Of a stretch of DNA of 64,000 bases, positions 1 to 64,000 are shown piece by piece; positions within the stretch are counted from its first letter, which is position 1, and the number at the start of each line of letters is the position of its first letter. The position numbers and the translations under genes were made by a program. Origin of the DNA: Halomonas organivorans (GTDB lineage Bacteria > Pseudomonadota > Gammaproteobacteria > Pseudomonadales > Halomonadaceae). The stretch is from contig NZ_JACHXM010000007.1 of assembly GCF_014192055.1 (NCBI RefSeq), forward strand, positions 62,001 to 126,000, read 5' to 3'. Below the pieces are notes generated by a model, which made no database searches, had not been told where the DNA came from, and saw nothing but the letters and a program-made list of their open reading frames with translations.

Positions 1-1
1 G

Positions 2-532
2 AAGGGACGCCCGATATTCTTCTGCAGCGCCTCCTTCCACGGTGAGGAAATGGGCCTCGATCACCAGCCGCAGATGCCCGACGTACCCGCTCCGGAAACG
101 CTCGACGAAGCCGACCTGAGCCTGCGCTTCCCCGGCCACCCCATCGAGTTTCGCCACGTGCTGGACGCCTCCGAGCCCGGACAGCCGGCACGCAAGCGGC
201 TGTGGTTTCGCCTGGCCGGGGAGCTCCCCGAGGATCCCGCGCTGCATCGCTACCTGCTGGCCTACAGCTCCGACTTCAACCTGCTGACCACCGGCCTGGT
301 GCCTCACGACATCGGCTTCGGAGATCCCGGCCTGCAGATTGCCAGCCTCGACCATGCCCTGTGGTTCCATCGCGATGTCCGCGTCAACGACTGGCTGCTC
401 TACGACATGGACAGCCCCTGGGCCGGCGGCGCCCGCGCCTTCACTCGCGGCAGTATCTACGATCGCCAGGGGCGCCTGGTGGCTTCCAGCGCCCAGGAGG
501 GACTGACGCGCCTGCGCGCTCCGCATCAGTGA
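2..532 (+). CDS. tesB: Acyl-CoA thioesterase II, C-terminal part (partial)
   Basis: Reading frame 2 is open from the left edge and gives 176 residues, the C-terminal part of a TesB-type acyl-CoA thioesterase of about 290 residues. TesB hydrolyses medium- to long-chain acyl-CoA to free fatty acid and CoA in the cytoplasm. Family features seen are the FFCSASFHGEE strand at the window edge, the linker rich in Pro, SLDHALWFHRDVRVNDWLLY in the second hot-dog domain, and the C-terminal GSIYDRQGRLVASSAQEGL. The internal ATG at position 50 is not the start because homology continues upstream of it. The true start lies left of the window. Family assignment is secure; substrate preference is not. Confidence 0.93.
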   Translation, partial: KGRPIFFCSASFHGEEMGLDHQPQMPDVPAPETLDEADLSLRFPGHPIEFRHVLDASEPGQPARKRLWFRLAGELPEDPALHRYLLAYSSDFNLLTTGLVPHDIGFGDPGLQIASLDHALWFHRDVRVNDWLLYDMDSPWAGGARAFTRGSIYDRQGRLVASSAQEGLTRLRAPHQ

Positions 533-572
533 AATAGCCCCCGCCGTCCTTGCGCGCCCCTGTCCGTGTCGT

Positions 573-589
573 CGCCGGGAAACCCGGCG
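573..589 (+). terminator. GC hairpin after tesB
   Basis: CGCCGGG-AAA-CCCGGCG forms a perfect 7 bp stem 40 bases after the tesB stop. There is no T-tract, so it may be a weak or Rho-assisted terminator or only a 3' stabilising hairpin. Confidence 0.4.
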
Positions 590-636
590 TCGTCACCGGA
601 ACACCGGCGACTAACGCCCTGCCTACCTTGAAAATA

Positions 637-663
637 GCGGCGACCTTTGCAGACGGTCGCCGC
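637..663 (+). other. Leader hairpin upstream of the DmdA-like gene
   Basis: GCGGCGACC and GGTCGCCGC form a 9 bp perfect stem around a 9-base loop, about 100 bases before the DmdA-like start. The 230-base gap between tesB and this gene holds this hairpin and the tesB hairpin. I saw no recognisable riboswitch. It could be leader-mRNA structure or part of termination. Confidence 0.35.
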
Positions 664-764
664 CGCGCGGGTCAGGATCGAGGGTGCCTCGTCGACGGTC
701 CCGAATGGCCGCCTATCGCCCCTCGCTGCCCCTATGGCAACGAACGGGCGAGGAGTGCCGAGCC

Positions 765-2084
765 ATGTCCCATCGAGCGAACGTGAACTACCAGGATTCC
801 ATCGACCAGAGCGACCGTCTGGTGCCGGTCAACCTGCGCCAGAGCGGCGACCCGGGCATCCAGATGCTGATCTCCAACCGCGTGCGCAAGTCGCCCTACT
901 GGCACCTCTCGGTCGAAGCCGGCTGCTGGAAGGCCACCGTCTACAACCGCATGTACCATCCACGCGCCTACGTGCGCCCCGAAGACGGCGGGGCCATGGA
1001 GGAATACCGCGCGCTGGTCAACGACGTCACCCTGTGGAACGTCGCCGTCGAGCGACCGATACGCGTCAAGGGGCCCGATGCCGAGGCCTTCTGCAACTAC
1101 GTCTGCACCCGCGACGTGACCCGGGTTCCGCCGATGATGGGACGTTACGTGGTGCTCTGCGACGAGCAGGGCCACGTGCTCAACGACCCGGTGATGCTGC
1201 GCGTGGCCGAGGACGAGTTCTGGTTCACCATCAGCGATTCCGACCTGGCCTACTGGTTCAAGGGCATCAATCACGGGCTGCGCTACGACGTGACCATCGA
1301 CGAGATCGACGTCAGCCCGCTGCAGGTGCAGGGCCCGAAGTCCGAGGACCTGATCGCCGACCTGGTCGGCGAAGCCGTGCGCGAGGTGCCCTACTACGGT
1401 CTGATGGCAGGCACCATCGAGGGGGCCGAGGTGCTGATTTCCCAGACCGGCTTCTCCGGCGAGAAGGGCTACGAGGTCTATGCCTTCGACTCCAGCCTGC
1501 ATGCCGAGACCGTCTGGAACGCCATCCTCGCCAAGGGCGAGAAATACGGCCTCAAGGTCATCGCCCCGGCCCACCACCGGCGCATCGCCGCCGGCATCCT
1601 CTCCTACGGCCAGGATCTGGATCACGAGACCAATCCCTTCCAGTGCAATCTCGGCCACATGGTCCCCAAGGCCAAGGAGGCGGACTATATCGGCCGCGAC
1701 GCCCTGGAGCGTACCCGCGAACTGGTCCAGCAAGGCACACCGCCCTTCACCCACCAACTGGTGGGGCTCAAGCTCGGCGGTCGCCCCATCGAGGACTATG
1801 CGCCGGATTTCTGGCTGGTCGGCCCGGATGCCGATAGCGCCCCCAGCGGATGGATCACCTCGCCCTGGTACTCCCCCGAGCTCGGCACCAACATCGCCAT
1901 GGCCTACGTGCCGGTGGCGTCGGCGGTGGTCGGGACCGTGCTGGTGGCCTGGCTGCCCGACGAGTTCCTCGACATCCCCGGCCAGCCGGTCGACGCCGTG
2001 GTCTGCGAGATGCCATTCCGCGCCTCGGTGAATCCCAGCTCCCGGGAACGCGCCAAGGCGGCAGGACGCGACTACGCCTACTGA
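765..2084 (+). CDS. DmdA-like aminomethyltransferase-family protein (tetrahydrofolate-dependent demethylase)
   Basis: This 439-residue protein belongs to the GcvT/aminomethyltransferase fold. Its pattern is closest to dimethylsulfoniopropionate demethylase DmdA: RVRKSPYWHLSVEAG near residue 35, LWNVAVERPIRVKGPDA, the DPVMLR...DSDLAYW segment, DVSPLQVQGPKS, SGEKGYEVY and GILSYGQDLDHETNPFQC. DmdA moves the S-methyl group of DMSP to tetrahydrofolate. Related clades demethylate other substrates, so DMSP is an inference. The start at 765 has GAGGAG about 8 bases upstream; the frame extends further up but without homology or a ribosome site. It is followed by the tRNA-Thr terminator region. No cobalamin or glycine-cleavage partners adjoin it. 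Confidence 0.75.
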   Translation: MSHRANVNYQDSIDQSDRLVPVNLRQSGDPGIQMLISNRVRKSPYWHLSVEAGCWKATVYNRMYHPRAYVRPEDGGAMEEYRALVNDVTLWNVAVERPIRVKGPDAEAFCNYVCTRDVTRVPPMMGRYVVLCDEQGHVLNDPVMLRVAEDEFWFTISDSDLAYWFKGINHGLRYDVTIDEIDVSPLQVQGPKSEDLIADLVGEAVREVPYYGLMAGTIEGAEVLISQTGFSGEKGYEVYAFDSSLHAETVWNAILAKGEKYGLKVIAPAHHRRIAAGILSYGQDLDHETNPFQCNLGHMVPKAKEADYIGRDALERTRELVQQGTPPFTHQLVGLKLGGRPIEDYAPDFWLVGPDADSAPSGWITSPWYSPELGTNIAMAYVPVASAVVGTVLVAWLPDEFLDIPGQPVDAVVCEMPFRASVNPSSRERAKAAGRDYAY

Positions 2085-2104
2085 CGCGCCCGCGCTCACG
2101 ACAC

Positions 2105-2132
2105 AAAAAACCGCCACCCGTTCGGGTGGCGG
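2105..2132 (-). terminator. Rho-independent terminator of tRNA-Thr
   Basis: CCGCCACCC-GTTC-GGGTGGCGG is a 9 bp stem with a tetraloop. Read on the minus strand it ends in six T (complement of 2105-2110), a classic intrinsic terminator just downstream of the tRNA. It may also stop the convergent DmdA-like transcript. Confidence 0.85.
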
Positions 2133-2144
2133 TCTTCGTGTGCC

Positions 2145-2220
2145 TGGTGCCGGTGAGTGGACTCGAACCACCGACCTACGCATTACGAGTGCGTTGCTCT
2201 ACCAGCTGAGCTACACCGGC
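2145..2220 (-). tRNA. tRNA-Thr (anticodon CGT)
   Basis: The minus strand folds as a 76-nt tRNA with encoded CCA. The acceptor stem is GCCGGTG/CACCGGC, the D arm has AGCTCAGCTGGTAGAGC, the anticodon loop is CTCGTAA between ACGCA and TGCGT, and the T arm contains GGTTCGAGTCC. Anticodon CGT reads threonine codon ACG. A promoter lies upstream and an intrinsic terminator downstream, so it is a single-gene unit. Confidence 0.95.
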
Positions 2221-2229
2221 GTGCCGAGC

Positions 2230-2258
2230 ATCATACGACCCGGTCGCCAGGCTGCCAA
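2230..2258 (-). promoter_or_regulatory. Sigma-70-type promoter of tRNA-Thr
   Basis: On the minus strand TTGGCA (2253-2258) and TATGAT (2230-2235) are separated by exactly 17 bases and sit about 10 bases before the tRNA 5' end. The sequence between the hexamers and the tRNA is GC-rich, as expected for a stable-RNA discriminator. Confidence 0.75.
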
Positions 2259-2491
2259 GGGCACCTCGGCGGCCGATGTTCCACAGACGCGGTATCAGAC
2301 CGTCATGTCGACGTCGTATGGGCGGGAGCGGCGAGGACAGGTGTCGCTCCATGGGAAGAGAGGGACGTCGGGAGCAGAAATGCGACGTTTCTCGACGCGG
2401 CCATCAGGCGGCTACCGGGCAGCCCGCGGGACGCGGCCCGACGGGCGCGAGATGCGCACGCCAGGCTCAGGCGCCATGCACTACGGGAGCA

Positions 2492-2620
2492 TCAGATGTA
2501 GGCGTAGGGCATCCGAGCCTGGAAACCGCGGTAGGCGCTTTCGGTCATCACTTCCAGTACACGATAGGCACCCTTGCCGATACGCTTGAGCAGGGAGGGA
2601 CGGGCGGTTGAAGTCGTCAT
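2492..2620 (-). CDS. Small 42-residue basic/amphipathic protein, unknown
   Basis: A 42-codon frame on the minus strand, too short for usual gene calling, starts at 2620 and encodes a peptide beginning MTTSTARPSLLKRIGKG and ending ARMPYAYI. It is rich in Lys/Arg in its first half and could form an amphipathic helix; there is no clear membrane segment. Support for it being real: codon use like its neighbours, a TATAAT box 35 bases upstream and a palindromic operator over the upstream promoter. The ribosome site is weak (GAGAT). I do not recognise a family. Roughly 230 bases between this stop and the tRNA promoter hold nothing I can identify. Confidence 0.5.
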   Translation of the reverse strand: MTTSTARPSLLKRIGKGAYRVLEVMTESAYRGFQARMPYAYI

Positions 2621-2654
2621 GGGATCTCATGCCTGTGTCGATGAGTGTCGAGGC

Positions 2655-2686
2655 ATTATACCTTAGTCGTTAGACGTTAGTCTAAC
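2655..2686 (-). promoter_or_regulatory. Promoter with palindromic operator for the 42-residue gene
   Basis: On the minus strand TATAAT (2655-2660) is preceded by the inverted repeat GTTAGAC-GTTA-GTCTAAC (2669-2686). The palindrome covers the -35 position, as repressor sites often do. The binding protein is not identifiable from this window. Confidence 0.55.
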
Positions 2687-2728
2687 ATCATCTCCCCTTC
2701 CTGCACGCCTCAGGTCTTCTACGGGTGC

Positions 2729-2750
2729 CACGCCAACGATCGTTGGCGTG
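2729..2750 (-). terminator. Perfect 22 bp palindrome after the salicylate hydroxylase gene
   Basis: CACGCCAACGA/TCGTTGGCGTG is a perfect 11 bp inverted repeat lying 16 bases past the stop of the salicylate hydroxylase gene on the minus strand. It has no loop spacer and no T-run, so it could be a terminator stem or a protein site. Confidence 0.5.
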
Positions 2751-2765
2751 ACAGTCAGGTCCGTA

Positions 2766-4121
2766 TCAGGTCGTCGGCAGCTCCGTATCCCCCGCCACGG
2801 CGACTGCCGGCGTCGGCCACTTCAGCCGGCGACGCGCCAAGGCCACATCGTCACGTGGATCATGCTGCCAGAGCCAGTCGAAGCGTCGCTCCAGGTCCGC
2901 CGCCAGGCGCGCTTCGTCGGCGCCGATGCCATCGCCACGGCATTCGTAGACATCCCCGGCTTCCCGAGACGTGGCCTGCACTCGGCGGGTACGCGCATGA
3001 CGCGCCGCCTCGAAGGCCGCCAGCACCGCCGCGACATTGTTACGCTCGGCGTGCGGGTCGCTCAGCAGGCCGGCCAGCACGTAGGCATCCTCCAGTGCCT
3101 GGCCGGCCCCGGCGCCCTGGTGGGGCAACATCGCATGCGCGGCATCGCCCACGATCAGCACCCGGTCGCGGGCGTAGCGCGGCAGTTCGGGCAGCTCGTG
3201 CAGGGCCCAGCGGGTCGGCTGATCGATGCAGCCAAGAATCGCCTTGGATGCGGCGCCCCAGCCGGGGAAGTCCTCGAGCATCGCCTGCTGACTCACTTCC
3301 ACGACCCAGGGCGCACCCTCCGGCAGTTGGGGCTCCGGGCACGACCGGTCGGTGACGAACGCCACTACATTGATCAGTGCCGCCTGCTTCACCGGGAAGG
3401 TCAGGATATGGCGATCGGTGCCCAGGTACATCTGCGGCACCACGGCCAGCCGCTCGTCACAGCCCGCCTCTTGCAGCGCCCGGCGCAGGCGCTCGACGGG
3501 AACCAGCCCGCGATAGGCCTGGGTGCCGCTCCAGCGCGGCCCGACCTCGCCGAAGTCCGCCACGGGCAGCACATGCTCGCGCACCGCCGACTTGATGCCA
3601 TCGAAGCCGATCAGCAGGTCACCCCGGAACTCGCTGCCATCGGCAAAGCTCACGCTGATGCCCTCGGCATCCTGAACCACGGCCTGGCAGCGCTTGCCGA
3701 AATGGGCGATGCCCGCGGGCAGGTGGGCAACGATGGCATCCAGGAAGTCCGCGCGATGGACCGAGGACTGGCCACAGCCCGGGGCCAATGAGGCGGTCAA
3801 ATAGGCCTCGTCCCGACCTCGTCGCCACTCGAACCAGACATCCTCGCAGGGCGCCGGGGAGGCGTCGGCGATGCGTCGATAGGCGGCTTCCAGGCCCAGC
3901 AGCGAAATGGCCCGTACGGCATTGGGTCCGAAGGAAACCCCGGCGCCGATCTCCGAGAAACGCTCGGCGGCCTCGAACAGATGAACCTCCAGGTCCGAAC
4001 GTCGGGAGAGAGCGACGGCGAGGGCCACGCCTCCGATGCCGCCGCCGACGATACCGATGCGCAGACGGGCTTGGCGGGGCTGCCGAGTGTCGGGCTGAGC
4101 GGGGGTCTTGTGGGTCGGCAT
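2766..4121 (-). CDS. nahG: Salicylate 1-monooxygenase (FAD-dependent)
   Basis: This 451-residue flavoprotein hydroxylates and decarboxylates salicylate to catechol with NADH and O2 in the cytoplasm. It shows the FAD-binding IGIVGGGIGGVALA near residue 23, the family-typical GAGVSFGPNAVRAI, the GQSSVHRADFLDA segment, the DLLIGFDGIKS motif and GDAAHAMLPHQGAGAGQALE for flavin/ribityl contact. Similarity to NahG runs end to end. The ATG at 4121 has AGGAG 8 bases upstream; a GTG three codons earlier overlaps that site and is less likely. It diverges from a NahR-like activator with a shared inverted repeat between them, and its product feeds CatA encoded nearby. Confidence 0.92.
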   Translation of the reverse strand: MPTHKTPAQPDTRQPRQARLRIGIVGGGIGGVALAVALSRRSDLEVHLFEAAERFSEIGAGVSFGPNAVRAISLLGLEAAYRRIADASPAPCEDVWFEWRRGRDEAYLTASLAPGCGQSSVHRADFLDAIVAHLPAGIAHFGKRCQAVVQDAEGISVSFADGSEFRGDLLIGFDGIKSAVREHVLPVADFGEVGPRWSGTQAYRGLVPVERLRRALQEAGCDERLAVVPQMYLGTDRHILTFPVKQAALINVVAFVTDRSCPEPQLPEGAPWVVEVSQQAMLEDFPGWGAASKAILGCIDQPTRWALHELPELPRYARDRVLIVGDAAHAMLPHQGAGAGQALEDAYVLAGLLSDPHAERNNVAAVLAAFEAARHARTRRVQATSREAGDVYECRGDGIGADEARLAADLERRFDWLWQHDPRDDVALARRRLKWPTPAVAVAGDTELPTT

Positions 4122-4203
4122 GATAGTCACTCCTGTCAGGGGATGGATGGTCTCCCATCACGCTAGGCGCCTACCGATATGACTCACAACGAAGCCACCT
4201 TCA

Positions 4204-4235
4204 TGTCGTGAATAAACAGGGTTAATATCACGACA
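4204..4235. promoter_or_regulatory. Inverted repeat operator between nahG and nahR-like genes
   Basis: TGTCGTGA (4204-4211) and TCACGACA (4228-4235) are perfect 8 bp inverted arms 16 bases apart in the 224-base divergent intergenic region. On the minus strand the sequence includes ATTCACGAC, like the published NahR half-site ATTCACGCT. It is the likely salicylate-dependent activation site for nahG. Confidence 0.7.
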
Positions 4236-4345
4236 AACCAGTTGCTTAGCGACCAATCTCACGCTCCCTTATCGACCATGGTCTAGGGCGATCGACGCTT
4301 CGGCGTTGCCCTCCTGTCGCTGCCCCTCCCGGAGACGAAGCCATC

Positions 4346-5254
4346 ATGCGCAAGCTGTCGGAAATCGATACCAATCTGCTGGTGGTGTTCGACCTTCTCT
4401 ATCAGCGCCGCAACACCCAGAGGGTCGCCGAACAGCTCGGCCTGACCCAGCCGGCGATCAGTCATGCCCTGAAACGGCTGCGCAAGCTGCTGGGCGACCA
4501 GCTCTTCGAGCGCACCTCGCGAGGCCTGATGCCCACGCCCTATGCCACGCGCATCCATGAACCGATCGCCCAGGCCCTTGCCGGGCTGCAGGAGGCGCTC
4601 AACCTGAGCCAAGACTTCGATCCCGCGACCAGCCGGCGCAGCTTCCAGGTCGCCATGAGCGATATCGGCGAGATCTACTTCCTTCCCCGGCTGATGTCAC
4701 GGCTGGCGGCACTGGCTCCGCACGTCTCGCTCTGCACCGTGCGCAGCGAGCTCGGCGACCTGCCGCACGACATGGAGGAAGGACACATCGATCTGGCGGT
4801 GGGCCTGATCCCGCAACTGGGAGCTGGCTTCTACCAGCAGCGGCTATTCGTGCAGCGTTACGTCTGCCTGATGAGAGAGGATCATCCCCTGGCGCAGCGC
4901 GCATTCTCCATGGAGGACTTCACCGCGGCCCGGCACATCGTGGTGGAGGCCAAGGGCACCGGTCACGGCCGGGTCGAGGAACTGCTGGCCAAGGCCGGCA
5001 TCGCCCGTCCGGTGCGACTTCAGCTGCCGCACTTCGTGGCCGTGCCCTATATCGTCAGCGGCACCGACCTGATCGTCACCGTCACCGACAAGCTGGCCGA
5101 GGCCACCGCGCACCGCTTCGGGCTGCACGCCATGCCGCATCCCATGGCGCTGCCCGAGGTGCCGATCAACCTGTTCTGGCACCGGCGCTTCCACCAGGAC
5201 GCCGGCAATCGCTGGCTACGGCGCTTGATCCACGAGATGTTCGCGGAGGGATGA
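4346..5254 (+). CDS. nahR: LysR-type regulator, NahR/SalR-like (salicylate-responsive)
   Basis: A 302-residue LysR protein with an N-terminal winged helix (residues about 5-65, LTQPAISHALKRLRKLLGDQLFERTSRG) and an effector domain matching NahR along its length, including FQVAMSDIGEIYFLPRLMSRL, the GHIDLAVGLIPQL segment, GTGHGRVEELLAKAGI and the INLFWHRRFHQDAGNRWLR end. NahR activates naphthalene/salicylate degradation genes on binding salicylate. Divergent placement next to a salicylate hydroxylase gene supports the same effector. GGAGA lies about 10 bases before the start. Converges with benE. Confidence 0.88.
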   Translation: MRKLSEIDTNLLVVFDLLYQRRNTQRVAEQLGLTQPAISHALKRLRKLLGDQLFERTSRGLMPTPYATRIHEPIAQALAGLQEALNLSQDFDPATSRRSFQVAMSDIGEIYFLPRLMSRLAALAPHVSLCTVRSELGDLPHDMEEGHIDLAVGLIPQLGAGFYQQRLFVQRYVCLMREDHPLAQRAFSMEDFTAARHIVVEAKGTGHGRVEELLAKAGIARPVRLQLPHFVAVPYIVSGTDLIVTVTDKLAEATAHRFGLHAMPHPMALPEVPINLFWHRRFHQDAGNRWLRRLIHEMFAEG

Positions 5255-5295
5255 CGGTCCGGCGGTCCGGCGCTCCGGCACGGTTTCCTCGGCGC

Positions 5296-6501
5296 TCAGC
5301 GAGCGCCGTCGGACGCCCGTTCCTCTGCCTTCTTGCCGGCGAAGCGGCGATGCAAGAGGTTGTAGGCGATGGCGCCGACCACCACGCCCCAGAAGGCCGA
5401 CCCCAGGCCCAGGAAACTCACCCCGGAGGCCGTGGCCAGGAAGGTGATCACCGAGGCCTCCAGGTGATCCTTCTGGGCGGTGAAGGCGCTGACGTTGCTG
5501 GCGATGGCGCCGATCAGCGCCAGGCCCGCCAGCACCGCCACGAACTCGCCGGGCAGCGAGGTGAACAGCAGCACGATGGTGCCGGCGAAGGTGCCGCCGA
5601 CCAGGTAGAAGAGGCCGTTGGCGATCCCCGCCACGTAGCGCTTGTCGCGGTCAGGATGGGCATCCTCGCCGGTGCAGATCGCCGCGGTGATCGCCGCGAT
5701 CACCGTGGTGATACCGCCGAAGCAGGCAGTGGCCAGCGACGTCAGGCTGGCCACGGTGACGATCGGCCGGGCCGGCGTGTTGTAGCCGGAGGTGCGCAGG
5801 ATCGCCATGCCCGGCAGGAACTGCCCGGTGAGGCTGACCAGTACCAGCGGGATGGCCAGGCCGAGCGTGCCCTGCCAGGTCCACTCGGGCGCGATGAAGG
5901 TCGGCGAGGCTAGCTGCAGGGTCACGCCCTCGAGGCTCGCGCCTTCCAGGACCACTGCCAGGCCGACGCCGACGACCAACAGCCACACCAGGCAGTAGCG
6001 CGGCGTCAGGCGCTTGAACACCAGGTAGGCCAGCAGCATGCCAATCATCAGCGCCGGCACCGTGGCCAGCGACTCGAAGACGCCGACCCCGAACTGGAAC
6101 AGGATGCCCGCCATCATGGCGCTGGCGATGCCGGGCGGGATCAGCTGTATGATGCGGTCGAAGGAGCCGGTCACGCCGATCACCAGGATCACCGCCGCCG
6201 CGGTGAGGTAGGCGCCCACCGCCTCGCCGAGCGACAGCTCGGGAAACAGCGTCACCAGTAGCGCCGTGCCCGGTGCCGACCAGGCGGTGACCACCGGCAC
6301 CTTGAGCCACAGGCTGAGGCCGATGCCGGACACGGCGGCCCCCATGGAGATCGCCCAGACCCATGACGTCATCATCGCCGGCGAGATCTCGGCGCTCTGG
6401 GCAGCCTGGAAGAAGATGGCCAGCGGGCCGGCATAGGAGACCAGCACCGCCACGAAGCCGGCAGTGACGGCGGGGATCGACCAGTCCTTGAAGCGTCGCA
6501 T
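5296..6501 (-). CDS. benE: Benzoate/H+ symporter BenE
   Basis: A 401-residue inner-membrane protein with about 12 hydrophobic segments, matching the BenE family: VTAGFVAVLVSYAGPLAIF at the N terminus, SAPGTALLVT near residue 75, the conserved TAAICTGEDAHPDRDKRY loop and the LGLGSAFWGVVVG end. BenE imports benzoate with protons. The start has AAGGA 7 bases upstream. An intrinsic terminator separates it from the next transporter upstream, so it may be read from its own promoter rather than with benABCD. The C-terminal tail (HRRFAGKKAEERASDGAR) is cytosolic and charged. Confidence 0.9.
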   Translation of the reverse strand: MRRFKDWSIPAVTAGFVAVLVSYAGPLAIFFQAAQSAEISPAMMTSWVWAISMGAAVSGIGLSLWLKVPVVTAWSAPGTALLVTLFPELSLGEAVGAYLTAAAVILVIGVTGSFDRIIQLIPPGIASAMMAGILFQFGVGVFESLATVPALMIGMLLAYLVFKRLTPRYCLVWLLVVGVGLAVVLEGASLEGVTLQLASPTFIAPEWTWQGTLGLAIPLVLVSLTGQFLPGMAILRTSGYNTPARPIVTVASLTSLATACFGGITTVIAAITAAICTGEDAHPDRDKRYVAGIANGLFYLVGGTFAGTIVLLFTSLPGEFVAVLAGLALIGAIASNVSAFTAQKDHLEASVITFLATASGVSFLGLGSAFWGVVVGAIAYNLLHRRFAGKKAEERASDGAR

Positions 6502-6550
6502 GGCGAGTTCCTTGGGCAGGGGGGCGGTGGCGCCGGGCCGGCGACACCAC

Positions 6551-6590
6551 GAAAAGAAAAAAGGCCCGTGCTGACAGACAACGACGGGCC
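6551..6590 (-). terminator. Strong intrinsic terminator between the two BenE-family genes
   Basis: GGCCCGT (6563-6569) pairs with ACGGGCC (6584-6590); on the minus strand the stem is followed by a T-rich run, complement of GAAAAGAAAAAA at 6551-6562. It should end transcripts arriving from the gene at 6636-7874. Confidence 0.8.
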
Positions 6591-6635
6591 AACGGAGGAT
6601 AACCTGAGCAGCGCCTATCGCGCGAAGGCCTGCCG

Positions 6636-7874
6636 TCAGGCGCTGGGCTCGTGGGCGACCCGGCGAATGAATTCGAAGTCCTTGGTCTCGAAGAGCAGCG
6701 AGACGAACACCCCCAGCACCAGGGCCCAGAAGGAGGAGCCGATGCCCAGGATCTGCAGCCCGGAGGCGGCGATCAAGAAGGAGAACAGTCCGCCCATCTC
6801 ATGCTTGCCGGAGAAGGTCATGTGCATCGCCGAGGTGATCACCCGCAGCAGGGCCAGCCCGGCGACGATGGCGATGAAGTAGCCCGGCATGGCCTCGATC
6901 AGGCTGACCACGTAGCCGTAGAAGGGCGCGCCGACCACGAAGATGGCCCCGGCGATCACCGCCGCCACCCAGCGCTTGTCAGGCTTGCCGGCCTCGGGCG
7001 ACGAGCAGATACCGGTCATCGGCGCGGCGATGCAGGTGCTGTGCAGGTTGAAGAAGGCCGAGATCATGGTGCCGAAGCCGCCCACGGCGGTGATGGCGTT
7101 GGCCGGCACTTCCTTGTAGCCCATGCCCTTGACCAGGCCCACGCCGGCGGGGGTCTCCATGCCGATCAGGATCAGTGCCAGCGGCAAGCCGTAGGCCAGG
7201 AAGGCCTCCAGGGTGAACTCGGGAACGATGAACTCGGGGAAGGTCACCGAGAACTCGATGCCCGAGAGATCGACGCCGGCATAGGCCATGTAGGCAATAC
7301 CGGCCAGCATGGCCACGATCAGCGGCGGCACCCGGCGCAGGAAGCGCGCCGCCAGGAAGAAGGCCAGGATCATGATCGCCGCCGGCAGGATGGCGTGTTC
7401 CAGGGGAGCGACCATGTTGAGGCCGAACTTGAGCAGGATGCCGCCGACCATGCCCATCACGATCGGCATGGGAATCAGCTTCATGACGATGCCCATCACC
7501 CCGGCCAATCCCGCCACCAGCGAGATGGCGCCGGCGATCAGCGATGCGCCGAGCGCCGCCTCCACGCCCACCACGGGGATGATCGCGGCGAACAGCAGGG
7601 CCCCGGGAATGGAGTTGGCCATCGGCAGCGGCAGCCGATAGTAGGCGGGCATGAACAGCCCGAATAAACCGTTGATCATCAGATAGCTGATGACCCAGAT
7701 CATGATGAAGTGGGGGTCGAGCCCCGCGGCGGTGCCGGCGCTGATATGGATCACGCCGGCGCTGAGGCCGAAGATGCCGGCCACGAAGCCCGCACTGACG
7801 TTGTCGACGTTGAGGTCGCGGATGAAGTCAGCTGGCGCATGCCGCAGGCTGACCCCCTTCTCGATATGTTTCAT
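6636..7874 (-). CDS. Second BenE-family (benzoate/H+ symporter-like) transporter
   Basis: A 412-residue polytopic membrane protein of the BenE/benzoate symporter family but clearly divergent from its neighbour at 5296-6501. It has about 12 membrane segments, ANSIPGALLFAAIIPVVGV near residue 85, the ICSSPEAGKPDKRW loop equivalent to the family HPDPDKRW motif, and LQILGIGSSFWALVLG at the end. GGAG lies 7 bases before the ATG. It lies downstream of benD after a 259-base gap containing a large inverted repeat. Substrate could be benzoate, salicylate or another aromatic acid; the context of two catechol-forming routes makes a salicylate or substituted-benzoate role attractive but unproven. Confidence 0.82.
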   Translation of the reverse strand: MKHIEKGVSLRHAPADFIRDLNVDNVSAGFVAGIFGLSAGVIHISAGTAAGLDPHFIMIWVISYLMINGLFGLFMPAYYRLPLPMANSIPGALLFAAIIPVVGVEAALGASLIAGAISLVAGLAGVMGIVMKLIPMPIVMGMVGGILLKFGLNMVAPLEHAILPAAIMILAFFLAARFLRRVPPLIVAMLAGIAYMAYAGVDLSGIEFSVTFPEFIVPEFTLEAFLAYGLPLALILIGMETPAGVGLVKGMGYKEVPANAITAVGGFGTMISAFFNLHSTCIAAPMTGICSSPEAGKPDKRWVAAVIAGAIFVVGAPFYGYVVSLIEAMPGYFIAIVAGLALLRVITSAMHMTFSGKHEMGGLFSFLIAASGLQILGIGSSFWALVLGVFVSLLFETKDFEFIRRVAHEPSA

Positions 7875-8007
7875 GCTGTACTCCAGGTGTTGTTGTCATT
7901 GGTATCAGGGGCTTGCTGTCGAAGGCCGCCCCTGTCGGGACGGCGTTTCGCTTTGCTGGCGCTATGGCGTTAACGGGTTGGCCACGACGGAAAAGTCGCC
8001 GAGCGAA

Positions 8008-8109
8008 GGCTAGACAAGGAAAAAATCGGCGAGAAGGCGGACCGGGCTCGCGTACGAGTTCACGAGCCGTAAACGAGCACTTGGCGCCGGTTTTTGACAC
8101 CGTATAGCC
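8008..8109. repeat. About 100 bp imperfect inverted repeat inside the ben operon
   Basis: The left arm (8008-8036) and the complement of the right arm (8080-8109) share GGCTA-AC, an A-run, CGGCG and AAG in register. The centre holds a nested GGCTCG/CGAGCC repeat (8045-8050, 8063-8068). It looks like an interspersed hairpin repeat or MITE-like element, inserted between benD and the downstream transporter. No target duplication was established. The remainder of the 7875-8133 gap holds nothing else I can name. Confidence 0.55.
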
Positions 8110-8133
8110 GAGCGCAGGCCTTTTCAGCGAGGC

Positions 8134-8919
8134 CTAACCCTGGTCGCCGCCGGCCACCGGCAACACACTGCCGGTGATGTAGCTGGCCTCGCTCGATGCC
8201 ATGAACAGGATCGGCGCGGCCATCTCGTCCAGGGTGCCGTAGCGGCCGAACAGGCAGCTCTGCCTGGTCTGGTCGATATGGGCCTGGAACCAGGCCTGCT
8301 CCGTCTCGTTGCGCGGTTCGGGCGTGCCTCGCGAAATGCGCCGCGGCGGCGCCTCGGTGCCGCCGGGGGCGGTGGCCACCACGCGGATGCCGTGCTCGGC
8401 ATACTCGAAGGCCAGCGAGGCGGTCATGGCGTTGACGCCGCCCTTGGCCGCCGAATAGGGAATGCGGTGGATGCCGCGTGTCGCCGCCGACGAGACGTTG
8501 ACGATCACCCCGCTGCCCTGAGCCACCATGGTCGGCAGCACCGCGCGACAGCACCACAGCGTCGGCATCAGCGAGCGGGTGATCTCGGCCGAGATCTCGG
8601 TGGAGGTGAACTCGGTGAACGGCTTGAAATTGATCGCCCCGCCCACGTTGTTGATCAGGATGTCGATCCGACCGAAGTGCTCGCTGGCCTGGCGCATCAC
8701 GCGCTCGGCGCCTTCCCAGGTTTCCAGGTCGGCCTGCAGCGCGATGGCGTCCGCTCCCTGCGCCTTCAGCTCGGCCGCCACCTCCTGGACGATCTCGGCG
8801 CGATCCACCAGCGCCAGGCGAGCCCCCTCGGCGGCCGCCTGCTCGGCGACGCGCCGGCCGATGCCCTGAGCGGCACCAGTGATCACCATCACCCGGTCCT
8901 GGAAACGTTGACGGTTCAT
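8134..8919 (-). CDS. benD: Benzoate cis-diol dehydrogenase (1,6-dihydroxycyclohexa-2,4-diene-1-carboxylate dehydrogenase)
   Basis: A 261-residue short-chain dehydrogenase. It oxidises and decarboxylates the benzoate cis-diol to catechol with NAD+. Seen: the VMVITGAAQGIGRRVA Rossmann motif, the NNVGG strand, catalytic Ser in VNVSSAAT and the YSAAKGG catalytic Tyr-Lys pair (YxxxK). The family-specific tail ends SVLPVAGGDQG. The ATG at 8919 overlaps the benC stop as ATGA, so translation is coupled; an upstream extension of the frame lies inside benC and is a shadow. Last gene of the benABCD block. Confidence 0.95.
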   Translation of the reverse strand: MNRQRFQDRVMVITGAAQGIGRRVAEQAAAEGARLALVDRAEIVQEVAAELKAQGADAIALQADLETWEGAERVMRQASEHFGRIDILINNVGGAINFKPFTEFTSTEISAEITRSLMPTLWCCRAVLPTMVAQGSGVIVNVSSAATRGIHRIPYSAAKGGVNAMTASLAFEYAEHGIRVVATAPGGTEAPPRRISRGTPEPRNETEQAWFQAHIDQTRQSCLFGRYGTLDEMAAPILFMASSEASYITGSVLPVAGGDQG

Positions 8920-9944
8920 GCGGCCTCCCCGGGTGCCTGGTTGGGCGTGAACTTCTCGTAGTGGAAGCTCTGCGGCGCGATGCCCTGCTCGTCGAAGTGC
9001 TTGAGCACGGCGTCGACCATCGGCGGCGGCCCGCACAGGTAGACGTCGACGTCGCCGTCATGCAGCACCTCGGCGTCCATGTGATGGGTCACGTAGCCCT
9101 TGCGGGGATGGTCGCTTGCCTCGTCCACTACCACGGTGGAGTAGGTGAAGTTCGGCAGCGCCTCGTCGAAGGCGTCCAGGACCTCGGTCTTGACCAGGTG
9201 GTCGTCCTTGTTGACGCCGTAGATCAGGTGCACGGGCTGCTCGCAGCCCTTCTCCACCAGCTGCTCGAGCATCGACAGGAAGGGCGCCAGGCCGGTGCCG
9301 CCGGCCAGCATCAGTACCGGTCGGGTCAGCTCGCGCAGATAGAAGCTGCCCATCGGCCCGGTCAGGCCGAGGCGCTCGCCGGGCTTGCACTGCTCGGTGA
9401 GATAGCCGCTCATCAGGCCGCCCGTCACGTTGCGGATCAGGAAGGTGGTCCGCGCGGCGCCCGGCCGGGAGCTGAAGGAGTAGGAACGGTGTTCCTCGGT
9501 CCCCGGCACGTCGATATGGATGTACTGGCCGGGCAGGAAGGCCAACTCGGCGCCCTCGTCCAGGTCGATGGAAAGCTCGATGCTGTCTTCGGAGAGTTGC
9601 TCGACCGTGGCCACGGTGCCCTCGAGCTTGCCGACCGCGGTCTTGCACAGGGTCGAGGCCACCGGCACCTGGATGACGCAGTCGGTCGACGGCACCATCT
9701 GGCAGGTCAACACCTGGCCCTCGGCGGCCTCCTCGTCGGACAGCGCGTCTTCCAGGTACTCGTCGCCCAGGTCGAAGGAGCCCTGCTCGCAGTGGCCCTT
9801 GCAGGTGCCACAGACGCCGTCGGAGCAGTCCATGGGCAGGTTGACCTTCTGCCGGTAGGCGGCATCGAGCACGGTCTCGCCTTCCTTGCAGCCGATGAAA
9901 CGGGTCACCCCGTCTTCGAAGTTGAGGGCAATGGTATAGCTCAT
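8916..9944 (-). CDS. benC: Benzoate 1,2-dioxygenase electron-transfer component (ferredoxin reductase)
   Basis: A 342-residue iron-sulfur flavoprotein that passes electrons from NADH to the BenAB oxygenase. The N-terminal plant-type ferredoxin domain carries the [2Fe-2S] cysteines C40, C45, C48 and C81. FAD binding follows (RSYSFSSRPG), then the NAD domain (LMLAGGTGLAPFLSML) and the C-terminal VYLCGPPPMVDAV motif. GGGGAGGAG precedes the ATG. It overlaps benD by four bases. Confidence 0.96.
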   Translation of the reverse strand: MSYTIALNFEDGVTRFIGCKEGETVLDAAYRQKVNLPMDCSDGVCGTCKGHCEQGSFDLGDEYLEDALSDEEAAEGQVLTCQMVPSTDCVIQVPVASTLCKTAVGKLEGTVATVEQLSEDSIELSIDLDEGAELAFLPGQYIHIDVPGTEEHRSYSFSSRPGAARTTFLIRNVTGGLMSGYLTEQCKPGERLGLTGPMGSFYLRELTRPVLMLAGGTGLAPFLSMLEQLVEKGCEQPVHLIYGVNKDDHLVKTEVLDAFDEALPNFTYSTVVVDEASDHPRKGYVTHHMDAEVLHDGDVDVYLCGPPPMVDAVLKHFDEQGIAPQSFHYEKFTPNQAPGEAA

Positions 9945-9994
9945 GGTCGTTCTCCTCCCCGACAGGTCAGCGTGACCCGGTCAGCGTGACCCGG

Positions 9995-10486
9995 TCAGAT
10001 GTGATAGACGTCGATGACCTGATGGATGTAGTCGTTGTTCAGGATCACCTTCTTGCGGGTGATCAGCGGCGCCTCCCCCGACACGTCCAGGGTGTAGAAC
10101 GAGGTGCCGAAGAACTGGTTGGTCTGCTGGTAGCGGTGGCTCAGGGTGTGCCAGTTGAAGCGCAGCTCCACCGTGTCGCCCTCCTGTTTCAGCACCTCGA
10201 GATTGCTGATCAGGTGCGTGGTGCGCGGCTCGGGAATGCTGGTCGCGCCGCTGCGCTCGGTCTTGATGCGGTAGACCCGATCCTCCAGCCCCTCGCGGCT
10301 CGGGTAGTAGATCAGCGAGATTTCAGACTGCGGGTCCTCGGTCAGCCGGTCGTCGTCGTCCCAGGCCGGCATCCAGAACTCCGCGTCCTGGCGGTAGCAG
10401 GTCAGCCATTCGTCCCACTGGCGGTCGTCGAGCAGCCGCGCCTCGCGATGCACGAAGGCCTGGATGTCTTCGAAAGTCATGCTCAT
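9995..10486 (-). CDS. benB: Benzoate 1,2-dioxygenase small (beta) subunit
   Basis: A 163-residue beta subunit of the ring-hydroxylating dioxygenase; it is structural in the alpha3beta3 oxygenase. It has the family segments AFVHREARLLDDRQWDEWL near the N terminus, DAEFWMPAWDDDD, the RTTHLISNLEV strand and the C-terminal KKVILNNDYIHQVIDVYHI pattern. Two ATGs lie close together; the one at 10486 follows GGGGGAG and is chosen. Located 11 bases after benA. Confidence 0.94.
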   Translation of the reverse strand: MSMTFEDIQAFVHREARLLDDRQWDEWLTCYRQDAEFWMPAWDDDDRLTEDPQSEISLIYYPSREGLEDRVYRIKTERSGATSIPEPRTTHLISNLEVLKQEGDTVELRFNWHTLSHRYQQTNQFFGTSFYTLDVSGEAPLITRKKVILNNDYIHQVIDVYHI

Positions 10487-10497
10487 GGTGCTCCCCC

Positions 10498-11865
10498 TTA
10501 TGCCGACTCGGTGGCGATGAACTGGCCGCGTTCCTTGTCGATGGCGCGCAGCATCTCCTCGACCCAGTGCTGGTGGTGCAGCACGTAGAGCCCCTCGTCC
10601 TCCGGCGATGCCCCGCTCAGCAGCGGTTTCATGTCGATCGCCCGGGCGTTGTCGTCGGCGCCTTCGATCCACTGCTTGGCCCCGCGAGACAGGTCGTTCC
10701 ACTCGGCGTCCAGGCCCTGGTAGCCGTTCTGGCAGGCGCGGAACTCTTCCAGGTCGTCCGGCGTGCCCATGCCCGAAACGTTGAAGAAGTCCTCGTACTG
10801 GCGGATGCGCAGCGCGCGGTTCTCCTTGGATTCGCCCTTGGGCGCGAAGCAGTAGATGGTCACCTCGCTCTTGTCCACGGCCAGCGGGCGGATCACCCGG
10901 ATCTGGGTGGAGAACTGGTCCATCAGGTAGACGTTGGGATACAGGCAGAGGTTACGGGTCTGGTTGACGATGGAATCGGCCCGGGCCTCGCCCAGCTCGG
11001 CCTCGATCTCGTCCTTGCGGGTGTAGACCGGGCGCACCTCGGGGTTGAGCAGCCGGGTCCACAGCATCATGTGGCCGTGCTCGTAGGAGTAGAAACCGCC
11101 CTGGCTCTTCGACCAGCCGTCGGCGTCCACCGCCTGGGTGCCGCCGGCGTCGTAGTTGCGGCGATCCATGGTCGAGGCGTAGTTCCAGTGCACGGTGCTG
11201 ACGTGGTAGCCGTCGGCGCCGTTCTCCGCGCCCAGCTTCCAGTTGCCGTTGAAGGTGTACGACGAGGTGCCGCGCAGGATCTCCAGGCCTTCCGGCGCCT
11301 GGTCGACGATGTTGTCGATCACCTTGCGGGTTTCGCCGAGATAGTCGTCCAGCGGCATCACGTCGGCGCTCAGGCTGCCGAACAGGAAGCCCTTGTAGTT
11401 CTCGAACACCGGCAGCCGCTTGAGGTCGTGGGAGCCGTCGCTCTTGAAGGCGTCGGGGTAGGCGCCGGTCTTCTCGTTCTTGGCCTTGAGCAGCCGGCCG
11501 TCGTTCTTGAACGTCCAGCCGTGGAACGGGCAGGTGAAGGTGCCCTTGTTGCCGCGCTTCTTGCGGCACAGCGTGGCGCCGCGGTGGGCGCAGGCGTTGA
11601 TCAGCGCATGTAGCTCGCCGGCCTTGTCGCGGGTGATGATCACCGGCTGGCGGCCCAGGGTCACGGTCATGTAGTCGCCGGGCTCGGCGATCTGGCTCTC
11701 GTGGGCCAGGAACAGCCAGTTGCCCTCGAAGACATGCTTCATCTCGAGCTCGAAGAACTCGGGGTCGGTGAAGATGCTGCGATGCACGCGGAAGATACCG
11801 GCCTCGGCGTCGTCGACGACGGCACCGCGGACGCGTTGTTCGAGACGATCAAGCTTGCTGGTCAT
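10498..11865 (-). CDS. benA: Benzoate 1,2-dioxygenase large (alpha) subunit
   Basis: The 455-residue catalytic subunit converts benzoate to its 1,2-cis-dihydrodiol. The Rieske [2Fe-2S] ligands are C92, H94, C112 and H115 (CAHRGATLC...CPFHGW). The mononuclear iron site is in [14 protein letters not shown] with H221 and H226; D218 is the bridging aspartate. The start at 11865 follows GAGGAG with a 7-base gap; a longer frame reaching into catA is a shadow. Family length is about 450-460, so it is complete. Confidence 0.96.
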
Positions 11866-11920
11866 GATCTGGCTCCTCGAGATTGTCATGGGGTCAGGGA
11901 AGAAAGAACGGGCTGGGTCC

Positions 11921-12895
11921 TCAGACCTTGGCGGAACCCGCCTGCTGGCTGGCCTGGTCCTGTTCGTCTTCCTTGGCCCGCGGGCGCTTGTGGCGATGCT
12001 GCAGTTCACGGTCCGCAGTCGCCGACAGTTCGACGTCGAACACCACCTCGGTGAAGGGGCCTTCGAAGCCGCGTGCTTCGATCGTTGCCGCATCCTCGAC
12101 TCGCTGCCCGGCGACCACCAGCTCCTCGCGAGTGGCGAAGGCGAAGTCGTCGAAGGTGTAGGGGTCGCCCGCCAGGTTGATCTGGGTCGTCAGGTGCTGG
12201 TGCCCCGGCGCCGAGACGAAGTAGTGGATGTGCGCCGGGCGCTGGCCGTGGCGGCCCAGGGCCTTGAGCACCTGGTCGGTGGGCGCGCCTTCCGGCACGC
12301 CATAGCCGGAGGGAACGATGCTGCGCACCGCGTAGCGACCCTCGGCGTCGGTGATGATCGAGCGGCGCAGGTTGTACTCGGCCTGCGACGGGTCGAAGAA
12401 GGAGTAGCCGCCCTTGGAGTCGGCGTGCCAGATCTCGACCTTGGCCCCGGCCACCGGCTGGCCGTCGGTGTCGCGCACCTGGCCGGTCAGCCACATCGCC
12501 TCGCCGTCGCTATCGGTGCCGTCGTCCATGCGCCCGCTGCCCTGCAGCTCCGGGGCGCCGGCCACGTACAGCGGGCCCTCGATGGTGCGCGGCGTGCCGC
12601 CGGTGCGGCCGGCCTCGGCGTCGGCCGCGTCCATGCGCATGTCCAGGTAGTGGTCGAAGCCGAGCCCCGGGGCCAGCAGGCCGAACTGGGTGCCCTGGCC
12701 GAGCGCGTTGAGCACGCTGATGCTGCTCCAGAACTCCTCGGGGCTGACGTCGAAATCGTCGATCAGCCGATACAGGTCGGAGAGCAGGCGATGCAGGATC
12801 TGCTTGGCGCGCTCGTTGCCGCCGTCCTGCTCGAAGCCGCTGACGGCCTTGAGAAAGTCCTGAACCTCGGGGGTATCGAAAATCTTCACGGTCAT
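11921..12895 (-). CDS. catA: Catechol 1,2-dioxygenase
   Basis: This 324-residue intradiol dioxygenase cleaves catechol to cis,cis-muconate using non-heme Fe(III). Seen: the helical dimer linker domain in the first 100 residues, the [10 protein letters not shown] strand, the Tyr/Tyr/His/His iron ligands in [11 protein letters not shown] (second Tyr) and [20 protein letters not shown] (the two His), and the preceding [10 protein letters not shown]. The C terminus carries a charged 25-residue tail with [12 protein letters not shown] that is longer than usual. GAGGA precedes the ATG at 12895. It joins the benzoate and salicylate branches. Confidence 0.95.
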
Positions 12896-12942
12896 GCTGG
12901 CGTCCTCATGGTTGTTATAGCGAGTCATCGATGAACGGCGTA

Positions 12943-13233
12943 TCAGCTGTCGTCGTCACGGATCGACGAGGGATGGCGGCACAGCGGCTTGACGGCGATC
13001 TCCATGTACGGGAACAGCGGCAGGTGGGAGACCAGCTCCTGCAGCTCGGCGTTGTCCTCGACGTCGAAGATGCTGACGTTCGAGTAGCTGCCGGCCACCC
13101 GCCACAGGTGGCGCCACTTGCCGGCGCGCTGCAGCTCCTGGGAGTAAGCCTTCTCGGTCGCCTTGATCTCGGCGGCCTGTTCGGCGGGCATCTCCGGCGG
13201 CAGTTTCACGGTCATTTCTACCTGGAACAGCAT
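12943..13233 (-). CDS. catC: Muconolactone delta-isomerase
   Basis: A 96-residue protein of the CatC family (usual length 90-97), which isomerises muconolactone to the beta-ketoadipate enol-lactone and forms a decamer. It shows MLFQVEMTVKLPPEMP at the N terminus, AGKWRHLWRVAG in the middle and LVSHLPLFPYMEIAVKPLCRHPSSI at the end, all characteristic. AAGGAG lies 5 bases before the ATG. Between catB and catA in the operon. Confidence 0.96.
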   Translation of the reverse strand: MLFQVEMTVKLPPEMPAEQAAEIKATEKAYSQELQRAGKWRHLWRVAGSYSNVSIFDVEDNAELQELVSHLPLFPYMEIAVKPLCRHPSSIRDDDS

Positions 13234-13271
13234 GCGGGTCTCCTTGTCTGGAACAGTGTCAGCGCCCGGAC

Positions 13272-14390
13272 TTACTTGCGCGAATAGTGGGTCAGCTTGT
13301 CTTCGTCGAGGGCGATGCCGAGGCCGGGACCGGCCGGCAGGTCGACGCCGAAGTCGTGGTAGCGCAGCGGCTCGGCGACGATGTCGTCCTTGAGCAGCAG
13401 CGGGCCAAACATCTCGGTGCCCCAGGCCATCTCGGGCAGCGTCGCCCAGGCATGCAGCGAAGCGGCGGTGCCGATGGTGCCCTCGAGCATGGTGCCGCCG
13501 TACAGGCCGACACCGGCCGTCAGCGCCAGCTGCGCCAGCTCCAGCGCCGGCCGCGGCCCGCCGGCCTTGGCAATCTTCAGCGCGAAGGCGCCGCTGAAGC
13601 CGCCGGCCACCAGGTCCAGGCCGTCCCGGGCATCGGCCACCGCCTCGTCGGCCAGCATCGGCACCCGGAAGCGCTCGGCCAGGCGAATCAGGCCGGCCTG
13701 CTCGCGGGCCGGGATGGCCTGCTCGATCAAGGCGATGCCGGCCTCCTGAAGGGCGGCGATGCCGCGCACCGCGGTGGCCTCGTCCCAGGCCTGGTTGACG
13801 TCGACCCTGACGCTTGCCCGATCGCCCAGCGCCGCCTTGATGTCCGCCACGTGGCGCACGTCCTGTTCCAGGGCGTTGGCGCCGATCTTCAGCTTGAAGT
13901 CGCAGTGGCGGCCGTCGTCGAGGCGCTGGAAAGCTTCATCGATATCCTTCCGGGTATCGCCGGAGGCCAGGGTCCACAGCACCGGCAGATGCGTGTGGCG
14001 GGCGCCGCCCAGCAGCTCGGCCACCGACAGGCCGCGGCGCTTGCCCTCGGCGTCGAGCAGCGCTGTCTCCAGCGCCGACTTGGCGATGGGATTGCCGCGC
14101 ACGTGACGATTCAGCCGCGCCATCAGGGCGTTGAGGTTGCTCGAGGGCTGACCGACCAGCAGCGGCGCCAGATAGGCGTCGATGTTGCGCTTGATGCTCT
14201 CCGGGCTCTCGGGGCCGTAGCTCAGGCCACCAATGGTAGTGCCCTCGCCCAGCCCCTCGATGCCGTCGCTCGTACGCAGGCGCACGATGACCATCGTCTG
14301 GCAGGCCATGGTGGCCATGGAAAGCTTGTGGGGACGGATGGTCGGCAGGTCGACCAGCAGCGTCTCTAAGGACTCGATCACGGCGGGCAT
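13272..14390 (-). CDS. catB: Muconate cycloisomerase
   Basis: A 372-residue enolase-superfamily enzyme that converts cis,cis-muconate to muconolactone with Mn2+. It has an N-terminal capping domain (VDLPTIRPHKLSMATM) and a barrel with the KLKIGAN catalytic lysine pair, RVDVNQAWDE and IEQAIPA metal ligands, and LADEAVADARD. The ATG at 14390 follows AGGAG by 5 bases. First gene of the catBCA-benABCD row and divergent from the LysR regulator, with 102 bases between. Confidence 0.95.
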   Translation of the reverse strand: MPAVIESLETLLVDLPTIRPHKLSMATMACQTMVIVRLRTSDGIEGLGEGTTIGGLSYGPESPESIKRNIDAYLAPLLVGQPSSNLNALMARLNRHVRGNPIAKSALETALLDAEGKRRGLSVAELLGGARHTHLPVLWTLASGDTRKDIDEAFQRLDDGRHCDFKLKIGANALEQDVRHVADIKAALGDRASVRVDVNQAWDEATAVRGIAALQEAGIALIEQAIPAREQAGLIRLAERFRVPMLADEAVADARDGLDLVAGGFSGAFALKIAKAGGPRPALELAQLALTAGVGLYGGTMLEGTIGTAASLHAWATLPEMAWGTEMFGPLLLKDDIVAEPLRYHDFGVDLPAGPGLGIALDEDKLTHYSRK

Positions 14391-14450
14391 GAAGGCTCCT
14401 GGGCTATGCACGAAAGAAGTGTTCGCAGTTTGATTGCCTCCAGGCCCGGC

Positions 14451-14491
14451 AACCAATATGGTTTAAGTCCTTAGCCATACCCTGGAGGTAT
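14451..14491. promoter_or_regulatory. CatM/BenM-type operators in the catB-regulator gap
   Basis: ATAC (14477-14480), seven bases, GTAT (14488-14491) is an exact match to the ATAC-N7-GTAT consensus of CatM/BenM (muconate-responsive LysR proteins). It overlaps the regulator ribosome site GGAGG, suggesting autoregulation. A second dyad, AACCA-ATA-TGGTT (14451-14463), lies nearer the catB side. Confidence 0.7.
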
Positions 14492-14492
14492 C

Positions 14493-15395
14493 ATGGAGCT
14501 ACGCCATCTCCGCTACTTCTGCGTCGCGGCCAAGGAGTTGAACATGACGCGGGCGGCCGCCAAGCTGCACATCGCCCAGCCTCCATTAACTCGACAAATC
14601 AACAACCTGGAGAAGGAACTGGGCGTCAGGCTGTTCGACCGCGGGCCCCGTGGCCTGGCGCTGACGGCGGCGGGACAGTTCTTCTATGAACATACCCTGC
14701 AGATACTCGAGAAGGTCGACACCACGGTGGCCGATACCCGACGCATCGCCCGCAGCCACCGCCAGCTGTTCAGCATCGGCTTCGTGCCCTCGGTGTTCTA
14801 CGGCCAGCTGCCGCTGCTGGTGCGCGGCTTGCGACAAAAGGATGACGTCGAGCTGACGCTGGTCGAACTGACCACGGTGCAGCAGATCCAGGCGCTCAAG
14901 GCCGGCCGCATCGACATCGGCTTCGGCCGGCTGCGCCTCGACGACCCGGAGGTCGAGCAGGAAGTGCTGTTCGAGGAGCCGCTGATGGCGGCGCTGCCCA
15001 AGGGCCATCCGCTGGAGGGCACGACGCCGAGCATGGCGCAGTTGGCCGAGTACCCCTTGATCCTGTTTCCCGCCACGCCGCGACCGAGCATGGCGGATAC
15101 CGTGCTCGGCATGTTCCGACGCCGCGGGCTCAAGATCACGGTCTCGCAGGAGGCCAACGAGATGCAGACCGCGCTGGGCCTGGTGGCCTCGGAGATGGGC
15201 ATCACCCTGGTGCCAGAGCAGGTGAAGCGCGTCCAGCGCGACGGCATCAGCTACGTCTACCTGGCGGAAAAGCACATCACCATTCCGATCCTGTGCAGCC
15301 GTCGCCGCGGCGAAGTGCCCTCGCCGGTCATGCAGGAGGCCAATGCCATCCTCGAGGTGCTGGTGGAGAATCGCCGCAGCGGCCGCTATCCGTGA
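14493..15395 (+). CDS. LysR-type regulator of ben/cat genes (CatM/BenM/CatR-like)
   Basis: A 300-residue LysR protein whose first residues, MELRHLRYFCVAAKELNMTRAA, followed by IAQPPLTRQINNLEKELGV, match BenM/CatM. The winged helix occupies residues 1-60 and the effector-binding domain residues 90-295, including FGRLRLDDPEVEQEVLFEEP. Such proteins respond to cis,cis-muconate (BenM also benzoate). It diverges from catB and has a consensus operator over its own ribosome site. It converges on umuC with six bases between stop codons. Confidence 0.88.
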   Translation: MELRHLRYFCVAAKELNMTRAAAKLHIAQPPLTRQINNLEKELGVRLFDRGPRGLALTAAGQFFYEHTLQILEKVDTTVADTRRIARSHRQLFSIGFVPSVFYGQLPLLVRGLRQKDDVELTLVELTTVQQIQALKAGRIDIGFGRLRLDDPEVEQEVLFEEPLMAALPKGHPLEGTTPSMAQLAEYPLILFPATPRPSMADTVLGMFRRRGLKITVSQEANEMQTALGLVASEMGITLVPEQVKRVQRDGISYVYLAEKHITIPILCSRRRGEVPSPVMQEANAILEVLVENRRSGRYP

Positions 15396-15401
15396 GCCGG
15401 C

Positions 15402-16676
15402 TCAGCGCGCCTTGACGCGCATCAGCTCGTCCCAGCGGGTGGTATAGCGCGAGCTGAGATGCTCGCAGCGCAGTGCCCAGGCGGCCCTTTCCCCGGGAAG
15501 CCCGAAACGCACGGTATCGCGGCCCATACGGCCGTTGAGCCGATCGAGGGTGGCCATCAGCTGCCCGCCTCGTCGGCGCTCGGCGCCATCGCTCTCGCGC
15601 AGCAGCGACAGCTGGTGATGCTCGGCGTCGACCAGGTCCAGCAGCATCACCCCGCACTTCTGGTAACGCACGCCCTCGAGGAAGATCGCCGACAGGGCAC
15701 GGCCGGCGGCGGCAAGCAGCTCGCGGGTATCACCGCTGGGGCCGGACAAGGCCACCACCTGGCTGTTGCGATACTGGCGTTCGTCGAGCCGGTGCGGGTC
15801 GCTGCGCACGAATACCAGCACCGCGCAGGCCAGGCTGCCCTGACGACGCAGCTTCTCGGCGGCCCTGGCGCCATGCTGGCGGATCGCCGCCCGCAGGTCG
15901 GCCAGCTCACCGGTCAAGCGGCCGAAGGAGCGCGACACCATGATGCGCTGGCGCGGCTCGGCGAGGTCCTCCAGGGGGATGGCCGGCCGCCCGCGCAATT
16001 CCCAGACGATGCGTTCCAGCACCACCGAGAAGGTCCGACGGATCTGCTTGGGATCGGCCTGGCGCAGCTGCCAGGCGGTGTGGATGTCCTGCAGTGCCAG
16101 CCGCTCGGCGCTACGCCGGGCGATGCCCCATAGCTCGTGCACCTGCAACGCCTCGAGCACGCGGCGGGTCTCGGACGCCTCGGCCTCGAGTCGGCACACG
16201 CCGCCCAGCCCGGGCATTCGCTTGGCGACACGATTGGCGGTCTTGGCCAGCACCCGGGTCGGCCCCAGCCCCACGCAGGTCGGCAGGCCGGTGTCGCGCA
16301 GCACCGTCGCCCGCAGCCGCCGCCCCCACGCCTCGAGGTCATCGGGCTCATGCCCCTCTAGGCCGACGAAGCTCTCATCGATGGAATACGCCTCCACGTC
16401 CGGCGAGAAGTCGCCGAGCACCTGGTTCACGCGCCGGCTCATGTCGCCGTAGAGGGCATAGTTGCTGGACAGCAGCGTCGCTCGCCGACGCATCGACGCG
16501 GGGATCTGGTGCGCCGGCATGCCCATGGCCACGCCCAGCGCCTTGAGCTCTTCCGAGCGCGCCACCACGCAGCCGTCGTTGTTGGACAGCACACCCACCG
16601 CCCGGCCCTCGAGACGCGGCGCGAAGACCCGCTCACAGCTGACGTAGAAGTTGTTGCTGTCGACCAGCGCGATCAT
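15402..16676 (-). CDS. umuC: DNA polymerase V catalytic subunit UmuC
   Basis: A 424-residue Y-family polymerase for translesion synthesis. It starts with [18 protein letters not shown] containing catalytic Asp, then [26 protein letters not shown] with the metal-binding DE pair, the helix-hairpin-helix thumb, and the UmuC C-terminal domain with [12 protein letters not shown]. The ATG at 16676 overlaps the umuD stop (ATGA), so the two are coupled. Induced with umuD from the SOS box at 17149. Confidence 0.95.
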
Positions 16677-17131
16677 GGCGTCGCCCCCGGCAGGGCGTGC
16701 AGCACATGCGTCACCACGCCCCACACCTGGCACTCGCGCCCCGCCAGCGGAATCGGCGCGAAGCGCGGGTTGCTGGCCTCCAGCACCAGGCCGTTGCCGC
16801 GCCGGGCCAGCCGCTTGACGGTGGGCTCGCCGTCCACGGCGATGATGACCACCCGCCCGGGCAGCGGCTCCAGGCTGCGGTCCACCACCAGCAGATCGCC
16901 GTCGTGAATGCCGTCGCCGAGCATCGAGTCGCCCTCGGCGCGCACGAAGTAGGTGGACGCCGGGCGGCGCACCACATGGGCATGCAGGTCGAGCTCCACG
17001 TCCAGGTGATCGTCGGCGGGACTGGGAAAGCCGGCCCGCACCCGGCAGCCGAGCAGCGGCTGGCCCGCCCGGTCGGGTCCCGGCCCGTCAGCGGCAGGCA
17101 GATGGGCGAGAGACGACCTCGGCAATGACAT
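16673..17131 (-). CDS. umuD: UmuD, self-cleaving subunit of DNA polymerase V
   Basis: A 152-residue LexA-like S24 peptidase. The cleavage site is [10 protein letters not shown] near residue 34 (Ala-Gly), the nucleophile is Ser in [10 protein letters not shown] and the general-base Lys is in [10 protein letters not shown]. RecA filaments promote autocleavage to UmuD', which binds UmuC. The start at 17131 follows AGGAGG; the frame extends upstream across the SOS box without homology. Slightly longer than E. coli UmuD (139) because of a Pro-rich N terminus. Confidence 0.94.
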
Positions 17132-17148
17132 GGCGCCTCCTGGAAATA

Positions 17149-17164
17149 CTGTATCTATAAACAG
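17149..17164 (-). promoter_or_regulatory. LexA (SOS) box upstream of umuDC
   Basis: CTGTATCTATAAACAG matches the LexA consensus CTGT-N8-ACAG exactly, inside the wider dyad TACTGT...ACAGTA. It sits 18 bases before the umuD start, where LexA would block transcription. Confidence 0.93.
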
Positions 17165-17218
17165 TATCCGACACCCTCGCCCGGGTGGCAAGTCGAGTAC
17201 TCCGCCAAGCGGTCTCCC

Positions 17219-17248
17219 TTGACGCCCGCGCCGCGCCCTACCTATACC
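17219..17248 (+). promoter_or_regulatory. Candidate promoter of betT
   Basis: TTGACG (17219-17224) and TATACC (17243-17248) are 18 bases apart, upstream of betT by about 135 bases. The leader holds a small ACCCG-GTT-CGGGT hairpin (17319-17331). Confidence 0.5.
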
Positions 17249-17384
17249 CAGATAGCCCATTCGCCTCCCGTCGCGCGCCACATCGCCGACGTGGAGACCC
17301 CGCCCAGCCAGCGGCGTCACCCGGTTCGGGTCGACCATGGACGGTGCACCAGCGTTGCCGGGATGAGGCCCCGAGGAGCACGGC

Positions 17385-19454
17385 ATGGCCAATCTTCCCG
17401 ATCCCGCCAGCGAACCGCGCCGCGACCGCATCAATCCCGTGGTGTTCTACGGCTCGGCCATCGGCATCGTCGCCTTCGCGCTGTGGACCATGTTCTTTAC
17501 CCAGGCGGCCGGCAACGTCATCAACACCGTGCTGGCCTGGATCTCGGACAGCTTCGGCTGGTTCTACTTCCTCGCCGTGGTGGCCTACCTGGTGTTCGTG
17601 GTGTGCATCGGCCTGTCCCGCTACGGCAAGCTGCGCCTGGGCCCGGCGCACTCGACGCCGGACTTCAACATCATCACCTGGGCGGCCATGCTGTTTTCCG
17701 CCGGCATCGGCATCGATCTCCTGTTCTTCTGCATCGCCGAGCCGGTCACCCAGTTCCTGGCCCCGCCGGTCGGCGAAGGCGGCACCCCGGCAGCCGCCCG
17801 CCACGCCATGGAGCTGACCTTCCTGCACTGGGGGCTGTCCGGCTGGGGCATCTACACCCTGGTCGGCATGTCGCTGGCCTTCTTCAGCTACCGCCACGGC
17901 CTGCCGCTGACCATCCGCTCCGCCCTCTATCCGCTGTTCGGGCGCCGCATCCACGGCCCCATCGGCCATAGCGTGGACATCGCCGCCGTGCTCGGCACCG
18001 TGTTCGGCATCGCCACCAGCCTGGGCATCGGCATCATCCAGCTCAACTTCGGTCTTCACTACATGTTCGGCCTGCCGGAGAACACCGTCACCCAGGCGGC
18101 GTTGGCGATACTGATCGTGGTCTTCTCGGCGATCTCGGCGGTGACCGGGGTCGACAAGGGCATTCGTCGGCTGTCCGAATTCAACATGCTGCTGGCCGTG
18201 CTGCTGATGCTGTTCGTGCTGTTGAGCGGCAAGACGCTGTTCCTGCTCAACGCCCTGGTGATGAACGTCGGCGACTACCTGGCCCACTTCGCCCGGCTGT
18301 CCTTCGACACCTACGCCTTCAACCCGCCCTCTGACTGGCTCAACGCCTGGACGGTATTCTTCTGGGCCTGGTGGATCGCCTGGGGTCCCTTCGTCGGGCT
18401 GTTCCTGGCGCGCATCTCGCGGGGGCGCACCATTCGCCAGTTCGTCGCCGGCACCCTGATCCTGCCGCTGACCTTCATGATGGCGTGGATGTCGATCATG
18501 GGTAACAGCGCCATCGACCTGGTGATGAGCGGCACCGCCAGCGTCGCCGACTTCGGCGAACAGGCCATGAACAACCCCGGTTCGTCGATCTATCTCTTCC
18601 TGCAGAGCTACCCCTGGGTATGGATCACCACGGTGGTGACCACCATCCTGGCCATCGTGTTCTTCGTCACCTCCGGGGATTCCGGCTCGCTGGTGCTTTC
18701 CAACCTGACCTCGGTGCTCACCGACCCCAACCACGACGCCCCCTCCTGGATGCGCATCCTGTGGGCGGCGATCATCGGCATCCTGACCCTGGCGCTGCTG
18801 ATGGCCGGCGGACTGGGCGCCCTGCAAAGCGCGGTGGTCATCATGGGGCTACCCTTCGCCTTCGTGCTGTTCCTGATGATCTTCGGCCTGTTCAAGGCGC
18901 TGAAGGTGGAGGGGCTCAAGGAGGACAGCCTGCGCGGCAGCATGGCCGGTCACCTGTCGGGGCGCCTGCCCGGCGAGGGCGCCGGACATCCCTGGCGGCA
19001 GCGGCTCTCCCGGGCCATGCACTTCCCCAGTCGCGGGCAAGCCCGGCGCTTTCTCGGCGATACCGTGCGCCCGGCCATGGAAGAGATCCGCGAGGTGCTC
19101 GGTGAGCAGGGAATCACCGCGGCGCTCGTCGAGAGCAACGACAAGGAGGGGCATCTCGAGCTCAACGTCGACCTCGGCGGCGAGCCGAACTTCACCTACC
19201 AGGTGTGGCCGCACCGCTGCGCCATGCCGGCGTTCTCGATCCGCGCCACCCACGCGGGCACCCACTACTACCGGCTGCAAGTGCATATCGGCGAGGGCGG
19301 CCAGGGCTATGACATCTACGGCTACACCAAGGAACAGGTGATCGCCGACATCCTCGATCAGTACGAGCGTCATCTGTTCTTCCTGCACACCCAGCGAGAG
19401 CTGCCCGGCGGCGAGGCCATCATGCCGGACACCCCCGCCGCACGCGGGGAATGA
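17385..19454 (+). CDS. betT: BCCT-family choline/betaine transporter (BetT type)
   Basis: A 689-residue Na+/H+-coupled inner-membrane transporter with 12 predicted membrane segments, the FGWFYFLAVVAYLVFV segment, the Trp-rich WTVFFWAWWIAWGPFVGLFL core motif and TSGDSGSLVLSNLTS. The long hydrophilic C-terminal domain (last ~160 residues, up to FLHTQRELPGGEA) is the osmosensing-type extension found in BetT of Pseudomonas and Halomonas. GAGGAG precedes the ATG. It is followed 21 bases later by choline dehydrogenase, so imported choline can be oxidised. Confidence 0.9.
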   Translation: MANLPDPASEPRRDRINPVVFYGSAIGIVAFALWTMFFTQAAGNVINTVLAWISDSFGWFYFLAVVAYLVFVVCIGLSRYGKLRLGPAHSTPDFNIITWAAMLFSAGIGIDLLFFCIAEPVTQFLAPPVGEGGTPAAARHAMELTFLHWGLSGWGIYTLVGMSLAFFSYRHGLPLTIRSALYPLFGRRIHGPIGHSVDIAAVLGTVFGIATSLGIGIIQLNFGLHYMFGLPENTVTQAALAILIVVFSAISAVTGVDKGIRRLSEFNMLLAVLLMLFVLLSGKTLFLLNALVMNVGDYLAHFARLSFDTYAFNPPSDWLNAWTVFFWAWWIAWGPFVGLFLARISRGRTIRQFVAGTLILPLTFMMAWMSIMGNSAIDLVMSGTASVADFGEQAMNNPGSSIYLFLQSYPWVWITTVVTTILAIVFFVTSGDSGSLVLSNLTSVLTDPNHDAPSWMRILWAAIIGILTLALLMAGGLGALQSAVVIMGLPFAFVLFLMIFGLFKALKVEGLKEDSLRGSMAGHLSGRLPGEGAGHPWRQRLSRAMHFPSRGQARRFLGDTVRPAMEEIREVLGEQGITAALVESNDKEGHLELNVDLGGEPNFTYQVWPHRCAMPAFSIRATHAGTHYYRLQVHIGEGGQGYDIYGYTKEQVIADILDQYERHLFFLHTQRELPGGEAIMPDTPAARGE

Positions 19455-19475
19455 CCCTGGACGAGGAGCGACGCC

Positions 19476-21173
19476 ATGAACGATGCCACCTTCAACCGGG
19501 TCGTCGACTACGTGATCGTCGGCGCGGGCTCGGCCGGCTCGGTGCTCGCCGACCGCCTGAGCGCCGACGGCCTGCACCAGGTGCTGGTGCTGGAGTTCGG
19601 CGGCAAGGACGATTCCCTCTACATCCAGATGCCCATCGCCTTCTCGATCCCGCTCAACAAGCCACGCTTCGATTGGGGGCTCTACACCGAACCGGAGCCC
19701 GGCCTCGGCGGGCGGCGCATCCACCAGGCCCGCGGCAAGGTGATCGGCGGCTCCTCCTCGATCAACGGCATGGCCTACGTTCGCGGCTGCGCCGGCGACT
19801 TCGACGAGTGGGTCGAGCGCGGTGCCGAGGGATGGAGCTACGCCGAGGTGCTGCCCTACTTCAAGCGCGCCGAGGACTGCCTCTACGGCGAGGACGACTA
19901 CCGCGCCAGCGGCGGCCCGCTGGGAGTGTGCAACGGCAACAACATGGCGAACCCGCTCTACCGCGCCTTCATCGAGGCCGGTCGCCAGGCCGGCTACGGC
20001 GAGACCGCAGACTACAACGGCTATCGCCAGGAAGGCTTCTGCCGCATGGACATGACGGTGCGCGATGGGGTGCGCTGCTCCACCGCCAACGCCTACCTCA
20101 AGCCGGCGCTCGCCCGCGACAACCTGAGGCTCGAGATGCACGCCCTGACCACCCGGGTGCTGATGGATGGCAAGCGCGCCGTGGGCGTCGAATACCGCCA
20201 GCGGGGCAGGACCGTGCGGGTGCGGGCACGGCGCGAGGTGATCCTCTCGGCCAGCGCCTTCAACTCGCCGAAGCTGCTGATGCTGTCCGGCATCGGCCCG
20301 GCCGAGCACCTCCGCGAGCACGGCATCGAGGTGGTCCACGACCTGCCCGGCGTCGGCGAGAACCTCCACGATCACCTGGAGGTCTGGGTGCAGCAGAGCT
20401 GTACCCAGAAGATCACCCTCAACGGCTGGCTCAACCCCCTGGCGCGGCTGTGGATCGGCGCCCGCTGGTTGTTCTTCAAGCGGGGCCTGGGCACCAGCAA
20501 CCAGTTCGAGTCCAACGGCTACATCCGCAGCCGCGAGGGGCTGCGCTACCCCGACATCCAGTACCACTTCCTGGCCGGCGCCATCGCCTACGACGGCTCC
20601 AGCGCCGCCGAGGGCCACGGCTTCCAGGTCCATCTCGGCGCCAACAAGCCCCGCAGTCGCGGGCGCGTGCGCCTGACCTCCGCAGACCCCGAAGCACCGC
20701 CGTCGATGATCTTCCACTACCTGCAGGACGAGGAAGACAAGGACGACTATCGCCGCGCCCTGCGCCTGACCCGGGAGATCTTCGCCCAGCCCGCCTTCGA
20801 CTCCTACCGCGGCGAGGAGCTCTCCCCCGGCCCCGGCGTGCAGAGCGACGCCGAGATCGACACCTGGGTCGCCGCCACTGCCGAGACCGCCTATCACCCC
20901 TGCGGCTCCTGCCGCATGGGCACCGACCCCCTGGCGGTGGTCGACCCCGAGTGCCGGGTCCACGGCATCGAGGCGCTGCGGGTGATCGATTCCTCGATCA
21001 TGCCCAGCGTCACCAACGGCAATATCAATGCCCCGACCATCATGATCGGCGAGAAGGGCGCCGATCACGTGCTGGGCCGCGAACCGCTGCCGCCGTCCAC
21101 GGCGCCGGCCTTCTCGCTGGAAGCCTGGCAGGTCAAGCAGCGCGAAGCCGCGCCCGAACGTCCGCGGGGCTGA
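19476..21173 (+). CDS. betA: Choline dehydrogenase (GMC oxidoreductase)
   Basis: A 565-residue FAD enzyme oxidising choline to betaine aldehyde. It shows the dinucleotide fold VIVGAGSAGSVLADRLS, GMC signature 1 (GKVIGGSSSINGMAYVRG), signature 2 (SASAFNSPKLLMLSGIGPAE), the active-site His in YHPCGSCRMG and the NGNINAPTIMIGEKGAD end. GAGGAG precedes the ATG. Betaine-aldehyde dehydrogenase (betB) and BetI are not adjacent. Other GMC alcohol oxidases are possible, but pairing with betT supports choline. Confidence 0.88.
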   Translation: MNDATFNRVVDYVIVGAGSAGSVLADRLSADGLHQVLVLEFGGKDDSLYIQMPIAFSIPLNKPRFDWGLYTEPEPGLGGRRIHQARGKVIGGSSSINGMAYVRGCAGDFDEWVERGAEGWSYAEVLPYFKRAEDCLYGEDDYRASGGPLGVCNGNNMANPLYRAFIEAGRQAGYGETADYNGYRQEGFCRMDMTVRDGVRCSTANAYLKPALARDNLRLEMHALTTRVLMDGKRAVGVEYRQRGRTVRVRARREVILSASAFNSPKLLMLSGIGPAEHLREHGIEVVHDLPGVGENLHDHLEVWVQQSCTQKITLNGWLNPLARLWIGARWLFFKRGLGTSNQFESNGYIRSREGLRYPDIQYHFLAGAIAYDGSSAAEGHGFQVHLGANKPRSRGRVRLTSADPEAPPSMIFHYLQDEEDKDDYRRALRLTREIFAQPAFDSYRGEELSPGPGVQSDAEIDTWVAATAETAYHPCGSCRMGTDPLAVVDPECRVHGIEALRVIDSSIMPSVTNGNINAPTIMIGEKGADHVLGREPLPPSTAPAFSLEAWQVKQREAAPERPRG

Positions 21174-21249
21174 TCGTCTCGATCGTCGCCCGGCCAAGGC
21201 ACGCGATTCGCGGGGTTCACGGCACCGATCGCGACGCAGGAGCGCGCGA

Positions 21250-22536
21250 ATGGATGAGGTCACCGCCCAGTTCATCACCGCCCACGAGGCGGCCCTGCGG
21301 CTGACCGTCGCCCTGCTGCTCGGGGCGCTGATCGGCATCGAGCGCGGCTGGGCGGCGCGCGAGAAGAAGGCCGGAGAGCGCATCGCCGGTATCCGCACCC
21401 ATGCCCTGGTCGGCCTGCTCGGCGGCCTCGCCGCGCTGCTCTCCGTGGCCGTCAGCGAGTGGGTCTTTCCCTTGCTGCTGCTGGCCGTGGCCGCCATTGC
21501 CCTGGTCGCCCAGCGTGCGAGCATGCCGCACAGCCGCGACTACAGCATTACCGGCCTGATCGGCCTGCTGCTGACCTTCTGCCTTGGCGCCGTGGCCGTG
21601 GCCATGGATCCGGTGCTGGCCGCCGCCTGTGCGGTGGTGACGGCGCTGATCCTCGACAACAAGCGCGAGATACATGGCCTGCTCAACAAGCTGCAGGCCC
21701 ACGAGCTGGACGCAGGACTCAAGCTACTGCTGATCTCGGTGGTGATGCTGCCGCTGCTGCCCGATCGCGGCATGGGTCCCGGCGACGCCCTCAACCCTCA
21801 CCAGATCTGGTGGATGGTGGTGCTGATCGCCTCCACCTCCTTCATCGGTTACTTCGCCATGCGCCTGGGGGGTGCCGAGAAGGGCATACTGTTCACCAGC
21901 CTGTTCGCCGGCCTGAGCTCTTCCACCGCCCTGACGCTGCACTTCGCCCGCCTGTCGCGGCGCAACCCCGAACTCTCGCCGCTGCTGGCCGCCGGTATCC
22001 TGATCGCCTGCGGCACCATGTTCCCGCGCATCCTGTTCTACTGCCTGCTCATCCGGCCCGAGCTGCTGCCACGGCTGGCCCCGCCGGTCGGCGTAATGGG
22101 CGGGCTGCTCTACGCCTCGGCCCTGGTCATCTGGCGCGGCCAGCGCCAGGACGCCAAGGTGGATCGACCGGCGCTGCGCCAGAACCCGCTGGAGCTGCGC
22201 ATGGCCCTGATGTTCGGCGCGCTGCTGGCGGCGATCATGCTGCTCGGCCGGTGGCTCGAGGAGGGGCTCGGCGATACCGGCATCTACCTGCTGGCGGCCT
22301 CCTCCGGCGTGGCCGACGTGGATGCCATCACCCTGTCGCTGACTCGCATGTCCCAGGACACCATCGGGATGTCCACGGCGGTGCTCGGGATCATCATCGC
22401 CGCCACGGTCAACAACGCCATCAAGAGCGGCATGGCGGCCGGCCTGGGCACGGCAAAGCTGGGCCGCCGGGTCGCCCTGCCCATGGCGGTATCACTGCTG
22501 GCGGGCCTGGCGCTGGCCTGGGGGCTCACCCCCTGA
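21250..22536 (+). CDS. MgtC/SapB and DUF4010 membrane protein (copy 1)
   Basis: A 428-residue inner-membrane protein. Residues about 5-140 match the MgtC/SapB fold with the signature GALIGIERGWAAREKKAGERI and GIRTHALVGLLGG. The rest matches DUF4010, with ITGLIGLLLTFCLG, DNKREIHGLLNKL and the FAGLSSSTALTLHFARLSRR loop. About 12 membrane segments. The function of this fusion is not established; MgtC alone is linked to Mg2+ stress. AGGAG precedes the ATG. Paralogue of the gene at 26088-27368. Confidence 0.85.
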   Translation: MDEVTAQFITAHEAALRLTVALLLGALIGIERGWAAREKKAGERIAGIRTHALVGLLGGLAALLSVAVSEWVFPLLLLAVAAIALVAQRASMPHSRDYSITGLIGLLLTFCLGAVAVAMDPVLAAACAVVTALILDNKREIHGLLNKLQAHELDAGLKLLLISVVMLPLLPDRGMGPGDALNPHQIWWMVVLIASTSFIGYFAMRLGGAEKGILFTSLFAGLSSSTALTLHFARLSRRNPELSPLLAAGILIACGTMFPRILFYCLLIRPELLPRLAPPVGVMGGLLYASALVIWRGQRQDAKVDRPALRQNPLELRMALMFGALLAAIMLLGRWLEEGLGDTGIYLLAASSGVADVDAITLSLTRMSQDTIGMSTAVLGIIIAATVNNAIKSGMAAGLGTAKLGRRVALPMAVSLLAGLALAWGLTP

Positions 22537-22578
22537 ATCCAGCGCCAACACCGCCGGCTACATCGTCATGACCGCCAG

Positions 22579-23034
22579 CTACATCGCCACCTCTGCCGGC
22601 TTCACGAGGCGCTCGAAAACACCGTAGGGCAGCTGCATCACCTCTCTATGACTGCCGGCACTGAAGGCAATCAGGTCGGCCTCGGCCAGGTGCGGCGAGA
22701 CGAAGACCTCCATGTCGAAGAGGTTGCCGAAGGGCGGCATCGCCCCGGGCTCGCAGTCGGGAAAACGCTCGCTGAAATCGGCTTCCTCGGCCAGTTCGAC
22801 GGAATGGGCACCCAGCGACTGGGCCAGTTTCCGCAGGTCGACTCGGTCGGTAGCCGGCAGCACCGCCAGGGCGAGGCGCCCATCGACGATGACCATGACG
22901 CTCTTGGCGAAGTGGCGGCCGGGCACATGGGCCGCCTCGGCGACCTCCTGAGCGGTGTAGGCGGGAGAATGCTGCTCGATGACATATTTCACGCCGTTCT
23001 CGTCGAGAAAGCGTTTGACACGTTCCATGGACAT
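22579..23034 (-). CDS. YbaK/ProX-type aminoacyl-tRNA deacylase domain protein
   Basis: A 151-residue single-domain protein of the YbaK/prolyl-tRNA-deacylase-associated family, which clears mischarged tRNAs in trans. It shows YVIEQHSPAYTAQEVAEAAH, the catalytic-region lysine in GRHFAKSVMVIVDGRLALAVLPA and GAMPPFGNLFDMEVFVSP. The ATG at 23034 has GAGAGG 9 bases upstream; a GTG three codons earlier abuts that site and is less likely. Specificity (Cys-tRNAPro, Ala-tRNAPro or other) cannot be told from sequence. Confidence 0.85.
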   Translation of the reverse strand: MSMERVKRFLDENGVKYVIEQHSPAYTAQEVAEAAHVPGRHFAKSVMVIVDGRLALAVLPATDRVDLRKLAQSLGAHSVELAEEADFSERFPDCEPGAMPPFGNLFDMEVFVSPHLAEADLIAFSAGSHREVMQLPYGVFERLVKPAEVAM

Positions 23035-23073
23035 GGCTTTCACCCTCTCTTGGCTCTGGCTCGTTCAAGGGCC

Positions 23074-23082
23074 TGTGGATAA
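23074..23082 (-). promoter_or_regulatory. Perfect DnaA-box sequence upstream of ybaK
   Basis: TGTGGATAA on the plus strand is TTATCCACA on the minus strand, the perfect DnaA box. It lies 40 bases before the ybaK start and shares the 13-mer CTGTGGATAAGTC with the site at 25873-25885. Confidence 0.5.
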
Positions 23083-23147
23083 GTCTAGTCCGCGTCGCCC
23101 GACCAGGGGAGGATCAGACGACCCGTCAGCGCGCTCCCCTGCGCTGG

Positions 23148-25193
23148 CTAGGCGTCCTCCCGTTTTCTCCGGTGAGCCTGGATCAGCTCACGCTGCACGG
23201 GATCCGGAGCCGGTTCGTAGTGGCTGAAACGCAGGGTATAGCGCCCGCTGCCACCGGTCAGGGCATTGAGTCGCCTGGGGTAGTCGGCGATCTCGGCCAG
23301 TGGCACCACCGCCTGGATGCTGACCAGGTCGCCCAGGGTCCGAGTGTCCTGGATCCGCCCGCGGCTGGCGGCCAGGTCCGCAGTGAGATCGCCCATGGCC
23401 GAGCCGGGCCCCTCGACCTCCAGCTCGACCAGGGGTTCGAGCACCTGGGGGCCGGCCTCCTCCACGGCATTCAGGAAGGCCTTGCGTCCGGCGATGACGA
23501 AGGCGATCTCCTTGGAATCCACCGGATGGGTCTTGCCGTCCTCGACCACCACACGAACGTCCTGCAGCGGGTAGCCGGCGGCGACGCCCTCCTGCATGGC
23601 CTGGCGCACGCCCTTCTCCACCGCCGGCAGCAATGACGACGGGATGGCTCCGCCACGGATGGTATCGGCAAACTCGAAGCCGCTTCCCCGCGGCAGCGGC
23701 TCGACCCGCAGGAACACCTCACCGAACTGACCGGCCCCGCCGCTCTGCTTCTTGTGCCGGCAATGTCCCGCAGCCGAGGCACGGATGGTCTCGCGGTAGG
23801 CGATGGAGGGGGTACTGGTGTCCACCTCGATCCGATAGCGCTCGCTCAGGCGCTCAAGGGCCATGCGCAGATGCAGTTCGCCCTGCCCTCGCAGCACCGT
23901 CTCTCGGGTCGCCGAATCCTGCTCTACCCGCAGGCCCGGATCCTCCTCGGTCATTCTTGCCAAGGCCTCGGTGAGCTTCTGTTCGTCCCCATGGCGCCGC
24001 GTGTGGAGTGCCAGGCCGAACACCGGTGCGGGCAGCGCCACCGGACGCAGATGGATATGATCCTCGTCATGGGAGTCATGCAGCACGCTGTCGAGGCCGG
24101 CCTCCTCGACCTTGGCCAGGGCGGCGATCTCACCCGGCCCGCAGCGCTCCACCTCGAGGTGTTCCCGGCCCTGGAGGCGATACAGGGTGCCCACGCGAAA
24201 GGCCTTGCGGGCATCACCGGCAAACAGTCGGCTATCCCGGGTCACGGTGCCCTGGTGGACGCGAAAGACCGAAAGCTTGCCCAGGAAGGGATCGTGCTCG
24301 ACCTTGACCACATGCGCCAACACATGAGCCTCGGGATCGGGGGCGGCGAGATACTGGTGGGTGCCTTCGGCGTCCTGGCGCAGGAAAGGCGGCGGATTGC
24401 CCTCCAGGGGGTTGGGCATCAGCCGTTCGAACACCGTCAGCAATTCCCGCACCCCGGCGCCGCTGGTCGCCGAGGTGAAGCACACCGGCACCAGGTGGCC
24501 CTCGCGCAGCGCCGCCTCGAAGGGCGCGTGGAGCTGCTCGGGGCTGAGTTCCTCGCCTTGTTCCAGATAAAGCGCCATCAGCGCCTCATCGACTTCCACC
24601 ACCTGATCGACCAGCATCTCGTGAGTCGCCGCCACCGACGAGAAGTCGGCCTCGCCCTGGGGGGCGAAGAAACAGTCCACCACCCGGGAGGCTCCCTCGG
24701 CGGGCAGGTTGAGGGGCAGGCATTCGGCCCCCAGCAGCTGGCGGACGTCCTCGAGCAGCGCCTCGAGCCGGGCGGAAGCGGCATCGATACGGTTGATCAC
24801 CACCAGACGACACAGCCCACGATCAAGCGCCCACTGCATCATGCGTCGGGCGGTGGTATCGACGCCGTTCTCGGCATCGATCACCACCGCCACCGTCTCC
24901 ACGGCAGGCAGGATGGACAGCGCGGCCGCCTGGAAGTCGGTGTATCCCGGGGTATCGAGCAGATTGATCCAGACGTCGCCATATTCGAGCCCCAGCACCG
25001 AGGCACTGATCGAATGATGAAGGGTCTTCTCCTGGGCCCCGGCATCGCTCACCGTCGAGCCCCTCTCCACGCTGCCAAGCTGCCCGATGGCGCCGGCCGC
25101 CGCCAGTAGCGCCTCGGCCAGGGTGGTCTTCCCCGTGCCCGCCTGGCCGGTCAGCGCCAGGTTGCGAATCCGCTCGGGAGATCGTTCACTCAT
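23148..25193 (-). CDS. Elongation factor G-like GTPase
   Basis: A 681-residue translation-factor GTPase with EF-G domain order: G domain (G1 GQAGTGKTTL near residue 16, G3 DTPGYTDF, G4 as NRID instead of NKxD), beta-barrel domain II, domains III-V with YRETIRASAAGHCRHKKQSGGAGQFGEV. It is the EF-G-like paralogue found in many proteobacteria, distinct from the str-operon fusA. The altered G4 motif (Arg for Lys) could change nucleotide handling. Role (special translocation, recycling or ribosome rescue) unknown. It stands alone, with a heptamer repeat in its upstream gap. Confidence 0.82.
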   Translation of the reverse strand: MSERSPERIRNLALTGQAGTGKTTLAEALLAAAGAIGQLGSVERGSTVSDAGAQEKTLHHSISASVLGLEYGDVWINLLDTPGYTDFQAAALSILPAVETVAVVIDAENGVDTTARRMMQWALDRGLCRLVVINRIDAASARLEALLEDVRQLLGAECLPLNLPAEGASRVVDCFFAPQGEADFSSVAATHEMLVDQVVEVDEALMALYLEQGEELSPEQLHAPFEAALREGHLVPVCFTSATSGAGVRELLTVFERLMPNPLEGNPPPFLRQDAEGTHQYLAAPDPEAHVLAHVVKVEHDPFLGKLSVFRVHQGTVTRDSRLFAGDARKAFRVGTLYRLQGREHLEVERCGPGEIAALAKVEEAGLDSVLHDSHDEDHIHLRPVALPAPVFGLALHTRRHGDEQKLTEALARMTEEDPGLRVEQDSATRETVLRGQGELHLRMALERLSERYRIEVDTSTPSIAYRETIRASAAGHCRHKKQSGGAGQFGEVFLRVEPLPRGSGFEFADTIRGGAIPSSLLPAVEKGVRQAMQEGVAAGYPLQDVRVVVEDGKTHPVDSKEIAFVIAGRKAFLNAVEEAGPQVLEPLVELEVEGPGSAMGDLTADLAASRGRIQDTRTLGDLVSIQAVVPLAEIADYPRRLNALTGGSGRYTLRFSHYEPAPDPVQRELIQAHRRKREDA

Positions 25194-25273
25194 GGCCCAT
25201 GCCTCTCCGTGAACTCGTCGCTCGTCGCCTACCTATCCAAGTTAGCAGGCCGACGGACGGCGGCGGCGTTAGT

Positions 25274-25330
25274 GAGTGGTAAGTGGCGAGTGGCGAGTGG
25301 CGAGTGGCGAGTGGCGAGTGGCGAGTGGGG
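25274..25330. repeat. Heptamer tandem repeat (AGTGGCG)
   Basis: Six perfect head-to-tail copies of AGTGGCG run from 25282 to 25323, bordered by degenerate copies (AGTGGTA before, AGTGGGG after). It lies in the 211-base gap between the EF-G-like gene (starting at 25193, minus) and the SPW gene. A unit of seven could change length by slippage and alter promoter spacing. Confidence 0.9.
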
Positions 25331-25356
25331 GCAGACGGCGAGTCCCAAGCGAAAGA

Positions 25357-25376
25357 GGGGAGGCCATGGCCTCCCC
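25357..25376 (-). terminator. Palindromic terminator of the SPW gene
   Basis: GGGGAGGCCATGGCCTCCCC is a perfect 20-base palindrome, 28 bases past the SPW stop. On the minus strand it is followed by TCTTTCGC; on the plus strand by CCTTGTCTTTC, so it may work in both directions. Confidence 0.65.
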
Positions 25377-25404
25377 CCTTGTCTTTCCCGTGACGTCGCG
25401 GATA

Positions 25405-25770
25405 TCAGGCGGCGTGGCCGCCGTGATGCCTCATGTCGATGAGACTCCAGATGGCGTCGCCGCCTACCAGCACCCCCATGATCACGCTGTTCCACAGCGC
25501 CAGCGGAGCATCGGCGAAGCCCAGCGCGAACGGGGCGGCGATCAGGCAGACCCCCAGTACCGCGCTGACGCCTTCTTCCCACATCCGGGGCTTCATGATT
25601 TCGGCGACGGCGAAGCCCGCCACGATCAGGCCCAGGATCACCGCGCTCCACATGGCCATTCCATTGGCAACGGCCGTGAAGCCGAGCACGAAGGGAGACA
25701 CCACCAGCCAGGCGCCAAACAGCAGCATCAGCCATTCACGCCAGTGAGTCCTCAGTTCCTGCGTATTCAT
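25405..25770 (-). CDS. SPW-repeat membrane protein
   Basis: A 121-residue protein with four hydrophobic segments arranged as two tandem hairpins, each bearing the SPW-family motif: WLVVSPFVLGF near residue 20 and LIAAPFALGFADAPLALWN near residue 75. The His-rich C terminus (MRHHGGHAA) is cytosolic. Function of this family is unknown. GGGAGG lies 5 bases before the ATG at 25770; a longer frame extends upstream across the promoter hairpin and is unlikely. Confidence 0.8.
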   Translation of the reverse strand: MNTQELRTHWREWLMLLFGAWLVVSPFVLGFTAVANGMAMWSAVILGLIVAGFAVAEIMKPRMWEEGVSAVLGVCLIAAPFALGFADAPLALWNSVIMGVLVGGDAIWSLIDMRHHGGHAA

Positions 25771-25809
25771 GACACCCTCCCCCGGAAATCCGGTTGACCA
25801 GGCCATGTC

Positions 25810-25882
25810 GGCACCCCAAAAAGGGTGCCTCATCTACAAGATTATAAGAGGCTTTCCAACGTTTTCCACACGCTGTGGATAA
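25810..25882 (-). promoter_or_regulatory. Promoter of the SPW gene with leader hairpin and paired DnaA-type boxes
   Basis: On the minus strand a TATAAT box (25841-25846) lies 71 bases before the SPW start. GGCACCC/GGGTGCC (25810-25829) makes a hairpin in the leader. Upstream, TTTTCCACA (25862-25870) and TGTGGATAA (25874-25882) are inverted DnaA-type boxes three bases apart covering the -35 region. The rest of the 317-base gap up to the next gene at 26088 (25883-26087) shows a TATAAG-type AT-rich patch near 26034 and nothing else. Confidence 0.55.
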
Positions 25883-26087
25883 GTCATCAGGGAAGCTCGA
25901 TATGTGCCATGGGGCCCGGTGCAGGCCCGTTTGGGGCCTCCTGCCAAGGCCGGCGACTCGCCGTCTGCCCCCGTCCATCGAATGGCAAGCATGGCGTGGC
26001 GACTTTCCCACCCTGCCTCGAGCACCCAGAATATAAGTCAGTGTTTTTGCATCGATCCCGAATGATCACGACGAGAGCGGCCCGGCC

Positions 26088-27368
26088 ATGGAAGAGCTCA
26101 CCAGCCAGTTCATTACCAACAACGAAACGGCCATCCGGTTAACGGTGGCCCTGTTGCTGGGGGCTCTGATCGGGATCGAGCGCGGCTGGGTCGCCCGAAC
26201 GCGAGACGCCGGCGAACGCATCGCCGGGATACGCACCCATGCGCTGGTGGGGCTGCTCGGCGGCATCTCCGCCCTGCTCTCGACGACCGTCACCGAATGG
26301 GCCTTCCCCTTGATATTCCTGTCCGTGGCCGGTTCCGCCCTGGTGGCCTACCGGGCCCGCATGCCGCTCAGCCAGGATTACAGCATTACCGGCCTGATGG
26401 GGTTGCTGCTGACCTTCTGTTTCGGCGCCATCGCGGTGGCCGTCGACCTGGCCCTGGCCACCGCCTGCGCGGTGGTGACGGCGGTCATCCTCGACAACAA
26501 GCGGGAAATCCACGGCCTGCTGAACCAGCTGCAGTCCCACGAGATGGATGCCGGCCTCAAGCTGCTGCTGATCTCGGTGGTGATGCTGCCGCTGCTGCCC
26601 GACCGCGCCATAGGCCCCGGGGCGGCCCTCAATCCCTACGAGATCTGGTGGATGGTGGTGCTGGTCGCGGCGATCTCCTTCGTCGGCTATTTCGCCATCC
26701 GCCTGGGGGGGCCGGAGAGAGGCGTTCTGTTCACCAGCCTGTTCGCCGGGCTCAGCTCCTCCACCGCCCTGACCCTGCATTTCGCCCGGCTGTCGCGGCA
26801 GCACCAGGAATTCTCGCCACTGCTGGCGGCCGGCATCCTGATCGCCTGCGGCACCATGTTCCCGCGCATCATGCTCTACTGCCTGGTCATCAATCCGGCG
26901 CTGATCGCGCCGCTGGCGCTTCCGGTGACGACGATGGCCGTGCTGCTATATGTGTCAGCGCTGCTGATCTGGCGCTCGCACCGTCGCGCGGCCAAGGTCG
27001 ACCGGCCGGCACTGAACCAGAATCCCCTGGAGCTGCGCATGGCGCTGCTGTTCGGGGTGCTGCTGGCGATCATCATGCTACTCGGCCACTGGCTCCAGGA
27101 CTGGCTGGGCAATGCCGGGGTCTACCTGCTGGCGGCCACCTCCGGGATGGCCGATGTGGGGGCCGTCACCCTGTCGCTGGCCCGACTGTCCCACGGCACC
27201 ATCGCCCCGGACACTGTCGTCCTCGGCATCGTCATCGCCGCCTCGGTCAACAACATCATCAAGGCGGGCATGGCCACCGGCCTGGGAACGCGAGAGCTCG
27301 GCCAACGCGTCGTCCTGCCCATGGCGGTATCGCTGCTGACCGGCCTGGTGCTGGCCTGGTGGCTATGA
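26088..27368 (+). CDS. MgtC/SapB and DUF4010 membrane protein (copy 2)
   Basis: A 426-residue protein, near-colinear with the one at 21250-22536 along its full length: GALIGIERGWVARTRDAGERI, GIRTHALVGLLGG, ITGLMGLLLTFCFG, DNKREIHGLLNQL and FAGLSSSTALTLHFARLSRQ. Same predicted topology with an MgtC half and a DUF4010 half. The two copies differ mostly in loops (TRDAG versus EKKAG). The ribosome site is weak. Presence of two copies 3.5 kb apart points to gene duplication with divergence. Converges on the LysR gene at 27399. Confidence 0.85.
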   Translation: MEELTSQFITNNETAIRLTVALLLGALIGIERGWVARTRDAGERIAGIRTHALVGLLGGISALLSTTVTEWAFPLIFLSVAGSALVAYRARMPLSQDYSITGLMGLLLTFCFGAIAVAVDLALATACAVVTAVILDNKREIHGLLNQLQSHEMDAGLKLLLISVVMLPLLPDRAIGPGAALNPYEIWWMVVLVAAISFVGYFAIRLGGPERGVLFTSLFAGLSSSTALTLHFARLSRQHQEFSPLLAAGILIACGTMFPRIMLYCLVINPALIAPLALPVTTMAVLLYVSALLIWRSHRRAAKVDRPALNQNPLELRMALLFGVLLAIIMLLGHWLQDWLGNAGVYLLAATSGMADVGAVTLSLARLSHGTIAPDTVVLGIVIAASVNNIIKAGMATGLGTRELGQRVVLPMAVSLLTGLVLAWWL

Positions 27369-27398
27369 GGCCGACATGGCCGCCGACGCCCGGCCGAC

Positions 27399-28271
27399 TC
27401 AGTCGACGCCCTCGCCGCCCAATCGAGAGACGCGGGCCTCGAGCGCCTCGGCGAGGTGCTCCATGAAGGCCTTGACCCGCGCCACTCGGCGCAGGTCGGG
27501 GTGGGTCAGCAGCCACAGGCCGGTGGCGAGCTCGGGGATCGGCGCGCCGAGACGCTCGAGGGCCGGCTCGGCATCGGCGAGGTAACAGGGCAACACCGCC
27601 CGGCCCAGCCCGTCGCGCACCGCCGAGAACATGCCGAGCAGGGTATCGATGCGACAGGCCGCGCCCGGAGTGCGGGCCGCCATCCAGGCCTCAAGGGCGG
27701 CGTCGCCCAAGTGACGGTCGGGCCCCACCCAGGCGCTCTCGGTCGCCGCCCCGCGACGCACGTAGACCGCCTGGGCGATGTCGCCCAACCGCCGGCCGAC
27801 CAGGTGCTCCGGCGGCGAGCGGGTCGGCCGCAACGCCAGGTCGGCATCGCGCCGCGAGAGGTTGAACAGCTGGTTGGAGACGGCGATTTCCAGCTCGATC
27901 GCCGGATGTCGTTGTCGAAAATCGGCCAGGATCGGCGACAGCAGCCCCATCAGCAGCGTATCCGTGGTGGTCACCCTCAGCGTTCCCGACAGCCGCAGGT
28001 CCCGCCCTGCCAGGCGGCGCTCGGCCCGCGCCACCTCGGCTTCGACGCGCCCCGCCGCGGCCGCCAGCTCCTCGCCGGCCGGCGTGGGCACATAGCCGGA
28101 CCGCCCGCGTTCGAACAGGCGTACGCCCAGGCGCCGTTCGATGGTCCCCAGCCGCCGGAAGACCGTAGCATGGCTGACGCCCAGCCGGCGTGCCGCCCCG
28201 GACAGCGACCCCGTCTCGGCGATCGCCAGGGCCACCCTCAGATCGTCCCAACCGAGCCCCTGTTCATCCAT
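27399..28271 (-). CDS. LysR-type regulator, divergent from quinone reductase
   Basis: A 290-residue LysR protein with winged helix in residues 5-65 (LRVALAIAETGSLSGAARRLGVSHATVFRRLGTIERRL) and effector domain from about 92. It uses the AtvFRRl helix typical of a subset that often controls its divergent neighbour. No ribosome site stands out before the ATG at 28271. The gap to the next gene has the dyad TTCCATT-N6-AATGGGGAA (28277-28299) as a likely operator. Effector unknown. Confidence 0.82.
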   Translation of the reverse strand: MDEQGLGWDDLRVALAIAETGSLSGAARRLGVSHATVFRRLGTIERRLGVRLFERGRSGYVPTPAGEELAAAAGRVEAEVARAERRLAGRDLRLSGTLRVTTTDTLLMGLLSPILADFRQRHPAIELEIAVSNQLFNLSRRDADLALRPTRSPPEHLVGRRLGDIAQAVYVRRGAATESAWVGPDRHLGDAALEAWMAARTPGAACRIDTLLGMFSAVRDGLGRAVLPCYLADAEPALERLGAPIPELATGLWLLTHPDLRRVARVKAFMEHLAEALEARVSRLGGEGVD

Positions 28272-28276
28272 GCAAA

Positions 28277-28299
28277 TTCCATTTGAAATAATGGGGAAT
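28277..28299. promoter_or_regulatory. Dyad between LysR gene and quinone reductase gene
   Basis: TTCCATT and AATGGGGAA are near-perfect inverted arms around an AT-rich centre (ATTTGAAAT, 28281-28289). Position between divergent genes fits a LysR T-N11-A site. Confidence 0.45.
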
Positions 28300-28359
28300 G
28301 TTCGTTCACTGATGCAAAGACTAGCCTGCCGGGACATTCCCTGCGACCCGGAGGCCGCC

Positions 28360-29109
28360 ATGCGAGTCCTGATCGTCCACAGCCATCCCGAGCCCCGCTC
28401 CTTCAACGGCGCCATGACGGAGACCGCCGCCGACACCCTGCGCCGCCTGGGCCATGAGGTAGAGGTCGCCGACCTCTACGCCGAGAACTTCGACCCGGTC
28501 GAGCGCGCGGACCATTTCGCCCCGCGCGCCGCGCCCGAAAGCTTCTCGGCGCTGACCGAGCAGCGCCACCACTTCGAGGCCGGCACCCTCCCCGACCCGG
28601 TGCAGCGCGAGCTGTCGCGGCTGCTGCACGCCGAGCTGGTGATCTTCCAGTTTCCGCTGTGGTGGCACGGCCCGCCGGCGATGCTCAAGGGCTGGTTCGA
28701 CCGGGTCTGCGTCTACGGCGGCCTCTACTCCGGCAGCATGCGCTACGACCGCGGACGCCTGGCCGGCGTACGAGCGCTGTGCGCGGTGACCACCGGCTCG
28801 CCGGCCGCGGCCTTCTCGCCGCGGGGCCGTGGCGGCGACATGGCCACCCTGCTGTGGCCCCTGCACTGCTCGCTCTATTACCTAGGCATGACGGTACTGC
28901 CGCCCCAGGTGGTCTACGGCGTCCAGGGCGGTGGGCTGCGCTACCAGGACGAGGCCGGTTTCCGCGCCCGGCTCGAGGACGAAAAGGCCGCCTGGGCAGA
29001 GCGGCTGACGCGGCTCGATACGGAGTCGCCGATTCCCTTCAGCGGCTGGCAAGACTGGGACGAGGAAGGCGTGCTGCGCCATGACCATCCGCTCGCCTGG
29101 CGCCCCTGA
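28360..29109 (+). CDS. NAD(P)H dehydrogenase (quinone), flavodoxin-like fold
   Basis: A 249-residue FMN/FAD flavoprotein of the NQO1/KefF/MdaB group that reduces quinones by two electrons. It shows VLIVHSHPEPRSFNGAM for phosphate binding, LVIFQFPLWWHGPPAMLKGWFDRV and the GGLYSGSMRYDRG loop. GGAGG precedes the ATG. The tail after residue 205 (SPIPFSGWQDWDEEG) is a variable extension. Divergent LysR gene is the likely regulator, perhaps responding to electrophiles or quinones. Confidence 0.85.
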   Translation: MRVLIVHSHPEPRSFNGAMTETAADTLRRLGHEVEVADLYAENFDPVERADHFAPRAAPESFSALTEQRHHFEAGTLPDPVQRELSRLLHAELVIFQFPLWWHGPPAMLKGWFDRVCVYGGLYSGSMRYDRGRLAGVRALCAVTTGSPAAAFSPRGRGGDMATLLWPLHCSLYYLGMTVLPPQVVYGVQGGGLRYQDEAGFRARLEDEKAAWAERLTRLDTESPIPFSGWQDWDEEGVLRHDHPLAWRP

Positions 29110-29133
29110 GTCCGATGGAGGAAGACCGCGGCA

Positions 29134-30657
29134 TCAGCCTGGCACGTTGGTAGCTGCCGCTCGCTCCTCGACCAGCGCCAGCCAGGTCTCGGCAAGCCAG
29201 CGGCCGGCGCGCCGGATCTCGTCGTCGCGGGTGCCGGCGTAGCCCAGTACCAGCCCTGGCCTTCCCGGCGCCTCCAGATAGAAGCCCGACAGCGGCGACA
29301 GGGTGACGCCTGCCGCCGCACCGCGCGCGACCAGTTCCGCCTCCAGGGCCCGGTCGCCAAGCCAGGCCACCAGATGCATGCCGGCCTGCCCCTGCGACAG
29401 CTCGAGCCCCCGCGCCACGGCCGGCGCCAGCACCCGGCGCAGCAGCGCCTGACGCCGGCGATAGCAGTCGCGCATCCGGCGCACGTGGCGCGAGAAATGG
29501 CCGGCGGCGATGAACTCCCCCAGCGCCGCCTGCACCGCATACTGCCCCTCGCGATGCAGGCGGGCATTGGCGCGCCGGAAGGGCTCCACCAGGGACTCGG
29601 GCAACACCAGGTAACCGAGCCTCAGCCCCGGATAGAGCACCTTGCTGAGCGTACCGACATAGATCACCCGTGCCGACTCGCTGAGCCCCTGCAGGGCGGC
29701 GATGGGGCGCTGGTCGTAGCGGAACTCACTGTCGTAGTCGTCCTCCACGATCCAGGCACCATGCGTCTCGGCCGCCTCGAGCAGCGCCAGGCGCCGCGCC
29801 AGGCTCATGGTCACGCCGCTGGGATACTGATGGGAGGGCGTCACGTAGATCAGCCGCGGCGCCGCATGACCGGAAGGCACCCGAGCGGGATCCAGGCCCT
29901 CGCCGTCCACCGGGACCGGCACCAGCGCGAGGCCGGAGGCATCGAAGCACGCCTGGGCGCCGCCGTAACCGGGCTCCTCCATCCACACCGTGTCGCCGGC
30001 ATCGGCCAGCATCCGAGCGATCAGCTCGAAGCCCTGCTGCGCCCCCTGCACCACCAGCACCTGCTCCGGACGACAGCGCACCGAGCGCGACAGCCGCAGA
30101 TAGTCGCACAGCACCTCACGCAGCGCCGTCACGCCGCCCTGGGTGCGGTAATCAAGCCACGCGTCGGGGGCACGCCGCTGGTGGCGCCTGAGCAGCCGCT
30201 CCCAGAGCTCGCGGGGAAAGCGGTCGAGGGCCGGCACGCCCGGCGGGAAGGCTTCGTGATGGCCGCCCGAGGCAGCACTGAACCTCAGCAGGCGCTCGCC
30301 GCGGGGGGACAGCGCCGCCCGCGGTGCGCCACCGCCCGAGGCCTCCTCGGCCGGTGCCTCGATACGACCGAACGGCAGGTCGGCGACGAAGGTGCCAGCA
30401 CCGGGACGGGGCTCCAGGAAGCCCTCGGCGACCAGCTGGTCGATGGCATCCAGCACGCTGTTGCGCCCCACGCCCAGCTCGCGGGCCAGCCGGCGCGACG
30501 ACGGCAGCCGACAGCCGCTGGCCAGGCGCCCCGACTGCACCCAGCTGCGCAGCGCTCGATACAGGCGGCGAGCCAGCGGCAGCGAAGAGGTTCGGGTCAG
30601 CTCGATGCCCAGCGCCTCGCCGACCCAGTCGGCGTGCACGGCGGCAACCGGTTCCAT
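29134..30657 (-). CDS. MocR/PdxR-family regulator (GntR-type HTH fused to aminotransferase-like domain)
   Basis: A 507-residue fusion: GntR winged helix at residues 20-85 (LARRLYRALRSWVQSGRLASGCRLPSSRRLARELGV), then a fold-type I PLP aminotransferase domain with YVTPSHQYPSGVTMS, EDDYDSEFRYD and the PLP lysine in YVGTLSKVLYPGLRLGY. Such proteins sense PLP or an amine and regulate a divergent gene. The ATG at 30657 follows GGGGA; an ATG four codons earlier (30669) has no ribosome site. The divergent operon carries GNAT-paiB-GNAT. Confidence 0.88.
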   Translation of the reverse strand: MEPVAAVHADWVGEALGIELTRTSSLPLARRLYRALRSWVQSGRLASGCRLPSSRRLARELGVGRNSVLDAIDQLVAEGFLEPRPGAGTFVADLPFGRIEAPAEEASGGGAPRAALSPRGERLLRFSAASGGHHEAFPPGVPALDRFPRELWERLLRRHQRRAPDAWLDYRTQGGVTALREVLCDYLRLSRSVRCRPEQVLVVQGAQQGFELIARMLADAGDTVWMEEPGYGGAQACFDASGLALVPVPVDGEGLDPARVPSGHAAPRLIYVTPSHQYPSGVTMSLARRLALLEAAETHGAWIVEDDYDSEFRYDQRPIAALQGLSESARVIYVGTLSKVLYPGLRLGYLVLPESLVEPFRRANARLHREGQYAVQAALGEFIAAGHFSRHVRRMRDCYRRRQALLRRVLAPAVARGLELSQGQAGMHLVAWLGDRALEAELVARGAAAGVTLSPLSGFYLEAPGRPGLVLGYAGTRDDEIRRAGRWLAETWLALVEERAAATNVPG

Positions 30658-30671
30658 GATTTTCCCCATAA

Positions 30672-30692
30672 CTGGTTCTTACCAGGGAACCA
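30672..30692. promoter_or_regulatory. Nested palindromes, likely MocR operator
   Basis: CTGGT-TCTT-ACCAG (30672-30685) lies within the larger dyad TGGTTC-N8-GAACCA (30673-30692) just upstream of the MocR start and between divergent genes. Direct or inverted half-sites of this kind are typical for MocR proteins. Confidence 0.6.
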
Positions 30693-30745
30693 CTATGCCC
30701 ACAGACTCAGACGGTGTCACCGTTGCCAACAGAAAGGAGATCACC

Positions 30746-31189
30746 ATGGCCATCCGTCACGCCCGTCTCGCCGACGTCGAAGCGCTCGGCGATCTGCTCG
30801 ATGCCTACCGGGTCTTCTACGGCCAGCCCAGCGACCCTGACGCCGCCCGCCGCTTCGTTGCCCGGCGCCTGGGACTGGGCGACTCGCACCTGCTGGTGCA
30901 CGAGAACGACCGCACCCTGGAAGGCTTCGTCCAGCTCTATCCCTCCTTCAGCACCGTGCGACTCGCCCGGCAATGGCAGCTCAACGACCTGTTCGTGGCG
31001 CACCAGGCCAGAGGCCGAGGCATCGGCCGGGCCCTGATGCAGGCCGCGGCCGAGCTGGCCCTGGCCGAAGGGGTCCACCATCTGAAGCTGGCCACCGGCA
31101 TCGACAACCGGACCGCCCAGTCCCTGTACGAATCCGAAGGCTGGCAGCGCGACCGGGCGTTTCATCACTATGCCCTGAGCCTCGGCTAA
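30746..31189 (+). CDS. GNAT-family N-acetyltransferase
   Basis: A 147-residue GNAT enzyme. It shows the acetyl-CoA pyrophosphate loop in LFVAHQARGRGIGRALMQAA (R/Q-x-x-G-x-G/A) and the C-terminal NRTAQSLYESEGWQRD strand-helix typical of small-molecule acetylases. AAGGAGA lies 5 bases before the ATG. First gene of an operon with paiB and a second GNAT gene, opposite MocR. Substrate is unknown; polyamine or amino acid derivative fits the PaiB partner. Confidence 0.88.
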   Translation: MAIRHARLADVEALGDLLDAYRVFYGQPSDPDAARRFVARRLGLGDSHLLVHENDRTLEGFVQLYPSFSTVRLARQWQLNDLFVAHQARGRGIGRALMQAAAELALAEGVHHLKLATGIDNRTAQSLYESEGWQRDRAFHHYALSLG

Positions 31190-31217
31190 GCACACGGCAC
31201 ACTCACGGAGCCCCCCC

Positions 31218-31850
31218 ATGACCCGACCCCGCGATACCCGCATGCCGCTGGCACAGGCCCAGGCGCTGATCGATGCCCACGGCTTCGCGAGCCTGGTGGA
31301 CGACAGCCTGCAGGCCAGTCACCTGCCGCTGGTGCTGGCGCGCGACGAAGGCGATCTGGGCACCCTCTACGGCCACTTCGCCCGCGCCAATCCCCACTGG
31401 CAGGGGCTGGAGGGCCGGCGCGTGCTGGCCATCTTCCAGGGCCCCCACAGCTACGTTTCCCCCCGCTGGTACGCCGCCAGGCCGGCGGTGCCGACCTGGA
31501 ACCATGCCACCGTGCATGCCGGCGGCACCCTGGAACGGCTCGACGACGACGCCACCCTGACGGCACTCGACGCGCTGGTGGCCAAGTACGAGCCCGAGCT
31601 GCTCGATGAACCGGACATCATGAGTCCCGCCTATCGCCAACGACTGCTCAAGGGCGTCGTCGGCTTCCGGATCCGCCTGGACGAGCTGCAGGGCAAGGCC
31701 AAGCTGGGATTGAACCGTTCTCGGGAGGACCAGGCCGGCGTGCTGGCCGGCCTGGCCGACAGCGCCGACCCGCTGGCCCGGCAGCTGGGGCGCTATACCG
31801 AACGCTATGCCAAGACCCTGATCGAGACGGAGAGCGAGAATGACCACTGA
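31218..31850 (+). CDS. PaiB-like FMN-binding negative transcriptional regulator
   Basis: A 210-residue protein of the PaiB family, a split-barrel FMN-binding fold. It shows HLPLVLARDEGDLGTLYGHFARANPHW, FQGPHSYVSPRWYA and VPTWNHATVHAGG, then the C-terminal KGVVGFRIRLDELQGKAKLG helix and NRSREDQAGVLAGL. Bacillus PaiB, with the acetyltransferase PaiA, controls sporulation and degradative enzymes. The pairing with an acetyltransferase is preserved here. Overlaps the next gene by 11 bases. Confidence 0.9.
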   Translation: MTRPRDTRMPLAQAQALIDAHGFASLVDDSLQASHLPLVLARDEGDLGTLYGHFARANPHWQGLEGRRVLAIFQGPHSYVSPRWYAARPAVPTWNHATVHAGGTLERLDDDATLTALDALVAKYEPELLDEPDIMSPAYRQRLLKGVVGFRIRLDELQGKAKLGLNRSREDQAGVLAGLADSADPLARQLGRYTERYAKTLIETESENDH

Positions 31851-32604
31851 TACCCCTGGCACCTCGACGCGTTCACGGACGCCCTTCGGCCAACCCGTTG
31901 GCGAGGCGGTGCCCGGCTGGCAGGGAGCGACGCCGCTCCCGGACGCTACCCTCACCGGCCACCGGGTGCGCGTCGAGCCGCTGGAGACCGACCGCCACGG
32001 CGACTCACTGCATGCGGCCCTGGGCGAGGCGGGAACGGCGCCCGGCGACGCCGCCGAAGCGCGCTGGACCTACCTCGGCGGTGTCCCCTACCGGGACAGG
32101 CGCGGCTTCGACGCCTGGCTGGCCGAGCGGACCGACAGCCGGGATCCGCGGTTCCATGCCATCGTCGAGCGGGCCAGCGGCCGAGCGCTGGGAGTGGCCG
32201 CCTACCTGAACATCGTGCCCGAGCAGGGCAGCATCGAGGTGGGTCACCTGCATTTCTCGCCGCGCCTGCAGCGCACGCCGGCCGCCACCGAGGCCATGGC
32301 GTTGATGATGCGGCACGCCTTCGCCCTGGGCTATCGCCGCTACGAGTGGAAGTGCGATGCCCTCAACGCCCCGTCACGGCGGGCCGCCGAGCGGCTGGGC
32401 TTTCGCTTCGAGGGCGTCTTCCGCCAGCATCGAGTGGTGGCCGGACGCAACCGGGATACCGCCTGGTTCTCGATTCTCGACGGCGAATGGCCGGCGCTGG
32501 AAGCGATCCTCCAACGCTGGCTGTCGCCGGACAACTTCGATGCCGAGGGGCGCCAGCGAAGCTCGCTGTCGGCACTGACGGCCCGCCCGTCCGCCCTGGA
32601 CTGA
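31840..32604 (+). CDS. RimJ/RimL-like GNAT acetyltransferase
   Basis: A 254-residue acetyltransferase of the RimL class. It shows GHRVRVEPLETDRHGDSLHAAL at the start, IVERASGRALGVAAYLNI, SIEVGHLHFSPRLQRTPAATEAM and the YEWKCDALNAPSRRAAERLGFRFEGVFRQH end typical of N-terminal or amino-acid acetylases. It starts inside the end of paiB, so it is co-translated. About 45 extra residues at the N terminus precede the core. Confidence 0.87.
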   Translation: MTTDTPGTSTRSRTPFGQPVGEAVPGWQGATPLPDATLTGHRVRVEPLETDRHGDSLHAALGEAGTAPGDAAEARWTYLGGVPYRDRRGFDAWLAERTDSRDPRFHAIVERASGRALGVAAYLNIVPEQGSIEVGHLHFSPRLQRTPAATEAMALMMRHAFALGYRRYEWKCDALNAPSRRAAERLGFRFEGVFRQHRVVAGRNRDTAWFSILDGEWPALEAILQRWLSPDNFDAEGRQRSSLSALTARPSALD

Positions 32605-32613
32605 CCGCAGCCG

Positions 32614-33507
32614 CTAGCCGCTGGCGGTGCCGAAGGCCTCGACCACGCGCGTCGCCAGGGCCTCCCCGGCATCGCCCAGCCCCTGCCGACGCGCCAGTGC
32701 CAGCTGGTAATCCCCCAACGGCGGCAGGGCACCGCCGTCGATCCGACGCAGCGGCGGGCGCACCAGCCCCAGCGGGAAAGGAGCGACCGCCAGGTCGGCC
32801 AGCATGGCGGCCTCCTGCCCCGCGCAATGCTCGCAGGTGTAAGCGATCCGATAGCTCAGACCGGCATGGTCCAGGGCATCCAGCGCCGCCTGGCGCCACG
32901 GGCATCCCTGATGGGCCAGGGCCACCGGCAACGGCGAGCGCTGGGCGGCCATCCCGCCCTCGCGCCCGGCCCACACCAGGGGTTCGCTGTGCACCCATTC
33001 GACCGGCATCGAGGGGTCCTGGGTGCCGGCGGTGCACACCACCAGGTCCAGTTCGCCGGCGTCGAGGCGCGCCAGCATTTCCCGGCTGCTGCCGACCACC
33101 ACGTTGACTTCCACGGCCGGATGCGAGCGGGCGAACTGCGCCAGGATGCCGGGCAGCGTGCGCGCCCCGACGTCATCGGTCGTGCCGAGACTGACGCGCC
33201 CCTCCAGGGAAGGCGCCAGGAACTGGGTCACCGCCTCCTCGTTGAGACTGAGCAACCGCCGCCCATAGCCGAGCAGCAGCTCGCCTTCCGGCGTGAGGCG
33301 TACCCGGCGCGCCTCGCGAACGAACAGCGACTGCCCCAGGGTCTCCTCGAGGCGCTTGATCTGCATGCTCAGCGCCGAGGGGGTGCGAAACACCTGCCGA
33401 GCGGCTCGGGTGAAACTGCCGCTCTCGGCGATCGCCACGAAGGTGCGCAGTACGTCGGTATCGAGCAACGGCAGGGGCGCTCGTCCCTCGGCCGGCATAG
33501 GGTTCAT
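32614..33507 (-). CDS. LysR-type transcriptional regulator
   Basis: A 297-residue LysR protein. Winged helix in residues 17-75 (TFVAIAESGSFTRAARQVFRTPSALSMQIKRLEETLGQS), effector domain after about 95 with GTTDDVGARTLPGILAQFARSHP. The pattern resembles regulators that control a divergent small gene. The ATG at 33507 is preceded by AAAGG at 8 bases; a TTG two codons earlier is less likely. Diverges from the DUF1127 gene, with the palindrome ATTGATCAAT (33558-33567) in the shared gap. Confidence 0.8.
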   Translation of the reverse strand: MNPMPAEGRAPLPLLDTDVLRTFVAIAESGSFTRAARQVFRTPSALSMQIKRLEETLGQSLFVREARRVRLTPEGELLLGYGRRLLSLNEEAVTQFLAPSLEGRVSLGTTDDVGARTLPGILAQFARSHPAVEVNVVVGSSREMLARLDAGELDLVVCTAGTQDPSMPVEWVHSEPLVWAGREGGMAAQRSPLPVALAHQGCPWRQAALDALDHAGLSYRIAYTCEHCAGQEAAMLADLAVAPFPLGLVRPPLRRIDGGALPPLGDYQLALARRQGLGDAGEALATRVVEAFGTASG

Positions 33508-33557
33508 GGCCAAACCTTTCAGATAAATTTAACGATCAATGTAGTGCTTTTCGTTGG

Positions 33558-33567
33558 ATTGATCAAT
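33558..33567. promoter_or_regulatory. ATTGATCAAT palindrome in LysR-DUF1127 gap
   Basis: A perfect 10-base palindrome, with another half GATCAAT 27 bases upstream (33534-33540). AT-rich and near the likely promoters of both divergent genes. The rest of the 324-base gap is GC-rich, with the purine-rich repeat listed next. Confidence 0.45.
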
Positions 33568-33670
33568 TCTCCCACACCATGCTGTTTCCCAGAGAAGGCG
33601 ACATCGCCTCTCGCGCCGACTCGGCGCTCCTCAACCACCGAGGGACGGGCCGATCGGCGTCACGACAGGG

Positions 33671-33714
33671 CCGGAGGGAAAGGGACGCAGGGAAAAGGCC
33701 AGAGGGAAAGGCAG
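33671..33714 (+). repeat. Three purine-rich GGGAAA units with 14-base period in the DUF1127 leader
   Basis: GGGAAA occurs at 33676-33681, 33690-33695 and 33704-33709, exactly 14 bases apart, in a run of G/A-rich sequence with six or more GGA/GGG elements, about 130 bases before the DUF1127 start. Such spaced GGA motifs in an mRNA leader could bind CsrA/RsmA; this is inference. Confidence 0.5.
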
Positions 33715-33831
33715 CAAGGCCCTGAGTCACGACGCCAAGACATTGCCCCGGCCAGCCATCAGCGCAGCACGATGGCGCACGCGACGGCTCGAACGAGTCC
33801 GCTGGTGCCATTCCTGCCAAGGGAGTGAGAG

Positions 33832-34155
33832 ATGAGTCAGTACCAACCGCTTCATCGCCTGGAAGAGACGACCGATCGGCCGGCTCCGGAGACATGGCCG
33901 CCACTGTACATGCCGGCCATGCCGCCGCTGGGCGCGATCCGCGCACTCGAAGCCTGGTGGCAGGCCCGGCGCCGGCGTCGGCACTTGCGCCAGAACCTGC
34001 GCCGCCTGCTGGCCTGCGACGATGCCACCCTCGAGGATATCGGCTACCGCCGCGGGGATATCCACCGGGCGCTGCGCCTGCCGCGCACCCAGGATGCCCT
34101 GGACGCCCTGCACCGCGTCGAGGCACGCCATCGCCAGGAAGAGACGCCGTCCTGA
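33832..34155 (+). CDS. DUF1127 (YjiS-like) small protein
   Basis: A 107-residue protein with a DUF1127 core at residues 40-85: a basic helix (WWQARRRRRHLRQNLRRLLA) followed by DDATLEDIGYRRGDIHRAL. In other bacteria such arginine-rich proteins bind RNA or act in metabolism and stress control. The N-terminal 40 residues are Pro-rich and variable. AGGGAG lies about 7 bases before the ATG. Divergent LysR protein probably controls it. Confidence 0.83.
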   Translation: MSQYQPLHRLEETTDRPAPETWPPLYMPAMPPLGAIRALEAWWQARRRRRHLRQNLRRLLACDDATLEDIGYRRGDIHRALRLPRTQDALDALHRVEARHRQEETPS

Positions 34156-34225
34156 CCCTCGAGTGCCGGCCCCGGGCGCCACGAGACGCCAACGCCCGGG
34201 ACCGGCCACACCGATGCCGCCGGGG

Positions 34226-36115
<1,890 letters not shown>

Positions 36116-36283
36116 CAGCACCTCCCTTGCAGCGCGAATCGGCCACGGCCCTCAGCATGCGCGCGCCGCCGACACCCGGCAAGGGCGCGGCGGCGCTTGT
36201 ATGTCTCAGCACAATGCAGGGGCGTCGGGGACAGGTCGTAGAGGGGGTCCTATGCCATGGGTGAGGAGGCCCCCTCCGAACGG

Positions 36284-36303
36284 GCTGGTCATGGATGACC
36301 AGC
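36284..36303. repeat. Hairpin GCTGGTCAT-gg-ATGACCAGC in a 329-base gap
   Basis: A 9 bp stem with a 2-base loop lies between the ABC exporter start (36115) and the end of the quinone oxidoreductase gene (36445). The gap also carries other short inverted GC motifs and the phrase GAAGGGTTTACAGCGCC near 36363, which resembles interspersed intergenic repeats of halomonads. I see no gene in it. It lies downstream of the minus-strand gene at 36445, so it may end that transcript. Confidence 0.45.
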
Positions 36304-36444
36304 ACCGGTCCTGCAAGCAGAGCAGGATGCGGGAGCGCCGCAGGGCATCGGTGGCGCCCATGGAAGGGTTTACAGCGCCCCCTTGTCGGTCCGGCGCTCC
36401 GGGACCTGTCGCCGAATCAGCCCCGAGCAATGCCCTCGCAAGAG

Positions 36445-37452
36445 TTACCAGGTCAGGCAGATCTTGCCGAAGTGGCGGCCCGCTTCCTGGTGGCGGAAAG
36501 CCTCGGCGATCTCCTCCAGCGCAAACTCGCGGTCGATCACCGGCCGGAGGTCGCTCGCCTCGATGGCACGGATCATCTCCATCTGATGGCGCCGGCTGCC
36601 GACGATCAGCCCCTGGAGGCGTGCCTGCTTGGCCATCAGCTTGGCGGTGGGCACCTCGCCGCCGCGACCGGTCAGCACGCCGATCAGCGAGATGTGCCCG
36701 CCGATGCGCACCGCCTCGATGGACTGCGGCAGGGTGCCAGGGCCGCCCACCTCGATCACGTGGTCGACGCCGTCACCGCCGGTCAGCTCCTTCACCTTGC
36801 GCCCCCACTCGGGCTCGTCGCGGTAGTTGATGACGTGCTCGGCGCCCATCTCGCGCAGCTTCTCGAGCTTGGCGTCGGACGACGAGGTGGCGATCACCCG
36901 CGCGCCCATCATCCGCGCGAACTGCAGGGCGAAGATCGACACCCCGCCGGTACCCAGCACCAGCACCGTGTCGCCGGCCTTGAGGCCGCCATCGACCACC
37001 AGCGCCCGCCAGGCGGTCAGTCCCGCGGTGGTCAGGGTCGCCGACTGTGCGTGGGACCAGCCCTCGGGCTGGCGAGTGAACCAGTGGGCGGGGCGCACCA
37101 CCCGCTCACGGGCATAGCCATCGACGCCGTCCCCCGGCACGCTGGTGAAGTCGCCGATGCGGGCCGGCCCCTCCAGCCAGCTTGGAAAGAAGGTGGAGAC
37201 CACGGCATCGCCGACGGCGAAGTCGTCGACGCCCTCGCCCACCGCTTCCACCACGCCGGCACCGTCCGACATCGGCACACGGCCGTCCTCGGTGGGCATC
37301 TTGCCGGCCACCACGCCGTAGTCGTGGAAGTTGAGCGAACTGGCGTGCAGGCGCACGCGGATCTCGCCCGGGCCGGGCTCGCCTGGCGCCTCGTGCTCCT
37401 GGAGTTCGAGGCGATCGAGCCCGCCGGGGGTCTTGAGTGTCACGACCTTCAT
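36445..37452 (-). CDS. Zinc-free NAD(P)H quinone oxidoreductase-like alcohol dehydrogenase (MDR family)
   Basis: A 335-residue medium-chain dehydrogenase/reductase. Seen: GroES-like domain with RVRLHASSLNFHDYGVVAGK, then the Rossmann fold GDTVLVLGTGGVSIFALQFA and HISLIGVLTGRG. It lacks the structural and catalytic zinc cysteines, as in quinone oxidoreductases and enoyl reductases. AAGGAG lies 5 bases before the ATG. Physiological substrate is not known. Confidence 0.85.
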   Translation of the reverse strand: MKVVTLKTPGGLDRLELQEHEAPGEPGPGEIRVRLHASSLNFHDYGVVAGKMPTEDGRVPMSDGAGVVEAVGEGVDDFAVGDAVVSTFFPSWLEGPARIGDFTSVPGDGVDGYARERVVRPAHWFTRQPEGWSHAQSATLTTAGLTAWRALVVDGGLKAGDTVLVLGTGGVSIFALQFARMMGARVIATSSSDAKLEKLREMGAEHVINYRDEPEWGRKVKELTGGDGVDHVIEVGGPGTLPQSIEAVRIGGHISLIGVLTGRGGEVPTAKLMAKQARLQGLIVGSRRHQMEMIRAIEASDLRPVIDREFALEEIAEAFRHQEAGRHFGKICLTW

Positions 37453-37519
37453 GCTGTCTCCTTCGCGGATATTGATAGCCGACTAACAGGATAGTCGATG
37501 GGGGTCGAGCCCGACGACT

Positions 37520-38707
37520 TCAAGCCCGCTCGTGCAGTTGCCAGTCGTTGTCGGTGAGCGGCTCGCCGCCGTTCGGAGTGACGCGCACGGTGTCGCTGAT
37601 GCCGATGCCGAAGCGCCCCGGCAGCCGCGGGCACAGCGGCAGGTGGAAGACCATGTCGGCCTCGAAGGCCCGCGCCTGGCCGCGGGCGATGAAGCCGGTG
37701 CCCTCGACCCAGCTGGGCGGGAACTGGGCGCCCACCGAGTAGCCGAAGACGCCGGAAAAGAACGCCCGATCGGCCACCGATGCCAGCGCGGCCTCGCCGA
37801 TCCGGGCCGCGTCGTCGAAGGTATTGCCAGGCCGCATGGCCCCGCACAGCGCCTCGAAGACGGCCCGGCAGGCATCGCGCAGCTCGCGCATCTCGGCGCT
37901 GGCCCGGCCGGCCACCGCGGTGCTCATCATCGGTGCGGTGTAGCGCTCCCAGGCCGAGCCGAATTCCAGGAACACCGGCTCGCCCTCGCCGATCACCCGC
38001 CGCTTGTGGTTGACGTGGATGGTGCCCGAGCGCGGCCCGACGGTGACGATGGGCTGCAGGCTCATGAACTCGCTGCCCGCCGCCAGCATCGCCCGGGCGC
38101 CCTCGGCCGCCACCGCACCGTCGGTCACCCCGGGGGCGATCACCTCACGGGCGGCGCGGATGCCGAGCCCGGTGATGCGTGCGCTCTCGCGCAGGCAGTC
38201 GAGCTCCAGCGGGCTCTTGACCAGGCGCAGCGCATCGACCAGGGCCCCGCCATCGTCGCGAAAGCGCTCGGCCCCCAGCCGCGCCTGCAGCGGCGCCAGC
38301 ACCCCGTGGCGCAGCCCGGCGCTCATCGGGTCGAGGCCGATGGTGCGGTGCGGTGCCAGGGCGTCGGCCAGAGGTTCGATCACCTCCTCGAGGTTTTCCC
38401 AGCGATAGCCGAGCACCTCGTCCACCCGGGCGGTGACCACCGCCGGGCCGGTCTCGATGGAGGGCACCTGCAGTACCAGGCACCGCGCGTCGACCACCAG
38501 GCAGGCGTGCACCGAGACCTCGAAGGTGTGGTAGCCGGTGAGGTAGTAGAGGTCGGCGGGATCGGTGAGCAGCAGCGCCTCGAGGCCGGCCTCGGCCATG
38601 GCCTCGCGCAGCCGTCGGCAGCGGCCGTCGAGCTCGGCCTCGGGGACGGGAAGTTCGCTGCCGGCAAGGCGCTCGGCGAGGGCACGGCGATAGGCATGAT
38701 GGTCCAT
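37520..38707 (-). CDS. M24 pita-bread-fold protein lacking metal ligands (creatinase/DoeA-like)
   Basis: A 395-residue two-domain M24 protein. N-terminal domain (1-140) has LEALLLTDPADLYYLTGYHTF. The C-terminal fold has FLEFGSAWERYTAPMMST where peptidases have D..D, FGYSVGAQFPPSW where they have the GHGIG histidine, and ISDTVRV in place of the last Glu site. All five usual metal ligands are therefore changed, as in creatinase and ectoine hydrolase DoeA, which cut amidine or amide bonds without metal. The ATG at 38707 follows GGAG; a longer frame crosses the yebC promoter. No DoeB neighbour, so the substrate is open. Confidence 0.78.
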   Translation of the reverse strand: MDHHAYRRALAERLAGSELPVPEAELDGRCRRLREAMAEAGLEALLLTDPADLYYLTGYHTFEVSVHACLVVDARCLVLQVPSIETGPAVVTARVDEVLGYRWENLEEVIEPLADALAPHRTIGLDPMSAGLRHGVLAPLQARLGAERFRDDGGALVDALRLVKSPLELDCLRESARITGLGIRAAREVIAPGVTDGAVAAEGARAMLAAGSEFMSLQPIVTVGPRSGTIHVNHKRRVIGEGEPVFLEFGSAWERYTAPMMSTAVAGRASAEMRELRDACRAVFEALCGAMRPGNTFDDAARIGEAALASVADRAFFSGVFGYSVGAQFPPSWVEGTGFIARGQARAFEADMVFHLPLCPRLPGRFGIGISDTVRVTPNGGEPLTDNDWQLHERA

Positions 38708-38844
38708 GTGCAGACTCCACGGGTTGGCCTGAGGCCAGTGTAGTCGGGCCCTGGGCGAGTCGCGGCGGGGAAAATCAGGGCTGTCACCGAAGCCCGCTGT
38801 CTCGTAGAATCCAGAGCCGAGAATAGTCGCAACAGGACAACACA

Positions 38845-39564
38845 ATGGGCAGGGCCTTCCAGAACCGCAAGGAATCCATGGCCAAGACGGCCGCCGCCAA
38901 GACCAAGGTCTACAGCAAGTACGGTCGCGAGATCTACGTCTGCGCCAAGCAGGGCGGCGTCGACCCCAACGGCAACCTGTCGCTGCGCGGGCTCATCGAG
39001 CGCGCCAAGAAGGACCAGGTGCCGTCCCACGTGATCGACAAGGCGCTGGACAAGGCCAGCGGCGCCGGCGGCGAGGACTTCGAGCCAGCGCGCTACGAGG
39101 GCTTCGGCCCGGGCAACGCCATGGTCATCGTCGAGTGCCTGACCGACAACCCGAACCGCACCATCGGCGACGTGCGCACCTGCTTCAACAAGTCCAAGGG
39201 CAAGCTGGGCACGCCGGGCAGCGTCAGCCACATGTTCGACCACTGCGCCATCCTCGCCTTCGAGGGCAGTGACGAGGAGGCCGTGCTCGAAGCGCTGATG
39301 GAAGCCGACGTCGACGTCACCGACATCGAGAACGAGGACGGTCACATCACCGTCTTCGCCCCGCACACCGAGTACGCCAAGGCCAAGCAGGCGCTGATCG
39401 ACGCCTTCGGCGAGCTGGACTTCGAGGTCGACGAGATCCAGTTCCTGCCCCAGGGCACCACGCCGGTGGAAGGCGACGACGTGGCACAGTTCGAGAAGCT
39501 GCTGGACATGCTCAACGACGTGGACGACGTCCAGAACGTCTACCACAGCGCCGAACTGCCCTGA
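38845..39564 (+). CDS. yebC: YebC/PmpR-family transcriptional/translation regulator
   Basis: A 239-residue YebC/PmpR/TACO1-type protein. It starts [19 protein letters not shown], continues [18 protein letters not shown], and shows the domain patterns [17 protein letters not shown]-like ([17 protein letters not shown]), [19 protein letters not shown] and EEIQFLP-like ends. Members bind DNA or the ribosome (YebC2 type eases proline-stretch stalling). The start begins one base after the previous minus-strand gene region and has AGGA. Sequence style (MGRAFQNRK) is the YebC2-like subgroup. Confidence 0.9.
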
Positions 39565-39641
39565 GTCCGTCGGCGCGCGACGCCGCACGCCAAGGCGCTA
39601 TGGGCAAGAAAAGAAAGGTGCATCGCCAATCGGCGTGAAGC

Positions 39642-39704
39642 CATTGCCGAGCCCGGTTTGGCATGGTGGGAGCCACTGCCCAGCCCAGTACGGCATGGTG
39701 AGAG
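39642..39704. repeat. Two 31 bp imperfect direct repeats
   Basis: 39642-39672 and 39674-39704 share the frame TGCC-AGCCC-GT--GGCATGGTG-GAG at a 32-base period, in the 520-base gap after yebC. No gene is visible in the gap (39565-40084); it also holds the REP-like element and the lipoprotein terminator. Confidence 0.6.
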
Positions 39705-39712
39705 TGCTTTTC

Positions 39713-39775
39713 GTGGGAGCGCTGCTCCGCAGCGCGATCCGCCGCGCAGCGGCGGCGCTAGCGGCACCGCTGCAG
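39713..39775. repeat. REP-like palindromic element
   Basis: GTGGGAGCGCTGCTCC followed by GCAGCGCGATCCGCC and GCGCAGCGGCGGCGC carries the GTGGGAGC head and nested GC palindromes typical of REP sequences in Pseudomonas and relatives. Similar elements are usually spread between genes by REP-associated transposases. None is visible here. Confidence 0.6.
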
Positions 39776-39972
39776 GATCTCCCCCGGGCGCCTATCGGCG
39801 CCTTTCGCCCAATGAATTGGGCTTATATGGCCCCCCCACGAAGACCTGCTCGGTGGCGCTGATCCGCTGAAGGGGCTTCAAAGGAGATTCTCTGTTGCCC
39901 GTCAAGCCTTGATGGGATCTGGAGCGCCGGACCGAGTGCCCCACAACGGTATTCACGCCAAACCCAAAGAAA

Positions 39973-40000
39973 GCGGCCGGCTCCTCGGGGGGCCGGCCGC
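39973..40000 (-). terminator. Terminator of the lipoprotein gene
   Basis: GCGGCCGGC and GCCGGCCGC pair as a 9 bp stem; on the minus strand TTTCTTTGGG follows. It lies 85 bases past the stop of the gene at 40085. Confidence 0.75.
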
Positions 40001-40084
40001 CTGTCGTTGAGCGTAGTGTCAGGTCAGTGCCGCACCCTGAACGCTAGAGAGCCGCCAGCACCTCGCCGGCGGCCTCTCGCGACC

Positions 40085-40858
40085 TCAGGTCAGGTGGCGC
40101 ACCTCGAACCGTGCCATCACCTCGCCGTCGGCATCCAGGAGTTCGAGCCGGTCCGCGCGCAGCCGATAGCCGGCCACCTGCTCGAGCATGGCCAGGAAGC
40201 GAGGCTCGAGATCGTTGCCCGTCATGCAGGCCATGCGCGTGGCCGCCACGCGGCCGATGCTCAGGGCCTCGCCCTCGCGCTGATAACCGCCGGTCAGGCG
40301 GTTGCAGCCACCGAAGCCGGTCAGACGCTGCTGCTCGCCGTGGAAGACCAGGTGCGGCTCGCGCACGCCCTCGGCCACCTCGACCGCCTCGCCATCCAGC
40401 TCGATCAGCTTCCAGTAGCTGTCCTCCAGGGTCTCGGTGACGAACGACGGGGTGCGTCGCAGGCGATAGTCCAGCGTGGAGTCGATCTCGTGACCCTCGA
40501 GGTCGAGCATTTCCAGGCTGCCGCCCTGAGCCTCGATCCGCCACTGGCGCGGCCCCTGGTCGCCACCGTTCAACGTCAGGATGTCGCCGCTGGCGTCCAG
40601 CGCCCACTCGCCCCGCTCATGGAAGCGCCGCCCCTCGCCGGCCCCGAGATAGGCCGTCTTCAGGGTATAGACCCCGTCGGGGAACAGCGAGAGGTGGTAG
40701 CGGATGCCGGCGCAGTCGGCGCAGGGCAGCTCGCCGCGGTAGCTCGCCGGCAGCTCGCCGAGCGCCGCTTCGGCGTCCGGCGAGCGCTCCAGGGCGGCGC
40801 AGCCCGCCAGCCACAGCGCCAGAAGCAGGAAATAGGTGAGCTGGAAGAGTCGTCTCAT
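40085..40858 (-). CDS. Lipoprotein with NlpE-like and META domains
   Basis: A 257-residue outer-membrane-type lipoprotein. The lipobox is in LLLALWLAGCAAL (Cys near 20). Residues 35-120 match NlpE N-terminal repeats with GELPCADCAGIRYHLSLFPDGVYTL, including the CxxC pair. Residues 140-255 match the META/HslJ domain (GFGGCNRLTGGYQREG and MACMTGNDLEPRFLAML). Such a two-domain protein fits envelope stress sensing or resistance. AGGA lies 9 bases before the ATG. Monocistronic with a strong terminator. Confidence 0.85.
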   Translation of the reverse strand: MRRLFQLTYFLLLALWLAGCAALERSPDAEAALGELPASYRGELPCADCAGIRYHLSLFPDGVYTLKTAYLGAGEGRRFHERGEWALDASGDILTLNGGDQGPRQWRIEAQGGSLEMLDLEGHEIDSTLDYRLRRTPSFVTETLEDSYWKLIELDGEAVEVAEGVREPHLVFHGEQQRLTGFGGCNRLTGGYQREGEALSIGRVAATRMACMTGNDLEPRFLAMLEQVAGYRLRADRLELLDADGEVMARFEVRHLT

Positions 40859-40934
40859 GGGTCATCATCCTGTTTGATGAGTCAAAAATCATGCGTTCGA
40901 CCAGCATAATCCCCTAACGTTCGCCGTCAGGCCG

Positions 40935-42347
40935 TCAACCGCTAATGCGTCGGGCGCGGAAGGTGCGCCCCTTCAGGCGGCCGCCGTTCAGCTGCGCCAG
41001 AGCGGACTCGGCCAGCTCGCGCTCGACGGCAACGTAGGTGCTGCGGGCAAGCACCTTGATCTTGCCGATTCGCGCCCCGTCGAGGCCGCCCTCGCCGGTG
41101 AGGGCCCCGAGGATGTCGCCGGGGCGGATCTTCTGCTGCTTGCCGGCGCCGAGCTGCAGGGTCTCCATCGGCGCACGCAGCGGCATCGACTCGCCCCGCA
41201 GGCGCGGCAACGCCTCGGTCTCGAGGGTCTGGCCGAGGAAGGCCTCGAGCCGTTCCAGTCGGTGCGCCTCGTTCTCGCCGACCAGCGTGAAGGCCGCGCC
41301 CTGGTGGCCGGCCCGGCCGGTACGCCCGACCCGGTGCACGTGCACCTCGAGCTCCCGGGCGATGCGGTAGTTGAACACCGCGTCGAGCTGGGCGATGTCC
41401 AGCCCCCGGGCCGCCACGTCGGTGGCCACCAGCACCGAGACACTGCGGTTGGCGAACAGCACCAGCAGCCGGTCGCGGTCCTTCTGCTCCAGGTCGCCGT
41501 GCAGCGCCAGCGCACTGATGCCCGCGTCGTCCAGGGCGGCGGCGAGCTCGCGGGTCTCCTGCTTGGTGTTGCAGAACACCACGCTGGAAGTCGGGCGCCG
41601 GTGCAGCAGCAGCAGGCGCAGGGCCTCGAAGCGCGCCGCGTCGTCCGCCACCCGGTAGAAATGTTCGCGGATGGTGTCCTCGTCGTGGGGCTCCTCGATC
41701 GAGATCGAGATCGGGGCGCGGGTTCGCTCCTCGGCCAGCGGGCGCACGCTGTCGTCGTAGGTGGCGCTGAACAGCCAGGTCCGGCGGCTCTCGGGGGTCG
41801 CGGCGATGATCGCCTCCAGGGTCGCCTGGAAGCCCATGTCGAGCATGCGGTCGGCCTCGTCCAGCACCAGGGTATCGAGGTCCGACAGCGCCAGGCTGCC
41901 CTTGCGCAGGTGCTCCTCCACCCGGCCCGGGGTGCCGACAACGAGATGGGCGCCATGGGCCAGCGAGGCCAACTGCGGCCCCTGGGGCGCGCCTCCGCAC
42001 AGCGTCAGCACCTTGATGTTGGGCAAGCCACGCGCCAGCCGGCGCAGCTCCTCGGCGACCTGATCGGCGAGCTCGCGGGTCGGGCACAGCACCAGCCCCT
42101 GCACCCGGAAACTGGCCGGCACAAGCCGCGACAGCAGGCCCAGACCGAAGGCCGCGGTCTTGCCCGAGCCGGTCCTGGCCTGGGCGATCACGTCGCGCCC
42201 GTCGAGCATCACCGGCAGGCTCGCGGCCTGAATCGGCGTCATCTGCCGGTAGCCCAGCGAGTCGAGGTTGGCGAGCAGCTCGGTGGAGAGAGGCAAGCGG
42301 GAGAAAGCGCTGGCAGAGGCGGCTTCAGAGGAGTGGGCATCAGTCAC
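40935..42347 (-). CDS. dbpA: ATP-dependent RNA helicase DbpA (DEAD box)
   Basis: A 470-residue helicase. Motifs seen: Q motif YRQMTPIQAASLPVML, ARTGSGKTAAF, PTRELADQVAEEL, VLDEADRMLDMGF (DEAD), SATYDDS, then VLVATDVAARGLDIAQLDAV and HRVGRTGRAG. The C-terminal RNA-binding domain (KQQKIRPGDILGALTGEGGLDGARIGKIKVLA) is the DbpA type, which binds 23S rRNA hairpin 92 during large-subunit assembly. GTG at 42347 is chosen because homology to DbpA begins there; the frame extends farther upstream without support. Confidence 0.9.
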   Translation of the reverse strand: MTDAHSSEAASASAFSRLPLSTELLANLDSLGYRQMTPIQAASLPVMLDGRDVIAQARTGSGKTAAFGLGLLSRLVPASFRVQGLVLCPTRELADQVAEELRRLARGLPNIKVLTLCGGAPQGPQLASLAHGAHLVVGTPGRVEEHLRKGSLALSDLDTLVLDEADRMLDMGFQATLEAIIAATPESRRTWLFSATYDDSVRPLAEERTRAPISISIEEPHDEDTIREHFYRVADDAARFEALRLLLLHRRPTSSVVFCNTKQETRELAAALDDAGISALALHGDLEQKDRDRLLVLFANRSVSVLVATDVAARGLDIAQLDAVFNYRIARELEVHVHRVGRTGRAGHQGAAFTLVGENEAHRLERLEAFLGQTLETEALPRLRGESMPLRAPMETLQLGAGKQQKIRPGDILGALTGEGGLDGARIGKIKVLARSTYVAVERELAESALAQLNGGRLKGRTFRARRISG

Positions 42348-42450
42348 GGGATGGACCTGTCTTAAACGGCTTGAAAGCGGGAGAGCGACGCTACCCAGTT
42401 GCCGCCTTCGGGGCAAGTGGAAGAAGCGTCGCGTGCGCCATCGCCGCCGC

Positions 42451-42891
42451 CTACTCCACGTGAATGGTGATGGGGTCGGAGGCTACCGTCGGCTCGAAGC
42501 TCAGGTGACGATAGTCCAGGAACAGCAGCTGCAGGGTGTGATCGCCGGGCGGCAGCTCCAGGGTGGTCTGGGTCTGGCCGCCGCCGAAGTGGCGTGTCTG
42601 CTCGGTGGACGGCAGCGGCGCCGAGAGGTCCACCTCGTCCAGGGGCGTGTCGATCAGCAGGTGATGGTGGCCGGTGTTCTCCGCCTCGGTGCCGGCCGGG
42701 GCCACCCCCATGCCTTCGAGCCCCATGCGAACGGTGACGGGCCCGCTGACGGTCGCGCCGTCCTCGGGGGTGATGAAGTAGACCGAAGCCCCCTCGGGAG
42801 CCGCTGCGGGTTCCATCTGGGCCTGGGCGGCGGATGCCAGCAGCGCACTGCCGAGCAGCAGCCCCGACAGGCCGAACATGACGCGACGCAT
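42451..42891 (-). CDS. DUF4399 periplasmic protein
   Basis: A 146-residue exported protein. It has a signal peptide (residues 1-25, cut after AAQA), then the DUF4399 domain with VYFITPEDGATVSGPVTVRMGLEGMGVAPAG, NTGHHHLLIDTPL and LPPGDHTLQLLFLDYRHLSF. The His cluster suggests metal or anion binding, but the function is not known. AGGAGG lies 7 bases before the ATG at 42891. Confidence 0.85.
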   Translation of the reverse strand: MRRVMFGLSGLLLGSALLASAAQAQMEPAAAPEGASVYFITPEDGATVSGPVTVRMGLEGMGVAPAGTEAENTGHHHLLIDTPLDEVDLSAPLPSTEQTRHFGGGQTQTTLELPPGDHTLQLLFLDYRHLSFEPTVASDPITIHVE

Positions 42892-42992
42892 GATGATACC
42901 TCCTGTATCGGTGACACGATCGAAGCGTCTCCGTCCGCCTGACAAGGCGACACCGGACACGCCACCGCCAGTGTAGCAGCGGCGCGGCGCTC

Positions 42993-44927
42993 TCAGGGAA
43001 CCAGGCCGTCGTCCGGCGCCGCGGACTCACGATCCAGACACGCCTCCAGCAGCTGGTGGATGGCCTCGGCCTCCAGGGTCTCGCGCTCGGCCAGCGCCTC
43101 GGCCAGGCGTTCGAGCGACGGGCGATGGCGTTCGAGCAGCTCGCGGCCCCGCGCCTCGACCTCACCGAGCAGGCGCCGAATCTCCGCATCCACCAGGCTG
43201 GCGGTCTCCTCGCTGTGCTCGCGGGCCTGGGCCATCTCCTTGCCGAGGAAGACGTGCTCCCGACTCTGGGCGAACACCACCGGACCGACCCGCTCGCTCA
43301 TGCCCCAGTTGGCCACCATCCGCCGCGCCAGACGGGTGGCCTGCTCGAGATCGTCCTGGGCCCCGCTGCTGACCTCGCCGAAGACGATGGCCTCGGCCAG
43401 GCGACCGCCGTACATCACGGTGAGGCGATCGCGCAGGTAGGCCTCGCCAAAGGTGAAGCGATCCTCGGCCGGCATCTGGGCGGTCACGCCCAGGGCCTGG
43501 CCCCGCGGCAGCACGGTCACCTTCTCCAGCGGGTCGGCATGGGGCAGCAGGTAGGCGAGCAGCGCGTGTCCCGCCTCGTGATAGGCGACCCGGCGCCGCT
43601 CCGCCGCGGAGAGGGCGACGTCCTTGGCCTCGCCCATCAGCACCCGATCGCGGGCCTCCGACACGCAGGACCAATCGACGATCGACTGGCCGCGGCGCCC
43701 CGCCAGCAGCGCCGCCTCGTTGGCCAGGTTGGCGAGATCGGCGCCGGAAAAGCCGGTGGTGATGGCCGCCAGCCGCGCCAGGTCGACATCGTCGCCCAGC
43801 GGCATGTCTCGGGTATGCACCGCGAGAATCGCCTCGCGGGCCTGGCGATGGGGCAATTCCATCACGATCTTGCGATCGAAGCGTCCCGGCCGCAGCAGGG
43901 CCGGATCCAGCACGTCGGGCCGGTTGGTGGCCGACAGCACCACCACCGCATGATGCGGCTCGAAGCCATCCATCTCGGAGAGGATCTGGTTCAGGGTCTG
44001 CTCGCGCTCGTCGTGCCCACCGCCCATGCCGGTGCCGCGCGCCCGGCCGATGGAATCCAGCTCGTCGATGAAGATCACCGAGGGCGCCTGGTCCTTGGCC
44101 TGCTTGAACAGGTCGCGCACCCGTGCAGCCCCCACGCCCACGAACATCTCGATGAACTCCGAGCCGCCGATGTTGAAGAAGGGCACCCCGGCCTCACCCG
44201 CGACCGCCCGGGCCAGCAGCGTCTTGCCGGTCCCCGGTGGCCCCATCATCAGGATGCCGTGCGGCACCTTGGCGCCCAGGGCCCGATAGCGATCGGGCCG
44301 CTTGAGAAACTCGACCACCTCCATGACATCGCGCTTGGCATTCTCGGAGCCGGCGACATCCTCCATGCGCACCCCGCTCTCCTCGGCGCGAATCTGGCGG
44401 GCCCGGGACTGGCCGAGGCCGAAGGGGCCGCCCCCCGACATCAGGCGCTGCTGCATGCGATTCCAGAACCAGAACAGGAAGCCGAGCAGCAGGATCCAGG
44501 GCACCACCAGCATCAGCATGCGCTGCCACCAGGGCGGCTCCTCCGGGCGCGCGACGATCGCCACCCCCTGGGCCTGCAGGCGGTCGAGCAACGCACGGCC
44601 CTCCAGGGTCGGGCGAGTGGTCTGGAAGCCCTCCCCGGCGGCCAGGCCGCGCGCGGCGCTTGCCTGGTCGGTGAAGGTGCCGGTCACCGACTGGCCGCGC
44701 AGGGTGACCGTCGCGACCCGCCCCTGATCCACCTCATCGAGGAACTCGGAGTAGTTGAGCTCGACGCGATCCGGCTGCTGCGATGTCTCGACCAGATTGA
44801 CGACCACCAGCACCACGATGGCCATCCACAGGAACGTCAGCCACTGTGGCGGCGTGCGCGGACCTCGCCCGTTACCATTGGGCGGGCGGTCGCTATCGGG
44901 AGCCTGGTTGCGGTCCGCTTTCGCCAT
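42993..44927 (-). CDS. FtsH/Yme1-type ATP-dependent zinc metalloprotease (second type)
   Basis: A 644-residue membrane AAA+ protease. Membrane segments at about 29-47 and 138-154 flank a periplasmic domain. Walker A GPPGTGKT (229-236), Walker B IFIDELD (285-291), arginine finger [10 protein letters not shown], and the zinc site HEAGH at 450-454, with [10 protein letters not shown] near the third ligand end. It has an N-terminal [17 protein letters not shown] tail not in E. coli FtsH and no rlmE/folP neighbours, so it is probably not the essential ftsH. GAGG precedes the ATG. Likely an extra quality-control protease. Confidence 0.88.
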
Positions 44928-45018
44928 ACGCGCCTCGCGCAGGAAAGGCGCCTCATCTGCGCCATCGCGGCCGGGTCAGATCCGGCCACGCTCTCCCCCA
45001 ACATAGCCCATGACGCCG

Positions 45019-48000
45019 TCATATCCGCGATCCCGGCACGCCACTGACGCGCCGCAGCGTCGCCATCAGCTGCTCTGGCGACTGGGGGCGACCCAGCAGG
45101 AACCCCTGAAGCTCGTCGCAGCCGCGTTCCGCGAGGAAGCGCCGCTGGCGTTCGGTCTCGACACCCTCGGCCAGCACCCGGAACCCCAGGTTGTGCGCCA
45201 TGTTGATGATGGCCGCGAGCAGGATCTCGTCATCGGCGTCGCCGGGCACATCGGCCAGGAAACTGCGATCGATCTTGAGCAGCTCGATCGGCAGGCGCTT
45301 GAGATACGCCAGCGACGAGTAGCCGGTCCCGAAATCGTCGATGGCCAGGCCCACCCCCATGGCGCGGATCTGATGGAGCACCGGCAGCACCCGATCGATG
45401 TTGTCCATCACATGCGTCTCGGTCAGCTCCAGCTCCAGCATGCGCGGCGAAAGCCCGGCCTGGCGGATCGCCGCATGGATGTCCCGGATCAGGTCATCGG
45501 CGTGCAGCTGTCGCGGCGACAGGTTGACCGACACCGGGATCGCGCACCCCGCCTCGGCCCAGGCGGCGGCCTGCCGGCAGGCCTCGCCGAGCACGAAGCG
45601 ACCGAGTTCGACGATCAGCCCGGAGTGCTCGGCCAGGGGAATGAAGGTGCTCGGCGGAACCAGGCCGCGCGTCGGACTCTGCCAGCGCAGCAGCGCCTCG
45701 GCGCCCACCACTCGATCGCCGGAGATGTCGAAGCGGGGCTGGAAGCACACGAACAGCTCGTCACCGGCGGCCAGGGCGTGGTGCAGTCCCGCCTCCATGC
45801 GCAGGCGGACCTGGTGACGCTCGTCGATGGCCGGCTCGAACACCATCGCTCGCTGCCGGCCCTGGGCCTTGGCCTCGTACATGGCCTGGTCGGCGTAGCG
45901 GATCAGCATCTCCGCGGACGCCTCCTGCGAGGGGGCCAGGGCGATACCCAGGCTGGCGGAGGAGAAGCAGCGGGCCACGCCCAGCTCATAGGGTTCGCTG
46001 AGTGCGTCGAGGATGCGCTGGGCAATGGCCATGGCCGGCGCCTCCTGGCCGACGCCCTGCAGCAGTACGGCGAATCCGTCACCGCCGAAGCGCGCCACGG
46101 TGTCGCGCGCCTGGGTACAGGTGCGCAGGCGATCCGCCACCTGGCGCAACAGCTCGTCACCCAGCGGATGACCATAGCGGTCGTTGATGTCCTTGAATCG
46201 GTCCAGGTCGATGAACAGTACCGACAGCGACGCTTCTCCCTGCAACGCCTCGTCGAGGCGCAGCGTGAACAGGCTGCGATTGGCCAACCCGGTCAGGCTG
46301 TCGTACCAGGCCAGCCGCTCCAGGCGCTGCTCGACGACTTTCAACGAGGAGATATCGCTGAACAGCAGCATGTGCCGCCGGCATTCATCCTCCGACGGCA
46401 GCGAGGCGGCCGAGACCAGCACCGGCAGCCTTTCGCCCTCCCCCGTCATGAACTCGCATTGGCCCTGCCAGCGCCGCTCGTCTGCCAGGGCCCGGGCCAC
46501 CTCGGGATGATGCAGCAGGAAATCGCGTATCACGCCGGTGGCATGCGCGGCCGGCCGAGCGCTCATCTCTGCAAAGGCCCGGTTGGTCAGCAGCGCGCGG
46601 TGGCGCGCGTCGAGCACGATGATCGCCTCGGCGGTCTCGGCGAACACCTGCTGGGCGAGCTGCAGCTGTTCCTGGGTCTGGCGCAGGTCGGTGACGTCGG
46701 TCGCCACCCCGCCGATCAGGTAGGCCTCCCCGCGATCGTCGAGAATCGGAAACTTGGTGACCAGGTAGTGACGCGTCCCGTCGGGGGTCGGCAGGCTGGC
46801 GTGGTACTGGACCGGTTCGCCATTCTCGATCAGATGCCGGTCGGTGCGCGTGGCCTGCGCCGCCACCGTCTCGTCCAGCCGATCGGTCACGCGGGTGCCG
46901 ACGAGGGCCGAGGGCGTCCCATGTACCGCCCAGGCATAGCGGTCGTTGACCAGCCGATAGCGATCCTGCCGGTCCTTGACGAAGATCAGGTCCGGGGCAT
47001 GCTGGATGATGCCGTCCAGGTACTTGTCGCGCTCCCGAATGCGCTGCAGCATGGTCTCGAAGGCCCGTCCCACGCGGTTGAACTCCTGGAAACGCCCGCC
47101 ACGAAACGGCTTCGCCGTGCCGCTCTCGGGCACCGCCTCGGCGTAGCGCACCAGGTCGTCCAGGGAACGAGCGGCCAGACGCCGCAGGAGCACCATGGCC
47201 CCTACCCCGACCACCACCACCAGCAATGCGGCGTACATCAGGCTGTCGAGGTAGGTATCGCGCAGCGCCAGGAAATCGTCATCGGGCAATAGCAGGGCAG
47301 CCCGGTAGGTGTCGCTGTCACCGATCTGCAGGGAATAGCCGTGCAGGATGCCCTCGGGCATGAAGGTGATCGGATCGTCGCGGTCGACGAGTGCCGCGGG
47401 CGTCACGGCCACCTCAGCGGCCAGGCGCGCATCGACGGGCCGACCATCGACACCCAGGGCGACGGCCCGAGCAGCGAACAGTCCCTGCAACTCATGGGTG
47501 AGCCAGAAGCCGTCGTCGAGGACCACGAAGGCGTGCAAACGGCCGACCACCCGTCCCAGGGAAGGCTCGACGATCGGCAGGATCAAGCGCAGCAGGCTGT
47601 AAGGTTCACCCTGCCAGCGGGTATTCAGGGTGGTCCAGCGTTCCAGGGGCGCCGGCATCCTGCTCAGCGCGTCCAGCGGCAGCGACGGAACCAGCAAGCT
47701 GGCGCTGACGACACGATGGCGCTGGTCGTCGCGTTCCACTACCAGGGCATCGATGTGCGAGGCCTGACCGTCATCCAGCAGCCCCTCGAGCACGCCATCC
47801 ACCCGTTGCGGCGAGCCCTCGCTCAACGCCGACACCAGTTCGGCCCGCTCGGCGATACCCTGGCTGTATCGCCGTATGCCCGCAAAGCGGGTCGCAACGA
47901 CTCGCTCCAGGATGCGCCGATACTGGGCATGATCCTGTTGCGTTCGTTCCAGCAGCGCCTGGCGAGATCCCAGGTAGGCGGTAGACAACAGGGTCACGGC

Positions 48001-48063
48001 CACCACGGCCAGCAACACCAGCAGCAGTGCCAGCATCAGCCGCGAGAAGCGCCAGGCCCGCAC
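45019..48063 (-). CDS. Membrane receptor with PAS-GGDEF-EAL domains (c-di-GMP phosphodiesterase candidate)
   Basis: A 1014-residue protein. TM1 at 9-31, a periplasmic sensor region 32-272, TM2 at 273-293, a HAMP-like linker to 340, PAS 1 (350-460) and PAS 2 (470-575), GGDEF (582-740) and EAL (755-1005). The GGDEF motif reads GGDGF (660-664), so cyclase activity is doubtful. The EAL domain keeps EALLRW, NLSPRQL, ELTETHV, IDDFGTGYSSL, LKIDRSFL and AEGVET, so phosphodiesterase activity is expected. GTG start one base past the upstream gene stop (TGACGTG), with GGGGAG 10 bases before it; the pair is translationally coupled. Confidence 0.9.
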   Translation of the reverse strand: MRAWRFSRLMLALLLVLLAVVAVTLLSTAYLGSRQALLERTQQDHAQYRRILERVVATRFAGIRRYSQGIAERAELVSALSEGSPQRVDGVLEGLLDDGQASHIDALVVERDDQRHRVVSASLLVPSLPLDALSRMPAPLERWTTLNTRWQGEPYSLLRLILPIVEPSLGRVVGRLHAFVVLDDGFWLTHELQGLFAARAVALGVDGRPVDARLAAEVAVTPAALVDRDDPITFMPEGILHGYSLQIGDSDTYRAALLLPDDDFLALRDTYLDSLMYAALLVVVVGVGAMVLLRRLAARSLDDLVRYAEAVPESGTAKPFRGGRFQEFNRVGRAFETMLQRIRERDKYLDGIIQHAPDLIFVKDRQDRYRLVNDRYAWAVHGTPSALVGTRVTDRLDETVAAQATRTDRHLIENGEPVQYHASLPTPDGTRHYLVTKFPILDDRGEAYLIGGVATDVTDLRQTQEQLQLAQQVFAETAEAIIVLDARHRALLTNRAFAEMSARPAAHATGVIRDFLLHHPEVARALADERRWQGQCEFMTGEGERLPVLVSAASLPSEDECRRHMLLFSDISSLKVVEQRLERLAWYDSLTGLANRSLFTLRLDEALQGEASLSVLFIDLDRFKDINDRYGHPLGDELLRQVADRLRTCTQARDTVARFGGDGFAVLLQGVGQEAPAMAIAQRILDALSEPYELGVARCFSSASLGIALAPSQEASAEMLIRYADQAMYEAKAQGRQRAMVFEPAIDERHQVRLRMEAGLHHALAAGDELFVCFQPRFDISGDRVVGAEALLRWQSPTRGLVPPSTFIPLAEHSGLIVELGRFVLGEACRQAAAWAEAGCAIPVSVNLSPRQLHADDLIRDIHAAIRQAGLSPRMLELELTETHVMDNIDRVLPVLHQIRAMGVGLAIDDFGTGYSSLAYLKRLPIELLKIDRSFLADVPGDADDEILLAAIINMAHNLGFRVLAEGVETERQRRFLAERGCDELQGFLLGRPQSPEQLMATLRRVSGVPGSRI

Positions 48064-48064
48064 G

Positions 48065-49195
48065 TCAGTCTGTCTCCCCGTCGCCGCTCAACCGAAAGGC
48101 CCGGCGCTCGAGACGCTCGATCTCCTCGGGCGGCGTATCCCGGGTGATCAAGGCAATGTCGCCGGCGAAGATATCCGGGACTCGCGTCGCCTGCCCGATC
48201 AGCGCCATGCGGATCGCCTCGGCCATGGCAATGCCGTTCTCGTCGTTGATGCGCATGGCGGTCACATCCAGGCCGCCATCTTGCAGGGCTTCGAGCTCCG
48301 ACGCCCCGCCGCCCCAACCGTTGAGCAGCACGTCCATGCGATCGGTCTCGCGCAGCGCCCGCAGGGCGCCCAGTGCCACATCGGTGGAGCTGGCGAAGAT
48401 CATCTTCAGATCGGGGTGTTCCTGCAGGGTCTTCAGCGTCGCTCGGTAGGCCTTGTCCGGATCCCCGTCGGTGTAATAGGCATCCACCTCCTCCACCTTC
48501 GGATAGCGAGCGGCCTCGTCGGCAAAGGTGCCGCCACGCATGCGGCTGACATAGCCGGGAGAGAAGTACAGCATCAGGTACTTGCCCCGATGTCCGGCCC
48601 GTTCGAGCATCCAGTCGGCGATCAAACGGGTGCCCTGCACATGGTCGAAGCCGACGTACATGAAGGGAGGATCGGCTTCCCAGTCGATCAGCGGAGTGGT
48701 GATGTTCTGCAGGATCAGCCGCGGACTGCCCAGCGCCAGGACCCGCTCGATCATGCGCAGGTGGGGCACCGCGTTCAGGGTGAACACCAGGTAGTCCGGC
48801 CGCCACTGCAGTGCCGTGGTCAGCTGCCGCGCCTGCAGGTCGACGTCCACCGACGGTCGGGACATGAACGTCTTGAGATCGTAGGGGATACGCAGCTGTT
48901 CTAGTCGCGCCTCGAAGGAAGACAGGCTGCGTCGCCAGTAGTCCGAGGACTGCAGGCCGGGGTAGATGACCGCGATGCGCAGCGTGCGCCGCGGCGATGC
49001 AGACAGCGGCATGGCCGGCGACTGGACGCGGGTGGAAAAATCCGCCATCAGCGCCTGCTGCTCGGGATGCCGCGCAAGATAGTCGTCGATGGGCACATAA
49101 TGACTCGTCGCCCTGGCGGCCTCCCCCGGCAGGGCGCCCATCAGGATGGCGGCCGTCAGCACGGCGCACCGGAAAAGCGCTGGGCATCCAGCCAT
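48065..49195 (-). CDS. LuxP-like periplasmic binding protein
   Basis: A 376-residue exported solute-binding protein of the periplasmic sugar-binding/LuxP type. Signal peptide 1-25 (cut near GEAARA). Two-lobed fold with RIAVIYPGLQSSDYWRRSLSSFEARLEQL, YLVFTLNAVPHLRMIERVLALGSP, YVGFDHVQGTRLIADWMLERAGHRGKYLML and FASSTDVALGALRALRETDR. LuxP binds AI-2 and controls LuxQ. Coupled here to the GGDEF-EAL receptor downstream instead of a kinase. The ATG at 49195 follows GGAAGGA. The ligand is not known: sugar, AI-2 or other. Confidence 0.82.
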   Translation of the reverse strand: MAGCPALFRCAVLTAAILMGALPGEAARATSHYVPIDDYLARHPEQQALMADFSTRVQSPAMPLSASPRRTLRIAVIYPGLQSSDYWRRSLSSFEARLEQLRIPYDLKTFMSRPSVDVDLQARQLTTALQWRPDYLVFTLNAVPHLRMIERVLALGSPRLILQNITTPLIDWEADPPFMYVGFDHVQGTRLIADWMLERAGHRGKYLMLYFSPGYVSRMRGGTFADEAARYPKVEEVDAYYTDGDPDKAYRATLKTLQEHPDLKMIFASSTDVALGALRALRETDRMDVLLNGWGGGASELEALQDGGLDVTAMRINDENGIAMAEAIRMALIGQATRVPDIFAGDIALITRDTPPEEIERLERRAFRLSGDGETD

Positions 49196-49389
49196 CGAAT
49201 GGTCCTTCCGTCTCGGGTCTCCTTCACCACGGTTATCCCGATGGTGCCAGGCGACCACTGTACCGCATGCCCCCGACGGATGCCGATGCGCTCGGCGATG
49301 ACGACACCCCCGCCCGAGAGAGTGGCCTGAGAAGTACCAGTAGTTAAGTTAAAACGAATGAAAAACGCAACGTTGGATCTCGGCGGGCC

Positions 49390-50007
49390 TCAGGCCAGTT
49401 CGCCCAGCCCGCTCCCGGCCAGCTGCAGCGCGATACCGCCCATCATCATGCCGATGGCGCCGTCGATCAGCCGCCAGGCCCGCGGTCGCGAGAGCCACGG
49501 CGAGAGCAGTGCCCCGCCCCAGGCCAGCAGACTGAACCACAGCACGGAGGCGCTGCCGGCTCCGGCCACGAAGGCCACGGCACTGTCCTGCTGGGCACCG
49601 ACCGAGGGAATCAGCAGCAGGGTATCGAGATAGACCTGCGGATTGAGCACGGTGACCGCCAGGGTGGCCAGCAGCACCCGGGTGACGCTGTGCTCTCCGT
49701 CGGCGGAGCCCGCCAGCCCCTGGCGGCCGACGCTGGCCCGGTACAGCGCCTGGGCGGCCAGCCAGCCGAGGAAAGCCACCCCCAGCCAGCGCAGCACATC
49801 GAGCGCCCCGGGGATCGTCAGCAGCACCGCACTCATGCCGAACATGCCCGCCGCCACCAGCAGCAGATCGCTACCCATGCATAGCCCGGCGGACCACCAG
49901 TGATGCTGACGGCGAACGGCGAGCCCCAGCACGTAGGCGTTCTGGGCGCCGATGGCGACGATGATGCCGCCGCTTACCAACAGCCCGGTCAGATAACTCT
50001 CCAGCAT
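49390..50007 (-). CDS. argO: LysE/ArgO-family amino acid exporter
   Basis: A 205-residue membrane protein with six hydrophobic segments. It shows GGIIVAIGAQNAYVLGLAVRRQH, the FLGWLAAQALYRA segment and TVLNPQVYLDTLLLIPSVGAQQ, matching ArgO/LysE. ArgO exports arginine (and lysine/canavanine). Diverges from ArgP, its known activator partner. Two ATGs lie close; the second (50007) follows GGGAGG at 7 bases and is chosen. Confidence 0.9.
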   Translation of the reverse strand: MLESYLTGLLVSGGIIVAIGAQNAYVLGLAVRRQHHWWSAGLCMGSDLLLVAAGMFGMSAVLLTIPGALDVLRWLGVAFLGWLAAQALYRASVGRQGLAGSADGEHSVTRVLLATLAVTVLNPQVYLDTLLLIPSVGAQQDSAVAFVAGAGSASVLWFSLLAWGGALLSPWLSRPRAWRLIDGAIGMMMGGIALQLAGSGLGELA

Positions 50008-50096
50008 CGACATGCCTCCCTGAAATGAGGAGGCCAGCCTAGCGCCACGACGATATACTGAAAAATCATCTTCCTAATGCTGTATCAGTTTTTCTT

Positions 50097-50966
50097 ATGA
50101 TCGATTACAAGCTGCTCGAGGCCCTCGCCACGGTCATCGAATGCAACGGTTTCGAGCGTGCCGGCGAAGCGCTCGGCCTCTCGCAGTCGGCCGTCTCCCA
50201 GCGCCTCAAGACCCTGGAAGTGCGCCTCGGCCAGCCGGTACTGATTCGCCATCCACACCTTGAGCCCACGCCCGCGGGACGGCGGTTGCTCAACCACTAT
50301 CAGCAGGTCCAACTGCTGGAACGCGACCTGCGCAGCGCCCTGCCGACCCTGGAGACCGCCTCGCCGCGGCTGCGCATCGCCATCAACGCCGACAGCCTTG
50401 CCACCTGGTGGGCCGACGCCGTGGGGCGCTTCTGTCGCGATGAAGGGCTGCTGCTCGACCTGGTCATCGAGGACCAGGACGTGGGCCTTCGACGACTGCG
50501 CGACGGCGAGGTGGCGGCCTGCCTGTGCGCCAGCGACCAGCCCATCGCCGGGGCGCGCTGTGTCCCGCTGGGCACCATGGTCTACCACCCCTATGCCACC
50601 CCGGCCTACATCGCCCGATATTTTCCCCAGGGGCCCAGCGAGGCGGCCTTTCGCCATGCCCCGGCGATCGTCTATGGCCCCCACGACCAGCTGCAACATC
50701 GGTTCCTGGCTCAATGCGGCTACCACGGCGCCTTTCCCTACCACCTGTGCCCCTCATCGGAGGGATTCGTGCGACTCGCCGCCGCCGGCATCGGCTACGG
50801 CATGATGCCGCATCGCCAGGTGGCCGACCTGGTGAAGGCTGGCCAGCTCGCCAGTCTTGATCCACAGCGCCGCCTGGAGGTGCCGCTGTACTGGCATTTC
50901 TGGCGCCACAGCGGCGCCCTGCTCGAGCGACTGACGGGCATGCTGGGCGAGGTGCAACTAACCTGA
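50097..50966 (+). CDS. argP: LysR-type regulator ArgP (IciA)
   Basis: A 289-residue LysR protein matching ArgP: DYKLLEALATVIECNGFERAGEALGLSQSAVSQRLKTLE in the winged helix, RIAINADSLATWWADAV, the FVRLAAAGIGYGMMPH end and YWHFWRHSGALLERLTG. ArgP binds arginine or lysine and controls argO. No ribosome site stands out in the AT-rich leader. The 89-base gap between argO and argP contains both promoters (TATACT-type at 50054-50059). Confidence 0.9.
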   Translation: MIDYKLLEALATVIECNGFERAGEALGLSQSAVSQRLKTLEVRLGQPVLIRHPHLEPTPAGRRLLNHYQQVQLLERDLRSALPTLETASPRLRIAINADSLATWWADAVGRFCRDEGLLLDLVIEDQDVGLRRLRDGEVAACLCASDQPIAGARCVPLGTMVYHPYATPAYIARYFPQGPSEAAFRHAPAIVYGPHDQLQHRFLAQCGYHGAFPYHLCPSSEGFVRLAAAGIGYGMMPHRQVADLVKAGQLASLDPQRRLEVPLYWHFWRHSGALLERLTGMLGEVQLT

Positions 50967-51084
50967 GCACACGGTGTCATCACTCAGAACCACCTCCGCT
51001 CGGCTTCCCGACCGAGCCCACTCACCCTCCGACGGAGCCCGCCCCACGACCGATCATTCATTCCAAGCCGATAAGGAGGTTCGC

Positions 51085-51408
51085 ATGAAGGTATACAAGC
51101 CCGAATGGCGCTGCATCCTGAGCGTGACCGAAGGCGCGGAATCCTCGACCCGTTGGCTGGCACGTATCGCCTGGCGATTGCGCCGGCTGGCCGACCGCCT
51201 GGATGGCGGTGGAAGAACGATCAAGCTCGACTGCCGGGTAACGCCCGAACTTCCCCAAGAGGACGTCGATGACTGCCTCGGCAAGGGGTTCATGGTGGCC
51301 CAGGGCCTGCTCACCGAACTCGCCCAGCAGGCCGCCTGTGAAGACGTGATGCGCGACGCCAAGGCGGAGCTCTTCGAGGAGGCAACCGCCAGCGAACCGA
51401 AGCGCTGA
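51085..51408 (+). CDS. Hypothetical 107-residue protein
   Basis: AAGGAGG lies 5-6 bases before the ATG, so translation start is clear. The protein has a basic amphipathic stretch near residue 24 (RWLARIAWRLRRLADRL) and an acidic C-terminal half (EDVMRDAKAELFEEA). It has no membrane segment or signal peptide. I recognise no family. A strong hairpin (51425-51464) follows, so it is a single-gene unit. Confidence 0.7.
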   Translation: MKVYKPEWRCILSVTEGAESSTRWLARIAWRLRRLADRLDGGGRTIKLDCRVTPELPQEDVDDCLGKGFMVAQGLLTELAQQAACEDVMRDAKAELFEEATASEPKR

Positions 51409-51424
51409 AGACAGAGCATCATCC

Positions 51425-51464
51425 CGGCCGCGCTTCCCGTTCACCATGAGCGGAAGCGCGGCCG
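51425..51464 (+). terminator. Long hairpin after the 107-residue gene
   Basis: CGGCCGCGCTTCC and GGAAGCGCGGCCG pair as a perfect 13 bp stem, 16 bases past the stop. There is no T-run, but the length points to a terminator or 3' stabiliser. Confidence 0.7.
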
Positions 51465-51555
51465 TATGGAAGCTACGAAGCCGTCACGGAATCATCATGC
51501 TGCATCGCAGCAAAGCGCGCTATACTCGAAGTGTCCCACCAAGGAGGACACCGAG

Positions 51556-51663
51556 ATGCCGTATGCCACGACGATCTTCGACGCCTATGTCCTGAAATGC
51601 TGGGCGGAATTCGCCCGTCAGCAGACGCTTGCCCTGGAGGCCATCGCGGCCTACCTCGACTGA
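51556..51663 (+). CDS. Small 35-residue protein, unknown
   Basis: A 36-codon frame that starts MPYATTIFDAYVLKCW and ends ALEAIAAYLD. AAGGAGG sits 8 bases before the ATG and a TATACT box lies about 30 bases upstream at 51521-51526, so it has both a promoter and a ribosome site. It can form an amphipathic helix. Short protein with one Cys. I cannot assign a family; expression is inferred only. Confidence 0.5.
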   Translation: MPYATTIFDAYVLKCWAEFARQQTLALEAIAAYLD

Positions 51664-51734
51664 CGCCTTCGCCGCAGCTCCTCGCCGGCCCCGTAAGCGC
51701 TCGCCTACCCGCTGTCACGCCCATGCCGGCCGAC

Positions 51735-52589
51735 CTATGCCGCAGCAGTAGCCGGGGCGAGATCGACGGCGGTGCCGCTCACCTCGATGCCACCGGTGGC
51801 CGGAATCGCCACGTCGAGGCGACTCGGGCGCCCCATGGCCTCGCCCTGCAGGATGGTCAGGCGAGCCGGCGCCGCGAGCAGCCCGGCATCGCGCAAGTAG
51901 CCACCCAAGGCCGCCGCCGCGGCGCCGGTGGCCGGATCCTCCACCACGCCTCCCACCGGAAACGGATCGCGGGCGTGATAGAGCGTCGGGCTCTCCCGCC
52001 ACACCAGCTGCAGCGTAGTGAGCTCTCGCTTGCGCATCAGCGCCTGAAGGGCGGGGAAATCGTAGTCGAGCCGAGCGAGGCGCGACGGCTCTGCCGCCGC
52101 CAGCACCAGATGCCAGACACCGGCATAGGCCAGCGCCGGCGGCAGCGTGACATCCAGCTCCGCGGCGTCCCAGCCGAGGCGTTCGAGGACCTCGTTCACC
52201 AAGGCCGGTTCCGCGGGGCGCTGCTCGGGCGTCACCGACACCAGGGCGGCGTGCCACTCGCCGTCTTGCTGCGACACCGTGACCGGCACCTCGCCGATCA
52301 TCGTCTCCAGCGTGTAAGTGCCCGCACCGCCCAGGCGCCCCAGCATGACGCCGGCGGCGATGGTGGCGTGGCCGCAGAAGTCGATCTCGACCTGCGGGCT
52401 GTAGTAGCGCACGGTGCGACGCGCTCCGGTCAGCGGCGCGACGAAGGCCGTTTCGGAGTAGCCGACTTCGGCGGCAATACGCTGCATGGTGGCGGCGTCG
52501 GGCAGCGCCTCGCCGAACCAGACACCGGCGGGATTGCCGCCGTGTGGATCGGTCGTGAAGGCGGAAAGGCGATAGAGGGTGCCGGTCAT
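51735..52589 (-). CDS. PhzF-family isomerase/epimerase
   Basis: A 284-residue PhzF-fold protein. Seen: SAFTTDPHGGNPAGVWFGEALPDAATMQRIAAEVGYSETAFV with the catalytic Glu (SET region), RYYSPQVEIDFCGHATIAA and PVGGVVEDPATGAAAAALGGYL. PhzF proper isomerises dihydrohydroxyanthranilate in phenazine synthesis; most members are of unknown function. AGGAG precedes the ATG. Divergent LysR gene shares a repeat-bearing gap. Confidence 0.88.
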   Translation of the reverse strand: MTGTLYRLSAFTTDPHGGNPAGVWFGEALPDAATMQRIAAEVGYSETAFVAPLTGARRTVRYYSPQVEIDFCGHATIAAGVMLGRLGGAGTYTLETMIGEVPVTVSQQDGEWHAALVSVTPEQRPAEPALVNEVLERLGWDAAELDVTLPPALAYAGVWHLVLAAAEPSRLARLDYDFPALQALMRKRELTTLQLVWRESPTLYHARDPFPVGGVVEDPATGAAAAALGGYLRDAGLLAAPARLTILQGEAMGRPSRLDVAIPATGGIEVSGTAVDLAPATAAA

Positions 52590-52632
52590 GGGACGTCATC
52601 TCCTGTGAGAACCGTCCTCGCATTTTGCGCCC

Positions 52633-52684
52633 AGCTGGAGTAATAACAAGCGAGCATTTTTCCTCCATAGGCTTAGCTGGAGTA
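52633..52684. promoter_or_regulatory. Direct repeat AGCTGGAGTA between phzF-like and LysR genes
   Basis: AGCTGGAGTA occurs at 52633-52642 and again at 52675-52684, start to start 42 bases (four helical turns). The second copy overlaps the LysR ribosome site and start. Likely regulator binding sites. Confidence 0.5.
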
Positions 52685-53622
52685 TGCCTTTGATCGCCTC
52701 ATCTCGACTCCCCCTCGCCACCCTGCGCGCCTTCGAAGCGGCGGCGCGCCTGGGAAGCTTCAGCGCCGCGGCCATGGAGCTGCACGTGACCCCCGCCGCC
52801 GTCAGCCATCGCATCAAGGCGCTCGAGGAGGAGACCGGCGTGGCGCTGTTCGAGCGCAAGGCCCGAGGCGTGATCCTCACCGAGGCCGGCGACCGCTATC
52901 GGGCGAGGATCGCCGAGGCCTTCGGGCTGATCGAGGCGGCGACCCGCGAGCTCGGCGAGCCGGGCATCGACGGCCCCCTGCGCGTATCGGCCCCCCATGC
53001 CTTCCTGCGCCACACCCTGCTGCCGCGACTGGATGACCTGGCGCGGCGCCACCCCGGGCTGGCCCTGGACCTGGTGGGCGACAACCGGCTCGCCAATCTC
53101 CACACCGGCGAGGCCGATATCGCCCTGCGCTTCGGCACCGGCCGCTATCCCGGACTGAGCGCCGAACCGCTGATGGAAGATGCCATCACCGTGTTGGCCC
53201 CCGCAGGGGAGACGACGAACGACGACTGGCGACGCGCCTGCTTCATCGAGGACAGCAGCGCCACGGATGTCGAACCCTGGAGCGGGTGGGCGCCCTGGTG
53301 GCGAGAGGCCGGCCTGCACGAGCCCGGCATGCTGCGCCGCTTCACCGTCTCCGACAGCGGCCTGGCGCTCGATGCCTGCCGCCAGGGGCTGGGCCTGTGC
53401 CTGGCTCGCCTCTCGGTGGCCCGGGAAGCACTGCGACGCGGCGAGGTGGTGACGCGGCGTTCCTGGCGGCGCACCGAGTTCAGCCACTACCTGGTCACCC
53501 TGCCCGGCACCGCCGAAGCGCCGCGGGTGCGTGCCTTCCGCGACTGGCTGCATCTCGCCCTGGAGGAGCTGGCCGGCGAGATCCGCGCCGCAGTGGATCC
53601 GCGGCACGGCCCCCCGGGGTGA
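52684..53622 (+). CDS. LysR-type regulator (GcvA-like)
   Basis: A 312-residue LysR protein. Winged helix residues 10-68 with LRAFEAAARLGSFSAAAMELHVTPAAVSHRIKALEEETG, typical GcvA-type. Effector domain 95-300, with GEADIALRFGTGRYPGL. GGAG lies only one base from the ATG, which is tight, but no other in-frame start lies upstream. It diverges from the PhzF-like gene, the probable target. The C-terminal tail (AAVDPRHGPPG) is disordered. Confidence 0.85.
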   Translation: MPLIASSRLPLATLRAFEAAARLGSFSAAAMELHVTPAAVSHRIKALEEETGVALFERKARGVILTEAGDRYRARIAEAFGLIEAATRELGEPGIDGPLRVSAPHAFLRHTLLPRLDDLARRHPGLALDLVGDNRLANLHTGEADIALRFGTGRYPGLSAEPLMEDAITVLAPAGETTNDDWRRACFIEDSSATDVEPWSGWAPWWREAGLHEPGMLRRFTVSDSGLALDACRQGLGLCLARLSVAREALRRGEVVTRRSWRRTEFSHYLVTLPGTAEAPRVRAFRDWLHLALEELAGEIRAAVDPRHGPPG

Positions 53623-53699
53623 CAGGGCAGCGCGTCCCCCGCCCGTCCGTCGCTCGTAGCGGGCATCGTCCGTGACGCCCGGCATGCCTGTGCGGGTCC

Positions 53700-54272
53700 C
53701 TATTCCATGTCCTGTTCCATCGGCCGCGCCGCCACCGGCACCATCAAGTGTTGATAGTCGGTGCCCTTCCACATCACATAGGGTCCACCGTTGTCCGGGT
53801 CGGTGGGGAAGGCTTCCAGCAGCGCCGGCGGGGCGATGATCATCAGGTGCGGTCCCTCGACCACCCACTGATTGTCATCGGTGGCTTCCATGGCGAAGGG
53901 GTCGAGGTTACTGGCCCCCGCATCGCCCTGCAGCATGTAGGCGATGCCCAGGCGATCCGCCGTGAAAGGCTCCTTGTTCTGCCAGGCCTTGGCCCAGGCC
54001 ATCCAGGCTTCATCCAGGCACATGGGGGCATTGCCGGCCATGTCCGGGGGCGACGGCAGGCAGGTGTAACCGTTGCCACCCTCCTGCAGCCCCTTGCCCT
54101 GCCAATCGACGACGGCGGCCCCCTCGGCCATGCCCGGCCAGGTGGCACTCAGCGCATCCTGCAACTTGTCCGCTGGAGCCTCCTCCTGGGCGACCGCCAC
54201 GCCCGCCAGCCCCAGCGTCAGGCCTCCAATGGCCAGCCCCATCCAGGCATGGCGGGATATACGGGTATTCAT
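53700..54272 (-). CDS. Hypothetical periplasmic protein
   Basis: A 190-residue exported protein with a signal peptide (residues 1-28, cut after VAVA). It shows CLPSPPDMAGNAPMCLDEAWMAWAKAW and GPHLMIIAPPALLEAFPTDP. Two Cys near residues 70 and 83 may form a disulfide. It looks like a halomonad/marine family without a known function. The ATG at 54272 follows GGGAGG; a longer frame upstream is unsupported. The 202-base gap above it (54273-54474) holds nothing I can name. Confidence 0.65.
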   Translation of the reverse strand: MNTRISRHAWMGLAIGGLTLGLAGVAVAQEEAPADKLQDALSATWPGMAEGAAVVDWQGKGLQEGGNGYTCLPSPPDMAGNAPMCLDEAWMAWAKAWQNKEPFTADRLGIAYMLQGDAGASNLDPFAMEATDDNQWVVEGPHLMIIAPPALLEAFPTDPDNGGPYVMWKGTDYQHLMVPVAARPMEQDME

Positions 54273-54474
54273 CGCTCGCTCCTCCCATTCACTGGGCCGG
54301 CTGCGATATTCCCTCGTCGTGCATGCCTCCCTGCCACCGGCCCGAGCCCTCTCGACCTTTGCCTGCAGCATGCCTCACTGCCTTCTCAGTCAAGACGAAC
54401 AGGGCCCAAGGCTCCACCTGATCCCAAGTCGGCTGAGGCATGATCGAGGATCCCAGCCCTTCCACCCAGGCCGC

Positions 54475-55032
54475 TCATGCGGAAGGCTCAAGCGCGCGGA
54501 CGACACGACAGGGATTGCCCACGGCGACGACGTCGGCGGGGACATCGCGCGTGACCACGCTACCGGCACCGATCACCGCCCGCTCGCCGATGGTCACCCC
54601 CGGCATCACCGACACGTTGCCGCCCAGCCAGACATCGTCGCCGATAGTGATCGGCGCGGCATGCTCGGTCTCGCGACGCGCCTTGGCCTCCAGGGGATGG
54701 GTCGCCGTGGAAAGCAGCACATGGGGACCGAACATCACTCGCCGGCCGATGATCACCGCGCAGGGGTCGAGGATGGTGAGGTGATGATTGGCGTAGAAAC
54801 CGTCGCCCAGGCGGATGTTGTAGCCGTAGTCGCAGTAGAAGCTCGGCTCGATATGCGCCTCGCCCTCGAGGTCGAGCAGCTCGGCGAGCACCGCCATGCG
54901 CGCCGCGGGATCTCCGGGATCCATCAGGTTGAAGCGGTGGCAGACCGCCTTGGCGTGGCGCGACTCGGCTTGCAGGGCAGCGTCGGAGGCCACGTAGGGC
55001 AATCCGGCGAGCATCTTGTCCTTCTCGTTCAT
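54475..55032 (-). CDS. maa: Maltose/galactoside O-acetyltransferase (hexapeptide family)
   Basis: A 185-residue left-handed beta-helix acetyltransferase (Maa/LacA/NodL). N-terminal KMLAGLPYVASDAALQAESRHAK, then hexapeptide repeats with IEPSFYCDYGYNIRLGDGFYANHHLTILD, the catalytic His in STATHPLEAKARRE and IGDDVWLGGNVSVMPGVTIGERAVIGAGSVVTRDVPA. It transfers acetyl from acetyl-CoA to sugars. The ribosome site is weak (GGGACA). Acceptor sugar is not known. Confidence 0.85.
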   Translation of the reverse strand: MNEKDKMLAGLPYVASDAALQAESRHAKAVCHRFNLMDPGDPAARMAVLAELLDLEGEAHIEPSFYCDYGYNIRLGDGFYANHHLTILDPCAVIIGRRVMFGPHVLLSTATHPLEAKARRETEHAAPITIGDDVWLGGNVSVMPGVTIGERAVIGAGSVVTRDVPADVVAVGNPCRVVRALEPSA

Positions 55033-55213
55033 GGCGGTGTCCCGGCGTGAGAAACATCACGCCCTAGCCTCTCCTCCTGGATCGCCCTTCGCAAGACCGC
55101 CCGGTGCCCGGGTATCGATCCGCATGGCGATGCCAGGGCGCCGACCGTGACAGCCGCTCGCATCCCGTCGACAATGCCCACCTGCCCCCTTCGCTCATCG
55201 AGGATCCGCCACC

Positions 55214-56101
55214 ATGTCGCTTGCCGTCAGCCTCATCGCCCCCTCCTCCTTCACCGCCCCCGAGGCCGTGGCCGCCGGCATCCGCGGGCTGGAGGCGCTG
55301 GGCGTCGAGGCACGCTGCGACGCGACGCTGCAGGCCCCGGAACGCTACCTGGCCGGTAGCCGCGCGCACCGCCTGGCCCAGCTGCATGCCGCCTTCGAGG
55401 ATCCCGACACCGACGCGGTGTGGGCGGTGCGCGGCGGTTACGGGGCCGCCCAACTGGTCGACGGCATCGACTGGGCGCGCCTGGCCCGCCGGCCCAAGCC
55501 ACTGATCGGCTATTCCGACGTTACGGTGCTGCTCGACCACTGCCACCGCCACGGTCTGCCGGCCATCCACGGCCCGGTGGCCAAGGCCGCCGGCGGTCTG
55601 CACGACGGCGACGCAGAATCGCGAGAGATCGTCCGCGGCCAGTTCGAGGAGACCCTGGCGCTGATCGCCAGGCCAACGCCGCTCGACTACCCGTTGACGG
55701 CGCACGGTCCGGCCCCGGCGGCGCTCGAGGGCCCGGTAGTGGGCGGCAACCTGGCCACCCTCGCCAGCCTGGTGGGTACCCCGGCGGGTTTCCGCGCCCC
55801 GCCCGGCGCGCTGGTGATCCTCGAGGACGTCGGCGAACCCTACTACCGCCTGGAACGCGCCCTGTGGCAGCTGGTTCACGGCGGCGCCCTGGAGCGTGCC
55901 GCCGCGGTATGCCTGGGCACCTTCGAGGGCTGCACACCTTACGGCGAGACGCCGCTGGAGGCGATCGTCGCCGAGACACTGGCACCGCTCGGGCTGCCAT
56001 TGTTCTGCGGCCTGCCGATCGGCCACGGCCTGCACAACCGCCCCTGGCGCTACGGCGCCGCCGGACGCATCGCCGACGGGCGCCTGGCGATATCCGGATA
56101 G
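55214..56101 (+). CDS. LD-carboxypeptidase/MccF family (S66)
   Basis: A 295-residue S66 peptidase. The catalytic Ser is in PLIGYSDVTVLLDH near residue 98, the Glu in ILEDVGEPYYRLERALWQL and the His in GLPIGHGLHNRPW. Members cut the L,D bond of tetrapeptide muropeptides (LdcA) or inactivate microcin C (MccF). GAGGA lies 5 bases before the ATG. Length fits LdcA (about 300). I favour peptidoglycan recycling. Confidence 0.85.
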   Translation: MSLAVSLIAPSSFTAPEAVAAGIRGLEALGVEARCDATLQAPERYLAGSRAHRLAQLHAAFEDPDTDAVWAVRGGYGAAQLVDGIDWARLARRPKPLIGYSDVTVLLDHCHRHGLPAIHGPVAKAAGGLHDGDAESREIVRGQFEETLALIARPTPLDYPLTAHGPAPAALEGPVVGGNLATLASLVGTPAGFRAPPGALVILEDVGEPYYRLERALWQLVHGGALERAAAVCLGTFEGCTPYGETPLEAIVAETLAPLGLPLFCGLPIGHGLHNRPWRYGAAGRIADGRLAISG

Positions 56102-56225
56102 CGGGCCACGCCACCAGACTCTCGCTGCGTGGACCGCATCGACGCGGTGCTAACGGCACCGCGTCGATGGCATAGACTGGGTAGCGGACCCGCGCCCCGG
56201 GAGCGACAAGCGTGGCAACACTCGC

Positions 56226-57446
56226 ATGCACAGCCTGATCACGACCGCCGCACAGGCCCTCGCACAGGGCGACCCGCTTGGCGCGCTCAACCGAGTGGCC
56301 CTGTGCGACGACGCTCCGGCGCTGGCACTGCGCGGCATCGCCATGGCCCAGCTGGGCGAGTTCGAACGCGCCAGGACGCTGCTGCAGCGCGCCGCACGTG
56401 CCTTCGGCCCCCGGCAGCCCGTCGCCCGCGCCCGCTGCGTTCTGGCCGAGGCCGAGATCGCGCTGGTCGCCCGCGAGCTCGGCTGGCCGGGCAAGGCACT
56501 GGCCACGGCACGCACCACCCTCGAGGCACAGGGCGACCGGGTGAACGCCGCCCACGCGCGCTACCTCGAGGCCCGGCGCCTGCTGCTGATCGGCCGCCTG
56601 GACGAGGCCGAGGCACGGCTCACCGACATGCCAGCGCACGCCCTGTCGCCCGCTTCCCGCGCCTCCTGCGAGCTGGTGAAGGCCGGCATTGCCCTGCGCC
56701 GGCTGCAGACGTCGGAGGCCCGCGCCGCCTTCCGCCGTGCGGCCCAGGCAGCACGGATGGCCGGAGTCCCGGCGCTGATGGCCGAGATCGAGCAGGCCTC
56801 TCAGGCGCTGATTCGCCCCGCCGCGACGCTGATCGCCGCCGGCGAGACTCGCCCGCTGCGCCTCGAGGAGGTCGAGGCACTGCTGGCCACGCCGACACTG
56901 GTGGTGGACGCCTGCCGGCACGTCGTGCGCGATAGCCACACGGCCATTTCCCTGAGTCGTCGTCCGGTGCTGTTTACCCTCACCCGTCTGCTGGGCGAGG
57001 CCTGGCCGGCCGGCGTACCGCGGCAGACGCTCATCGCCCAGGCCTTCCGGCTACGCCACTGCGATGCCTCGCATCGGGCGCGGCTGCGCGTCGAGATCGG
57101 CCGGCTGCGCCGGGCCCTCGGCTCGCTGGCCGGCGTGGTCGCAACGCCGGGCGGCTACCGGCTGTCCCTGCCGGAGGGCCAGCCCGTCGCGGTGCTGGCC
57201 CCACCCATTGAAGGCCGACACGCCAGGCTGCTGGCCCTGCTCGCCGACGGCGAGGCCTGGTCGAGCTCGGCGCTCGCCCTGGCCCTCGGCACCAGCCAGC
57301 GCTCGGTGCAGCGGGCGCTGGACGCCCTCTCGACGGACGGCAAGGTAGAAGCCATGGGACGCGGCCGGTCGCGCCGCTGGCTCGCCCCGCCCGTGCCGGG
57401 ATTCCCGACAACCTTGTTACTCCCCGCTGCGCTGCCAAGCACCTAG
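56226..57446 (+). CDS. TPR-like protein with two C-terminal helix-turn-helix domains
   Basis: A 406-residue protein. Residues 1-195 form TPR-like helical repeats (GIAMAQLGEFERARTLLQRAARAFG and ARYLEARRLLLIGRLDEAEARL). Residues 225-320 resemble a winged helix of the OmpR/BTAD type (HRARLRVEIGRLRRALGSLAG then VATPGGYRLSL). Residues 325-385 form another HTH (SSALALALGTSQRSVQRALDALS). Ligand sensing could be via the TPR part. The beta-propeller gene follows 43 bases later, so the two form an operon. The ribosome site is weak. Confidence 0.75.
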   Translation: MHSLITTAAQALAQGDPLGALNRVALCDDAPALALRGIAMAQLGEFERARTLLQRAARAFGPRQPVARARCVLAEAEIALVARELGWPGKALATARTTLEAQGDRVNAAHARYLEARRLLLIGRLDEAEARLTDMPAHALSPASRASCELVKAGIALRRLQTSEARAAFRRAAQAARMAGVPALMAEIEQASQALIRPAATLIAAGETRPLRLEEVEALLATPTLVVDACRHVVRDSHTAISLSRRPVLFTLTRLLGEAWPAGVPRQTLIAQAFRLRHCDASHRARLRVEIGRLRRALGSLAGVVATPGGYRLSLPEGQPVAVLAPPIEGRHARLLALLADGEAWSSSALALALGTSQRSVQRALDALSTDGKVEAMGRGRSRRWLAPPVPGFPTTLLLPAALPST

Positions 57447-57489
57447 GCTGGGTACATCCCCCCCCCCAGCCACCACACGGGAGTTCACC

Positions 57490-58173
57490 ATGAAAGGTTC
57501 CACCGCCGAGTTCATCGCCGAATACGGCCCCTTCCCCGACATTGCCGGCATCCACGGGGTCACCTACGACGGCCAGCGGGTATGGTTCGCCAGCGACGGG
57601 CGGCTCACCGCCCTGGACCCGGACAGCGGCGAGATTCAGCGCACGCTGGAGGTCGCCGCCGACGCCGGCACGGCCTTCGACGGCCGCCACCTGTTCCAGA
57701 TGGCCGGCGACCGTATCCAGCGTATCGACCCTGAGAGCGGCCGGGTACTGGCCACCATCCCCGCGCCGCCGGGGGACTGCAACTCGGGCCTCGCCTGGGC
57801 GGAGGGCTCGCTGTGGGTCGGCCAGTATCGCGATCGGCGGATCCAGCAGGTCGACCCCGACACCGGCGAACTGCTGCGCAGCATCGCCACCGACCGCTTC
57901 GTCACCGGGGTCAGTTGGGTCGACGGCGAACTATGGCACGGCACCTGGCAGGACGACGAGAGCGACGTGAGGCGACTCGACCCGCTCACCGGCGAGGTGC
58001 TTGAGCGGATCGACATGCCCGCGGGCACGGGGGTCTCGGGGCTCGAATCCGACGGCGCCGGGCGCCTGTTCTGCGGCGGCGGCAACGGCGGCACGCTACG
58101 CGTCCTGCGCCGCCCCGCCCATGCCTCGCAGGACGACAACGCCGATGCGGCTGCCGACGCAGCGTCGCCCTGA
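57490..58173 (+). CDS. Beta-propeller protein (YncE/glutamine-cyclotransferase-like fold)
   Basis: A 227-residue protein with five or six propeller blades, each with a D-x-x-G-turn motif: LTALDPDSGEI, IQRIDPESGRV, IQQVDPDTGEL, VRRLDPLTGEV. No signal peptide, so cytosolic. Its blade pattern resembles Vgb-type and glutamine-cyclotransferase-like propellers; no catalytic site is recognised. GGAG lies 5 bases before the ATG. Companion of the TPR-HTH gene. The C-terminal ~15 residues are disordered (NADAAADAASP). Confidence 0.7.
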   Translation: MKGSTAEFIAEYGPFPDIAGIHGVTYDGQRVWFASDGRLTALDPDSGEIQRTLEVAADAGTAFDGRHLFQMAGDRIQRIDPESGRVLATIPAPPGDCNSGLAWAEGSLWVGQYRDRRIQQVDPDTGELLRSIATDRFVTGVSWVDGELWHGTWQDDESDVRRLDPLTGEVLERIDMPAGTGVSGLESDGAGRLFCGGGNGGTLRVLRRPAHASQDDNADAAADAASP

Positions 58174-58219
58174 TCGCGTCCCGCCGCCGCCATGCCCGGC
58201 CCCGGCGAGCGCCAGCGGG

Positions 58220-58675
58220 TCAGGCATGGCCCAGCACACCGCCCGCCCAGCCGTAGGCGATGCCGAGCGACAGCCCGAACACCACATGGGCCAGCAGCAT
58301 CGACAGCGGCGCGATCAGCCCGAAGCCCAGGCCGAACACCCCGGAACCCGCCAGCGGAAAGACCGTGACCATCACCACCAGCCACGCAAGCAGGCCGAAT
58401 TCCAGCCCGCGCCGCATGTCGGTGCGTCCCGGCAGGTAGGGCGCCAGCAGCCCGAACAGCAGGCCCCAGATCAGCGTGCCCACCACGAAATGAATGACCC
58501 AGGCCACCCATCGGCTGTCCGGCGTGCCAAGCAGGTCGTGGGCGGCCAGGTTCATGATCTCGATGGGGTCGTACCAGGGCATGATGCCCGCCGCCAGGCG
58601 CAGCACCAGGATCATCGATATGACGAAGGTGGCTACGAAGCCAGCCAGCATGCCCCTCACCAGGCGAGCGCCCAT
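58220..58675 (-). CDS. DUF6789-like four-helix membrane protein
   Basis: A 151-residue membrane protein with four predicted helices. It shows GMLAGFVATFVISMILVLRL, the MPWYDPIEIMNLAAHDLLG loop with its His, and FVVGTLIWGLLFGLLAPYLPG. A family of unknown function; the conserved His suggests metal or heme contact. GGAGG lies 6 bases before the ATG. Separated by 66 bases from the TauE gene upstream in the same direction. Confidence 0.75.
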   Translation of the reverse strand: MGARLVRGMLAGFVATFVISMILVLRLAAGIMPWYDPIEIMNLAAHDLLGTPDSRWVAWVIHFVVGTLIWGLLFGLLAPYLPGRTDMRRGLEFGLLAWLVVMVTVFPLAGSGVFGLGFGLIAPLSMLLAHVVFGLSLGIAYGWAGGVLGHA

Positions 58676-58741
58676 GACGCACCTCCCGGTTGATGACGTG
58701 GTCTTTCAGTATAGGTCCGCCGCCGCCCGGGGGCCGGTCCC

Positions 58742-59551
58742 TCAGAGCGCTACCATCGCCGCCAGCACGCCGGCCAGCAGGGCGAGATAGGCCTTGGCGT
58801 GGACCCCGTCGGGGAGCCGTCCGATCCAGGGCGACGCCAGGCGAATGCCGATCCAGGAGCCGACCGCCAGCGCCGCAAAGGCGCGAAGGTCCACGTAGCC
58901 CGCCTGCCAGGGTCCCAGCAGCGCGGCCTGGTCCCGGGCCAGCAGCACATAGGCGGCGGTACCGGCGAGCGCCATCGGCAGCGACAAGGGGGTCGCCATC
59001 GCGGTGGCGCGGGTCATCGGCAGGCCGCGACGACGCATCAGCGGCACCGTCATCACGCTGCCGCCGACTCCGAGCAGGGCCGCGACCATGCCGATGCCGA
59101 GGCCGAGCACGGCACTCGCGCCGGCCGACGGCGCCCGCGGCGTTGCCGCCGTTCGCGCCAGGAATCCCGGGCGCAGCAGCGCGTCGACGATGGTGACGGC
59201 CAGATAGGCGACGAAGGCCCAGCGCACCCAGTCGCCGCGCATCGCCATCGCGGCTGCGGCCCCGGCGACCGCCCCCAGGGCGATGTATCCCGCCAGCGGG
59301 CGGATCCATTGCCAGTCCAGCGTGCCGGCCCGATGATGACGCCGCGTGGCCAGCCCCGCACCGACGATCATCACGCCGGTCGAGGTGGCCACGGCGATAT
59401 GCATGGCGGCCTGGCCGACGAGGCTGTCCGCCCCGTGGGTGGCCAGCAGCACCGCGTACAGCAGCGGCACCATGAAGAAGCCGCCGCCGAAGCCGAACAG
59501 CACCGTGGTGATGCCCGCCAGGCCGCCACACGCCAGCAGCAGGAGATACAT
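58742..59551 (-). CDS. Sulfite exporter TauE/SafE family protein
   Basis: A 269-residue membrane protein with eight to nine hydrophobic segments. It shows ITTVLFGFGGGFFMVPLLYAVL, HIAVATSTGVMIVGAGLATRRHHRA and GIGMVAALLGVGGSVMTVPLM, the repeated glycine motifs of TauE. Members export sulfite, sulfoacetate or other organosulfonates. GGAG precedes the ATG. Divergent from AraC gene, which may control it. Confidence 0.87.
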   Translation of the reverse strand: MYLLLLACGGLAGITTVLFGFGGGFFMVPLLYAVLLATHGADSLVGQAAMHIAVATSTGVMIVGAGLATRRHHRAGTLDWQWIRPLAGYIALGAVAGAAAAMAMRGDWVRWAFVAYLAVTIVDALLRPGFLARTAATPRAPSAGASAVLGLGIGMVAALLGVGGSVMTVPLMRRRGLPMTRATAMATPLSLPMALAGTAAYVLLARDQAALLGPWQAGYVDLRAFAALAVGSWIGIRLASPWIGRLPDGVHAKAYLALLAGVLAAMVAL

Positions 59552-59658
59552 GACAGCGCTCCATCGAGAGGGTGAGCGCGCAGCGTACGCCGCCGAGGAG
59601 TGGCCGACATTCGACTACTGGTCAATAATGCTCGCGTATAGGCCAATCGAGACCCCGC

Positions 59659-60489
59659 ATGCGCAACGTTTCCCTGGCGGACGTGGACGACATCGCCCGG
59701 GAGGTGCTGGCGATCGGCACCGACTACCCGCCCGGCACCCTGCTCGACACCCACCGCCATCGGCGCGCCCAGTTCCTCTACGGCATGACGGGGCTGATGG
59801 AAGTGGGCACCGAGGATGGCGCCTGGGTGGTGCCGCCCTATGCCGGGGTCTGGATTCCCGCCGGCAAGCCGCACCGGGTGAAGATGCTCGGGGTCAGCAC
59901 GCGCAGCCTGTACATCGAACCGGCGGCCGCGCCGCGGCCCGGCGCGCTGTGCGAGGTGCTGCTCGTCACTCCGCTGCTGCACCAGCTATTGCTCGCCTCG
60001 GCCGAGATTCCCGCTCGCTACGACGAGGCGGGCCGCGACGGCACCCTGCTGCGGCTGGCGCTGCACGAGCTGCGCCAGTGCGCGCCACTGCCGCTCTACG
60101 CCCCGCTGCCCCGCGACCCAGCGCTGGCGCGGCTGTGCACCACCTTCCTGCAATGCCCGGACCTGCGCAGCTCACCGGCGCAGTGGGCCGGGCGCTTGAA
60201 TCGCAGCCATCGCACCTTCACCCGCTTCTTCAAGCACCAGACCGGCCTGTCGTTCAGCGCCTGGCGCCAGCAGGCCTGCCTGCTGGCCGCCCTGCCGCAG
60301 CTCTCGGCCGGGGTGCCGGTGACCCGCGTCGCCCTGGCGCTGGGTTACGCCAGCCCCAGCGCCTTCGCCACCATGTTCCGCAGAACCCTGGGCGAATCGC
60401 CCTCGAGCTTCGCCGAGCGCGCCCGGGCCGCCGACGGTCGAGGCACCGACAACCAGAGATCCCTCAGCGGGCCGCCAGCGGGTAGGTGA
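59659..60489 (+). CDS. AraC-family transcriptional regulator
   Basis: A 276-residue protein. A cupin-type sensing domain in residues 15-95 (YPPGTLLDTHRHRRAQFLYGMTGL and PPYAGVWIPAGKPHRVKM) is followed by AraC-type double HTH (residues 160-260: WAGRLNRSHRTFTRFFKHQTGLSFSAWRQQ and VTRVALALGYASPSAFATMFRRTLGESPSSF). The ribosome site is weak. Its last 26 bases overlap the convergent CPBP gene. It diverges from TauE, the likely target. Confidence 0.88.
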   Translation: MRNVSLADVDDIAREVLAIGTDYPPGTLLDTHRHRRAQFLYGMTGLMEVGTEDGAWVVPPYAGVWIPAGKPHRVKMLGVSTRSLYIEPAAAPRPGALCEVLLVTPLLHQLLLASAEIPARYDEAGRDGTLLRLALHELRQCAPLPLYAPLPRDPALARLCTTFLQCPDLRSSPAQWAGRLNRSHRTFTRFFKHQTGLSFSAWRQQACLLAALPQLSAGVPVTRVALALGYASPSAFATMFRRTLGESPSSFAERARAADGRGTDNQRSLSGPPAGR

Positions 60490-61303
60490 ACAGGGTGAAA
60501 TGGACGAGGTTCAGCCCCCAGTGAACCAGCACCGCCCAGGCCAGCCGGCCGGTCCAGCGATACACCAGGCCGTAGAGCAGCCCGGCGCCGGCGGCGACCG
60601 CCACGAAACCGGCCCCGCCGGGAAAGTGGGCCAGGCCGAACAGCGCGGCAGCGGCCGTCAGGCCGAGCGCCCCACCGAGGCGCGCGGCCAGCCAGCGCTG
60701 CAGCACGCCGCGAAACAGCAGCTCCTCGGCCACGCAGGTATTGAGCAGGTTGGCCACCGCAAAGGCCGCGAACCAGGGCACGAGCCCCGGCTGCCAGGCC
60801 ACCAGCTCGAGCGCCACGGCCAGCCCCATCAGCGCCAGCACCCCGGCGATCGCCAGCAGCGGCATCGTCCACCATGGCCGCGGCGCCCCCGCCGGCAGCG
60901 CACTCTTGCCGAACAGCGGTAGCCAGCCGAGCAGCGACCAGGCCACCAGCACCTTGTCGGGATGCAGCACCAGGTCGAAGGGCACGCTGCCCGGCTTGAG
61001 CGCCGATTCCTCGACCAGCACCAATCCCAGGTCGCCGGGCCAGGCGTGGACGACCAGCACGGCACTCGCCGCCAGCCAGGCCGCGATGCGCGCCCGTGCC
61101 CACCAGGGCGACAGGCGCCGCTTGCGCATCCAGGCGCTCAGCGCCACATAGCCGAGCGCCGCCGCCACGAACCCTGCACTGGCATGGCCCATCGCCCCGG
61201 CGGCCAGCAGCCACGCCACCGCACCGCCGTAGCGCAGCCGCGGGTCGGCGCTCAGGCCGCACAGGATCAGGCCGAGGGAGTAGAGGATCGCGAAGGGCAG
61301 CAT
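60464..61303 (-). CDS. CPBP-family intramembrane metalloprotease
   Basis: A 279-residue membrane protein of the CPBP (CAAX protease/bacteriocin-processing) family. The catalytic pair EELLFRG is in NLLNTCVAEELLFRGVLQRWLA near residue 197, the second and third His motifs are ALFGLAHFPGGAG and VLVHWGLNLVHF. About eight membrane helices. AAGGA precedes the ATG. The 3' end overlaps the convergent AraC gene by 26 bases, an antisense arrangement. Confidence 0.85.
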   Translation of the reverse strand: MLPFAILYSLGLILCGLSADPRLRYGGAVAWLLAAGAMGHASAGFVAAALGYVALSAWMRKRRLSPWWARARIAAWLAASAVLVVHAWPGDLGLVLVEESALKPGSVPFDLVLHPDKVLVAWSLLGWLPLFGKSALPAGAPRPWWTMPLLAIAGVLALMGLAVALELVAWQPGLVPWFAAFAVANLLNTCVAEELLFRGVLQRWLAARLGGALGLTAAAALFGLAHFPGGAGFVAVAAGAGLLYGLVYRWTGRLAWAVLVHWGLNLVHFTLFTYPLAAR

Positions 61304-61560
61304 GGGGCATCCTTGCCGAACGGGAAGAGCCGCCGTTCAGCCTATCAGGGCTCGCCGCCGACGCCGACCGACGGTACGGGAACGCGCCAAGAGGGGCACA
61401 CGGATCGGCATGAAGCCGTATCGCGTCATGGTGAGCCGCGTGCGGCCCAAGTCATCGACGCCCACGACGTCCCCTGAACGCGCAACGGCACCGCTGAGCG
61501 ATCCTTGGCGTCTGCCTCTCATGAGCATGGAGCAGGAGACTGCCCGCAGGGTGCGATGAT
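61304..61560. other. Intergenic segment before the cold-shock leader
   Basis: About 250 bases, GC-rich, between CPBP and the cspA-like leader. A 49-codon frame starting at 61410 (MKPYRVMVSRVRPKSS...) is open but lacks a ribosome site, so I do not call it. AT-rich GCGAAATAAAACGAAAG at 61561-61577 lies just after this segment. Confidence 0.5.
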
Positions 61561-61569
61561 CGCGAAATA

Positions 61570-61754
61570 AAACGAAAGTCTTTGACCCCCGCGGCCTGGC
61601 GTGTCACCGTGGCGTCGGTTGGTTAGCAAGCAGCATGGTTCCAGCAGCATTCGAATCTTTTCGATCGCCTGTAATTGTATTTCTTGTTGTACCCGCTACT
61701 CGTCTGGGTGACACCAGAAATTTTTGCAAGGCGCTAAGCGCAAAGGATTTTCAC
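61570..61754 (+). promoter_or_regulatory. Long leader of the cold-shock gene
   Basis: TTGACC near 61581 begins an AT-richer region that leads to the cold-shock start. The last 25 bases hold GCGC-TAA-GCGC and the pairing TTGC...GCAA next to the AAGGA ribosome site (61743-61747). Long 5' leaders with temperature-dependent folding are usual for cspA-type genes. Confidence 0.5.
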
Positions 61755-61961
61755 ATGGCTACTGGTACCGTCAAGTGGTTCAACGATTCCAAGGGTTTCG
61801 GCTTCATTTCTCCTGCCGATGGCGGCGATGATCTGTTCGCCCACTTCTCCGAAATTCAGGCTGAAGGCTTCAAGTCCCTGCAGGATGGTCAAAACGTCTC
61901 CTTCGACGTGACCCAGGGCAAGAAGGGCCTCCAGGCCTCCAACATCAAGTCTCTCGACTGA
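61755..61961 (+). CDS. CspA-family cold-shock protein
   Basis: A 68-residue OB-fold RNA chaperone: [20 protein letters not shown] with RNP1 (KGFGFI), [14 protein letters not shown] with RNP2-type (DLFAHF) and [19 protein letters not shown]. Length and motifs are those of CspA. ATG at 61755 is preceded by AAGGA with 7 bases; the open frame upstream is only leader. A perfect terminator follows. Binds single-stranded RNA to keep mRNA translatable. Confidence 0.96.
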
Positions 61962-62003
61962 TCTGATCGATCACGAGAACTTGCGAACCTCCCCGGTTCG
62001 CTG

Positions 62004-62030
62004 ATCAGGGCCCGCTTTGCGGGCCCTGAT
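62004..62030 (+). terminator. Terminator of the cold-shock gene
   Basis: ATCAGGGCCCGC-TTT-GCGGGCCCTGAT is a perfect 12 bp stem 42 bases after the stop, followed by TCGTTGTGTC. The next 140 bases up to the symporter stop are GC-rich without any gene. Confidence 0.8.
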
Positions 62031-62172
62031 TCGTTGTGTCTCCTGCTTGTGTTCGCGCGCCCCTGCGGGCACTACTCCGGGGCTCCGAAGCGCCGCCACA
62101 AGCCGGGGGCGGCTAGCGCTCGGGAAATGGCCCGCCCAGGTATGACGACTCGCTGGACGGCCGCCGGCCCAC

Positions 62173-63450
62173 TCAGGCGCGGGATCCCTCGGTAGAAGCG
62201 TCCTCGCCGCCCACCTCGGCGATGCGCTCGCCCTCGCTGCGGCCGATCACGGCGCTGCCGACCAGGTCGCCGGTGACGTTGAGCGCCGTGCAGCCCATGC
62301 CGACCAGGGCGTCGATGGCGGTGAGCAGCGCCACCGCCTCGATCGGCAGGCCGACCTGGGCGAATACCGTGGCGATCATCACGATGCCGGCGCCGGGCAC
62401 CCCGGCGGTGCCCACCGAGATCAGCGTGCCGACCACCACGATCTGCGCCATGCTGGCCAGGTCCAGCGGGGCGCCCGCCACGTTGGCGGCGAACACCGCC
62501 GAGATGGCGATGCGGATCGCCGCGCCGTCCATGTTCAGGGTCGCGCCCAGCGGCAGGCTGAAGCCGTAGAGGCCGCGGGGCAGGCCCAGGCCGCGGGCGG
62601 CGTCCAGGGTCAGCGGCAGGGTCCCGGAGCTGCTCTGGGTGGCAAAGGCCGTAGCCATGGGCGTGCGCGCCTCGCGGAAGAAAGCCCGCGCCGGCACGCC
62701 GAAGCCCTTGAGCAGGCCCAGATAGACCAGCAGCTGCACGCCCAGTGCCACGTAGAGCACCACCACCATGTCGCCGAGCGACAGCAGCGTGCCCACGCCC
62801 TGCTCGGCCACGGTGCCGGCGACGATGGCGAACACGCCCACCGGCACCACGTGCAGGATGCCGCCCATCACCTTGAGGGTCACGGCGTTGAGCGCCTCGA
62901 TCAGCCCGGCCAGGCGCTCGCCCAGTTCACCGTGGGTCTCGGAGCGGCGCAGCTGGGCCACGGCGAGGCCGAACACCAGGGCGGTGAAGATGATACCGAG
63001 CAGGTCCTGGCCGGCGAAGGCCTCGACGATGTTGGTCGGCACGATGCCGAGCACCACCGAGAGGATGCCGGGGTTCTCGGGCACCGACACCGAGCCGGCG
63101 CCCTCGAGCGTCATGCCCTCCCCCGGCGACAGCAGGCTCGCCACTGCCAGGCCGACGACGATCGCCAGCGCCGAGGTCGCCAGGTAGTAGAGGAACACCT
63201 TGCGGCCGATGCGCCCCAGGCTGCCGGCCCGGCCCTGGTTGATGCCGGCCATCAGCGTGAACAGCACGATGGGCAGGATGATGAACTTCAACAGCCGCAT
63301 CAGCAGCTCGCCCAGCGGCGCCAGCGCCTCGCCGACGGCCGGGCCGCCGACCAGGCCGACCGCGGCGCCCAGCACCAGGGCAACGGTGACCCGCAGGATC
63401 AGCGAGGCATCGCGATAGCCGCGCCACAGGGATGTCAGGGGAGTGGACAT
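62173..63450 (-). CDS. Dicarboxylate/amino acid:cation symporter (DAACS family)
   Basis: A 425-residue GltP/DctA-type sodium or proton symporter. It shows LLMRLLKFIILPIVLFTLMAGI, the hairpin SSSGTLPLTLDAARGLGLPRGLYGF with serine-rich reentrant loop and NMDGAAIRIAISAVF, plus GAGIVMIATVFAQVGLP. It imports C4-dicarboxylates or glutamate/aspartate. The ATG at 63450 follows AAGAGG at 6 bases; a longer frame crosses the yghU terminator. The C-terminal SEGERIAEVGGEDASTEG tail is cytosolic. Confidence 0.9.
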   Translation of the reverse strand: MSTPLTSLWRGYRDASLILRVTVALVLGAAVGLVGGPAVGEALAPLGELLMRLLKFIILPIVLFTLMAGINQGRAGSLGRIGRKVFLYYLATSALAIVVGLAVASLLSPGEGMTLEGAGSVSVPENPGILSVVLGIVPTNIVEAFAGQDLLGIIFTALVFGLAVAQLRRSETHGELGERLAGLIEALNAVTLKVMGGILHVVPVGVFAIVAGTVAEQGVGTLLSLGDMVVVLYVALGVQLLVYLGLLKGFGVPARAFFREARTPMATAFATQSSSGTLPLTLDAARGLGLPRGLYGFSLPLGATLNMDGAAIRIAISAVFAANVAGAPLDLASMAQIVVVGTLISVGTAGVPGAGIVMIATVFAQVGLPIEAVALLTAIDALVGMGCTALNVTGDLVGSAVIGRSEGERIAEVGGEDASTEGSRA

Positions 63451-63470
63451 GATGACCTCTTGAAAACGAT

Positions 63471-63501
63471 AAGCGCCGCGGACCCTAGGCCCGCGGCGCT
63501 T
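63471..63501 (-). terminator. Terminator after yghU
   Basis: AAGCGCCGCGG (63471-63481) and CCGCGGCGCTT (63491-63501) pair as an 11 bp stem 21 bases after the yghU stop; on the minus strand ATCGTTTTC follows. It also lies in the leader of the symporter gene. Confidence 0.75.
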
Positions 63502-63521
63502 GATGTGCAAAGACCGGATGG

Positions 63522-64000
63522 TTAAGTGCTTATAACGTCTTGAGTCTTTTCCTTGAAGTCGCTGGCGTCGTGGCGCTCGTGCAGCTGCATTTGCGGCTCG
63601 CCGAAGGTGCGGTTGACCATGCGGCCACGCTGCACCGCCGGGCGGGCGTCGATCTCCTTGGCCCAGCGCAGCACGTGCTCGTACTCGTGCACGCTCAGGA
63701 ACTCGGCGGCGTCATAGAGCCGGCCCAGCACCAGCTGGCCGTACCAGGGCCAAGCGGCCATGTCGGCGATGGTGTAGTCGTCGCCGGCCAGGTAACGCGT
63801 CTCGGCCAGGCGGCGGTTCAGCACGTCCAACTGGCGCTTGGTTTCCATGGCGTAGCGGTCGATCGGGTACTCCAGCTTCTCCGGCGCGTAGGCGTAGAAG
63901 TGGCCGAAGCCGCCGCCGACGAAGGGCGCGCTGCCCATCTGCCAGAACAGCCAGTTCATGGTCTCGGTGCGCCCGGTGAGGGTGCCCGGCAGGAACTCGC
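63522..64000 (-). CDS. yghU: Glutathione S-transferase YghU, C-terminal part (partial)
   Basis: The 159 visible residues, continuing upstream past the window edge, match the C-terminal half of YghU: FLPGTLTGRTETMNWLFWQM, GGGFGHFYAYAPEKLEYPIDRYAMETKRQLDVL, AGDDYTIADMAAWPWYG and ERHDASDF. YghU is a glutathione-dependent oxidoreductase acting on glutathionyl-spermidine or disulfide substrates. The ATG at 63959 is internal, not the start, because TLTGRTET precedes it in frame. A terminator follows. Confidence 0.92.
   Translation of the reverse strand, partial: EFLPGTLTGRTETMNWLFWQMGSAPFVGGGFGHFYAYAPEKLEYPIDRYAMETKRQLDVLNRRLAETRYLAGDDYTIADMAAWPWYGQLVLGRLYDAAEFLSVHEYEHVLRWAKEIDARPAVQRGRMVNRTFGEPQMQLHERHDASDFKEKTQDVIST

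Follow-up and report, generated by a model that had tools for sequence, protein, structure and literature searches.

The described systems closest to the locus considered here are LuxPQ of V. harveyi and V. cholerae, NspS-MbaA of V. cholerae (with NspS a PotD-like protein), RpfR, and the membrane AI-2 sensors rpHK1S-Z16 and YeaJ. In Vibrio, AI-2 is described as acting on c-di-GMP via LuxQ, a phosphorelay, and gene regulation, and in V. cholerae c-di-GMP is reported to be lowered by AI-2 through LuxPQ (PMC11796354). NspS is described as a separate periplasmic binding protein controlling the inner-membrane GGDEF-EAL protein MbaA, itself reported to be bifunctional (PMC8967002), which provides a studied precedent for GGDEF-EAL receptors that take their input from a binding protein. 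In RpfR, the BDSF quorum signal is reported to control a c-di-GMP phosphodiesterase directly, by binding to the protein's own PAS domain and with no periplasmic binding protein (PMC8846402). rpHK1S-Z16 (dCACHE; PMC7584622) and YeaJ (GAPES1; PMC12268683) are presented as membrane sensors that alter c-di-GMP; LuxP is absent from both, and AI-2, bound directly by the receptor, drives a diguanylate cyclase. Additionally, Rezzonico and Duffy (2008) reported that Neptuniibacter caesariensis MED92, which lacks luxS, has an operon combining a luxP-like gene with one for a PAS protein (PMC2561040). The partner was termed a presumed PAS transcriptional regulator and a different sensor kinase, and the words EAL and diguanylate are absent from that text (PMC2561040). 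The MED92 pair is presumably the same gene pair as one of our loci from the same strain (L072), and a pair of the LuxP/GGDEF-EAL type was thus already partly seen in 2008.

The luxP-like gene and its receptor in Halomonas organivorans

The window, a 64,000-nucleotide stretch of the H. organivorans genome, carries the following features, in which the transmembrane (TM) helices, read by eye, give the receptor the order TM, LuxQ-periplasm, TM, PAS, PAS, GGDEF (as GGDGF), EAL.

48065..49195, minus strand: luxP-like gene, 376 aa, from ATG at 49195 to TGA at 48065
45019..48063, minus strand: receptor gene, 1014 aa, GTG start at 48063, stop at 45019
47236..47979, minus strand: receptor periplasmic domain, LuxQ-type double Cache, residues 29-276 (Pfam and predicted fold)
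46678..47001, minus strand: PAS domain 1, residues 355-462 (PAS_4, the better of two stretches)
46339..46653, minus strand: PAS domain 2, about residues 471-575 (second Pfam PAS stretch; limits approximate, borrowed from the Pfam stretches of relatives)
45850..46311, minus strand: GGDEF domain, residues 585-738 (Pfam E 1.1e-46)
46072-46086, minus strand: GGDGF motif, residues 660-664, inside the GGDEF domain
45085..45783, minus strand: EAL domain, residues 761-993, predicted c-di-GMP phosphodiesterase (Pfam E 1.3e-72)

A reading made from the sequence alone had described a LuxP-like gene followed, after a single base (TGA-C-GTG), by a receptor with a periplasmic domain, two PAS domains, a GGDGF motif, and an intact EAL domain; both open reading frames and the 1-nt gap are present as described, Pfam gives the same domain order, and this observation of the pair is confirmed. 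As in the Vibrio loci, luxP precedes the receptor gene, and, as with NspS-MbaA, a binding-protein gene adjoins a gene for a transmembrane GGDEF-EAL protein. An in-frame GTG upstream, at 49258, would lengthen the LuxP-like protein by 21 aa. A promoter and terminator scan found none of either, where chance alone would give 0.5 and 1.4.

The LuxP-like protein belongs to the type I periplasmic binding proteins, and its N-terminus looks, by eye, like a signal peptide. In Pfam it matches Peripla_BP_4 (E 4.5e-25) and otherwise weaker kin of the same fold, whereas its best PDB match is LuxP: phmmer aligned V. harveyi LuxP (1zhh_A) to residues 33-370 at E 3.4e-92, four V. harveyi LuxP sequences were matched at about 1e-92, and the best ribose-binding protein followed at E 1.3e-14, about 255 bits lower. 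Neither the Pfam nor the PDB matches placed it in a polyamine-type family (which we take to be PotD-like), so that the binding-protein family, as well as the predicted ligand, differs from that of NspS. The AI-2 pocket of V. harveyi LuxP, which we take to consist of Q77, S79, W82, N159, R215, S265, T266, D267, W289, and R310, is identical at all ten positions in the aligned window protein. In the 30 LuxPs of GGDEF-EAL pairs among the 86 homologues examined, Q82, S84, W87, N164, R220, T271, D272, W294, and R315 are invariant and S270 is kept in 23, the invariance of N164 and W294 being partly selected because the patterns used to search for relatives, LILQN and NGWGGG, cover these two of the ten positions. 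The pocket is equally conserved in kinase-linked LuxPs, a point against the reading proposed below.

By profile and predicted fold, the periplasmic region of the receptor is a LuxQ periplasmic domain. Pfam LuxQ-periplasm (PF09308) matches residues 35-220 above its cut-off (E 2.9e-12; E 1.9e-13 when residues 30-275 are scanned alone), and NCBIfam LuxQ_Vibrio aligns to residues 6-365 at E 3.6e-23, under its own curated cut-off. In comparisons with the AlphaFold model of this domain (pLDDT 91, pTM 0.85), five LuxQ structures came top (Z 19.3-20.9, next structure 13.8) at an identity of only 14-18%, the model and these structures being not fully independent because Vibrio LuxQ rows were among the 58 of 77 available periplasmic domains taken into the fold alignment. 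No match to dCache_1 (at E up to 1) or to GAPES1 was obtained on the receptor with Pfam, which sets it apart from the dCACHE (CahR) AI-2 receptors and, together with its GGDGF motif, from YeaJ-type receptors, which combine GAPES1 with an active GGDEF.

Unlike LuxQ, whose output is a histidine kinase and a receiver, the receptor ends in a cytoplasmic part, residues 346-1014, of PAS-PAS-GGDEF-EAL; Pfam found two PAS_4 stretches (E 2.5e-22, whole protein) and matched no HisKA, HATPase, receiver, or phosphotransfer domain on it. The EAL domain, previously called intact, is so at all 12 positions checked, presumably the catalytic and metal-binding residues, and these are identical in 30 of 30 LuxP-linked GGDEF-EAL receptors among the 86 loci examined. 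The degenerate GGDGF motif is present too, but of these 30 receptors only the one in this genome has it, the Glu being kept in the remaining 29 and the whole GGDEF motif intact in 27. The GGDGF codon differs by a single base from one giving GGDEF, in an assembly that is a draft of 72 contigs.

Occurrence and outputs of the pair

LuxP was found in 13 of 201 family genomes sampled (own genome counted, E 1e-30) and in 10 of 90 genomes of the genus, while luxS is present in 162 of the 201, so that most AI-2 producers in the family do without LuxP. A LuxQ-periplasm receptor adjoins luxP in 12 of the 13 genomes, and seven of these 12 pairs carry a GGDEF-EAL output; one of the 12, in H. getboli (G189), matches PF09308 below cut-off (E 9e-4), as low as the diverged periplasmic domain of a receptor without LuxP (G139). 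LuxP and receptor can part, since H. smyrnensis and genome G141 have LuxP without a detectable receptor and genomes G139 and G048 have the receptor without LuxP. Marinobacterium ramblicola has kept LuxP as well as a receptor with the LuxQ-periplasm domain (a frame of 1017 aa), but the two are separated by about 145 kb of the same contig, and at two loci (L044, L045) a LuxQ-like domain lies beside a binding protein of another type.

A search for the same pair across Halomonadaceae and beyond, proposed in the sequence-only reading, shows that it recurs: GGDEF-EAL pairs occur in at least eight named genera, for the most part in Halomonas and in bacteria of Oceanospirillaceae type, and LuxP-receptor adjacency extends over many genera and several output types. 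Among 86 LuxP homologues examined (a set that draws on the best 80 of 265 relatives), 30 adjoin a GGDEF-EAL receptor and 42 a kinase, four at contig ends being left unclassed. The kinase labels come from Pfam (17), a HisKA-type motif (23), or kinship to scanned rows (L100 and L125), and the GGDEF-EAL labels from similarity to the window's domains plus EAL motifs, backed by Pfam in six (the window, L034, and L089 directly; L049, L067, and L068 via L031, L042, and L041 of the same genomes). The H. organivorans genome itself carries luxS, as do 19 of the 27 named GGDEF-EAL carriers, with none seen in the other eight.

In a LuxP tree built by a quick method, from which seven duplicate loci (L031, L033, L036, L038, and L040-L042) were left out, 28 of 30 GGDEF-EAL-linked LuxPs fall in one starred set, with Oceanisphaera/Zobellella apart and a minimum of two changes between kinase and GGDEF-EAL. 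A single GGDEF-EAL clade is not rejected (p-AU 0.622 for LuxP, 0.105 for EAL), and two independent fusions are therefore not claimed. The EAL domain of the Amphritea receptor (L054) lies outside the clade, joined to another long branch.

A putative AI-2-controlled phosphodiesterase and its alternatives

We propose, with a probability of roughly 75%, that the pair is a LuxPQ-type AI-2 receptor whose output has been swapped, which would place c-di-GMP hydrolysis under direct AI-2 control. The coupling of LuxP to c-di-GMP, originally drawn from gene and domain order, gains support from the LuxQ profile and predicted fold, the conserved pocket, the recurrence of the pair, and the intact EAL domain. 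AI-2 would be bound by LuxP in the periplasm, LuxP would dock onto the LuxQ-type double-Cache domain of the receptor, and the resulting change in LuxP would be transmitted across the membrane and via the two PAS domains to the EAL domain, altering its predicted phosphodiesterase activity. PAS-PAS-GGDEF-EAL would thus take the place of the LuxQ kinase output, with no phosphorelay between the LuxP signal and the EAL output; as in RpfR, a quorum signal would act directly on a c-di-GMP phosphodiesterase. Since the window GGDEF domain has lost its signature residue, it is probably regulatory, with c-di-GMP breakdown as the net output, and the intact motif in most relatives suggests that the ancestral receptor could probably both make and break c-di-GMP.

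The direction of control is a guess by analogy. That AI-2 raises phosphodiesterase activity is somewhat favoured, because AI-2 is reported to lower c-di-GMP in V. cholerae and to promote swimming in Halomonas elongata (PMC13337758), although through other or unspecified receptors. The opposite sign, in which the phosphodiesterase is favoured by LuxP without ligand and turned off by AI-2, appears rather unlikely, though it has precedents: in NspS-MbaA, the ligand-bound binding protein is reported to favour c-di-GMP synthesis (PMC8967002), and the AI-2 receptors rpHK1S-Z16 (PMC7584622) and YeaJ (PMC12268683) are reported to raise it. The relatives with an intact GGDEF motif could likewise synthesise c-di-GMP, whereas in the window, whose GGDEF domain has lost its Glu, the synthase half is probably dead, a difference from the bifunctional MbaA. 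A LapD-like role for the GGDEF-EAL part, as a degenerate c-di-GMP-binding effector and no enzyme, would agree with the GGDGF motif; it is very improbable and was set aside, given the conserved EAL positions and the NCBIfam scores, which, although each falls short of the cut-off of its model, are far higher for the EAL phosphodiesterases DibA (494 bits) and PRK10060 (404 bits) than for LapD (162 bits).

On the input side, the locus had been suggested to encode a quorum- or sugar-sensing phosphodiesterase, and sugar sensing is now the weaker alternative. The LuxP-like protein might sense a sugar or another small molecule, since its general family binds sugars and relatives occur in genomes without luxS; however, its far better match to LuxP than to any ribose-binding protein and the retained pocket led us to set this aside as the main reading, the luxS-less carriers could be explained by AI-2 from neighbours, and three LuxPs picked at random from 267 are reported to have bound AI-2 (PMC12268683), so that we hold it improbable. 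Slightly more doubtful still is that the adjacency is incidental, with no physical complex and a double-Cache domain that senses its ligand directly, as other dCACHE receptors are reported to do with AI-2 (PMC7584622). Receptors without LuxP do exist, and two kinase relatives (L105, L114) match dCache_1 as well, below its cut-off, but the window domain is LuxQ-periplasm in Pfam, its predicted fold is nearest to that of the solved LuxP partner, and the pair spans many genera and outputs. Moreover, G170 of the periplasmic domain is invariant in 81 of 81 LuxP-linked domains. Of the LuxP-less receptors, that of G139 has lost it and that of G048 keeps it, and it is missing from both receptors that partner a different binding protein.

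Implications for AI-2 signalling in Halomonas and its relatives

More broadly, we put forward a tentative picture that, taken jointly, falls a little short of even odds. Instead of belonging to a Vibrio kinase system, LuxP and the LuxQ periplasmic domain may form an AI-2 input module that can be exchanged between outputs, driving c-di-GMP turnover in some lineages and kinases, hybrid kinases, or a SpoIIE phosphatase in others. The Halomonas/Oceanospirillaceae lineage would have made of it a one-step AI-2-controlled phosphodiesterase, in AI-2 producers as well as in luxS-less eavesdroppers, and Onishia-type species may have cut off the enzyme, with purifying selection preserving LuxP and the sensor, which perhaps regulate in trans.

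If the proposed output swap is correct, the receptor front end that in Vibrio works through a phosphorelay would here set c-di-GMP breakdown directly, a control expected to act quickly and open to testing in a single strain. As c-di-GMP is the biofilm messenger, crowding could then govern biofilm life in a single step. The pair would also supply a candidate AI-2 receptor for some Halomonas, a genus in which AI-2 effects are now reported, LuxP going unmentioned in the 2026 H. elongata paper (PMC13337758), and would connect, outside Vibrio, AI-2 sensing of the LuxP type with c-di-GMP enzymes. The luxS-less Oceanospirillum and Neptuniibacter offer a testable case of eavesdropping, and the output swaps and losses across the family would be natural material for asking how binding proteins send a signal across the membrane.

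The LuxP-like protein and the input domain of its receptor

The luxP-like and receptor genes lie on the minus strand with one base between the TGA stop of the former and the GTG start of the latter, as the sequence-only reading had placed them.

Window 49195-48065, minus strand: luxP-like ORF, 376 aa, TGA stop; Peripla_BP_4 (Pfam)
Window 48063-45019, minus strand: receptor ORF, 1014 aa, GTG start
Receptor residues 35-220: LuxQ-periplasm (Pfam PF09308), E 2.9e-12, score 47.1 bits (cut-off 25.7)
Receptor, two stretches: PAS_4 (Pfam)
Receptor residues 585-738: GGDEF (Pfam)
Receptor residues 660-664, window 46072-46086: GGDGF motif in place of GGDEF
Receptor residues 761-993: EAL (Pfam)
Window 49390-50013, minus strand: argO/LysE-like gene (named by eye)
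Window 42993-44927, minus strand: FtsH-like gene (named by eye)
Window 50097-50966, divergent from argO: LysR-type gene (named by eye)

Within window 42993-50966, the argO/LysE-like and FtsH-like genes thus named flank the pair on the same strand.

In a sequence search, residues 33-370 of the binding protein match LuxP structures from V. harveyi, among them 1zhh_A, at E ~1e-92, with ribose-binding proteins as the next family (E 1.3e-14). The residues that we take to be the contacts of autoinducer-2 (AI-2) in V. harveyi LuxP (Q77, S79, W82, N159, R215, S265, T266, D267, W289, and R310) each have an identical counterpart in the window protein (Q82, S84, W87, N164, R220, S270, T271, D272, W294, and R315). 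Across the 30 LuxPs adjoining GGDEF-EAL receptors, nine of these ten positions are invariant, an invariance to be read for N164 and W294 in light of their lying inside the patterns used to find the LuxP genomes, and the S270 position holds S in 23, A in 4, and T in 3. Pocket conservation is about equal in 51 LuxP rows with other neighbours, mostly kinases, where S84 is replaced by T once and D272 by S once, and S270 is S in 43.

The periplasmic part of the receptor matches three PDB sequences by phmmer, all of them LuxQ (E 9.8e-7 for 3c30 from V. cholerae, E ~0.01 for V. harveyi LuxQ). Its AlphaFold model, built without templates from an alignment of 58 homologous domains that included Vibrio LuxQ rows, has a mean pLDDT of 91 and a pTM of 0.85. 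The top six Foldseek matches of this model are LuxQ chains (E 3.7e-12 to 2.2e-10), and VIA-align yields Z scores of 20.9, 20.9, 20.1, 19.6, and 19.3 to five LuxQ entries (rmsd 2.6-2.9 over 205-216 residues), followed by 13.8 for the extracellular domain of another sensor kinase. Glycine G170 is present in 81/81 LuxP-linked periplasmic domains, is gone from the LuxP-less receptor of family genome G139 and from both receptors adjoining another type of binding protein, and is retained in the LuxP-less receptor of genome G048, a suggestive pattern.

Output domains of the receptors

Twelve EAL positions (E789, A790, L791, N847, E879, E882, D909, D910, K930, E966, E969, and Q986) were checked, and because all are identical in 30/30 LuxP-linked receptors, the output constant across GGDEF-EAL receptors is a predicted phosphodiesterase. 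Since the whole GGDEF motif is found in 27 of the 30, most may be c-di-GMP synthesisers as well. The motif glutamate is kept in 29 and replaced by glycine in the window alone, while both motif glycines are absent from the two Oceanospirillum loci (L067 and L068). The private GGDGF is one base change away from GGDEF and may stem from a draft-assembly error. The genome of H. organivorans contains 13 EAL loci. In Amphritea balenae (L054), the EAL domain of a 908-aa receptor adjoining LuxP forms a long branch and does not group with the clade that unites the remaining receptors; its output may have been swapped once more, although this placement is uncertain.

Distribution and altered forms of the pair

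In a sample of 201 family genomes, the window's own included, LuxP occurs in 13 (E 1e-30) and LuxQ-periplasm in 16 (E 0.001), 14 of which exceed the Pfam cut-off; the two are adjacent in 12 genomes, seven with GGDEF-EAL and five without any output domain. LuxP was found in 10 of 90 genomes of the genus sample, and LuxQ-periplasm in 2 of 369 genomes sampled evenly across the class, H. organivorans being one. A scan of named genomes gave 265 LuxP relatives, and neighbours were surveyed for 86 LuxPs (the best 80 of the 265, the window, and five further non-duplicate genomes). The adjoining gene encodes a histidine kinase in 42, a GGDEF-EAL receptor in 30, LuxQ-periplasm-PAS-PAS only in five, LuxQ-periplasm only in one, and a SpoIIE phosphatase in one; three have no adjacent receptor, and four, at contig ends, were not classed. 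The pair thus recurs in the family and beyond, where the earlier reading had proposed to seek it.

In a LuxP tree obtained by a quick method, one 39-row set (SH-aLRT 99) unites every truncated form with 28 of the 30 pairs that have GGDEF-EAL. Its members are a few MAGs together with records of Halomonas, Onishia, Pontibacterium, Amphritea, Marinobacterium, Neptuniibacter, and Oceanospirillum, and Oceanisphaera and Zobellella lie outside it. Tree tests do not reject a single origin for receptors of the GGDEF-EAL type.

Six receptors of 575-591 aa (L036, L037, L038, L039, L040, and L043), from genomes sharing genus code g12 (Onishia-type, H. salinarum among them), stop directly past the second PAS domain. 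Over the stretch from the periplasmic domain through the PAS domains, 15/15 genome pairs give a pairwise dN/dS of 0.09-0.32; the output-less receptor is therefore under purifying selection. In the three loci read (L036, L039, and L040), a YebC-like gene (by eye) lies 3′ of the truncated receptor in the opposite direction. A gene for a GGDEF protein of 436 aa, with PAS and GAF domains at its N terminus (by eye), lies just upstream of luxP in L036 and L037, and just upstream of the receptor in L043, which is without luxP.

In Marinobacterium ramblicola, LuxP and a LuxQ-periplasm receptor (a 1017-aa frame, known by its input domain) are both retained, ~145 kb apart on one contig. The receptor was undetected at E 0.001 in H. 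smyrnensis (L048) and G141 (L032), both with LuxP, and LuxP at E 1e-20 in G139 (L046) and G048 (L043), both with a receptor; L046 and L032 still have the argO-like gene (by eye) upstream. Elsewhere, a LuxQ-periplasm-PAS-SpoIIE protein with serine-phosphatase output adjoins LuxP in Desulfococcaceae bacterium HSG9 (L082:8239-10476), a 315-aa protein with the LuxQ-periplasm domain alone follows LuxP in Marinobacterium jannaschii (L074:8101-9048), and LuxQ-periplasm-PAS-GGDEF-EAL receptors in G054 (L044:5435-9129) and G002 (L045:4272-7913) lie beside a non-LuxP, tricarboxylate-type binding protein (Bug/TctC-like, by eye).

A LuxPQ variant and its putative AI-2 supply

Homology, fold, pocket and active-site conservation, and gene-pair conservation uphold the original proposal that LuxP feeds c-di-GMP turnover, and the pair is a variant of LuxPQ with such turnover as its predicted output. 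AI-2-loaded LuxP, through predicted ligand binding and a predicted complex with the receptor, would alter the packing of the double-Cache dimer, which would act via the PAS pair on the EAL domain and its predicted enzyme activity.

Searches of an open-licence PMC library found no description of LuxP coupled to GGDEF-EAL. In published work, NspS-MbaA provides an architectural precedent (PMC8967002), 267 LuxP proteins are counted and treated as serving transport (PMC12268683), LuxQ does not occur in a census of c-di-GMP sensing from 2022 (PMC8846402), and H. elongata swimming is reported to depend on AI-2, the word LuxP being absent (PMC13337758). The LuxQ-periplasm row of a 2016 Cache-domain table (115, 112, -, 1; PMC4822843), whose column heads are partly visible, is on our own reading 112 kinases and one c-di-GMP protein among 115.

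H. organivorans carries luxS, as do 162 of the 201 family genomes and 25 of 33 named genomes searched (19 of the 27 with GGDEF-EAL). The eight unmatched in that search are both Oceanospirillum, five of six Neptuniibacter-titled records, and one Oceanospirillaceae MAG; several are MAGs of unstated completeness, while the record of Neptuniibacter sp. PT1 bears the title of a complete genome. Neptuniibacter caesariensis MED92 was described as lacking luxS and as encoding LuxP and a PAS 'transcriptional regulator' in one operon, with the proposal that such bacteria may detect AI-2 made by others (Rezzonico and Duffy 2008, PMC2561040). Carriers of the pair without luxS would be AI-2 listeners only.
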